The translations under genes and the position numbers were made by a program. A stretch of 38,070 nucleotides of DNA from contig CALWHG010000018.1 in the NCBI GenBank assembly GCA_944380315.1, positions 1-38,070 on the forward strand, given 5' to 3'. The notes beneath the pieces are model-generated. The model was not told where the DNA came from, made no database searches, and worked only from the letters and a program-made list of their open reading frames with translations. The stretch comes from an uncultured Lachnospiraceae bacterium. GTDB taxonomy: Bacteria > Bacillota > Clostridia > Lachnospirales > Lachnospiraceae. Numbering within the stretch: the stretch's first letter is position 1; each line of letters starts with the position of its first letter. This document shows, piece by piece, positions 1-38,070 of this stretch.

Positions 1-1961
1 TCCTGGATGTACTTTATGATGACGTCCCTCATGCTGACACCGTCAAGCACTTTCCTTCTTTCCTTATATACTATGTCTCTCTGCTCGTTGTTGACCTCGT
101 CATATTTGAGGAGCTGCTCACGGACACCGAAGTTGTTGCTCTCTATCTTCTTCTGAGCTCCCTCTATGGCCTTGGTGAGCATCTTGTGATGGATCTCCTC
201 ACCCTCCTCGACTCCGAGACGGTTGAACATGGTCATCAGGTTGTCCGCGCCGAAGAGACGGAGCAGATCATCCTCGAGAGAAAGGTAGAACTTTGATTCT
301 CCGGGATCTCCCTGTCTTCCTGAACGACCTCTGAGCTGATTATCTATACGTCTTGACTCATGGCGCTCAGTACCTATGATCCTGAGTCCACCGGCAGCCC
401 TTGCCTCCTCATCCAGCTTTATATCCGTACCACGTCCGGCCATGTTGGTGGCTATGGTCACGGCTCCGTGGCGTCCGGCCTCGGCAACTATCTCTGCCTC
501 CAGCTCGTGGAATTTTGCATTGAGCACCTTATGTGCTATGCCCCTGCGGTTGAGCATGCGGGACAGGAGCTCTGAGGTCTCTATGGTTATGGTGCCGACC
601 AGCACAGGCTGGCCCTTGGCGTGAGCCTCCTCGACCGAATCACATACGGCCTTGAATTTCTCCGCCTTTGTCTTATATACCGAGTCCTCGTGATCGATCC
701 TGATGACGGGAACATTTGTAGGTATGACTATGACATCCATGCCGTAGATGCTGCGGAACTCGTTTTCCTCAGTCTGTGCCGTACCGGTCATGCCCGCCTT
801 CTTCTCAAACTTGTTGAAGAAGTTCTGGAAGGTGATGGTGGCCAGGGTGCGGCTCTCACGCTTGACATTTACATGCTCCTTGGCCTCTATGGCCTGGTGG
901 AGTCCGTCAGAGTAGCGTCTGCCGGGCATGATACGTCCGGTGAACTCATCGACTATGAGGACCTCATCGTCCTTTACCACATAGTCCTTGTCCCTGTGCA
1001 TCAGGTTGTTTGCCCTGAGGGCAAGTATGATGTTGTGCTGGATCTCCAGGTTTTCGGGATCAGCCAGGTTCTGTATGTTGAAGAACCTTTCCACCTTGCC
1101 GACTCCCTGCTCGGTAAGGCTGACGGTCTTTTCCTTCTCATCGACTATGAAGTCTCCGGTCTCCTCTATCTCCTCGCCCATGATCGCATTGAACTTGGAG
1201 AACTCGGCAGAGGCCTCGCCTCTCTCCATCTGCTTGGCCAGCACGTCGCACATCTCATAAAGCTTGGTGCTCTTTCCTGACTGTCCCGATATGATCAGAG
1301 GTGTACGTGCCTCATCAATGAGCACGGAGTCCACCTCGTCTATGATGCAGTAGGCCAGATCCCTGAGCACCAGCTGCTCCTTATATATGGCCATGTTGTC
1401 CCTGAGGTAATCGAAGCCCAGCTCATTGTTGGTCACATAGGTTATGTCCTTTGCATACTGTGCCTTACGCTCAGCATTGTCCATGGAGTTGAGCACCACG
1501 CCGACTGAAAGGCCCAGGAACTCGTGCACCTTGCCCATCCACTCCGCGTCACGCTTGGCCAGATAATCATTTACCGTGACTATATGTACTCCCCTGCCGG
1601 TAAGAGCGTTGAGATATGCAGGACAGGTAGACACCAGGGTCTTTCCCTCTCCTGTCTTCATCTCCGCTATGCGTCCCTGATGGAGCACCACTCCACCTAT
1701 GAGCTGCACACGGAAATGTCTCATGCCAAGGACCCTGGAAGCAGCCTCCCTGACCGTAGCAAAGGCCTCCGGAAGTATGTCGTCCAGTGTCTCTCCCTTT
1801 GCAAGCCTGTCCCTGAACATAGGGGTCTGGGCCCTGAGCTCATCATCGCTCATGGCCGCCATCTTATCGGAAAGAGCCTCTATCCTGTCCACTATGGGAT
1901 AGATATGCTTAAGCTCACGCTCACTGTGAGTACCAAATACCTTTTCTATTAGATTTGCCAT
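1..1961 (-). CDS. secA: Preprotein translocase ATPase SecA (C-terminus beyond the window)
   Basis: SecA is the ATPase that drives unfolded preproteins through the SecYEG channel at the inner face of the membrane. Read on the minus strand, the protein begins [14 protein letters not shown]. It shows the Walker A motif TGEGKT near residues 103-108, the nucleotide-fold motif [14 protein letters not shown], the [11 protein letters not shown] and TGTA motifs, and in the second motor domain [11 protein letters not shown] and [11 protein letters not shown]. The 653 complete codons end in the helical scaffold at a [10 protein letters not shown] segment, so roughly the last fifth (wing and C-terminal linker) lies outside; this is a window-edge cut, not a broken gene. 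The ATG at 1961 follows AGGAGC by about seven bases. A promoter lies at 2026-2054. It is divergent from hpf, although hpf and secA are often co-directional neighbours in Firmicutes. Confidence 0.98.
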
Positions 1962-2025
1962 TTATTAGCTCCTGATATGCAAAGATTGCTGCTCTGTACA
2001 CCTAAATGCATACGATAACTAAAAT

Positions 2026-2054
2026 ATCTTATCACCATGCAGGCTTTTAAGCAA
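2026..2054 (-). promoter_or_regulatory. Promoter of secA
   Basis: On the minus strand, TTGCTT (2049-2054) is followed after exactly 17 bases by TAAGAT (2026-2031). A TG one base upstream of the -10 makes it an extended -10 element. Transcription would start near 2019, giving a leader of about 58 bases. Assigned by pattern only. Confidence 0.6.
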
Positions 2055-2155
2055 GTTTACCGACCGAATTTACGGATTTTTTAGTATTATATATGTCGTC
2101 CTCTGTTAAGCTGCACAAATATCCGCAGGCTTTCTCATGATTTTTGTATAAACAG

Positions 2156-2184
2156 TCGAAAAATCTCCAGATCTATGCTATACT
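2156..2184 (+). promoter_or_regulatory. Promoter of hpf (extended -10)
   Basis: TATACT at 2179-2184 is preceded by TG one base upstream (an extended -10). A poor -35 (TCGAAA, 2156-2161) lies 17 bases away. Transcription would begin near 2191, about 47 bases ahead of the hpf start. Assigned by pattern only. Confidence 0.5.
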
Positions 2185-2237
2185 GTCCTCAGAACAGCAG
2201 GAGCTGTTCCTATCCTAAAGGGAAGGGGAGTGATTTG

Positions 2238-2765
2238 ATGAAATTTACGATCACCGGACGCAACATAGCAGTAACAGAACGACTGAGGGCCCAGGTGGAA
2301 AAGAAACTGGGCAAGCTTTCCAAATTTTTCTCTCCCGATACCACAGCCATGGTCACGCTGTCGGTACAGAAGGATCTGCAGACCATAGAGGTGACCATAC
2401 CCGTAAAGGGTTCCATCATAAGAGCTGAGGAAAGCTCCACGGACATGTATGTATCCATCGATCTTGTAGAGGAGATCATAGAGAGACAGATCCACCGTCA
2501 TCGCAAAAAGCTCATAGACAAGACCCAGCACGCTGAAGCATTTTCCACTCTGTTTGCCGAGGAGGAGATGCCTGAGGAAGAGGCCGAGATCCGTATAGTA
2601 AAGATCAAGAAATTTGACTTCAAGCCCATGGATCCTGAGGAGGCCTGCCTCCAGATGGAGCTCCTTGGCCACAGCTTCTTCGTCTTCAAGAATGCTGAGA
2701 CCGATGAGACCTGCGTCGTATATAAGCGTAAGGGCGATACCTACGGACTCATAGAGCCCGAATGA
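2238..2765 (+). CDS. hpf: Long-form ribosome hibernation promoting factor (HPF/YfiA)
   Basis: HPF binds the 30S decoding region and, in its long form, dimerises ribosomes into inactive 100S particles during starvation. The 175-residue length fits the long form. The N-terminal ribosome-binding domain (about residues 1-100) carries the MKFTITGRN start and the YVSIDLVEEIIERQIHRHRKKL helix typical of the family. The C-terminal dimerisation domain (about 115-175) shows KKFDFKPMDPEEACLQMELLGHSFFVFKN and ends VVYKRKGDTYGLIEPE. The ATG at 2238 was chosen over an upstream in-frame start at 2175 because GGAAGGGGAG lies just before it and the protein then begins like its family. It is followed directly by a terminator. 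Induction in stationary phase is family knowledge, not visible here. Confidence 0.97.
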   Translation: MKFTITGRNIAVTERLRAQVEKKLGKLSKFFSPDTTAMVTLSVQKDLQTIEVTIPVKGSIIRAEESSTDMYVSIDLVEEIIERQIHRHRKKLIDKTQHAEAFSTLFAEEEMPEEEAEIRIVKIKKFDFKPMDPEEACLQMELLGHSFFVFKNAETDETCVVYKRKGDTYGLIEPE

Positions 2766-2788
2766 TCATAAAGCTTCATATGATACAC

Positions 2789-2819
2789 AAACGCCGGCGT
2801 CTGCCGGCGTTTTAATTTT
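2789..2819 (+). terminator. Intrinsic terminator of hpf, possibly bidirectional
   Basis: A perfect 10-bp stem (2789-2798 with 2803-2812, GTCT loop) is followed by a T-rich tract. It lies between convergent hpf and the NlpC/P60 gene, whose stop is at 2818. The minus-strand T-tract is weaker. Confidence 0.85.
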
Positions 2820-3411
2820 ATAAAAAGGTGCCAAGCTTCATGGGAGCACGGTAGTACATGCTGCTCACCTTTATGCCCGTCCTTTCATTTGAGGCATGGA
2901 CTATGAGCCCGTCACCGATGTAGATCCCCACATGGTTGACCCTTCCTCCTGAGCCGTAAAACACCAGATCTCCGGGCCTTAGCTGTGATGCATCTATGGT
3001 CCTGCTCCTCTGAGCCTGAGTCCTTGAGTCTCTTCCCGTATCTATGCCAAAGTTCTGAAATATCTTCATGACATAGCCTGAGCAGTCCACTCCGCTGGTG
3101 AGGGAAGTGCCTCCGTATCTGTATCTTCCTCCCACGAACTGCATGGCATAGGATACTATCTGGTCTCTCAGACTCTCCTCCCTGTACTCATCATATATCG
3201 CCTGGGAAAGGCCTGTGCCGTCTTCATCTCCTCCATTCATGATATCTGCCACTGCTCCCGCGCTGTCCACGGCCGCCTCTGCAGTCTCCGCTATCTGCTC
3301 GGCAAGCTCCATGCCCTTAAGCTCGTCTGCATGGGCCGTGCCTGCCATGAGGCCCGATGCCGCCATGAGGATGAGTATGAATCTGGATAGTCTTCTTTCC
3401 TTCGTTATCAA
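2818..3411 (-). CDS. Secreted NlpC/P60-family peptidoglycan endopeptidase
   Basis: NlpC/P60 enzymes cut peptide stems of peptidoglycan, typically D-gamma-Glu to diamino acid bonds, in the cell wall. The 197-residue protein has a basic N-terminus, a hydrophobic stretch at about 10-22 and a likely signal-peptidase site after THA near residue 28. An acidic, Ala-rich spacer follows, then the catalytic domain (about 83-197). The catalytic Cys is C110 in VDCSGYV, the His is H160 in VNHVGIYIG, and a third polar residue is H172 in IVHAS. There is no SH3 or other wall-binding domain. The start is TTG at 3411, chosen because GGGAGG (3421-3426) stands nine bases upstream and no ATG gives a signal peptide. 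Its leader holds an intrinsic-terminator-like hairpin abutting the Shine-Dalgarno sequence. Confidence 0.9.
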   Translation of the reverse strand: MITKERRLSRFILILMAASGLMAGTAHADELKGMELAEQIAETAEAAVDSAGAVADIMNGGDEDGTGLSQAIYDEYREESLRDQIVSYAMQFVGGRYRYGGTSLTSGVDCSGYVMKIFQNFGIDTGRDSRTQAQRSRTIDASQLRPGDLVFYGSGGRVNHVGIYIGDGLIVHASNERTGIKVSSMYYRAPMKLGTFL

Positions 3412-3426
3412 TAATATTTTCCTCCC

Positions 3427-3464
3427 AAAAAAAGATCACGCGGCGCCAAAAGCGCTGCGTGGTC
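3427..3464 (-). terminator. Intrinsic terminator hairpin abutting the nlpC ribosome-binding site
   Basis: On the minus strand, a 13-bp stem (3452-3464 with 3434-3446, one G-T pair at each of two positions, five-base loop) is followed by seven T (3427-3433). The next bases are the GGGAGG Shine-Dalgarno of the NlpC/P60 gene. It can end transcripts from the SDR operon, but it also lies downstream of the only TATAAT box in this gap, so it may act as an attenuator. Confidence 0.85.
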
Positions 3465-3480
3465 TATGTTAGCACAGGAA

Positions 3481-3509
3481 ATTATAAACTTTTTTTCTTT
3501 TTAACTACG
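3481..3509 (-). promoter_or_regulatory. Candidate promoter of the NlpC/P60 gene
   Basis: A perfect TATAAT on the minus strand (plus-strand 3481-3486) lies in an A-rich stretch between the SDR stop and the NlpC/P60 start. The matching -35 position (3504-3509, CGTAGT) is poor. The implied start near 3474 is only about ten bases ahead of the terminator hairpin. Confidence 0.4.
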
Positions 3510-3536
3510 GATTATCTTACAAAAAACTGAATCGGT

Positions 3537-4304
3537 TCAGATCCAGGCACCGTCAAGTCTTATGATCTGACCGGTCAGATATGGGCTGCACTGGCAAAGC
3601 TCTGCACATATCCTGGCAGCCTCTTTGGGGTCCCCAAACCGGCCTGCGGGTATGTCCTCTGCTATCGCCTGCTTTTCCTCTGGACTGAAGCAGTCATTCA
3701 TGCTGGTGTCCATGGCCCCAAGGCTCAGGGCATTGACACATATGCCGCTGGGAGCCAGCTCCTTTGCAAGGGCCCTGGTAAAGGCATCCACCCCTCCCTT
3801 GGAGGCCGAATAGGCTGCCTCCATGGAGGCTCCCACCTGTCCCCATACAGAGGAGATATTTACTATATGTCCGGACTTCCGGGATAGCATCAGAGGCACC
3901 GCCTTCCTGACCGTATAGAACATGCCTCCCAGATTTACGCCCATGAGCCGCTGCCACTGCTCCACGCTCATATCCTGTATGAGCCCCACATGGGATATGC
4001 CTGCATTGTTTATGAGCACAAGCTCTGCTCCGTCTCCAAGCTCCGAAAGCCTCTTTTCCACCAGGGAAAATATACGCTCAGAGGTCTCGGGAAAGCTTAT
4101 GTCTCCGGGCACTGCCCTGACCCAGGCACCCAGGCTCTCAAGCTCCAGGACCTTCCTTCCAAGCGCCGCCTCATCCCTGGCATTTATAACGAGTCCATAT
4201 CCCCGTCCTGCAAGCTCCAGGGCTATAGCTGAGCCTATGCCCCGGCTTGCACCGGTGATGACTCCTATCCTCTGGATGTCCATATCCATCTCCATCTGCT
4301 CCAT
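3537..4304 (-). CDS. SDR-family oxidoreductase, FabG-like
   Basis: This is a classical short-chain dehydrogenase/reductase of about 255 residues, close to the 3-oxoacyl-ACP reductase (FabG) type. It has the NAD(P)-binding GASRGIG near the N-terminus, NNAG, the catalytic Ser in ISSVWG and the YSASK catalytic Tyr-Lys pair; it ends in LTGQIIRLDGAWI. No fatty-acid synthesis genes are nearby, so the substrate is unknown and fabG is not assigned. The upstream ATPase stop overlaps the start (TGATG at 4302-4306), implying translational coupling. Four in-frame ATGs crowd the N-terminus. The ATG at 4283 sits six bases after an internal GGAG and gives the more usual start MDIQRIGVITG, so it is a fair alternative. 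A strong terminator follows. Confidence 0.88.
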   Translation of the reverse strand: MEQMEMDMDIQRIGVITGASRGIGSAIALELAGRGYGLVINARDEAALGRKVLELESLGAWVRAVPGDISFPETSERIFSLVEKRLSELGDGAELVLINNAGISHVGLIQDMSVEQWQRLMGVNLGGMFYTVRKAVPLMLSRKSGHIVNISSVWGQVGASMEAAYSASKGGVDAFTRALAKELAPSGICVNALSLGAMDTSMNDCFSPEEKQAIAEDIPAGRFGDPKEAARICAELCQCSPYLTGQIIRLDGAWI

Positions 4305-5512
4305 CACCCCTGGAGCAGGAAGCTGATCAGAGGGAAGTTGATTATGCCGCCCTTGTTGACCTTGGTCTCAGTGTCCATGGAAAGCACCATCTTGAAATAA
4401 TTGTCCCTGATCTTGACAAGGGGATTGAACTCTCTCTTTATGGCCTCATTGCTGCTCAGGTATTCGCAGCAGTTAAGATAGGTACGGTCCTCGGACTTCA
4501 CCGCCATGAAATCCACCTGGTACCTTCCCTGCTTGCCCACATAGGTCTTGAAGCCACGGGTCATGAGCTCCATATGGAGCACATTTTCCATGGCCACGCT
4601 CCTTGCTGCCTCGTCTCCTCCCATGACCTGGTTACGCATGGCCACGTCACAGACATAGTACTTTTCCTGGGTCTCCAGCTCCTTGTCATTTTTAATGTCA
4701 TAGCGGGGCACCCTGTATATGAGTCCTGAGCCGCAGAGAGCATCCAGCACTGAGTATACCGTATCCACCGATATGGTCACTCCCTGTGCCTTTATATAAT
4801 CCCTCAGAGCCTTGGGAGAATACACCTCGCCGAGATTTGACATGACATAGCCCGCTATCTTGTCTATATGGTTTATGTCCCTGAGGCCGTTGCATCTTAC
4901 CACGTCCTTAAGGATGGCTGCACTGTAGGTGTCCTTGAGCCAGGCCTCCGCTGCCTCCTCATCCATGGAATATACTGCGGGAAATGCTCCCCGGCGGAGA
5001 TATACCTCAAAAAGCTCCTCGTCACTGAGCCCGGACAGCTTTTCATCCGTCGAAGCCAGCTCCACGAATTCACTGAATATGAGAGGATATACGTCTATCC
5101 TGACATAGCGATAGGAAAGATCCTTCTGGAAGCCATCATAAAACAGAGAGGCATTTGAAGAGGATACATATACATCGCAGTCAAAGAGATTCAGCAGCTC
5201 TGAGCAGACCTTTGCCCAGCCTCTTATATCCTCAACTTCATCAAGGAACACATAGCAGTGTCCTGCTGCGGCTCCGAGGAATTCTAGCAGCATCTCCCTG
5301 AGGGCAGCCTCCGAGGTGAAGTAGTTGTAAATGAGCTTTTCAAAGTCAAGATAGATGATGTTTTCATCAGGCACTCCGTTCTCTCTCAGCTCATCCATGA
5401 ACTGCTTCATGATGACAGTCTTTCCGCAGCGCCTTACACCGGTCATGATCTTCACCACGTCACGTCCGGTATACATCTCAAGCCTCTTCAGATACATTTC
5501 TCTCTTAAGCAT
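4304..5512 (-). CDS. AAA-type ATPase with DUF4143-like C-terminus
   Basis: A 402-residue P-loop ATPase of the group often annotated ATP-binding protein with AAA_14 and DUF4143 domains. The N-terminus has Walker A GVRRCGKT (about 25-32) and Walker B YVFLDEVE (about 87-94). The C-terminus carries a winged-helix-like segment (ALRDYIKAQGVTISVDTVYSVLDAL) and ends in a region resembling a PD-(D/E)XK nuclease fold, with YQVDFMAVK followed by YLNCCEYL. The cellular role of this family is not established; a DNA-linked or toxin-like role has been suggested from its domains. It overlaps the stop of the GNAT-Maf gene (TGATG), with AGGGGG six bases before the ATG at 5512. A GTG at 5515 is a weaker alternative. 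Such genes are often accessory, so its place in a housekeeping run is mildly odd. Confidence 0.85.
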   Translation of the reverse strand: MLKREMYLKRLEMYTGRDVVKIMTGVRRCGKTVIMKQFMDELRENGVPDENIIYLDFEKLIYNYFTSEAALREMLLEFLGAAAGHCYVFLDEVEDIRGWAKVCSELLNLFDCDVYVSSSNASLFYDGFQKDLSYRYVRIDVYPLIFSEFVELASTDEKLSGLSDEELFEVYLRRGAFPAVYSMDEEAAEAWLKDTYSAAILKDVVRCNGLRDINHIDKIAGYVMSNLGEVYSPKALRDYIKAQGVTISVDTVYSVLDALCGSGLIYRVPRYDIKNDKELETQEKYYVCDVAMRNQVMGGDEAARSVAMENVLHMELMTRGFKTYVGKQGRYQVDFMAVKSEDRTYLNCCEYLSSNEAIKREFNPLVKIRDNYFKMVLSMDTETKVNKGGIINFPLISFLLQG

Positions 5513-6579
5513 CACATACCCCCTGCTCTGAGCCTTCTTGCCACCTCAGCCACGGGCAGTCCCATGACCGTATAATAATCCCCCTTTATCTCCTTTACGA
5601 GAAGAGCGCCTTCCTCCTGTATACCATAGGCTCCCGCCTTGTCCATGGGCTCTCCCGTAGCCACATAGGCCTTTATCTCCTCATCACTGAGCTCATAAAA
5701 GGTGACCTCAGTGGAGGAGGTGAAGCTTTCCCTTCCCTTTGGCGATATGATGGTCACTCCTGTCCGTACCTCGTGGGTCCTGCCTGAGAGCTCCCTGAGC
5801 ATGCGCTCCGCATCCGCCTCATCCTGAGGCTTGCCGTATATCCTTCCGTCCATGATCACCACCGTATCGGAGCCTATGACGGTCACCGGCCTGTGTCCAT
5901 ATCTTTCGTGGACCTCCGAAGCCTTTATGCCTGACAGATATTCAGCTGCCTGACTTACGTCCATGCCCTCAGGCAGGCTCTCATCTCCCTTTGAGGGATC
6001 CACAAAGAAGGGTATGCCCAGCTTCTTCATAAGCTCACGCCTCCTGGGAGAGTTGGAGGCCAGTATAAGGTCCGCCTCTCTCTGATAGGCTATCCTGGGA
6101 GTACCGTCAGATACCGTATGGATGATGCCACACCTTGTAAATCCACTCTTTTCTATAAGATGCTGCATGGGTATGTTGTCTGCATGGGTGTCTATCCTCA
6201 GATTGCCGTACCAGCCAAAGCACTGCTCAAGACAGTAAGCTGCGGCACCTCTTCCCTTGGCCCACTGGGCAGTAGCCACCCTGTGTATGACTCCATACTC
6301 CGCATCATTGAGCCAGGCACCATCCTCTATGCTCAGGTACGAGGGATCAAGTCCCACAAAAAATGCAAAGACGCAGGCTATGTTCCTGGATCCGGACCTG
6401 GGCCTTGCCACATAGAGCTGTGAGAGCTCTATATCATTCATGATCTCCTCGTCCGTAGGATAGCCTCCCACCCACTGGGTAGGATTTCCGTTGTCAGACA
6501 TGAAGGACCTGGCATAGGCATATATGTCCCTGATCTCCGGCAGATCCCTGCCTCTCGCCCTTTCGATCATAAATTCCAT
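5512..6579 (-). CDS. GNAT acetyltransferase fused to a Maf nucleotide pyrophosphatase
   Basis: Two domains share one open frame of 355 residues. Residues 1-165 look like a GNAT N-acetyltransferase: a substrate-side N-terminus, VIHRVATAQWAKGRGAAAYC at the acetyl-CoA loop (about 98-116), and the closing DNIPMQHLIEKSGF segment. From about residue 170 a complete Maf domain follows, with LILASNSPRRRELM (171-184), GSDTVV (236-241), GKPQDEADA, GEPMDKAGAYGIQ (309-321) and GDYYTVMGLP (333-342). Maf proteins hydrolyse non-canonical or excess NTPs to NMP plus pyrophosphate and have been linked to septum inhibition. The ATG at 6579 follows AGGAGG by eight bases, and no second start signal is evident before the Maf part. 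The acetyl acceptor is unknown. The junction leaves almost no linker. Confidence 0.9.
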   Translation of the reverse strand: MEFMIERARGRDLPEIRDIYAYARSFMSDNGNPTQWVGGYPTDEEIMNDIELSQLYVARPRSGSRNIACVFAFFVGLDPSYLSIEDGAWLNDAEYGVIHRVATAQWAKGRGAAAYCLEQCFGWYGNLRIDTHADNIPMQHLIEKSGFTRCGIIHTVSDGTPRIAYQREADLILASNSPRRRELMKKLGIPFFVDPSKGDESLPEGMDVSQAAEYLSGIKASEVHERYGHRPVTVIGSDTVVIMDGRIYGKPQDEADAERMLRELSGRTHEVRTGVTIISPKGRESFTSSTEVTFYELSDEEIKAYVATGEPMDKAGAYGIQEEGALLVKEIKGDYYTVMGLPVAEVARRLRAGGM

Positions 6580-6602
6580 CTCTCATTCCTCCTCTGTATG
6601 TG

Positions 6603-7157
6603 TCATATCCCCAGCAGAAGCTTGAGGCCTATAAGTATGAGTATGATACCCCCGAAAAGCTCAGCCTTATCCTTGTATCTGGCTCCGAACACGGTCCCTA
6701 TGCGTACCGCAAACAATGATATGCAGAATGTAGTAGCTGCTATGAGCAGCGCACTCGCAACTATATTCATGTCATAGGCTGAAAATGTCACTCCCACCGA
6801 CAGTGCATCTATGCTGGTGGCAACTGCAGCAGCAAGCATGACCGAAAATCCCACGTCAGCATCGCAGCTGCCTTCCTCATCCTCTTTTTTCAGGGCCTCC
6901 CTTATCATGCCTGCACCTATGATGGTCAGCAATATGAATGCCACTATGCCCGAATATCTGCTTATGATACCGCTCACCACGCTTCCCAGCAGATACCCAA
7001 GCACCGGCATGATGCCCTGGAATGCTCCGAACCACAGAGCTATGATAAATGCCTTCTTTATGTCAAAGCGTCCTATGGCCAGGCTCTTGCATACGGCCAC
7101 TGCAAAGGCATCCATGGAGAGGCCTATGCCTATCAGAAATATATCTGTATATGTCAT
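6603..7157 (-). CDS. mntP: Manganese efflux pump MntP
   Basis: MntP exports Mn2+ across the cytoplasmic membrane to limit manganese toxicity. The 184-residue length and six hydrophobic helices fit the family. The two halves each carry the characteristic intramembrane Asp motif: GLSMDAFAVAV (D16) and TSIDALSVGV (D117). A charged cytoplasmic loop (EALKKEDEEG) separates the halves. The ATG at 7157 follows AGGAG closely (spacing about three bases), a slightly short distance. It is 15 bases downstream of the HicB-like gene, so it is probably transcribed with it. No yybP-ykoY manganese riboswitch precedes it: the space upstream is coding. Confidence 0.93.
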   Translation of the reverse strand: MTYTDIFLIGIGLSMDAFAVAVCKSLAIGRFDIKKAFIIALWFGAFQGIMPVLGYLLGSVVSGIISRYSGIVAFILLTIIGAGMIREALKKEDEEGSCDADVGFSVMLAAAVATSIDALSVGVTFSAYDMNIVASALLIAATTFCISLFAVRIGTVFGARYKDKAELFGGIILILIGLKLLLGI

Positions 7158-7172
7158 AAGCTCCTGACTGCG

Positions 7173-7451
7173 TTACTCGTCATATCCTTCCATAAGTCTT
7201 ATATTGACGGAAAGAGTATGTATGCTCTCTCCGGGTCCGGGGCAGAGCTCACGAAGCTCTGATCTTGCCGGCAGCTCGAAGTCATCCTCCGAAAGCTCCA
7301 GCTCTATCCAGCCCCGTTCCGCCTCCTTTGCATTTTCCAGAGCCTCCTCAAGGTCTCTGCCAGTCGCCTCGCACATCTCCAGATCCGGAAAATACACTCT
7401 GAAGCTTCCATCCTCTTTCTGCCCTGCTATACAGGGATAACTGAATTTCAT
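7173..7451 (-). CDS. HicB-like protein without a HicA partner
   Basis: This 92-residue protein resembles the antitoxin half of type II HicAB toxin-antitoxin systems. It opens MKFSYPCIAGQKEDGSFRVYFPDLEMCEATG, the pattern of the partially degraded RNase H fold of HicB, then has a helix rich in Ala and Glu (DLEEALENAKEAERGWIELEL). The C-terminus has no clear helix-turn-helix or ribbon-helix-helix. No HicA toxin frame (a small basic protein with a G-S-H motif) exists on either side: the histidine kinase ends 20 bases upstream and mntP starts 15 bases downstream. It may be an orphan used for another purpose. The ATG at 7451 has only a distant GAGG. Confidence 0.75.
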   Translation of the reverse strand: MKFSYPCIAGQKEDGSFRVYFPDLEMCEATGRDLEEALENAKEAERGWIELELSEDDFELPARSELRELCPGPGESIHTLSVNIRLMEGYDE

Positions 7452-7471
7452 ATATGATCTACCTCATGCTC

Positions 7472-8605
7472 CTATATATTTGTGTCAGCCTGCAGGGGAA
7501 ATATCAGGCTCACGGTCCTCAGGTCAGGCCTGACCATAAGGCTCCCTCCATGAGCCAGCATGATCCTCTTGGCTATGCGCATGCCCATGATATGAGGCTG
7601 GCCTGCACCCACAGTGCCCTGCTCCTCCTCATCCATGGTATGCTGGAGCTCCTCCTCATTCCAGAGCTCGCTTCCATAAGAATTGACGCAGGAGGCTATA
7701 AGCTCCGGTATGCCCCGTCCGTCATCGCTTATGTCTATAAATGCCCTGTCCTCAGACTTATGGGCAAAGACCAGTATGCTGCACCCTCCCGGATTATGCT
7801 TCATACTGTTTCCTATGATGTTCCTGAGTACTCTCCTTATGAGTCCCTGATCCATGGGAAGACTGAGTCTTTCAAACTCGGGGAGCAGTATGAGCTCCAG
7901 CCCGAATCTGTCCATGGGCACCGGCTCGCCGCCTCCTCCGGGGACGAAATATTCCCTGTCCATGAATTCTGCAGCCACATTGCGGATCAGTCCCGCAAGG
8001 ACCGTATCAGTAAGCCTCAGTGGCTGACTGTTATACTCCAGCTTTGAAAGCAGGTTAAGGTCTCCGATAAGCTCTCTGATCTTGAGAGCCTGCTCCTTCA
8101 TGACCGAAGCTACGGACTTCTGGTCATCGGAAAGCTCCTCGTCCTCCTCCATGTCCTCTGCATGCCCGAGTATGACTGACAGCGGGGTCCTTATGTCATG
8201 GGATACGCCCCTGATCCATTCTATACGCTGGTCATCTCTCTTCTCCAGCATCTGCCTCTGTCTCTGCTGGAGCTCTGAGGCCTTGTTCAGGCTCTCTGCA
8301 AGCTCAGAGGTCAGTCCCTCCTCATATGCGTGTACCGGTTCTCCGGAGGCAAGCTCATTTATGCCCCTTGCAAGGTCGGAAAGCCTGGATATGACCTTCA
8401 GGGCAAACAGGGTGAATCCGGCCCACATCACAAGATATACCAGCAGTATGAGCAGCATGGAAGCTGCAGGAGAAAGGCTCCCTCCCATGGTGCATAAAAG
8501 TATGCCTGCACACAAAAGCGCCGGTATCATGAAGATGAGTGCGGATACGCCCATGAACCTCTTCAGCATCCTGCGGTCAGGCGTGTATTTACTGTCTGTT
8601 TTCAT
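7472..8605 (-). CDS. Sensor histidine kinase
   Basis: A membrane sensor kinase of 377 residues. Two hydrophobic helices (about 17-40 and 48-70) flank only a few extracytoplasmic residues, so it has no real sensory ectodomain and may sense within the membrane or through a partner. A HAMP-like linker follows (about 70-115). The HisKA domain has the phospho-acceptor H136 in SHDIRTPLSVI. The ATPase domain has the N-box RNIIGNSMKHNPGG, the G1 box DDGRGIP and HIMGMRIAKRIMLAHGG. It overlaps the response regulator by 17 bases, so the pair is translationally coupled. The ATG at 8605 lies after GAGG. The signal is unknown; the neighbours do not reveal it. Confidence 0.94.
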   Translation of the reverse strand: MKTDSKYTPDRRMLKRFMGVSALIFMIPALLCAGILLCTMGGSLSPAASMLLILLVYLVMWAGFTLFALKVISRLSDLARGINELASGEPVHAYEEGLTSELAESLNKASELQQRQRQMLEKRDDQRIEWIRGVSHDIRTPLSVILGHAEDMEEDEELSDDQKSVASVMKEQALKIRELIGDLNLLSKLEYNSQPLRLTDTVLAGLIRNVAAEFMDREYFVPGGGGEPVPMDRFGLELILLPEFERLSLPMDQGLIRRVLRNIIGNSMKHNPGGCSILVFAHKSEDRAFIDISDDGRGIPELIASCVNSYGSELWNEEELQHTMDEEEQGTVGAGQPHIMGMRIAKRIMLAHGGSLMVRPDLRTVSLIFPLQADTNI

Positions 8606-9350
8606 CTATCCTCTGGACCGTCTCCTCAGAATTGAGCTTGTAGCCTATGCCTCGCTGGGTAACTATCCACCTGGGGGCGGACGGATCCTCCTCCACCTTT
8701 TCCCTGAGCCTCCTCATATGGACCATGACAGTATTTTCATAGGTATAATACTGGGCATCCCACACGGCCTTACAGAGATCATCAAAGGTCACTATCCTGC
8801 CTCTGTCCTTATAGAGTGTCTCTAGTATCCTGAGCTCCTTTACGGTCAGGCTCTCGACTCCCTTTTCAGAGGTGATGGTGGCTGCATCCAGATCCACGGT
8901 CCTGGTCCCCAGTCTGAATACCCGGTTCTGCTTTTTGTCATCTCCCTTTCCGTAGGAATAGCTTCTTTTCAGGATGGCGTGCATCCTGAGCAGCAGCTCC
9001 TTTTTCAGGAAGGGCTTGACTATATAATCGTCGGCTCCCAGTCCAAGTCCAAAAAGCCTGTCCGCATCCTTGTCCCTGGCACTCAGGAAGAGCACCGGTA
9101 TATCCTCTGCATCGTTCCTCTCCCTGATCCTTTTCATCAGGGTAAAGCCATCTCCGTCAGGAAGGTTAATGTCAAGTATGATAAGGTCCGGCCTCTCCTT
9201 TGAAAGAAGGCTTAGGGTCTCCTCGCAGCATCCTGCGGTCAGTACCCTCCTGTAGCCTTCCTTTTCCATGGTCTTTCTGAGCATGCTCCTGAGCTCAGCA
9301 TTGTCATCCACCAGCAGTATGCAGTTGTCGTAAACGCTTTCCTTATTCAT
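8589..9350 (-). CDS. OmpR/PhoB-family response regulator
   Basis: The DNA-binding partner of the overlapping histidine kinase (253 residues). The receiver domain (1-125) shows the acidic pair D15-D16, phospho-acceptor D60 in LDINLPDGDG, S90 and K112 in VKPF. The effector is a winged helix (about 145-240) with LTVKELRILETLYKDRGRIVTFDDL and NTVMVHMRRLREKVEEDPSAPRWIVTQRGIGYKL. The ATG at 9350 has a weak upstream GGAT and lies only 16 bases beyond the gdhA terminator hairpin, leaving no room for a normal promoter between them. Expression may therefore depend on read-through from gdhA or on a promoter inside gdhA. Confidence 0.95.
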   Translation of the reverse strand: MNKESVYDNCILLVDDNAELRSMLRKTMEKEGYRRVLTAGCCEETLSLLSKERPDLIILDINLPDGDGFTLMKRIRERNDAEDIPVLFLSARDKDADRLFGLGLGADDYIVKPFLKKELLLRMHAILKRSYSYGKGDDKKQNRVFRLGTRTVDLDAATITSEKGVESLTVKELRILETLYKDRGRIVTFDDLCKAVWDAQYYTYENTVMVHMRRLREKVEEDPSAPRWIVTQRGIGYKLNSEETVQRIDENRQ

Positions 9351-9359
9351 GGATCATCC

Positions 9360-9386
9360 AAATAAGGCGGGGCCTTGGCCCCGCCA
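9360..9386 (-). terminator. Intrinsic terminator of gdhA
   Basis: On the minus strand, a 9-bp GC-only stem (9377-9385 with 9366-9374) and a two-base AA centre (effectively a slightly larger loop) are followed by TTATTT. It begins nine bases after the gdhA stop and ends just ahead of the response-regulator start. Confidence 0.85.
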
Positions 9387-9394
9387 TAAAAGCA

Positions 9395-13503
<4,109 letters not shown>

Positions 13504-13546
13504 ATGCTCTCCTCCGATGATCTCAGGTCTCTTTATGATGATCAGG

Positions 13547-14353
13547 TCACAGCATGTGCCTGTAGGATTTTTTAAGGCGTCCCAAAAGCTCTGAGGCCTC
13601 TGAAAGGGCGCTTACCGAATCCTTGCGGAACATCTGGTCAAGCTCCTTCATGCCATGTCCGGATAATATCTTAAGTTTAGTTTCTTCTTTCCTGCTGTCA
13701 AGGCTTTTTTTATCCTCGTCAGATATGTCTGCCTCTCCCGTAAGGAGATACTTCATCTCCCTGGCCCTGGCAGTCTTCACGAAAAGCTCGGACTGGAGTA
13801 TGAGCTCCAGTGCCTTCCGGTCCTCAAACAGCAGTATCTTCACCACTGCCATATCAAGATAACAGTCCGCCTTCATGCGCAGCAGCTTTTCCCTGACAGC
13901 CGGATCCTGGGATCTGCGCATCCTGTCATCGGCTGCCTGGGCGGCCTCCTCAAACTTGTCATATGCCGGCCCAAGCCTGTCTGCCCTGAAATATCCTGCT
14001 CCTACCGCATGAAGATACTCCTCCTGCTCATAGCGGCTTATCTCCACCAGCCTGTCCATGTAGACATTTATCTCAGGTCTCGTATAATATCCAAGACTTC
14101 CGAGTATCATGAGGAGCATGTTGTCCTCTGTCTCCCCTTCAGCCTCAGCCTGTCTCAGCCGTGAGGAAAGCTCCTTTTCCATGAGCTCCTTTCCTATCCA
14201 CTCTATCAGATCCTCAGACAGGAGACCGTCAGTCACCATGAGGGGATAGTTATAGATAAGATAGCAGAGCTCCTGAGAGGACCAGAGCCTGATATTCAGT
14301 TTTTCAAAATAATAGGGTACAGCAGCCTGCTGCTTACATAATATGAGTGCCAT
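13547..14353 (-). CDS. Helical protein, third gene of the DUF5716/DUF5717 cassette
   Basis: I do not recognise a named family. The 268-residue soluble protein appears all-helical, with TPR-like character. A helix at 98-115 (VYMDRLVEISRYEQEEYLHA) is followed by GAGYFRADRLGPAYDKFEEAAQAADD, which has the spacing of a TPR pair, and by DCYLDMAVVKILLFEDRKALELILQSE. The C-terminus is basic (RLKKSYRHML). No signal peptide or membrane span is visible. Its ATG overlaps the DUF5716 stop by one base (TGATG), so it is probably translated together with it, and it should be read as a partner of the two upstream proteins. A scaffold or co-chaperone role is inference. Confidence 0.8.
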   Translation of the reverse strand: MALILCKQQAAVPYYFEKLNIRLWSSQELCYLIYNYPLMVTDGLLSEDLIEWIGKELMEKELSSRLRQAEAEGETEDNMLLMILGSLGYYTRPEINVYMDRLVEISRYEQEEYLHAVGAGYFRADRLGPAYDKFEEAAQAADDRMRRSQDPAVREKLLRMKADCYLDMAVVKILLFEDRKALELILQSELFVKTARAREMKYLLTGEADISDEDKKSLDSRKEETKLKILSGHGMKELDQMFRKDSVSALSEASELLGRLKKSYRHML

Positions 14354-15573
14354 CAGAAATCTATCTCCGTTACTGTCTCGGCCTCCGTAGCCGGGAAGAA
14401 ATCACCAAAGCCCATGTCCTTAAAGCAGATCTCCATCTGATCCGGTCCCTTGAGGCTCAGATCCATGGAGAGCCTTGTGCATCTATCAGGCCTTTCAGGC
14501 AGCTCTCCGAAGCCTGCGGATCTGGTGACTCTGCTTCTGTGCCTGTCCACCGGTACTATGTCTATGTCTGCATGGTCCTGTCTGTCAGGTATGAACTCGG
14601 CATGTGCCTTGTAGCCATACCAGCAGATGCCTGCGGGAGCAAGTATCAGACGGCTCTGGCGTCCCTCTGCGCTCACCTCCATGCCTATCTCGGCAGATAG
14701 CCTTGTATCGCAGATCACCAGCCTGTCTTCCTGTACTCCCCGAAGCAGCTCATCCATATAGATGGCCGCTCCCCTGGCAAATATGCCCTCCTCAAATATG
14801 ACCCTCCTGCGCTTGCAGATGAACTCCTTGAATTCCTCGGCCCATTCCGTATCGGAAAAGCCCTTGCCCGTCAGGAATACTGAGGAGTATATCTTCCTGT
14901 CCATCAGCTTCCTTGCGCATTCGGCTATGATGTGATCTGCCAGCTTCCTTCCGGAATCAGTCTTCAGCACATCTATGTGGAAGGCCTCCTCCAGGTCAGT
15001 GCCGCTGCACATGACTGTCTGACGTCCCACGCCTCTTATGACCCTGAATTCATAATATGAAAATACCTCTTCGGAAAGATCGAACACAGCCACAAGGTTG
15101 TTATAAAGCTCCTTTTCCTTCGGAAGTATATAATGTATGAGCGCTTCCTCATGGCTCGATATCCTGAAGCTCCCTTCAGGGAGTCCCAGGGCTGCCACGG
15201 CCTCCGAGGCCCTGTCCATGAGCTCAGGATCAGCCTTGTGAAGTACAAGGCAAAGTCCCTCTATGTCCTGCAGCTCCCGGTCTCCCAGTGCCTCTTTGAG
15301 CGCAAAGCGCAGGAACTCCGTGCACAGCTCGACTGAGCTGTAGGTCCGGTCTCCGACCGTGGATCTGCCATCCTTTTTAAGCAGTGAGACCAGCTTGTCA
15401 GTAAGCACGCCCTTGCCTGAGAGAGCCATGCGATAGGCCTCTTCACCTATATGCCAGTATTCCTTTTTCTTGTCCCTGCAGATGACCGTGGGCATGGAGG
15501 TGACCTCATCCTCACCGGCCACGCTTATCACCGTATAGTCATCGCACAGATCTACGCCAATCCTTAGTGCCAT
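14353..15573 (-). CDS. DUF5716-like protein with an actin/Hsp70 (ASKHA) fold
   Basis: The 406-residue protein reads like an Hsp70/FtsA-type ATPase. Elements in order are a phosphate-1-like strand RIGVDLCDDYT (4-14), SSHEEALIHYIL (139-150), a phosphate-2-like VFDLSEEVFSYYEF (163-176), an adenosine-loop-like VFLTGKGFSDT (232-242) and the helix EGIFARGAAIYMDEL (262-276). A beta-rich tail (about 285-406) resembles an Hsp70 substrate-binding beta domain. Canonical DxG glycines are replaced (D8-L-C10 and D165-L-S167), so nucleotide binding may be altered. I believe this is the family called DUF5716, from memory. The ATG at 15573 follows AAGGA by six bases and lies two bases after the DUF5717 stop. 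It is coupled to both neighbours. Function unknown. Confidence 0.8.
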   Translation of the reverse strand: MALRIGVDLCDDYTVISVAGEDEVTSMPTVICRDKKKEYWHIGEEAYRMALSGKGVLTDKLVSLLKKDGRSTVGDRTYSSVELCTEFLRFALKEALGDRELQDIEGLCLVLHKADPELMDRASEAVAALGLPEGSFRISSHEEALIHYILPKEKELYNNLVAVFDLSEEVFSYYEFRVIRGVGRQTVMCSGTDLEEAFHIDVLKTDSGRKLADHIIAECARKLMDRKIYSSVFLTGKGFSDTEWAEEFKEFICKRRRVIFEEGIFARGAAIYMDELLRGVQEDRLVICDTRLSAEIGMEVSAEGRQSRLILAPAGICWYGYKAHAEFIPDRQDHADIDIVPVDRHRSRVTRSAGFGELPERPDRCTRLSMDLSLKGPDQMEICFKDMGFGDFFPATEAETVTEIDF

Positions 15574-15575
15574 AA

Positions 15576-18086
15576 TCAATCCTTAATATCAAACATGCTC
15601 CTGCGCTCACCATCCATGAGCAGATATTCCTTAAGTCCCTCGGAAAGCTCATCTATCCTGGCCTCCTTAAGGTCCCGGGTCATGCTGTCAAGCATGGAAT
15701 ATCTGTCCTTTTCCCGGCCGTGCAGCTTCTTTACACTGATGGTGCCCTCCTGTACAGTGGAATCCGACACGCTGTCATCATATATCATATAATGCAGCTC
15801 ATCCTCCACGAACAGTATGGTGCTCATGACATAGATGCCGCCGTACACCCGCACCATCTCTTCCCTGTGGAAATCCTCATCCTCCGGAGATATCCTGACA
15901 TAGAGCCTGGGCGGGGTCTCCCTGTCTCCATGATATTCAATATAATATCTCTCGCAGATCTCCTTTGGTATGGATATCTTCTTTTTCAGAGCCTTGGTAT
16001 ACCTAAAGACCAGTCCGTGGCTGATAAGTATGTCCACCAGCCTCTGGCAGAGGTCGGCCTCGTTCTGGAGCAGGCTCTCCTTCTCCTGATAATGCTTTGT
16101 AAGCGCCAGCAGATATATGTCCGGCAGCTTTTCATAGTCCTCAGCAGAGCTAACATAGGAGTACAGTATCTCAAAAAAGCTGTCAGGAAGGCTGTCGTCC
16201 TCCTTTTCAAAATACCTGTCGCACCTGACGGTGAGATAGGCACATATGATATTTTCCTTCTGCTCACAGCGCCTCAGATATATGTCAAAGCTTTCGTCCA
16301 AATGCTCATCCGAGGACGTGAACAGCTTGGCTGTCACCACCTTCTCCGGGAGCTCATATACCTCACAGGAAAGGCTGTCAGCCCTCTCAAGCAGCTCATA
16401 CATGTCCTCTGAGGAGCCTTCATAGGATCTGGTCAGAAATTCCAGGATCTCCCTGCACTCGCTGCCCTCATGGAATGCCCTGAGGCACAGAGACATGAAG
16501 AAACCGTCCGTCTCTCCCTTGACGGTGGGTATGCTGCCCGTGCGTATGAGGGAAGCTGCAAGGAGCTCCGCATCGCCTTCACCCAGCAGATCCTCCCCGT
16601 ATCTCCTCAGGCGGAGATAGGCATCCTCAAAATATCCCTCCTTAAGGAGGCCCCGGAACACAAGGCTCCGTATGTCCTCGCCATAGCCATCAAGATCCGT
16701 GTCCCTGAAGGCGGATACGCCGCCCTTATAGCTGCACAGTGCTTTTATGATGGAGCTCTGGAAGGGTATGGAGAGTCTCAGCTTCTGGAACGCATCCGAA
16801 AGTATGGCCGCCTCCGTATCATTTTCCAGACCCTTTTTGAGCACGTTTTTCGCTGCCGCAAGCTTGAGCATGGGATGCTCCGGACATATCTCAAAGCAGC
16901 GCTTGAGAAGATCCGGCCTCTTGAGCAGCGGCCTGTCAGCATATACTATATCCTCAAGCACACTTCCTGAGGCATCCACGAACAGTATGTCCGTATCCTC
17001 AAAATATATGGGCACATAGGCAGAGCCTGAGACCAGAGGATATCTTTCCTCATAGCTCAGCTCAGGAGATCTGAGCCTTACCGACTTTGCCCGCCTGTCT
17101 CCCGTGGTCATGTGGTGGCTCTTAAGTATGTCCGGCAATATGGCAGCCGATCTCCGGTCTATCATATTGGGGAAAAGCATCCTGTCATATATCACCGCCA
17201 GCTTTTCATCTATCTTCCCTTCAAACAGGCAGTCCATGGCATAGTCCCTGATCCTGGGCTCGTATGAGGCGTAAAGCTCTGAATCCGGCTCCTGATAAAG
17301 GAGTATGTTCCGATAAAGGCAGGCCTTCCTCTCAGGATCGAGGTCGTTGTCGTAGGAAAAATATATGAGCACGCTCCTGGGCATCTCCTCATCCAGATCC
17401 TCAGGATAGGCATAGATATAATACTCATAAAGCCTTGTAAGCTCCAGATCCCTGCGCACAGCCTCACTGTATATGCTGAAGGCAAAGCCATCAGTCACAT
17501 CGTTTGTTATGAGGATGCCGCATACCTCTGAAAGCAGCTCATCATCCTCCGGGATATGCTCTCCGAGGAATGAGAGGGCCTCAAGCCTTAAGGTCTCCTC
17601 TGCCCCGGTCTCAGAAGCCTGATCAGGCTGTCCCTCGGTAAGGTCCTCAGCCCCTTTGCTATCAGCCTCTGTAGCCTGCTCCTCAGCTTCCGCATCTTCC
17701 TGTCCGTCATATGTCAGATCCAGCTCCTTCTCCTCCTCAGGAAGGGCGGTCACCTCAAATCTGTAGGGAAGCTCCAGCTCTCCTGCATTGGTCGTAAGAG
17801 AGAGGCTCCCCTCCAGGACCGAGCCCGGAGCCATGAAAGAGGTATCCACATAAAATACCACATGACAGCGTCTCCCCATGAAGGCTCTGGTCTCAGGCAC
17901 TACCCTGGGATCATCGCAGTGGCAAAGCCCCTTCATGCGGAACACATCGTCTGAATCTATGATCAGGTCATATTTCCTTTTGGCATCCGGGGGCAGCACA
18001 TCGTCAAAGCGCTCCGGATAGAAACGGAGCCTGGGTATGTCTCTGTCTATGATGCCTCTTGCAAGCCTGTTGATCTTTTCTTTCAT
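15576..18086 (-). CDS. Large DUF5717-like protein
   Basis: An 836-residue protein, first gene of the cassette, with no assigned function. Residues 1-115 begin MKEKINRLARGIIDRDIPRL and are beta-rich (LIIDSDDVFRMKGLC; HVVFYVDTSF; GSLSLTTNAGELELPYRFEV), suggesting a beta-sandwich. A strongly acidic linker spans about 114-165. A long helical-repeat region of TPR-like helices then runs to about residue 720. The C-terminus returns to beta structure (PPRLYVRISPEDEDF; GGIYVMSTILFVEDELHYMIYDDSV) and ends charged. There is no signal peptide or transmembrane helix, so it is probably cytoplasmic. I chose the ATG at 18086 over a TTG at 18122 because GAGG stands six to seven bases upstream. The DUF5717 name is from memory of similar Lachnospiraceae proteins. 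Confidence 0.8.
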   Translation of the reverse strand: MKEKINRLARGIIDRDIPRLRFYPERFDDVLPPDAKRKYDLIIDSDDVFRMKGLCHCDDPRVVPETRAFMGRRCHVVFYVDTSFMAPGSVLEGSLSLTTNAGELELPYRFEVTALPEEEKELDLTYDGQEDAEAEEQATEADSKGAEDLTEGQPDQASETGAEETLRLEALSFLGEHIPEDDELLSEVCGILITNDVTDGFAFSIYSEAVRRDLELTRLYEYYIYAYPEDLDEEMPRSVLIYFSYDNDLDPERKACLYRNILLYQEPDSELYASYEPRIRDYAMDCLFEGKIDEKLAVIYDRMLFPNMIDRRSAAILPDILKSHHMTTGDRRAKSVRLRSPELSYEERYPLVSGSAYVPIYFEDTDILFVDASGSVLEDIVYADRPLLKRPDLLKRCFEICPEHPMLKLAAAKNVLKKGLENDTEAAILSDAFQKLRLSIPFQSSIIKALCSYKGGVSAFRDTDLDGYGEDIRSLVFRGLLKEGYFEDAYLRLRRYGEDLLGEGDAELLAASLIRTGSIPTVKGETDGFFMSLCLRAFHEGSECREILEFLTRSYEGSSEDMYELLERADSLSCEVYELPEKVVTAKLFTSSDEHLDESFDIYLRRCEQKENIICAYLTVRCDRYFEKEDDSLPDSFFEILYSYVSSAEDYEKLPDIYLLALTKHYQEKESLLQNEADLCQRLVDILISHGLVFRYTKALKKKISIPKEICERYYIEYHGDRETPPRLYVRISPEDEDFHREEMVRVYGGIYVMSTILFVEDELHYMIYDDSVSDSTVQEGTISVKKLHGREKDRYSMLDSMTRDLKEARIDELSEGLKEYLLMDGERRSMFDIKD

Positions 18087-18131
18087 CCTTATCCTCTGTT
18101 CTTCCTTCAGAAAAATAAACAAAGATACTAT

Positions 18132-18160
18132 ATTTTATCATACTTTAATCCGTATATCTA
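18132..18160 (-). promoter_or_regulatory. Promoter of the DUF5717-DUF5716 cassette
   Basis: On the minus strand, TAGATA (18155-18160) and TAAAAT (18132-18137) are separated by 17 bases. TG one base ahead of the -10 makes an extended -10. It lies between the HAD-gene terminator and the DUF5717 start. Confidence 0.5.
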
Positions 18161-18211
18161 TCGATATGTCAGATAAAACTTCAGATATTCTGCATTAGTG
18201 AGACCATAGCA

Positions 18212-18238
18212 GAAAAAAGGACGCTTTAAAAGCGTCCT
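18212..18238 (-). terminator. Intrinsic terminator of the HAD phosphatase gene
   Basis: On the minus strand, a stem AGGACGC/GCGTCCT (18232-18238 with 18218-18224), extendable into its TTTTAAA centre, is followed by a run of T (18213-18217 onward). It isolates the DUF5717 cassette from the gene upstream. Confidence 0.85.
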
Positions 18239-18281
18239 GCAAATATCTGTATATGCCGATGAGCTCCGGTCCATCCGGCTC

Positions 18282-18956
18282 TCATCCCTCTATGATATAT
18301 CTCTCCACATCCCTGGGATCCTTGGCCAGATGATCTGCGCCTGCAGATATGAGCTCTTCTCCACTGCCGTAGCCGTAAAGCACACCGACTGTCTGAAGTC
18401 CGAACTTCTTTGCCGAGGTCATGTCATAGGCGCGGTCGCCTACCATGACTGCATTTTCCGGATCCTTTATGTCATTTGTCTCAAGGATGTATCTGATCAC
18501 ATCCTCCTTGCTGGTACGTATGCCCTGGGTCATCTGATCAGGCACCAGGTCAGAGTTGGTACCCGCGATGAAGCACATGTACTTTGACAGTCCAAAGTGA
18601 TCAGCCACCCTTACCGCGATATGTTCAGGCTTTGCCGTAGCTATCATCAGCTTCTTGTCATGGGCGTAAAGGGTGTGCAGCATGTCCTCTACTCCATCAT
18701 AGGGGCTGCATTCATAAAGGCCCTTCTCATCATAATACTCATGATAATAGGCAAGAGCCTTTTCTATCTCGTCTCTCGACATGCCGTAGGTGTCCTGGAA
18801 CGTATGTCTCAAAGGAGGGCCTATGACCTCGTTGAACCTGTCTGCCTTCGGCTCGATGCCCAGCCTGTTGAGCGAGTAGACAAATGCATTTATGATACCT
18901 TCGTACGAGGCGGTAAGAGTCCCGTCCAGATCGAAGAGTATGTATCTTTTATCCAT
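18282..18956 (-). CDS. HAD-family hydrolase, phosphoglycolate-phosphatase-like
   Basis: A 224-residue haloacid-dehalogenase phosphatase of the Gph/PGP type. Motif I is FDLDGTLTASYEG (nucleophile D9), motif II the Thr in MIATAKPEH, and motif III/IV the Lys in SKEDVI with VGDRAYDMTSAKKFGLQTVGVLYGYGS. The helical cap lies between residues 20 and 90. The substrate is unknown; phosphoglycolate, nucleotides or sugar phosphates are all plausible. The ATG at 18956 follows GGAGGAG. It has its own promoter (19001-19029) and terminator (18212-18238), so it is monocistronic. Confidence 0.92.
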   Translation of the reverse strand: MDKRYILFDLDGTLTASYEGIINAFVYSLNRLGIEPKADRFNEVIGPPLRHTFQDTYGMSRDEIEKALAYYHEYYDEKGLYECSPYDGVEDMLHTLYAHDKKLMIATAKPEHIAVRVADHFGLSKYMCFIAGTNSDLVPDQMTQGIRTSKEDVIRYILETNDIKDPENAVMVGDRAYDMTSAKKFGLQTVGVLYGYGSGEELISAGADHLAKDPRDVERYIIEG

Positions 18957-19000
18957 GTCTCCTCCAGTGATCAGAAAAATATCCTTCTCGGACTCATTAC

Positions 19001-19029
19001 AGTATACCGCTAAATATCAGTCTTTTCAA
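19001..19029 (-). promoter_or_regulatory. Promoter of the HAD phosphatase gene
   Basis: TTGAAA (19024-19029) and TATACT (19001-19006) on the minus strand are separated by exactly 17 bases, upstream of the GGAGGAG-ATG start. Confidence 0.65.
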
Positions 19030-19113
19030 CATTTTTACTCATTTTCAGGCCTTTTGAGCGATGATTTTGCCGTTTTTTCAAAGAAAACCGGCCGTTTGTC
19101 CCCACTTTTCACT

Positions 19114-20103
19114 TCAGAAAGACAGATTTTCATCATAAAGCTCAAAAAAATCATCAACTGAAGTGCCCAGGGCCTCCGAAAGATCCAGGTCATTCCAGAA
19201 CCTTTCCCCGAACCTGACAGGGTGCTCCTCCCTGTAGCTGTCATATACCTCTGAAAATGCCTTTGTATTGATGGCCGCCTCAAGCATGGCCTTGCGGTCC
19301 GCCGTAGCCTCCTGATCATAGCCGTTGGTACACTTGATGATATAGTAGAGTCCGTCGCACTCTATGATATTTGATATGTCTCCCTCATCGAGTGAAAATG
19401 CCGTCTCCTCATAGAGCCCGCCTATGCTGCCTCTCCTGAGCTCCCTGGTCACCTCATCCGACTCCGTATATCTGCTTGCCATGGTGGCAAAATCCGATCC
19501 GTCTATCTTGCAGAGCTTAAGTATGGCCAGAGCCTTCTTCAGATCTGAGGTCACTATCTGCTGCACCTCTATGACCTTTGCCTCCGAATCGCTGATATCG
19601 CTCTGGGCATCCTCGGTAAGCCTCCTTATAAGCTTATCCGCCTGGAAGATGTCCTCATATACGGTCTGGACATCCTCTATACTGCAGCCGATAAGCTCCA
19701 GATCCTCAGCGCTGAGGCCGCTGTAATAGAGCTCACTCACATCCCTTATGCTGTCCCTTTCCTGGCTCGTCACCGTCACTCCCTGCTCCTCGGCCAGCAT
19801 GCAGAGGAGCTTTATCTGCTCCAGATATTCCTTGACATTGTCCGTAAGCACCTCCTCAAAGGGCTTATCCTCTCCCTCTACCGTCACATCGAGCACCGCA
19901 TCCGTATAGGCGGATCTGTATCGGTTGAGCTCATTTACCAGGACTATCATGGCCTGGCTCTCAGTATAACCTGCTATCTGCTCAGTCTTGTTCTCCAGCT
20001 CAAGGCCCCTGCATGCAGATACGGAAAATGACGATACTAAAAGTATCGCCATAAGAAGCAGTTTGCTGTATCCTTTTTTAAATGATCTTGTAAACAGACT
20101 CAA
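19114..20103 (-). CDS. PrsA-like peptidyl-prolyl isomerase lipoprotein
   Basis: A 329-residue exported lipoprotein resembling PrsA/SurA-type foldases, which assist folding of secreted proteins outside the membrane. It has a basic N-terminus (RSFKKGYSK), a hydrophobic core and the lipobox VSAC with lipidated C31. A helical chaperone-like region follows (about 60-165). A divergent parvulin-like domain spans about 170-270, with DFATMASRYTESDEVTRELRRGSIGGLYEETAFSLDEGDISNIIECDGLYYIIKCT matching the PpiC layout. The C-terminus is acidic and ends FFELYDENLSF. The start is TTG at 20103, with GGGG nine bases upstream; no ATG would retain the full signal peptide. Isomerase activity is not certain because the domain is divergent. 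Confidence 0.82.
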   Translation of the reverse strand: MSLFTRSFKKGYSKLLLMAILLVSSFSVSACRGLELENKTEQIAGYTESQAMIVLVNELNRYRSAYTDAVLDVTVEGEDKPFEEVLTDNVKEYLEQIKLLCMLAEEQGVTVTSQERDSIRDVSELYYSGLSAEDLELIGCSIEDVQTVYEDIFQADKLIRRLTEDAQSDISDSEAKVIEVQQIVTSDLKKALAILKLCKIDGSDFATMASRYTESDEVTRELRRGSIGGLYEETAFSLDEGDISNIIECDGLYYIIKCTNGYDQEATADRKAMLEAAINTKAFSEVYDSYREEHPVRFGERFWNDLDLSEALGTSVDDFFELYDENLSF

Positions 20104-20148
20104 ATAAGCTTACCCCGTATATAAAATTACTTCCTCAGGTGTACCTGA

Positions 20149-20613
20149 TCAGATGTATACCAGGTTCCAGAGCAGCAGGGCTATGATCACGCCCAGCACC
20201 GCACCTGCAACCACCTGCAGAGGAGTATGGCCCACCAGCTCCTTCAGTCTCTGATCCAGCACCTCGTTTTTCCAGGGAAAGGGGGTCTCCCTGAGTATGG
20301 CATTGAGCACCACCGCCTGCTTTCCCGTCTCTCTCCTGACTCCCGCTGCATCATACATGACGACCATGGCAAGGATGAAAGTGACTGAAAACTGGAACGA
20401 AGCCGCACCGTATTCCAGGAGTGCCATGGTGCACAGAGCACAGACCGTGGAGGAATGTGAGCTCGGCATGCCGCCGGAGCCCACAAGCCTTTCAGGATTG
20501 AAGGATCTGTAAAGGACCAGATCCACCACAGTCTTTATGAGCTGTGCTGCCAGCCAGGAGATACAGGCAGCAACCAGAGTCTTGTTTGAGATTATGTCAG
20601 AAATAATGTCCAT
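20149..20613 (-). CDS. Divergent PAP2-family membrane protein (YuiD/DUF212-like)
   Basis: A 154-residue integral membrane protein of the divergent PAP2 family. It carries GGMPSSHSSTVCAL, the family's phosphatase-like motif, then VMYDAAGVRRETGKQA and TPLQVVAGAVLGVIIALLL. Four hydrophobic helices are visible. Related proteins include B. subtilis YuiD; their biochemical role is not established, though they resemble lipid phosphatases. It starts 12 bases after the glgA stop with no clear Shine-Dalgarno sequence, so translation may depend on coupling to glgA. A link to glycogen synthesis is not implied by the family. Confidence 0.88.
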   Translation of the reverse strand: MDIISDIISNKTLVAACISWLAAQLIKTVVDLVLYRSFNPERLVGSGGMPSSHSSTVCALCTMALLEYGAASFQFSVTFILAMVVMYDAAGVRRETGKQAVVLNAILRETPFPWKNEVLDQRLKELVGHTPLQVVAGAVLGVIIALLLWNLVYI

Positions 20614-20625
20614 ATATCAAAGTCA

Positions 20626-22068
20626 TCAGCCTATGAGCCAGTCATACAGCTCCTGATACTTGAGAGCCGATGAGGTCCAGGAGAAGTCCCTGGCCATGCC
20701 CCTGTCTATAAGCTTGTTCCACTCACGCTTCCTTCCATAGTATACGCTCTTGGCGTAATTGACTATGGACAGCATCTCGTGTGCATTGTAGTTTGCAAAG
20801 GAGAAGCCCGTGCCCTGAGAGGTGTACTCGTTGTAGGGCTCTACCGTATCCTTGAGGCCTCCGGTCTCCCTTACTATGGGCACCGTACCGTATCTGAGGG
20901 CTATGAGCTGTGAAAGCCCACAGGGCTCAAAGAGGGAGGGCATCAGGTACGCATCACAGGAGGAATATATCCTGTGTGCCATGTCATCAGAATAATAGAT
21001 CTGAGCGGACACCCTGTCTCCATACTTCCAGGCATAGTGCCTGAACATGTTTTCGTATCTGTCATCGCCCGTGCCCAGTACCACGAACTGGGTATCCTCT
21101 GCACAGAGCTCATCCATGACGTACTGTATAAGATCCAGGCCCTTCTGATCCGTAAGCCTTGATACCATGCCTATCATGAATTTTCCGCTGTCTGCGGTCA
21201 GTCCCAGATCCCTCTGGAGCTGGAGCTTGTTGGCCGGCTTTTCCTTGCGGAAGTTGCGGGCATTGTAGTTCCTGGTTATCTTGCGGTCGGTCTCGGGATC
21301 CCATTCGTTATAGTCTATGCCGTTCACTATGCCCCGGAGCGCATTTGACCGGGCTCTCAGAAGTCCGTCCAGGCCCTCACCGTAAAACTCAGTCTTTATC
21401 TCCTCGGCGTAGGTATTTGATACCGTGGTGATGGCATCGGCGTATACCACTCCGCCCTTCAGCATGTTGCCGTTTTTGTAGGACTCCAGCTTATCTGGAG
21501 TGAAATAATAGTCAGAAAGCTCTGAAAGGTCTCTCACTGTCTTCACGTCCCATACGCCCTGGAACTTGAGATTGTGTATGGTAAATACTGACTTTATGCC
21601 CCGATAGAAATCTCCGCCTGCGTAGGAATCATGAAGATATACCGGCACCAGTCCGGTCTGCCAGTCATGACAGTGGATCACATCAGGACGGAAGCCTATG
21701 AGCGGCAGGCTGTTGAGTGCAGCCTTCTGGAAAAAGCAGAACTTCTGTATGTCCCAGAGCCAGTCTCCATAGGGTGAAAAGCCCGAAAAATAATACTCGT
21801 TATCGATGAAATAATACTGTATCCCGTCTACCTCGGCCCTCAGTATGCCCACATACCTGTCCTGTCCAAGATAGCTCATATAGAAATGGGTGACATACTC
21901 CATCCTGTTCTTGAGCTCTTCCTTCATGCACTGGTACTTGGGTATCATGACACGACAGTCAAAATACCTCTTGTCCATGTACTTGGGAAGAGAACCGGCA
22001 ACGTCTGCAAGCCCTCCGGTCTTGATAAAAGGAACGGCCTCACTGGCAAGCATCAATATGTTTTTCAT
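20626..22068 (-). CDS. glgA: Glycogen synthase (ADP-glucose type)
   Basis: GlgA, a GT5-family glucosyltransferase, extends alpha-1,4-glucan chains from ADP-glucose. The 480-residue length is typical. The N-terminal KTGGLADVAGSLPK (from residue 16) is the ADP-glucose and glucan site. HCHDWQTGLVPVYL, VFTIHNLKFQGV and GIVNGIDYNEWDP follow, and the C-terminal domain carries MPSLFEPCGLSQLIALRYGTVPIVRETGGLKDTV. The ATG at 22068 was chosen over an in-frame start at 22095 because AGGGG lies upstream and the protein then begins MKNILMLASEAVPF. No other glg genes are present. A promoter is at 22147-22152. The leader holds a small AAAGCC-TTA-GGCTTT hairpin and a tandem GGGGATC repeat of unknown meaning. 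Confidence 0.96.
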   Translation of the reverse strand: MKNILMLASEAVPFIKTGGLADVAGSLPKYMDKRYFDCRVMIPKYQCMKEELKNRMEYVTHFYMSYLGQDRYVGILRAEVDGIQYYFIDNEYYFSGFSPYGDWLWDIQKFCFFQKAALNSLPLIGFRPDVIHCHDWQTGLVPVYLHDSYAGGDFYRGIKSVFTIHNLKFQGVWDVKTVRDLSELSDYYFTPDKLESYKNGNMLKGGVVYADAITTVSNTYAEEIKTEFYGEGLDGLLRARSNALRGIVNGIDYNEWDPETDRKITRNYNARNFRKEKPANKLQLQRDLGLTADSGKFMIGMVSRLTDQKGLDLIQYVMDELCAEDTQFVVLGTGDDRYENMFRHYAWKYGDRVSAQIYYSDDMAHRIYSSCDAYLMPSLFEPCGLSQLIALRYGTVPIVRETGGLKDTVEPYNEYTSQGTGFSFANYNAHEMLSIVNYAKSVYYGRKREWNKLIDRGMARDFSWTSSALKYQELYDWLIG

Positions 22069-22146
22069 AACACACCCCTGATCCCCGATCCCCAATGATC
22101 GGTAAAATTGATATGCCTAACTCCCCAAAGCCTAAGGCTTTCTTTT

Positions 22147-22155
22147 AGTATATCA
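22147..22155 (-). promoter_or_regulatory. Extended -10 promoter of glgA
   Basis: TATACT on the minus strand (22147-22152) has TG one base upstream. The -35 at 17 bases is poor. Transcription would start near 22140, giving a leader of about 70 bases. Confidence 0.45.
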
Positions 22156-22207
22156 TATACTTATGCTTTTGTGGCGTTTAGTTTTCTTTACGCATGCTTA
22201 AGAAGCC

Positions 22208-23884
22208 TCATGCCCTGCCCCTGAGCTTCCCCTTCAGCTCCTCTGCAAGGGCCTTCATCTCTCTGGCATTTTCATAAACTGATTCTGTAAGCTCTGCACC
22301 CGAAAGCAGCCTTGCCAGCTCCCTGACTGACTCCTCATGATTCAGCCTTTCTATGGTGGTGACATTCCGGCTCTCACTTTCAGACTTGCTTATGGCAAAA
22401 TGATCATCGGCCATGGCTGCTATCTGAGGCAGGTGAGTGATACAGATGACCTGATGGCCCGCAGATATGAGGCTCAGCTTCTCCGATACCTTCTGGGCGG
22501 TACGTCCGCTTATGCCCGTATCTATCTCATCGAAAATAAGCGTAGGTATGTCGTCTGTCTGTGCCAGCACAGTCTTTATGGCCAGCATGGTCCTGGACAG
22601 CTCTCCTCCCGAAGCTACCTCCGCAAGGGGCTTCAGCTCCTCCCCGGGATTGAGGGCAGCCATGAAGGCAGCAGTATCAAAGCCCTCCGGCCCCGGCTCC
22701 CTGCGACCCATGTCCATGCCGAACCTGACATCGGAGAAATTGAGGTCCTTCATCTCCTTTTCCACCAGCTTGCAGAGGCGCTCAGCCCCCTTCTTTCTTT
22801 TATCACTGAGCCTCTGGCAGGCAGAATCAAGCTCTTCCCTGGCCTTTTTTACCTCCTCGGCTGCAAGCCTCCTGCTCTCCTCATAGTCCCTCAGCATGGA
22901 TAGCCTTTCCTGTCTTTTCTCCAGATAGGCCTGTATGGCAGCCGCGTCTCTTCCATATTTCTGCTGCAGCCTCCGTACCAGCTCCAGCCTCTCCTCGGTC
23001 TCTGAAAGGCTTCGCTCATCAAGCTCAGTTCCCTCCAGATAATCGTCCATCTCCCTCAGGGCTCCCGCCAGTATGCCGTCAGCATCAGACAGCTCATCAT
23101 ATATCTGCTTCAGGTCCTCGTCATAGTGCATGGCGCTGCGTATCTCCTCCATGGCCTCCCCTGTCTGGCAGCGGCGAAGGAGCTCTGCAGCTCTGCCCAT
23201 GGACCCCATGACCTCTCTCATGCCTGAAAGCTTCCGATATCTCTTTTTTAGCTCCTCCTCTTCGCCATCCCTTACGTCGGCCTCGAGGATCTCATTTATC
23301 TCATATTCGCAGAGCTCCGCCTCCCTTAGTCTCTCCGACTCATCCATGGAAAAGGAGCTCTCCCTTTCCAGAGCTTCCCTGTATGCCCTGTAGGCAGCTC
23401 CTGTCTCCTGAAGGAGCTCCCTTATCTCATCTGCTATGAATCCGTCAAGTATCCTAAGATGCTCCCTTTCGGAAAGCAGGCTCTGATGCTCGTTCTGCCC
23501 ATATATATCTATGAGCTCTGAGCTGATTGCCCTGAGCCTCTGAAGCGTCACGGTCTCTCCGTTTATCCTGCTTATGCTCCTCTGGGGAGTGATCTTCCTG
23601 CTTATGACCAGCGGATCCCCCTCTGATAGCTCTATGCCGAGCTCAGAAAGACGTCTTCGCTTCTCTAGCTCAGTCACATCGAAGACCATCTCCACATATC
23701 CCTCCGATGCTCCCTTGCGTATGAGGTCTGCCCTGATCTTTCCTCCCAGGGCAAGCATGGCAGAGCCTATGATCACGGATTTTCCCGTACCGGTCTCACC
23801 CGTAAGTATGTTGAGTCCCTCACCGAAGCTTACGGATATCTCCTTTATCAATGCTATGTCTCTGACATTAAGTTCTGCTAACAT
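22208..23884 (-). CDS. recN: DNA repair protein RecN
   Basis: RecN is an SMC-like ATPase recruited to double-strand breaks. The 558-residue protein has Walker A GETGTGKS (29-36). A long coiled coil occupies the middle (roughly 140-370, rich in E, L and R). The C-terminal signature is LAEVASGGELSRTMLAIK with Walker B TLIFDEIDTGISGRTA, and the D-loop region reads CITHLPQIAAMADDHFAI. The ATG at 23884 lies one base after the argR stop, with GAAGAGAGC upstream. It is the last gene of the asp23-to-recN operon. I found no convincing terminator after it. Confidence 0.98.
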   Translation of the reverse strand: MLAELNVRDIALIKEISVSFGEGLNILTGETGTGKSVIIGSAMLALGGKIRADLIRKGASEGYVEMVFDVTELEKRRRLSELGIELSEGDPLVISRKITPQRSISRINGETVTLQRLRAISSELIDIYGQNEHQSLLSEREHLRILDGFIADEIRELLQETGAAYRAYREALERESSFSMDESERLREAELCEYEINEILEADVRDGEEEELKKRYRKLSGMREVMGSMGRAAELLRRCQTGEAMEEIRSAMHYDEDLKQIYDELSDADGILAGALREMDDYLEGTELDERSLSETEERLELVRRLQQKYGRDAAAIQAYLEKRQERLSMLRDYEESRRLAAEEVKKAREELDSACQRLSDKRKKGAERLCKLVEKEMKDLNFSDVRFGMDMGRREPGPEGFDTAAFMAALNPGEELKPLAEVASGGELSRTMLAIKTVLAQTDDIPTLIFDEIDTGISGRTAQKVSEKLSLISAGHQVICITHLPQIAAMADDHFAISKSESESRNVTTIERLNHEESVRELARLLSGAELTESVYENAREMKALAEELKGKLRGRA

Positions 23885-23885
23885 C

Positions 23886-24338
23886 TCAGCTCTCTTCCAC
23901 CAGCCTGCGAAGCTTTTTCATGACCTCCAGGCATTCGTCCGTAGTCCTGGTTATGACAAGTATGGTATCATCTCCTGCTATGCATCCCATTATCTCCCTT
24001 ATGTTCAGGGCATCTATTGATGCAGCCACCGCCATGGCAAGCCCTACCGCAGTCTTGACCACCAGCAGGTTCTGGGCCATGTCACAGGATATGAAGCCGT
24101 CTCTGAGTATGTTCAGCTGTTTCTGAGTAAGGTCCTGAGTATCCGCTATGAAGCGATAGCACTGCCTGCCCTCAGGAGTCACCACCTTTGTGAGCTTGAG
24201 AGCCCTTATGTCCCTTGACACCGTGGCCTGGGTCACCTCATAGCCCTCCTTGTTCAGCATGTCGCAGAGCTCCTCCTGAGTCTCTATGTCATATCTCCCT
24301 ATAAGCTCTACTATCTTGGCCTGTCTTCCGATCTTCAT
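23886..24338 (-). CDS. argR: Arginine repressor ArgR
   Basis: ArgR/AhrC is the hexameric arginine-responsive repressor of arginine synthesis and, in Firmicutes, activator of catabolism. The 150-residue protein has an N-terminal winged helix (QEELCDMLNKEGYEVTQATVSRDIRALKLTKV) and a C-terminal arginine-binding and oligomerisation domain with VVKTAVGLAMAVAASIDAL and GCIAGDDTILVI. It lies between nadK and recN, its usual place in Clostridia, 11 bases after nadK with AGGAGC before its ATG. No arginine genes are in the window. Confidence 0.97.
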   Translation of the reverse strand: MKIGRQAKIVELIGRYDIETQEELCDMLNKEGYEVTQATVSRDIRALKLTKVVTPEGRQCYRFIADTQDLTQKQLNILRDGFISCDMAQNLLVVKTAVGLAMAVAASIDALNIREIMGCIAGDDTILVITRTTDECLEVMKKLRRLVEES

Positions 24339-24349
24339 ACAGTTGCTCC

Positions 24350-25177
24350 TTATACATATGTCATCTTCTGTCTGAGGCTCTCCAGGAATGATTCCTGCTT
24401 CAGTCTTATGAATCTTGCCACATTGTCCGACCTGCGCACCCTGATCTCATCTCCCTTTTTCAGCTGAAGCTGTGATACACCGTCACAGGCAGCGATCTGT
24501 CCGTCGCTGCCGGCCACTATGGTGAAGCGATCATGGGCAGAAAAGATGATGGATCTTGAATTCATGGCATGGGAGCATATGGGCGTAAGTATGATCAGCC
24601 TAGCCTTTGGATCGGCTATGGGGCCGCCTGCGGAAAGAGAGTATGCCGTGGATCCGGTGGGAGTGGCCACCAGTATGCCGTCAGCAAAGTATTCGTTCAG
24701 CATGGTATCATTTACATATACCTCGAAGCGAAGGCTGCCTATGGTATTGTACCTTGCGAGCATGACCTCATTGAGGGCCACATCCTGCCATATCCTCTCT
24801 CCGTCTCTGTAGGCCTCTGCACAGAGCAGCATACGCTCCTCTATGAAATAGTCCTCCTCCATGAGCCTTTTCATGGCAGGCACTATGGCCTCCTCATCCG
24901 TAAGCTGAGTCAGATATCCCATGTGTCCCCGGTTTATGCCTATGAGCGGCACTCCGGAGCCCACCGTACCCCTGGCGGCCTGTATGAGAGTACCGTCCCC
25001 GCCTATGGTTATGATACAGTCGCAGCCCTCAGGAAGCTCATAGCGATCCTGTCTGCTGCCTCTCCATATGGTATAGCTGACCCGATCCCCCTGGGAGCGC
25101 AGGAAGCTCTCTATGGTGCTCCCTGACTTCTCAGCCAGCTTCTTATCCGAATTTATGATTATAAAGAAATTGTTCAT
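24350..25177 (-). CDS. nadK: NAD kinase
   Basis: NadK phosphorylates NAD to NADP in the cytoplasm. The 275-residue protein has GGDGTLIQAARG (59-70, catalytic D61), the ALNEVMLAR motif and GSTAYSLSAGGPIADP, all characteristic of the family. It starts with ATGA overlapping the tlyA stop (25174-25177), so the two are translationally coupled. The C-terminus ends in a short variable tail. Confidence 0.97.
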   Translation of the reverse strand: MNNFFIIINSDKKLAEKSGSTIESFLRSQGDRVSYTIWRGSRQDRYELPEGCDCIITIGGDGTLIQAARGTVGSGVPLIGINRGHMGYLTQLTDEEAIVPAMKRLMEEDYFIEERMLLCAEAYRDGERIWQDVALNEVMLARYNTIGSLRFEVYVNDTMLNEYFADGILVATPTGSTAYSLSAGGPIADPKARLIILTPICSHAMNSRSIIFSAHDRFTIVAGSDGQIAACDGVSQLQLKKGDEIRVRRSDNVARFIRLKQESFLESLRQKMTYV

Positions 25178-26022
25178 GCAAGCTCTCTGTGCGCTGCCTC
25201 CACGGCAGCACTTATGATCCCTTCCCTGTCAGTCAGCACAGGCCTCTCACCGAAGCCCTCACTGTCATTTGTAAAATATATCAGGTATTCTATATTGCCC
25301 TCAGGGCCCTTTATGGGACTGTGGTCAAAGCCTATGACGCTCATGCCCAGCTCCCCGACAAATGTCCATATATCGTTGCAGACCCGCTCATGTACCCGGC
25401 TGTCCCTGACCACTCCGTGCTTTCCGACCTCCTCCCTGCCGGCCTCGAACTGAGGCTTGATGAGGCATACCATGGAGGCCGTATCCGCAAACAGGGGGAT
25501 GACTGCAGGAAGCACCTTCTTAAGGGATATGAAGGAAACATCGCAGGAGGCAAAATCCAGTCTGACTCCTTCTATATCCTCAGGCTTTATATAGCGTATG
25601 TTCGTCTTTTCCATGCATACTACCCTGGGATCATTTCTCAGCTTCCAGTCCAGCTGTCCATAGCCTACGTCCACTGAAAACACCCTGGAAGCCCCGTTCT
25701 GAAGCATGCAGTCCGTGAAGCCTCCCGTAGAAGCTCCCACATCCATGCAGCAAAGTCCGGTCAGCCTGATGTTAAAAGCCTCTATGGCCCTTTCAAGCTT
25801 GAGGCCTCCTCTGGACACATAGGGCAGGGCCCTTCCCCGCACCTCTATGGCCGTGGTATCAGCATCGGGAAATGCGGAGCCCGCCTTGTCCTCCCGCTGT
25901 CCGTTTACATATATGAGGCCGCTCATGATCGCTGCTCTGGCCTTTTCCCTGCTGGGAAAAAGCCCTCTGTCCACAAGCAGCAGATCCAGTCGTTTCTTTT
26001 CAGCCTTCTGTCCTTTTTCCAT
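25174..26022 (-). CDS. tlyA: TlyA-family rRNA 2'-O-methyltransferase
   Basis: TlyA-type proteins (also annotated hemolysin A) methylate rRNA 2'-hydroxyls; mycobacterial TlyA modifies 16S and 23S rRNA. The 282-residue protein has an N-terminal S4 RNA-binding domain (about 10-60, RLDLLLVDRGLFPSREKARAAI). An FtsJ/RrmJ-like methyltransferase follows, with SAM-binding DVGASTGGFTDCMLQNGA (94-111) and VCLIKPQFEAGREEVGKHGVVRD. The ATG at 26022 lies 25 bases after dxs. Which rRNA positions it modifies here is not known. Confidence 0.95.
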   Translation of the reverse strand: MEKGQKAEKKRLDLLLVDRGLFPSREKARAAIMSGLIYVNGQREDKAGSAFPDADTTAIEVRGRALPYVSRGGLKLERAIEAFNIRLTGLCCMDVGASTGGFTDCMLQNGASRVFSVDVGYGQLDWKLRNDPRVVCMEKTNIRYIKPEDIEGVRLDFASCDVSFISLKKVLPAVIPLFADTASMVCLIKPQFEAGREEVGKHGVVRDSRVHERVCNDIWTFVGELGMSVIGFDHSPIKGPEGNIEYLIYFTNDSEGFGERPVLTDREGIISAAVEAAHRELA

Positions 26023-26046
26023 ATATCCATGTCCGCCTGAGTGTGC

Positions 26047-27912
26047 TCAGACGATCCCTTCCTTTTCAAGTCGGCTTATGATGCTGTCAGAATCTATGCC
26101 CAGCATGGCCCTCAGTGCAGTTACATCTCCATGCTCTATATAGGCATCCGGAAGTCCTATGTTTATGACCCTGCAATCAGCACCCAGGGACTCCGCCCGG
26201 CAGCTCACCACCTGTCCGAAGCCTCCCCTTTCCACATTTTCCTCCAGTGTCACAAGGTACCTGTGGGTGGCCATGAGCCTGTCTGCCATGTCAAGGTCCA
26301 CCGGCTTTGCAAACCTGGCATTTACAAGAGTGGGGTCCATGCCCCTGCCCTCCCTGAGCTTGCTGCAGATATGCTCCGCAGTGCTGACCATGGAGCCCAA
26401 AGCCATAAAGGCTATGTCATGTCCCTCATGAAGCAGCTCGGCCTGCCCGGTCTCTATGGGGCTCTGAAGGCCCGAAAGGCCCTGGTAGGCCACTCCCCTT
26501 GGATATCTTATGGCGCAGGGGCCTCCCTGCTCAAAGGCATACTCAAGCATGGACTCAAGCTCGGCTGCATTTTTGGGAGCAAGGACCTTCATGTTGGGTA
26601 TCTGACACAGATAGGAAATGTCAAATATGCCCTGGTGGGTCTCTCCGTCAGAGCCCACGAGCCCCGCCCGGTCCACTGCAAATACCACCGGCAGATTCTG
26701 CAGACATACATCATGGACTATCTGGTCAAAGCCTCTCTGTAAAAATGAGGAATACACTGCTACCACCGGCCTAAGCCCTGCCGCAGCCATGCCAGCAGCG
26801 CTGGTCACCGCATGAGCCTCCGCTATGCCCACGTCAAAGAATCTGTCCGGGAACCTTTTGGCAAACTCCGAAAGTCCCGTCCCATCAGGCATGGCAGCCG
26901 TAACAGCCACTATGTCCTTATGCTTCTCTGCAAGCTCGCAGATCTTTCCTGAAAATATGTCCGTATAGGAAGGGCCTGTCTTTGATGTCAGGGGCCTTCC
27001 GGTCTTTACGTCAAAGGGATCCACTCCATGGAATCTCTCAGGAGCATTTTCCGCAGGCTCATAGCCCTTTCCCTTTTTCGTGATCACATGGATCAGCACC
27101 GCATGCTCAACCTTTTCCGCATCCCTTATGGCCCTTTCAAGAGCCCTTATGTCATGCCCGTCCACAGGCCCCAGATAGGTTATGCCCATATCCTCAAAGA
27201 GCATGCCCGGTATGACCATCTGCTTAAGGCTGTCCTTGGTCCTTTTGAGCCTCACGGCCAGTCTGTCTCCCACATTTGGTATGGACCTCAGCCAGCTCTC
27301 CACATCCTGCTTGAGCTTATTGTAGCCCTTGTCCGTACGCAGTCCGTTGAGATAATTTGACATGCCGCCCACATTCCTCGATATGGACATATCGTTGTCG
27401 TTGAGGATGATGATAAAGTTCTTCCTGATGTGGGAGGCATTGTTGAGGGCCTCATATGCCATGCCTCCGGTCAGGGCACCGTCGCCTATGACGGAGACCA
27501 CCCTGTAGTCCTCCCCCCTTATATCCCTGCCCTGGGCCATGCCAAGCCCTGCGGATATGGAGGTCGAGCTGTGTCCGGTATCGAAGGCATCGAAGGGGCT
27601 CTCATTCCTTTTTGGAAAGCCGGAAAGGCCGCCCATCTTGCGAAGGCTGTCAAACTCGTCTCTCCTTCCGGAAAGGATCTTATGAGTATAGGACTGGTGT
27701 CCCACATCCCATATGATCTTGTCCTTTGGCATGTCAAGCACCCTGAAAAGAGCGATGGTAAGCTCCACCACTCCAAGATTGGAGGCCAGATGGCCTCCTG
27801 TATGAGAAGTTTTTTCGATTATAAAGCTCCTGATCTCTCCGGCAAGCCTGTCAAGCTGCTTATATGACAGCTTCCTCAGATCAGAAGGATCCTTTATATG
27901 TTCAAGGAGCAT
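26047..27912 (-). CDS. dxs: 1-deoxy-D-xylulose-5-phosphate synthase
   Basis: Dxs condenses pyruvate and glyceraldehyde 3-phosphate, the first step of the MEP isoprenoid pathway, using thiamine diphosphate. The 621-residue protein has WDVGHQSYTHKILSGR, the ThDP motif GDGALTGGMAYEALNNAS and the C-terminal VFAVDRAGLVGSDGETHQG. It closes with a transketolase C-domain (LVTLEENVERGGFGQVV). The ATG at 27912 follows AAAGGTG. It is downstream of ispA, so early and chain-length steps are co-transcribed. ThDP dependence gives a loose link to thiT further right. Confidence 0.98.
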   Translation of the reverse strand: MLLEHIKDPSDLRKLSYKQLDRLAGEIRSFIIEKTSHTGGHLASNLGVVELTIALFRVLDMPKDKIIWDVGHQSYTHKILSGRRDEFDSLRKMGGLSGFPKRNESPFDAFDTGHSSTSISAGLGMAQGRDIRGEDYRVVSVIGDGALTGGMAYEALNNASHIRKNFIIILNDNDMSISRNVGGMSNYLNGLRTDKGYNKLKQDVESWLRSIPNVGDRLAVRLKRTKDSLKQMVIPGMLFEDMGITYLGPVDGHDIRALERAIRDAEKVEHAVLIHVITKKGKGYEPAENAPERFHGVDPFDVKTGRPLTSKTGPSYTDIFSGKICELAEKHKDIVAVTAAMPDGTGLSEFAKRFPDRFFDVGIAEAHAVTSAAGMAAAGLRPVVAVYSSFLQRGFDQIVHDVCLQNLPVVFAVDRAGLVGSDGETHQGIFDISYLCQIPNMKVLAPKNAAELESMLEYAFEQGGPCAIRYPRGVAYQGLSGLQSPIETGQAELLHEGHDIAFMALGSMVSTAEHICSKLREGRGMDPTLVNARFAKPVDLDMADRLMATHRYLVTLEENVERGGFGQVVSCRAESLGADCRVINIGLPDAYIEHGDVTALRAMLGIDSDSIISRLEKEGIV

Positions 27913-27931
27913 GATGCACCTTTCCTTCGAT

Positions 27932-28819
27932 TCAATATTTTCTGTCTATGAGCCTCCTGAGCAGCTCCTCAAGGAACCAGCCCTCCTCATAGTCCGATAT
28001 CAGGCCCAGGGCCTGATCCGTATACCTGACCACATCCTTTTCTGACTGATCAAGCCCGTAAAAGCTTACCCAGGTCATCTTGGCATTGCGGTCATCGGCA
28101 TGGGCCGTCTTGCCCAGCTCCTCACTGGTGGAGGTCACATCAAGTATGTCGTCCCTTATCTGGAATGCCATACCCACCGCAAGTCCGGCCTCCTCAAAGG
28201 CTCTCTCAGTCTCTGCATCAGCTCCGGCAGCTATGGCTCCCATCCTGAAGGCGGCCTCTATGAGAGCACCTGTCTTTTTCTCATAGATGAAGCGCAGGGT
28301 ATCCGGATCCGGTATGTTGCCCGTAAGCTCCACATCCACGGTCTGTCCGCCCACCATGCCAAATATACCTGATTTTTCTGCCAGGACCTGCATGGCCCTG
28401 AGCTTTATGTCATCGGGAAAGCCCGACTTCAGCATGGTCTCAAAGGCATATATCATGAGCCCGTCTCCCGCGAGGGTACCCATGTCCACTCCGAACTGAG
28501 CCCAGGTGGATGGCTTGCCTCTCCTGAGACGGTCGTTGTCCATACAGGGAAGGTCATCGTGGACCAGTGAGGATGAATGCATCATCTCAAGTCCTGCCAT
28601 GAAGGGCCAGAGCTTCTCCTCCTCACTTCCTCCCAGGAGCCTGTATACAGACTGCATGAACAGGGGCCTCATCCTCTTTCCTCCATTCCTCACGGAATAG
28701 CCGCAGGCCCTGAGTATGGTAGACTGGGGGCCCTCCTCCGAAGGGAGCAGTTCCTCTATGGCTCTGTTTATGATATCTGTCCTAAGTGCAAGTTCAGCCT
28801 CAAAATCCTTATTCATCAT
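27932..28819 (-). CDS. ispA: Polyprenyl (farnesyl/geranyl-type) diphosphate synthase
   Basis: This all-helical trans-prenyltransferase condenses isopentenyl diphosphate units. The 295-residue protein has the first Asp-rich motif DDLPCMDND (88-96), in SSSLVHDDLPCMDNDRLRRGKPS, and the second, RDDILD. GGKRMRP near residues 46-52 binds diphosphate. Residues before the first motif suggest a short-chain product (geranyl or farnesyl), but chain length cannot be fixed by eye. The ATG at 28819 follows AGGAGG by six bases; the next ATG is adjacent. It overlaps xseB by 11 bases. Confidence 0.94.
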   Translation of the reverse strand: MMNKDFEAELALRTDIINRAIEELLPSEEGPQSTILRACGYSVRNGGKRMRPLFMQSVYRLLGGSEEEKLWPFMAGLEMMHSSSLVHDDLPCMDNDRLRRGKPSTWAQFGVDMGTLAGDGLMIYAFETMLKSGFPDDIKLRAMQVLAEKSGIFGMVGGQTVDVELTGNIPDPDTLRFIYEKKTGALIEAAFRMGAIAAGADAETERAFEEAGLAVGMAFQIRDDILDVTSTSEELGKTAHADDRNAKMTWVSFYGLDQSEKDVVRYTDQALGLISDYEEGWFLEELLRRLIDRKY

Positions 28820-29060
28820 CTGTATCCTCCTGGTCCTCTTCTCCCAGCAGACTCAGCTTCTGCTCTATGCGGTCTATCTGGGCGCCGGCATTTTTAATGA
28901 GACCAAGGCCCTGTTCATAAAGACTGAAGGCCTCCTCAAGGGGAGTTTCCTCATCCTCCATCCTCTCAAGCAGCTCATCGAGCCTTCTGAAGCTCTCCTC
29001 TATGCCCGGAGCCTCTTCCTTTTTTTTCTTTCCTTCTCCGGTCTCAGCCTTCCTGACCAT
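28809..29060 (-). CDS. xseB: Exodeoxyribonuclease VII small subunit
   Basis: XseB binds XseA in several copies to form exonuclease VII, which degrades single-stranded DNA. The 83-residue protein has the family core SFRRLDELLERMEDEETPLEEAFSLYEQGLGLIKNAGAQIDRIEQKLSLL (given here as positions 24-72), flanked by a Lys/Glu-rich head and an acidic tail. Its ATG overlaps xseA by 17 bases and its end overlaps ispA. Confidence 0.95.
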   Translation of the reverse strand: MVRKAETGEGKKKKEEAPGIEESFRRLDELLERMEDEETPLEEAFSLYEQGLGLIKNAGAQIDRIEQKLSLLGEEDQEDTDDE

Positions 29061-30330
29061 AGCTCTCCTCCTTGTCCACAGAGGCCACCCGGGACAGGAT
29101 GCTTCCGTCCCTCAGCCTTGTGTGTATCATGTCTCCTTCTTTCACCGAGGATACGGATCTTACTGCCCTTCCGTCCTCATCGCATATATATCCAAAGCCC
29201 CCTGATATCCTCCTCAGTGGAGAAAGCCCTTCAAGCCTTGCAGCCCTGAGCCTCAGTCCATGCTTCCTGTCCTTGAGATCTGCAGTCATAAGGCCATAAA
29301 GATCGAATCTGGAGGCCTCCAGTCTGGCCCTGGCATCCTTGAGCCTGAGCCTGAGCTGTCTGTCCATATCACTGTGAAGCTCCTTGAGCCTCCTTTTCCT
29401 CTCAGAAAGCAGAGTGCCCGGATCATGACGTCTGATCCTGAGCTCCCTGGTAGTCAGTGCGTCCCTGGTCCGCCTGAGCTTCCTCTGCATGGAGGCATCC
29501 AGCTCATCCCTGCATTTTGAAAGCTCCTCCAAAAACACCTCGTACTCGAAGGTACAGAGCTCTGCTGCTGCAGATGGCGTGGCCGCCCTTTTGTCCGCCA
29601 CGAAGTCCGCTATGGTAAAATCCGTCTCATGCCCTACGGCAGAAACTATGGGAGTCTCCGCATCAAATATGGCCCTGGCCACCTCTGGCTCGTTGAAGGC
29701 CCACAGATCCTCTATGGAGCCTCCTCCCCGTCCCACTATGATAACATCGGGCCTCAGGGCATCCAGTCTCCTGATGCCCTCCACTATACTGTCCTTTGCG
29801 CCCTCTCCCTGCACTAGTGCCGGGCAGAGTATGAGCCTGGTATATGGATTCCTCCTGTGGGCTATGCTGCATATGTCCCTGATGGCAGCTCCCGTGGGGG
29901 ATGTGACTATGCCTATGGTCCTTACGTAAGCAGGGATGGGCTTTTTGTACATGTCGTCGAACATGCCCATGTCCCGAAGCTCCTCCTTGAGGCGCAGGAA
30001 GCGCTCATAAAGCTCTCCCTGGCCGGACAGTCTCAGACTGTTTGCATAGAGCTGATAGGTCCCTGACCTCTCATAGACCGATATCCTGCCCCTGGCCTCT
30101 ATCTGCTGTCCATCAGCCAGCCTGAAGGAAAGCCCGTTCCTCTGGGAAGCGAACATGACGCAGGCTATGGAGGCATTTTCATCCTTAAGGGTAAAATAAA
30201 TATGACCGGCAGTATGATACTTACAGTTGCTCACCTCTCCGGCTATGCAGATATTGGAAAGAGCAAAGTCCTTCACAAACATATTTTTGATGTATGTATT
30301 GATCTGGGAAACTGTGTATACTCCGGTCAT
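29044..30330 (-). CDS. xseA: Exodeoxyribonuclease VII large subunit
   Basis: XseA is the catalytic subunit of exonuclease VII. The 428-residue protein starts with the N-terminal OB fold (VYTVSQINTYIKNMF; ICIAGEVSNCKYHTAGHIYFTLKDENASI). The catalytic domain has VRTIGIVTSPTGAAIRDI, IIVGRGGGSIEDLWAFNEPEVARAI and SAVGHETDFTIADFVAD. A long charged coiled coil (about 270-370) and a C-terminal DGRAVRSVSSVKEGDMIHTRLRDG segment close it. The ATG at 30330 has only a distant AAGGA upstream, so initiation may be modest. Confidence 0.97.
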   Translation of the reverse strand: MTGVYTVSQINTYIKNMFVKDFALSNICIAGEVSNCKYHTAGHIYFTLKDENASIACVMFASQRNGLSFRLADGQQIEARGRISVYERSGTYQLYANSLRLSGQGELYERFLRLKEELRDMGMFDDMYKKPIPAYVRTIGIVTSPTGAAIRDICSIAHRRNPYTRLILCPALVQGEGAKDSIVEGIRRLDALRPDVIIVGRGGGSIEDLWAFNEPEVARAIFDAETPIVSAVGHETDFTIADFVADKRAATPSAAAELCTFEYEVFLEELSKCRDELDASMQRKLRRTRDALTTRELRIRRHDPGTLLSERKRRLKELHSDMDRQLRLRLKDARARLEASRFDLYGLMTADLKDRKHGLRLRAARLEGLSPLRRISGGFGYICDEDGRAVRSVSSVKEGDMIHTRLRDGSILSRVASVDKEESYGQEG

Positions 30331-30396
30331 GATCTTATATGCAGTCCTTATGAACAGAAATCAAGGTACGGCTTTCCTGACATGGAAAAGCAGCCC

Positions 30397-30816
30397 TCAG
30401 TCTCCGGCTTCCTTTGCCAGTCCGGCAAGGACTCCGTTTATGAAGGCAGGGGCCTCATCGGAGCAGTATTCCTTGGCAAGCTCCACGGCCTCATTTATGG
30501 CCACGCCCACAGGCACCATGTCATCGTATCTGATCTCATAAAGGGCCAGCCTCAGTATGCTGAGCTCAGCACGTCCCATACGCCTTACGCTCCATCCGGA
30601 GGAGGCCATGTCTATGGCCTGATCAAGCTCAGGCTCCCTTGACACTATGCTCAGCACCTTGTCCCTTATCTCGGACCTTTCCTCATCGGTAAGCTCATAT
30701 TCACAGGTCTCGTCCAGATAGTTCTGAAGTGAGGCCTCTCTCTCCTCTGCCTGCCTGTGAAATTCCATGCCAAATAATATCCTGAATGTCTGCTCCCGAA
30801 GCTCGTGTCTTGTCAT
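30397..30816 (-). CDS. nusB: Transcription antitermination factor NusB
   Basis: NusB acts with NusE (S10) in rRNA antitermination. The 139-residue all-helical protein has the N-terminal RHELREQTFRILFGMEFH, MGRAELSILRLALYEIRYDDMVPVGVAINEAVELAKEYCSDEAPAFINGVLAGLAKE (family core, about 78-134) and the VAINEAVELAK signature. It lies between Asp23 and xseA, its usual place in Clostridia, with GGAG upstream of the ATG at 30816. Confidence 0.97.
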   Translation of the reverse strand: MTRHELREQTFRILFGMEFHRQAEEREASLQNYLDETCEYELTDEERSEIRDKVLSIVSREPELDQAIDMASSGWSVRRMGRAELSILRLALYEIRYDDMVPVGVAINEAVELAKEYCSDEAPAFINGVLAGLAKEAGD

Positions 30817-30831
30817 CTTATCTCCAAAATC

Positions 30832-31218
30832 TTATCTTCCGGTATCCGTATTTACACCGGCTATGCTTATGCCTACCCTGACCACATGAAGTCCGGTCAT
30901 GTTTTCCAGAGTGGTCTTGACCCTGTCCTGAACAGCGGCAGACACCTCGGGTATGCTGTAGCCGTATTTGACATTGAGAGTAAGATCAAGACTGAGCTCC
31001 TCTCCGTCTATGTCAAGCCTTACGCCCTTTGAAAGGCCCTTGGCCCCCAGCATGGACAGTATGTCCTTTGTGATGTTGCCGGCCATGCTGTCGACTCCGT
31101 CGACCTCAGTAGCCGCAAGACCAGCTATGCATGCGATCACGTCATCAGCTATCTTTACGCTGCCAAGGCTCTCGCTCTCATATACCACGTGAGTGGCACG
31201 ATCTTTATTGTCAGCCAT
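30832..31218 (-). CDS. Asp23/Gls24-family (alkaline-shock) protein
   Basis: A 128-residue DUF322 protein; family members are linked to cell-envelope stress and can be abundant at the membrane in Staphylococcus. It has GSVKIADDVIACIAGLAATEVDGVDSMAG, then LGAKGLSKGVRLDIDGEELSLDLTLNVKYGYSIPEVSAAVQDRVKTTLENMTGLHVVRVGISIAGV, the complete family core. The ATG at 31218 was chosen over one at 31233 because GGAGG lies five to six bases upstream. It is the first gene of the operon reaching recN and has a strong promoter at 31248-31276. Confidence 0.94.
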   Translation of the reverse strand: MADNKDRATHVVYESESLGSVKIADDVIACIAGLAATEVDGVDSMAGNITKDILSMLGAKGLSKGVRLDIDGEELSLDLTLNVKYGYSIPEVSAAVQDRVKTTLENMTGLHVVRVGISIAGVNTDTGR

Positions 31219-31247
31219 AACGCCCTCCATCAAAAAAACTACTGCAT

Positions 31248-31276
31248 ATTATACCCTAAGTATACTCATTAAGCAA
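31248..31276 (-). promoter_or_regulatory. Promoter of the asp23-to-recN operon
   Basis: TTGCTT (31271-31276) and a perfect TATAAT (31248-31253) are separated by 17 bases on the minus strand. It directly follows the thiT terminator. No other convincing promoter appears before recN ends, nine kilobases on, but internal ones were not excluded. Confidence 0.75.
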
Positions 31277-31307
31277 GTAAAGAGCCCCCTGCCTGAGCAG
31301 GGAGCTC
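31277..31307 (-). terminator. Intrinsic terminator of thiT
   Basis: On the minus strand, an 11-bp stem (31297-31307 with 31282-31292, four-base loop) containing CTCCCTGC/GCAGGGGG is followed by TTTACTT. It lies 31 bases beyond the thiT stop. Confidence 0.8.
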
Positions 31308-31337
31308 CATTTCTGATCATACCATGACAGCCAGGGT

Positions 31338-31997
31338 TTACTCCTGTGCTGCCTTCCTTATCCTCTTAAGGGCTGAGCTTACAGCAGGTATACTTATGAT
31401 GATGACCGTGATCACCACCTCAGCACCTATGTATATGATGTTGTAGACCATGGAATAGGGTACGGGGGACCAGCCCTCCCATATCACGCTTCCGAGAGCC
31501 ACCCACACGAGTCCTGCTATGGTAGCCATGAGCCATCTGCCTGCTGCTGCTACCAGATAGCCTATGAGGAGACCATGCTTCATCTTGTAGAAGAAACCCG
31601 CAACTCCCATGATCATGAATGCAAATATATAATCAAAAAGGAACTGAGGGACCGTCAGGAAATAGGGCCCAAGAAGGAACTGTATGAGTCCGTATACGAG
31701 TCCGCAGAGTATGCCGGTAGAGGGGCCGTAGAACCATGCAGGAAGCACGGCAAAAAGCATGCTGCAGAGAGTGACCGATCCACCATAGGTAAACTCAAAC
31801 ACCTTGATCATACTGGTCACTGCTGCAAGGGCTATGCACATGCTGCAGAAGGTCAGCCTTTTGGCAGCTGATACCCCGCTGTGATCAGATCCCCTGAGTA
31901 CCGCAAATATGCACACAAGAAGCAGCAGTATGAGGGCGACCGAAGCTGTGTAGCCCGCACCTGTGAGCCCACCGTCGGCATTGATGAACATTGACAT
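31338..31997 (-). CDS. thiT: Thiamine transporter ThiT (ECF S-component)
   Basis: ThiT binds thiamine in the membrane and works with the shared ECF energising module, which is not in this window. The 219-residue protein has six hydrophobic helices. Its substrate-site signature lies around FEFTYGGSVTLCSMLFAVLPAWFYGP, with YFLTVPQFLFDYIFAF further on. The ATG at 31997 follows AGGAGG by seven bases. An in-frame start at 32057 falls inside the riboswitch and is rejected. Regulation is by a TPP riboswitch whose terminator hairpin includes this gene's Shine-Dalgarno sequence. It serves ThDP supply, needed by Dxs among others. Confidence 0.95.
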   Translation of the reverse strand: MSMFINADGGLTGAGYTASVALILLLLVCIFAVLRGSDHSGVSAAKRLTFCSMCIALAAVTSMIKVFEFTYGGSVTLCSMLFAVLPAWFYGPSTGILCGLVYGLIQFLLGPYFLTVPQFLFDYIFAFMIMGVAGFFYKMKHGLLIGYLVAAAGRWLMATIAGLVWVALGSVIWEGWSPVPYSMVYNIIYIGAEVVITVIIISIPAVSSALKRIRKAAQE

Positions 31998-32027
31998 AAA
32001 AAAACCTCCTTTTGCACTTAAAGGAGG
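31998..32027 (-). terminator. Riboswitch-controlled terminator that includes the thiT Shine-Dalgarno
   Basis: On the minus strand, CCTCCTTT (32020-32027) pairs with AAAGGAGG (32005-32012) across a seven-base loop, followed by seven T (31998-32004) and then the thiT ATG. The 3' arm is the ribosome-binding site itself, so the hairpin could stop transcription and block translation. Confidence 0.8.
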
Positions 32028-32059
32028 GGCATGAAGGGTCCTGACAAGCAGAACCATAA

Positions 32060-32146
32060 GCTTTCCTACGCAGGCATTATCCTGTTCAGGTATGAGGGAC
32101 CGAGACGATAGATCGTCTCCATCTCAGCTAAACGCGCCCCTAGCCT
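32060..32146 (-). promoter_or_regulatory. TPP riboswitch (THI element)
   Basis: The minus strand reads TAGGGGCGCG, then CTGAGA, a hairpin ACGAT-CTATC-GTCT region, ACCTGAACAGG, and the conserved TAATGCCTGCGTAGGAA near 32063-32081. These are the P1-P5 hallmarks of the thiamine pyrophosphate aptamer in the right order. It lies in the leader of thiT, between the promoter at 32167-32194 and the terminator at 31998-32027. When TPP binds, thiT should be off. Confidence 0.95.
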
Positions 32147-32166
32147 TTTATTTTATTGACAAGTTT

Positions 32167-32194
32167 ATTATATTTACAAAGCTGCTTTTGTCAA
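32167..32194 (-). promoter_or_regulatory. Promoter of thiT
   Basis: A consensus TTGACA (32189-32194) and TATAAT (32167-32172) are separated by 16 bases on the minus strand, giving a start near 32160, about 14 bases before the riboswitch aptamer. Confidence 0.8.
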
Positions 32195-32210
32195 GTCAAA
32201 GCTTTATCCT

Positions 32211-33083
32211 TTATTTGTTCATGGCGCAGCCGAAGCAGGCTCCGGTCGGTGTGGCCGCACAGCCTCCAAGAGCGGTCTCCCTAAGCTCTGAGGGAAGCTT
32301 CCTTCCCACCTGATACATGGCCTGGAGCATCTCATCAAAGGGTATAAAGCTTTTTACCCCGCTCAGCACCATCTCTGCTGCCGTAAGTGCCAGTGAGGCA
32401 CCGGAGGCGTTGCGCTGCTGGCAGGGACATTCTACCAGTCCTCCTATGGGATCACAGACGAGGCCCAGCATGTCCATGAGTGTGATGGCCGCAGCATCCA
32501 GACACTGGGAGGGCTTTCCTCCCATGAGCTCCACTGCAGCCGAGGCAGCCATGGCTGAGGCCACTCCCACCTCTGCCTGACAGCCTCCCACTGCGCCTGC
32601 CACGGTGGCATTTCGCATGGCAAGGCAGCCTATGGCTGAAGCATTGAAAAGACTATCAGTCAGCTGCTCCTCTGAAAGTCCGTACTCATCCTGGAGGGAC
32701 AGAAGCACTCCAGGCACCACTCCCGATGAGCCTGCCGTAGGTGCAGCCACTATGAGACCCATGGAGGCATTTACCTCAAGGACGGCACAGGCATAGGCCA
32801 TGGCCCTTGAGACCACCGGCCCCAGCATGCTCTTTCCTTCACTGTGCCTGGTCCATATGGACCTTGCCTCGCCTCCTATGAGCCCTCCTATGGACTTTTT
32901 TGGCTCTTTTATGGGAGTCTCGGCTGCCTCACGCATGATGCAAAGAGCCTTCCTCATCCTGTCCATGATCTCCTCAAGGGGCTTTTCGGAAAGCTCCTGC
33001 TCACGGTCTATCATGACCTTCGATATGCTCGATCCCGTTTTTTCACATAGCTCAAGGAGCTCTGCTCCGTTTTTAAAATCCAT
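32211..33083 (-). CDS. sdaAA: L-serine dehydratase, iron-sulfur-dependent, alpha subunit
   Basis: With SdaAB this [4Fe-4S] enzyme deaminates L-serine to pyruvate. The 290-residue subunit has GLIVAAPTAGSSGVVPGVLLS, GNATVAGAVGGCQAEVGVASAMAASAAVELMGG-type cores (MRNATVAGAVGGCQAEVG here), CDPIGGLVECPCQQRNASG and the C-terminal GGCAATPTGACFGCAMNK. Cys residues in VECPCQ and the C-terminal stretch are expected cluster ligands. The ATG at 33083 was chosen over an in-frame start at 33119 because GAGGAG lies upstream and the longer form would run into sdaAB. It lies 13 bases after sdaAB. Confidence 0.96.
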   Translation of the reverse strand: MDFKNGAELLELCEKTGSSISKVMIDREQELSEKPLEEIMDRMRKALCIMREAAETPIKEPKKSIGGLIGGEARSIWTRHSEGKSMLGPVVSRAMAYACAVLEVNASMGLIVAAPTAGSSGVVPGVLLSLQDEYGLSEEQLTDSLFNASAIGCLAMRNATVAGAVGGCQAEVGVASAMAASAAVELMGGKPSQCLDAAAITLMDMLGLVCDPIGGLVECPCQQRNASGASLALTAAEMVLSGVKSFIPFDEMLQAMYQVGRKLPSELRETALGGCAATPTGACFGCAMNK

Positions 33084-33096
33084 GATCCGCTCCTCT

Positions 33097-33765
33097 CTAT
33101 GCCTGTACCAGCATGACATCCTTTACATACTTGTTTTCCCTGATCTCCAAGGCTATGTCCTCGGGAAGTCTGTCATCTGACTCGACTATACTGTATGCCG
33201 TCTCTCCCTTGGCCTCACGGAAAAGCTTCATAAAGGCTATATTTATGCCCCGGTCACTCAGGCAGCGGGTGATGTGGGCCAATACTCCAGGCTTGTCCTT
33301 CTGCACGACTATGAGGGTGCTGTATTCTCCTGAAAAGTCTACCTCCGCTCCGTTTATGCGGCTTATGCGCACCTTTCCTCCTCCCAGGGACTCGCCCCTG
33401 ACGGTCATGGAAAAGCCCTTTTCTCCCTTCATGCGGATATCGACCGTGTTGGGATATATGTCCTCCTCAGCAGTATCGAAGCTGAAGCTGTAGCTGAGCC
33501 CGTCCCTGTCCGCTATGGCATAGGAATCCGGTATCCTTCGGTCATCGGTCTCAAAGCCCATGATACCTCCAAGCAGCGCCCTGTCAGTTCCATGTCCCCT
33601 GCCTGTCTTTGCAAAGGAGCCGTAAAGCGTGAAGCTGACGCTCTCTATGGGCTCAGGCATCATCTTCCTGGCCAGCAGGGCTATGGAGCAGGCCCCTGCC
33701 GTATGCGAGCTGGAGGGTCCTATCATGTTGGGCCCTATGACATCAAATGCACTTATGAAAGCCAT
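33097..33765 (-). CDS. sdaAB: L-serine dehydratase, iron-sulfur-dependent, beta subunit
   Basis: The regulatory and partner subunit of heterodimeric serine dehydratase. The 222-residue protein begins with the family's FDVIGPNMIGPSSSHTAGA (about 8-26), followed by VSFTLYGSFAKTGRGHGTDRALLGGIMG. A C-terminal ACT domain (about 148-220) reads YSTLIVVQKDKPGVLAHITRCLSDRGINIAFMKLFREAKG (given as the domain start). It precedes sdaAA and shares its transcript. The ATG at 33765 follows GAGGTG. An extended -10 lies at 33794-33799. Confidence 0.96.
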   Translation of the reverse strand: MAFISAFDVIGPNMIGPSSSHTAGACSIALLARKMMPEPIESVSFTLYGSFAKTGRGHGTDRALLGGIMGFETDDRRIPDSYAIADRDGLSYSFSFDTAEEDIYPNTVDIRMKGEKGFSMTVRGESLGGGKVRISRINGAEVDFSGEYSTLIVVQKDKPGVLAHITRCLSDRGINIAFMKLFREAKGETAYSIVESDDRLPEDIALEIRENKYVKDVMLVQA

Positions 33766-33793
33766 GATACACCTCTATCTGTTTGATGAGCAT

Positions 33794-33802
33794 ATTATAA
33801 CA
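33794..33802 (-). promoter_or_regulatory. Extended -10 promoter of sdaAB-sdaAA
   Basis: On the minus strand, TATAAT (33794-33799) has TG one base upstream. The -35 position is weak. It faces away from the promoter of the cytidylate-kinase-like gene only 22 bases off. Confidence 0.6.
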
Positions 33803-33826
33803 AAAATCTGAAAATCATGGTATAAT
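33798..33826 (+). promoter_or_regulatory. Promoter of the cytidylate-kinase-like gene
   Basis: TATAAT at 33821-33826 is preceded by TG one base upstream (extended -10). The -35 near 33797-33803 (ATAACA) is a partial match and overlaps the opposing sdaAB -10. Confidence 0.6.
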
Positions 33827-33896
33827 CAAGTCAATGATTCACATTCGAAGTGACAGGTCACCGATCTGCTGCTTCATCCATGAAAGGAGCATTGGT

Positions 33897-34499
33897 ATGA
33901 ACAGGATCATAACTATCAGCCGTGAATTCGGCAGCGGAGGAAGGGAGCTTGGCAGACGTCTCGCTGAAGAGCTCAAGATAGCCTATTATGATCAGGAGAT
34001 CGTGACGGAGCTTATAGAGCGTACTGGCTTTGCTCTCGAATATGTGCGTCAGGCAGAGGAAAGGATACCCATGCCGCTGCTTCCCATCACCACGGCTCAC
34101 ACCTTCGGCATAGGCCAGAACAGCGCCGTTGAGCAGCAGCTTTCCATCTACAACCACGAGAGCGAGATCATAAAGGAGCTGGCTGAAAAGTCAGACTGCA
34201 TCATAGTCGGCCGCTGCGGCGACTATGTACTGAGAGACATGGATCCCTACAGGATATTCGTTTATGCCGACATGGAGTCCAAGATGAAGCGCTGCCGTGA
34301 AAGAGGCGACGATGCAAAGGGCATGTCTGATAAGGAGCTGAAGCAGAAGATCAACTCTGTAGACAAAAAGAGGGCCCGCTACTATCAGTTCTACACTGAC
34401 AACACCTGGGGAGACAGGATCAACTACGATCTCTGTGTCAACACAGGCTCCAGGGACATAAAGGTGCTGGCAAAGAAGCTGGCAGCATTTGTTTCCTGA
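33897..34499 (+). CDS. Cytidylate kinase-like family protein
   Basis: A 200-residue P-loop protein of the cytidylate-kinase-like family (PF13189 type), distinct from true Cmk. It begins MNRIITISREFGSGGRELGRRLAEEL, where the SREFGSGG loop is the phosphate-binding motif. It continues with CIIVGRCGDYVL and the arginine-rich lid RCRERGDDAKGMSDKELKQKINSVDKKRARYYQFYT. The substrate is not established for this family. The ATG at 33897 was chosen over an in-frame start at 33834 because AAAGGAG stands upstream. It is monocistronic: own promoter, then a terminator. Confidence 0.92.
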   Translation: MNRIITISREFGSGGRELGRRLAEELKIAYYDQEIVTELIERTGFALEYVRQAEERIPMPLLPITTAHTFGIGQNSAVEQQLSIYNHESEIIKELAEKSDCIIVGRCGDYVLRDMDPYRIFVYADMESKMKRCRERGDDAKGMSDKELKQKINSVDKKRARYYQFYTDNTWGDRINYDLCVNTGSRDIKVLAKKLAAFVS

Positions 34500-34518
34500 T
34501 ATAAGACTTCAGCCATCA

Positions 34519-34556
34519 CAGGGTCCGGTGCCGCAGCGCCCGGACCTCTGTTTTTA
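34519..34556 (+). terminator. Intrinsic terminator of the cytidylate-kinase-like gene
   Basis: GGTCCGG pairs with CCGGACC, with partly paired flanks CAG/CTG and a bulge (34519-34550), followed by TTTTTAATG. Confidence 0.8.
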
Positions 34557-34590
34557 ATGTCAATGTCATAAAATGTTTATATGCTGTTAA

Positions 34591-34619
34591 TTGATTTGAG
34601 GTCGAAACTTTGCTATAAT
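34591..34619 (+). promoter_or_regulatory. Promoter of tmRNA
   Basis: TTGATT (34591-34596), 17 bases, then TATAAT (34614-34619) with TG one base upstream: a strong extended promoter, as expected for an abundant RNA. It gives a leader of about 28 bases that RNase P should remove. Confidence 0.8.
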
Positions 34620-34653
34620 GCAGATGCTTTAAGAAGCAACTGCTTCGGCACAT

Positions 34654-34997
34654 GGGCTTGTACCGGTTTCGACGGGGATCATGCAGTCGGAGAAGCTATC
34701 CGCAGGGCGATGCGTCAAATCCCAAACCTAAATATAAACGCTGAAGATTACGATTTAGCACTTGCTGCCTGAGTGCAGCTTTGTCTCCCTTAGAGTACCT
34801 GTCCTTTAAGACCGAGGCATCGACCTGACAGGAAACGACATATGCAAAGCTTTGAGCATATGGCCGTAGCATGAAGCTCAGCTCCCCTGTAGCGGTGTCT
34901 GTCACACAGCAGGGAAGCGAAATAATTCCGGCAGACTATGATAGTAGAAGTACGAGGAATTGGTTTTCGGACAGGGGTTCGACTCCCCTCAGGTCCA
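34654..34997 (+). ncRNA. ssrA: Transfer-messenger RNA (tmRNA)
   Basis: tmRNA rescues stalled ribosomes by trans-translation. The 5' end GGGCTTG (34654-34660) pairs with CAGGTCC (34990-34996) as the seven-bp acceptor stem. The D-loop analogue reads TACCGGTTTCGACGGGG, and the T-arm is AGGGG-TTCGACT-CCCCT ending at 34989. CCA is not encoded (ACTG follows), so it must be added. The tag frame starts at GCT 34740, after the UAAAC context, and encodes AEDYDLALAA before TGA; the charging Ala precedes it. The C-terminal ALAA matches the ClpXP-type degron. Length is about 344 bases, normal for one-piece tmRNA. An exact 3' end needs a covariance model. Confidence 0.96.
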
Positions 34998-35006
34998 CTG
35001 AAAAGC

Positions 35007-35041
35007 AAAGATCCCGGCGCGATAGCGTCAGGATCTTTTTG
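35007..35041 (+). terminator. Intrinsic terminator of tmRNA, possibly bidirectional
   Basis: AAAGATCC (35007-35014) pairs with GGATCTTT (35031-35038). An inner stem of five pairs, one mismatch away, closes a GATA loop, and five T follow from 35036. On the minus strand the tail is TTTGCTTTT, so it may also end the amidohydrolase transcript. Confidence 0.85.
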
Positions 35042-35065
35042 TATATGTAAGGCACTTCTACCCCA

Positions 35066-36235
35066 TCACACCTTATACTGAAGCACTCCGCCCTGGAAGG
35101 TCATGGCCAGGGTATCCACTCTCTCCACATCCTCTGTGGGATCACCCTCAAACAGGGCAAGGTCAGCTCTCTTGCCTGCAGCTATGGATCCTGTCACATC
35201 ATCTATGCGAAGGGCTCTTGCCGCATCATAGGTGGCGGCCCTTAAGGCCTCCTCTGAGGACAGTCCAAACTCCTGATATATCTTAAGCTCTGTCCACAGG
35301 CTTGGTCCTATGAGCACCATATCGCTGGGGCCTGCATCCGTGCCTGCTATGACAGGTATGCCATGCTCACGACATAGCATGAGAGCCTTCTTTTTCCTGT
35401 CCAGATCACCGGGATCCGCCTTCTGTCTCATGTACTGGTAGCGGGGATCCTCAGTATGCAGTATGTTGTATCTGGTCACTATGGTAGGGCAATAATAGGC
35501 TCCTGCCTCCTCCATCATCTCAGCGGTCTCCTCATCCATCTGCACATGATCTATGATCCTTACTCCTGCTCTTATGGCACGTTTTGCCCCCTCAAGTCCG
35601 GTAGCATGAGCACGGGTGAATTTTCCCACCTCGTTTGCAGCCTCTGAAGCAGCTCTCATCTGACCTTCCGTAAGCTGAGGCACGTTTGGTATGGAGTTTT
35701 TCGTACCCATGCCTCCAGTGGCCATAAGCTTTACAAAGTCAGCGTTGAGCCTGATCTGCTCTCTCGCAGCCTTAAGGGTCTCAAACTCGCTGTCGCAGGC
35801 TACGCTCATGGACCATCCATGTCCTCCGGTTATGCTCAGCACCCTGCCGCAGGCTATGATGGTAGGACCTTCTATGATGCCTTCTCTTATGAGCTCGCTC
35901 ACATATATGTCCGCATCTGAGGCCGTGCCGCAGTTGCACAGTGTCGTGATGCCGTATCTCCAGGCCGTCCTAGCCTGATCGGCTATGATGGCGCCGCATT
36001 TTATCTTATCTCCTTCGTCCCTGTTGGGTGACATGGATAAGGATGCTCCCATATGCACATGCCCATCGATCAATCCGGGAGTAAGCGTCCTTCCCTTTCC
36101 GTCTATCACAAGTTCGGCGGTATAATGACCTTCCCCCACCTCAAGTATGCCCATCTCGTCAAACAATACGGACCATCTTCCCTCAAGGGTCTTTGTTCCA
36201 TCAAAGATCTTTACATCATTTATGGCAGTCTTCAT
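35066..36235 (-). CDS. Amidohydrolase-family metalloenzyme
   Basis: A 389-residue amidohydrolase-superfamily protein of the imidazolonepropionase/prolidase-like group. Metal-site residues are visible: H59 and H61 in DGHVHMG, K169 (likely carbamylated) in FVKLMATGG, H210 in RAHATGL, H230 in DHVQMD and D300 in GTDAGPSDM. This gives a typical binuclear layout. The substrate cannot be told from sequence. It lies 25 bases downstream of the YeiL-like regulator, with GGAGG before its ATG, so the two form an operon opposite a nucleoside hydrolase. A nucleobase-, hydantoin- or dipeptide-type substrate is possible; the context weakly favours a nucleobase-related amide. Confidence 0.9.
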   Translation of the reverse strand: MKTAINDVKIFDGTKTLEGRWSVLFDEMGILEVGEGHYTAELVIDGKGRTLTPGLIDGHVHMGASLSMSPNRDEGDKIKCGAIIADQARTAWRYGITTLCNCGTASDADIYVSELIREGIIEGPTIIACGRVLSITGGHGWSMSVACDSEFETLKAAREQIRLNADFVKLMATGGMGTKNSIPNVPQLTEGQMRAASEAANEVGKFTRAHATGLEGAKRAIRAGVRIIDHVQMDEETAEMMEEAGAYYCPTIVTRYNILHTEDPRYQYMRQKADPGDLDRKKKALMLCREHGIPVIAGTDAGPSDMVLIGPSLWTELKIYQEFGLSSEEALRAATYDAARALRIDDVTGSIAAGKRADLALFEGDPTEDVERVDTLAMTFQGGVLQYKV

Positions 36236-36260
36236 GCTTTCCTCCTTTTTACTGCTTCTG

Positions 36261-36935
36261 CTACCTTACCTCCACATCCCTGGACAGCTCTTCGAGCGCA
36301 GCCCGATCAAGGATGACATAGCTCTTTTTTTCCTTCCGAAGATACCCTCTCTCCACCAGCTCTGCAAATACATAGAGCAGATGCCTGTAGGAAACTCCAA
36401 AATACTCTGCCACCTGGGCATACTCCTTCCTGATGACTCCCTGATCCTCTGTCATGAGTATGAAGGCAGCCAGCCGGTTGATGAGTGGAAAGGTCTGATT
36501 TCTGATGAAGGTCACCGTATTGCGGTAGTTTTTGACCCCCAGCAGCCTGCACAGACTCCGGAGAAAGCAGGCATCATTGAGGAGCCTGTCTCTGTAGCGT
36601 CTCAGCGGCAGTGCCAGCAGGTAGCTGTCCTCTATGGCCTGTACAGCTCTTACCTCCCGGTCATCGCTTATGAGCTCCATCTCTCCTATGAAGCAGGGCG
36701 CGGAAAAGAAATCTATAAGGGCCACATCTCCGTTTGAAAGAGTCATGAACAGTCTGGCCCTGCCCCTGCATAGATAAAACAGGTACTCCGGCCTTACTCC
36801 CTCTTTGATTATATACTCCCCTGCAGGTACCATAAAAAGCTCTGCATCAGACCCTACATCAAAGGAAAACTGATCCAGATATGCCGAGCTCTCCATAAGC
36901 TCCTGTCTAAGGCTCTCATCCCTTACCCTCTTCAT
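36261..36935 (-). CDS. yeiL: Crp/Fnr-family regulator, YeiL-type
   Basis: A 224-residue transcription factor with an N-terminal cyclic-nucleotide-binding-like beta roll (about 25-110) and a C-terminal winged helix (172-200, YAQVAEYFGVSYRHLLYVFAELVERGYL). It closely resembles E. coli YeiL as I remember it: FYLCRGRARL, LIDFFSAPCFIGE, RAVQAIE, FPLINRLAAFIL and VSYRHLLYV agree. The cAMP-contact residues of Crp are not evident, so another signal is likely. The ATG at 36935 was chosen over one at 37001 because AAAGGAGG is just upstream. It is divergent from rihB, and in E. coli yeiL also neighbours rihB. A palindrome at 36989-37000 is a candidate operator. Confidence 0.92.
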   Translation of the reverse strand: MKRVRDESLRQELMESSAYLDQFSFDVGSDAELFMVPAGEYIIKEGVRPEYLFYLCRGRARLFMTLSNGDVALIDFFSAPCFIGEMELISDDREVRAVQAIEDSYLLALPLRRYRDRLLNDACFLRSLCRLLGVKNYRNTVTFIRNQTFPLINRLAAFILMTEDQGVIRKEYAQVAEYFGVSYRHLLYVFAELVERGYLRKEKKSYVILDRAALEELSRDVEVR

Positions 36936-36988
36936 CAGACCTCCTTTTCTGAGCTCAGATCCATGGGCAGAAACATTTTCATATTTTG

Positions 36989-37000
36989 TGAGATATCTCA
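36989..37000. promoter_or_regulatory. Palindromic candidate operator for the YeiL-type regulator
   Basis: TGAGATATCTCA is a perfect 12-bp palindrome in the short divergent gap. Its centre is 41.5 bases upstream of the predicted rihB start (about 37036), the class II activator position of Crp-family proteins, and it overlaps the predicted yeiL start. Binding by the encoded regulator is inference. Confidence 0.5.
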
Positions 37001-37005
37001 TATAA

Positions 37006-37034
37006 AGTATAAGCCCGGCTCACTTATAATTCAA
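37006..37034 (-). promoter_or_regulatory. Promoter of yeiL-amidohydrolase
   Basis: On the minus strand, TTGAAT (37029-37034) and TATACT (37006-37011) are separated by 17 bases, giving a start near 36999 inside the palindrome. Confidence 0.6.
37025..37030 (+). promoter_or_regulatory. -10 element of rihB (activator-type promoter)
   Basis: A perfect TATAAT at 37025-37030 has no recognisable -35 at 37002-37007 (ATAAAG). This is the picture expected for an activator-dependent promoter. It overlaps the yeiL -35. Confidence 0.6.
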
Positions 37035-37083
37035 TCATCACTGTTAGCTATGATGCTTAAATGCATTGACGGAGGAGGTAATC

Positions 37084-38022
37084 ATGGAAAAAAGAAAGAT
37101 CATACTTGACTGCGATCCCGGACATGATGACGCCATAGCCATGCTCATGGCGGCGAGACACCCGGCCATAGAGCTGCTTGGCATCACCGTGGTGGCAGGC
37201 AATCAGACCCTTAAGAAAAATATCGTAAATGCGCTCAATGTATGCCAGCTCCTTGGCATAGAAGCGCCTGTATATGCCGGCATGAAACGGCCCATCATGC
37301 GTGAGCAGATAGTGGCTGCGGACGTCCATGGAGAGAGCGGACTCGATGGTCCCGTATTTGGGCCTCTGCACCTCAAGGCTCAGCCTGAGCATGCGGTAAG
37401 ATTCATCATCGACACTCTCATGCAGAGCGACGGAGACATCACTCTGGTGCCCGTAGGCCCCTTAAGCAACATAGCAGTAGCCATGCGCATGGAGCCTGCC
37501 ATACTGCCCAAGATCAGAGAGATAGTACTTATGGGAGGTGCCGTGGGTGCCGGCAACAGCACTCCCTCGGCAGAATTCAATCTTTATGCTGATCCTGAAG
37601 CAGCCAGAGTGGTGTTCAGCTCCGGAGTACCAATAGTCATGATGGGACTGGATCTTACGAACCAGACCGTATGCACTCCCGATATCATAGATCGCATGCA
37701 GTCAGTCGGGAACAAGGCAGGCCGGCTCTTTGCCGATGTCATGAACTTTACCCTCAAGACCCAGTATGAGGTCAACGGTCTTGCTGCCGGCCCCATACAC
37801 GATGCCACCTGCATAGGCTACCTGGTGGATCCCGGCTGCATCGAGCTTCATGACATGCATGTGGTCATAGATACAAATGAAGGCCCCTGCTACGGACGTA
37901 CCGTATGCGATGAGGTAGGTGTCATGAAGGGAAGGGTCAGGGCAAATGCCAAAGTGGGCATGGCCATAGACACGGCCCGCTTCTTTGACCTTGTGGAGGA
38001 ATGCATAAGGATGTATGACTGA
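37084..38022 (+). CDS. rihB: Ribonucleoside hydrolase RihB-type
   Basis: RihB hydrolyses ribonucleosides, mainly pyrimidine, to base and ribose. The 312-residue protein has the calcium-site signature DCDPGHDD (9-16), [36 protein letters not shown] and [11 protein letters not shown] with the catalytic-region His. From memory it is strikingly close to E. coli RihB (YeiK) throughout, including [19 protein letters not shown] and [13 protein letters not shown]. Yet its isoleucine codons are 15 ATA, 10 ATC, 0 ATT, like its neighbours, so there is no sign of recent transfer from an enteric genome. The ATG at 37084 follows GGAGGAGG; an in-frame start at 37066 is inferior. The gene is divergent from yeiL. 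Confidence 0.95.
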
Positions 38023-38027
38023 GACTC

Positions 38028-38070
38028 TCAGTCCCAGAGCTCCTTCATGAGCTCGGCCACTGACATCATC
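38028..38070 (-). CDS. C-terminal fragment of a gene entering from the right edge
   Basis: On the minus strand an open frame ends MMSVAELMKELWD followed by TGA at 38028-38030. Only about 13 residues are visible, too few to identify. It is convergent with rihB and ends five bases from its stop. It looks coding because it uses the same codon style, but another frame is possible. Confidence 0.35.
   Translation of the reverse strand, partial: MMSVAELMKELWD

What the first reader, a model, noticed from the sequence alone, without database searches (positions are those of the whole stretch)
13547..18160. Three-gene actin/Hsp70-like cassette (DUF5717, DUF5716-like, helical partner) as a candidate undescribed system
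A dedicated promoter (18132-18160), placed just after a terminator, drives three genes. The first two lie end to start (two bases between the DUF5717 stop and the next ATG) and the second and third overlap by one base, so the products are probably made in fixed ratio. Protein 2 has actin/Hsp70-fold elements in order plus a beta-rich tail. Protein 1 is 836 residues with beta ends, an acidic linker and long helical repeats. Protein 3 is all-helical and TPR-like. This is the parts list of a chaperone or cytoskeleton-type machine (ATPase, large client or scaffold protein, TPR adaptor), but I know of no function. The set is cytoplasmic and sits beside valS, which hints at translation or proteostasis.
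Basis: partly seen in the sequence, partly recalled or inferred. Interest (0 to 1): 0.75.

Follow-up and report, generated by a model that had tools for sequence, protein, structure and literature searches.

The report
Core Lachnospiraceae pseudo-Hsp70 chaperone cassette
Three neighbouring genes of unknown function, carried by nearly all sampled members of a major gut-bacterial family, look like the stripped-down remains of a larger protein-folding machine whose central chaperone has lost its ATP-splitting parts.

Summary
The three genes are real and placed as described: DUF5717 (836 aa), DUF5716 (406 aa) and a TPR-related protein (268 aa). DUF5717 is found in 195 of 200 genomes of the window's family (Lachnospiraceae), 121 of 246 of its order and 6 of 398 in a phylum-wide sample, five of those six in the family. 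Other families of the order carry a longer operon with split DUF5717, three intact Hsp70s (one fused to VWA), a GrpE-domain protein, DUF5716 and a TPR protein. Profile comparison and a tree show that DUF5716 is a degenerate Hsp70: it groups with the operon's third Hsp70, and the Lachnospiraceae version nests inside the long-operon version. Its phosphate-2 motif (DxGGGT) is absent in all 87 rows examined. The window cassette is best read as a reduced chaperone machine that lost its own Hsp70 ATPases and GrpE but kept a scaffold, a pseudo-Hsp70 and a TPR-related adaptor. Most likely it organises housekeeping chaperones or clients; that step is inferred. A valS link is not general (3 of 101 loci).

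The parts
15576..18086 (-). Protein 1, DUF5717 (836 aa): N-terminal beta-rich region, acidic linker, helical body (TPR-like in some relatives), C-terminal beta-rich DUF5717 region
   Evidence: Pfam PF18984/PF18983; 5 of 40 relatives give weak TPR_19 matches, best 9e-07; folds inferred from sequence, no structure model
17745..18086 (-). Protein 1 N-terminal beta-rich region (residues 1-114); 68 of 69 aligned rows have a further region of about 100 residues that this protein lacks
   Evidence: alignment A4, segment table, coordinates; fold is inference
17595..17735 (-). Acidic linker of protein 1 (residues 118-164)
   Evidence: 20 of the 50 residues 117-166 are D or E
14353..15573 (-). Protein 2, DUF5716 (406 aa): degenerate, lidless Hsp70 (nucleotide-binding-type domain plus beta substrate-binding-type tail)
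   Evidence: PF18980; profile match end to end to operon Hsp70 H3 (99.6%, 411 columns) and H2 (100%, 412 columns); tree
15523..15564 (-). Remnant of the phosphate-1 loop (residues 4-17)
15052..15093 (-). Position of the phosphate-2 motif; DxGGGT absent (residues 161-174)
14842..14886 (-). Altered adenosine-motif region (residues 230-244, G-x-GF...W)
13547..14353 (-). Protein 3 (268 aa): short form of the operon's TPR protein, with its conserved N-terminal domain
   Evidence: profile match of the short family to the long-operon TPR protein 99.8% over 182 columns; TPR_2 in 28 of 42 members of alignment A6, not in the window member itself
18132..18160 (-). Promoter-like site, 9 of 12, extended -10
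   Evidence: not clearly above background
18218..18238 (-). Terminator-like hairpin after the upstream HAD gene

Best explanation
The cassette is the reduced, near-universal Lachnospiraceae form of a dedicated Hsp70 chaperone machine. SHOWN (by sequence): the longer operon of related families holds two DUF5717 proteins, three Hsp70s with intact ATP motifs (one fused to VWA), a protein with a C-terminal GrpE domain, a degenerate Hsp70 (DUF5716) and a TPR protein. The Lachnospiraceae cassette keeps DUF5717 (as one protein), DUF5716 and a shortened TPR-related protein, without the active Hsp70s or the GrpE protein at the locus. DUF5716 descends from the degenerate Hsp70 and lacks the phosphate-2 motif of Hsp70 ATPases. 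INFERRED: proteins 1-3 form one complex, in which DUF5717 is the scaffold, DUF5716 is a non-hydrolysing pseudo-Hsp70 that holds a client or partner in a fixed state through its beta domain, and protein 3 is the adaptor that brings in the housekeeping chaperones DnaK or HtpG, which now supply ATP turnover. In genera that have the fourth gene (C4, two transmembrane segments plus coiled coil) the complex is probably anchored to the inner face of the membrane; in this genus it would be soluble.
For: Long operon layout. HSP70, GrpE, VWA and TPR matches; GrpE in 29 of 29 GrpE-type proteins scanned. DUF5716 against operon Hsp70 H3: 99.6% over 411 columns, E 2.9e-24; against H2: 100% over 412 columns; six profiles of unrelated operon proteins as negative controls score at most 0.2%. 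Tree: P2, H2 and H3 together are one side of a branch at 100/100, and P2 nests within H2 with the f4 long-operon member as sister, 100/98; with DnaK as outgroup this gives the direction long to short. DxGGGT in 33/33, 31/31 and 25/26 of H1, H3 and H4 but 0/34 H2 and 0/87 P2 rows. Order P1-P2-P3 in 78 of 80 named loci, the other two running off the fetched end. DUF5717 in 195/200 family genomes. In the 246 genomes of the order, read side by side, 115 have both DUF5717 and DUF5716_C, 6 only the first, 2 only the second. DUF5717 distances follow DnaK distances in 11 family genomes, r 0.78, p 0.001. Own genome: the only Hsp70-family matches are DnaK and one MreB-sized protein; no GrpE-fusion protein in 7 family genomes searched. 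A gene clustering with htpG lies within four genes upstream in 15 of 101 loci, in 12 of them with a PrsA-like gene; the window has a PrsA-like gene two genes upstream.
Against: No structure model could be made, so the folds, the complex and any nucleotide binding are untested. DUF5716 against DnaK directly is weak: 93.6% over 177 columns with one profile (P2, 22 rows), 24% over 50 columns with the other (A5, 65 rows); A5 against H1 and H4 is also weak, 17% and 4%. The link runs through H2 and H3. HSP70 is not among the 24 Pfam families hit by the 65 short DUF5716 members at E<=0.5. The window's protein 3 itself hits no TPR model. Several P2 and H2 branches in the tree are very long, the window's among them. 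Fast divergence (30-40% identity where valS is 70% and DnaK 85%) is unlike a general chaperone. No J-domain was found in the operon proteins scanned. Loss of motifs does not prove loss of ATP binding.
Confidence: 0.5

Rival explanations
1. Membrane-linked structural scaffold: the degenerate actin/Hsp70-fold protein, the solenoid protein and the coiled-coil membrane protein form a static assembly for cell organisation, with no chaperone activity left.
For: ATP motifs lost; fourth gene in 76 of 80 sampled loci, with two predicted transmembrane segments in 14 of 16 members examined; near-universal in the family; another membrane coiled-coil gene (c6, three segments in 11 of 13) begins a number of long operons.
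Against: C4 is found in only 90 of 200 family genomes and not in the window genome or its congener G750; nearest relatives are Hsp70s with substrate-binding domains; the MreB match of window protein 2 is E 0.13, below cut-off.
Confidence: 0.2
2. Conflict or stress-response machine akin to the GTPase-centred Hsp70/GrpE neighbourhoods of PMC7159879, reduced in Lachnospiraceae.
For: Shared parts: Hsp70, GrpE, a second Hsp70-like gene, TPR, VWA (PMC7159879, section 29, read); fast sequence divergence; long-operon Hsp70s H3 and H4 match a candidate-defence model, PDC-M61B, at 3.9e-11 and 2e-07, and the long TPR protein matches a PrimPol model at 4.4e-06 and PDC-M71B at 0.0043, though Hsp70 and TPR domains are widespread and such matches may only reflect the shared domain.
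Against: No GTPase or GAP1 match in any of the eight L062 operon proteins scanned; in 195/200 family genomes, nearly always one match each, and tracking DnaK distances, unlike accessory defence genes; window protein 3 has no PADLOC match and protein 2 only Cas1_IIIa at E 0.03.
Confidence: 0.12
3. A translation or aminoacyl-tRNA synthetase partner, as the first reader hinted from valS.
For: valS downstream in window, L113 and L117 and near it in L069 and L074, both of one genus of another family; one genome fuses the C4 protein to a Glu/Gln-type tRNA synthetase (L118).
Against: Full-length valS was found in only 3 of 101 family loci, while a PurF-like and a PurB gene lie within three genes downstream in 52 and 48 of 101.
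Confidence: 0.08

Closest known systems
Hsp70/DnaK-GrpE chaperone machine
   Same: Long-operon relatives have Hsp70s with the three nucleotide motifs, a GrpE domain and a TPR protein; DUF5716 is homologous end to end to one of those Hsp70s.
   Different: The window cassette has no active Hsp70, no GrpE and no J-domain; DUF5716 lacks the phosphate-2 motif; DUF5717 of the window matches only DUF models over cut-off, with no chaperone counterpart known to me.
GAP1-N2 GTPase-centric systems, Hsp70/GrpE theme (PMC7159879, 2020)
   Same: Gene neighbourhoods with Hsp70, GrpE, a second Hsp70-like gene and a TPR- or DnaJ-fused component; VWA proteins occur in other themes of the same systems.
   Different: Those are defined by a double-GTPase and GAP1, neither of which was found among the operon proteins scanned; they are described there as conflict systems, while this is near-universal in one family.
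CoCoNuT CnuD Hsp70-like proteins (PMC11090510, 2024)
   Same: Bacterial Hsp70-like NBD/SBD proteins whose authors predict ATP hydrolysis at extremely low efficiency at best.
   Different: CnuD partners McrBC homologues; here the partners are DUF5717 and a TPR-related protein.
Pfam DUF5716_C (PF18980) and DUF5717 (PF18983/PF18984)
   Same: Window proteins 1 and 2 are members.
   Different: Pfam's descriptions as listed give no function; the link of DUF5716 to Hsp70 is made here.

Membership tests
Hsp70 family (by descent) | End-to-end homology covering nucleotide-binding and beta substrate-binding domains | tested here: met
   hhalign P2 vs H3 99.6%, 411 columns; vs H2 100%, 412 columns; tree 100/100 with H2 and H3. 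Direct P2 vs DnaK weak
Hsp70 family (active ATPase) | Phosphate-2 motif DxGGGT | tested here: not met
   0 of 87 P2 rows, 0 of 34 H2; present in 33/33 H1, 31/31 H3, 25/26 H4
Hsp70 family (active ATPase) | Phosphate-1 motif DxGTT[NH] | tested here: not met
   0 of 87 P2 rows, though G-x-D-L-G is often kept; for H1, H3 and most H4 this motif was used to assign the class, so their score on it is circular
Hsp70 family (active ATPase) | ATP binding and hydrolysis | not testable with these tools
   no structure model, no assay
TPR proteins | Recognisable TPR units | tested here: inconclusive
   28 of 42 aligned members (three long-operon proteins among the 42) hit TPR_2 at E<=0.5; the window protein itself hits none; profile match to the long TPR protein 99.8% over 182 columns
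MreB/actin filament proteins | MreB_Mbl model over cut-off | tested here: not met
   E 0.13, 11.5 bits against cut-off 27
GAP1-N2 GTPase-centric systems | DO-GTPase and GAP1 in the operon | tested here: not met
   no such Pfam match among eight proteins of the L062 operon; flanking genes were not all scanned
Anti-phage defence systems | Match to known or candidate defence proteins | tested here: inconclusive
   window protein 3 none, protein 2 only Cas1_IIIa E 0.03; window protein 1 was not given to PADLOC, its relative in L062 had none; long-operon H3, H4 and TPR protein do match candidate models
Anti-phage defence systems | Patchy, mobile distribution | tested here: not met
   195/200 family genomes; distances track DnaK
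DUF5716 / DUF5717 | Pfam model over gathering score | tested here: met
   241.1 bits vs 34.7; 337.7 and 199.1 vs 25

The most novel reading that the evidence does not exclude
A whole bacterial family has, as a core cell component, a chaperone machine that discarded its own ATP-driven Hsp70s and GrpE and kept the scaffold, a pseudo-Hsp70 and a TPR-related adaptor, which now act as a fixed platform (membrane-bound in many genera) that positions housekeeping DnaK or HtpG on dedicated clients.
Probability: 0.3. Interest if true: 0.85.

Novelty: new variant of a known kind. Interest (0 to 1): 0.7.

Why it matters
Lachnospiraceae are among the main bacteria of the human and ruminant gut (general knowledge). 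DUF5717 is in 195 of 200 sampled genomes of the family, yet no function was found in the held library: 0 papers contain DUF5717 and one paper on another subject contains DUF5716 (listing only). Tracing DUF5716 to a degenerate Hsp70 inside a multi-Hsp70/GrpE/TPR operon turns two 'unknown function' families into a testable chaperone hypothesis. It also offers a natural series, from full machine to engine-less remnant, for asking what a pseudo-Hsp70 does.

Tried and rejected
Searches of PDB sequences with DUF5716 (A5), DUF5717 (A4) and one GrpE-fusion protein gave nothing at E<=1. I suspected that two N-terminal beta regions of DUF5717 relatives are repeats of one Ig-like fold; segment comparison gave only 8.8% probability, so I do not claim it. 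valS link rejected as a general feature. Defence reading: the window's proteins 2 and 3 have no convincing PADLOC match, but long-operon Hsp70s and the TPR protein do match candidate models. A first profile set for H2 contained misassigned H1 proteins; the H2 comparisons were redone with clean classes and only those are used; the P3 against TPR-protein comparison does not involve them. Left out of the class counts: frames under 400 aa, one Hsp70-4 fragment of L080, and the loci L081 and L098. G167 (another family) carries a window-like short cassette on a 15-kb contig of an 86%-complete, 5%-contaminated genome; transfer or contamination cannot be told apart. It is left out of the claims on distribution, but its proteins are rows in the P2 and P3 profiles. 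G003's long operon (L080) has broken Hsp70-4 and TPR reading frames and a short c3, suggestive of decay, but it is a draft genome of 60 contigs. The names of the Hsp70 motifs (phosphate-1, phosphate-2, adenosine, lid) and of PurF and GltX come from general knowledge.
Full report
OBSERVATION. The three genes are present at the stated coordinates, on the minus strand, with the stated junctions (two bases between genes 1 and 2, one-base overlap between 2 and 3). Pfam assigns protein 1 to DUF5717 and protein 2 to DUF5716, both far over cut-off; protein 3 has no match of its own. The upstream terminator-like hairpin is clear. The promoter-like site exists but is not clearly above the background of such matches in the region. 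valS follows after 43 bases with no terminator-like site listed between.

DISTRIBUTION. The window's family is Lachnospiraceae, because several fetched family contigs have the same length as named Lachnospiraceae contigs (G005:C18 and NZ_FRDH01000003.1 Butyrivibrio hungatei, both 863,493 bases; G234:C9 and FMWZ01000006.1, both 235,433). DUF5717 is found in 195 of 200 genomes of the family (194 of 199 genera; 162 of 165 high-quality genomes), nearly always with one match. It is in 121 of 246 genomes of the order and in 6 of 398 of a phylum-wide sample, five of these in the window's family and the sixth below the cut-off. Reading the two order lists side by side, 115 genomes have DUF5717 and DUF5716_C, 6 only DUF5717, 2 only DUF5716_C and 123 neither. 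Two of the six (G048, G131) do carry a degenerate Hsp70 in the DUF5716 place that the model missed.

FIXED ORDER. Of 80 named loci fetched with a DUF5716 pattern (so DUF5716 is present by construction), 78 have genes 1, 2 and 3 in this order (one of them with two gene-3 frames); in the other two a gene runs off the fetched end. A fourth gene, C4, is detected in 76 of 80. In 20 loci of unnamed family genomes, some the same genomes as named ones, the order is the same in 19; in the twentieth (L117) gene 2 was hidden by an overlapping reading frame in my gene caller and is found. C4 has two predicted transmembrane segments in 14 of 16 members. It is found in 90 of 200 family genomes but not in the window's genome or the one congener in the sample.

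THE LONG OPERON. In other families of the order the locus is much longer (40 stretches from 37 genomes were fetched, two of them with the short form, and the rest include partial and split loci). A typical operon, L062, reads: DUF5717 N-terminal protein, DUF5717, Hsp70-1, a 630-aa protein ending in a GrpE domain, DUF5716 (H2), Hsp70-3, Hsp70-4 fused to a VWA domain, TPR protein. All 29 GrpE-type proteins scanned match GrpE. Pfam coverage suggests that these Hsp70s have the nucleotide-binding and beta substrate-binding domains but no helical lid (inference). The layout is not invariant: in G072 (L099-L101) the parts lie in three places, and in L086 and L087 several of the genes are missing.

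DUF5716 IS A DEGENERATE HSP70. The long-operon DUF5716 protein of L062 matches both PF18980 (2.2e-33) and PF00012 HSP70 (1.8e-14). With clean classes, the short DUF5716 profile (22 rows, window included) matches H2 at 100% over 412 columns and H3 at 99.6% over 411 columns, H4 and H1 at 96% and 94% over partial stretches (220 and 186 columns); six profiles of other operon proteins score at most 0.2%. The second profile (65 rows) gives 100%, 98.7%, 3.9% and 17% for H2, H3, H4 and H1, and 24% for DnaK, so the direct link to distant Hsp70s is weak and the relation rests on H2 and H3. In the tree (62 rows), P2, H2 and H3 together are one side of a branch with support 100/100; P2 is one group and nests inside H2, with the H2 of L080 (family f4) as its sister at 100/98. 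Several P2 and H2 branches are long, the window's among them, so the deeper order is less sure. With DnaK, H1 and H4 as outgroup, the active paralogues lie outside, so the long operon is the older arrangement and the cassette in the window is a reduction. A DnaK tree of 30 genomes puts the 12 family members on one side of a branch, but with weak support (85/69), and f4 next to them; it is unrooted, and the G102 row is very long.

LOST MOTIFS. DxGGGT (phosphate-2) is in 33/33 H1, 31/31 H3, 25/26 H4, 0/34 H2 and 0/87 P2 rows. The P2 rows include the window twice and at least one genome twice (L103 and L122). DxGTT[NH] (phosphate-1) is in no H2 or P2 row, but that motif was used to assign H1, H3 and most H4, so their scores on it are circular. 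The window keeps a G-x-D-L remnant and an altered adenosine-motif region. So hydrolysis is very unlikely; binding is untested.

PROTEINS 1 AND 3. DUF5717 of the window is shorter than the usual length in the named loci (median 1191 aa of 74 complete frames); it lacks a further N-terminal region of about 100 residues that 68 of 69 aligned rows have. Among 40 DUF5717 proteins of both forms the TPR_19 model matches 5, at best 9e-07. Protein 3's family shares with the long TPR protein a conserved N-terminal domain and the first repeats (99.8% over 182 columns); 28 of 42 aligned members match TPR_2 at E<=0.5, the window's does not.

WHAT SUPPLIES ATP TURNOVER NOW. In the window's genome the only HSP70-model matches are DnaK and one MreB-sized protein. 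Among 12 family genomes searched for PF00012 none of the listed matches lies next to DUF5717; at least five have a further Hsp70 elsewhere, and in one (G234) it is on the DUF5717 contig, about 10 kb away, in a frame with a stop (the table is cut at the weak end). The GrpE-fusion protein was not found in 7 family genomes; the two weak hits there match only the GrpE part in short frames. I therefore infer, without proof, that housekeeping DnaK or HtpG is the partner. In 15 of 101 family loci a gene clustering with htpG is within four genes upstream, in 12 of these with a PrsA-like gene (one representative of each was checked with Pfam; L103 and L122 are one genome). The window has a PrsA-like gene two genes upstream, without htpG.

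TEMPO AND INHERITANCE. Between the window and G193, identities are 33% (protein 1), 40% (protein 2), 30% (protein 3), against 70% for valS and 85% for DnaK. DUF5717 distances follow DnaK distances: r 0.62 over all 25 genomes compared, 0.78 (p 0.001) within 11 of the 12 family genomes (G102, with its aberrant DnaK row, left out), and 0.45 (p 0.014) among 12 long-operon genomes. A core, largely vertically inherited, fast-changing set fits a complex under weak sequence constraint or co-evolving with specific clients; it does not fit mobile defence.

NEIGHBOURS. Among 101 family loci (window, 20 unnamed, 80 named, with some genomes twice), a full-length valS was found in 3; a PurF-like and a PurB gene lie within three genes downstream in 52 and 48, in a sample biased to close relatives.

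LITERATURE. No paper in the held library has the word DUF5717; one paper on another subject has DUF5716 (listing only). The nearest printed idea is the Hsp70/GrpE theme of GAP1-N2 GTPase systems (PMC7159879; passages and section 29 read). CoCoNuT CnuD proteins are another poorly hydrolysing Hsp70-like group (PMC11090510; passages read). Two further searches gave nothing nearer: one search found no paper, one search listed 20 of 76 papers, none opened. One search listed nine papers, of which these two were opened.

VERDICT. The strongest new result is the origin of DUF5716 from a multi-Hsp70/GrpE/TPR operon and its near-universal retention, with DUF5717, in Lachnospiraceae.

Noticed in passing
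L118:4761-7613: In genome G238 the C4 membrane coiled-coil protein is fused, through an acidic linker, to a Glu/Gln-type tRNA synthetase (PF00749 and PF19269 matched over nearly their full lengths) in one 950-aa frame.
   Followed up: partly
L103, L108, L144 and others, upstream of DUF5717: A gene clustering with htpG (Hsp90) lies within four genes upstream of the cassette in 15 of 101 family loci, in 12 with a PrsA-like peptidyl-prolyl isomerase.
   Followed up: partly
window 19114-20103: PrsA-like PPIase two genes upstream of the cassette, same strand; Rotamase_3 just over its cut-off.
   Followed up: no
L080 (G003) 1205-4384: Long operon with broken Hsp70-4 and TPR frames and a short c3, in the family whose DUF5716 is sister to that of Lachnospiraceae.
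   Followed up: partly
L071, L079, L085: DUF5717 frames of 1326, 1006 and 1179 aa in some long operons without a separate N-terminal protein, so the fusion may have happened more than once.
   Followed up: no
L063, L065-L067, L072 and others, upstream of the DUF5717 N-terminal protein: A membrane protein with about three transmembrane segments and a coiled coil (c6) precedes DUF5717 in 13 of the fetched loci; no Pfam match over cut-off in the two scanned.
   Followed up: no
L098/L235 (G167:C40): A window-like short cassette in a genome assigned to another family; transfer or contamination.
   Followed up: partly
L062:5859-7499, 3787-5862, 2612-3775: Long-operon Hsp70s and TPR protein match candidate-defence models of PADLOC (PDC-M61B, PrimPol, PDC-M71B), possibly only through the shared domain.
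   Followed up: no
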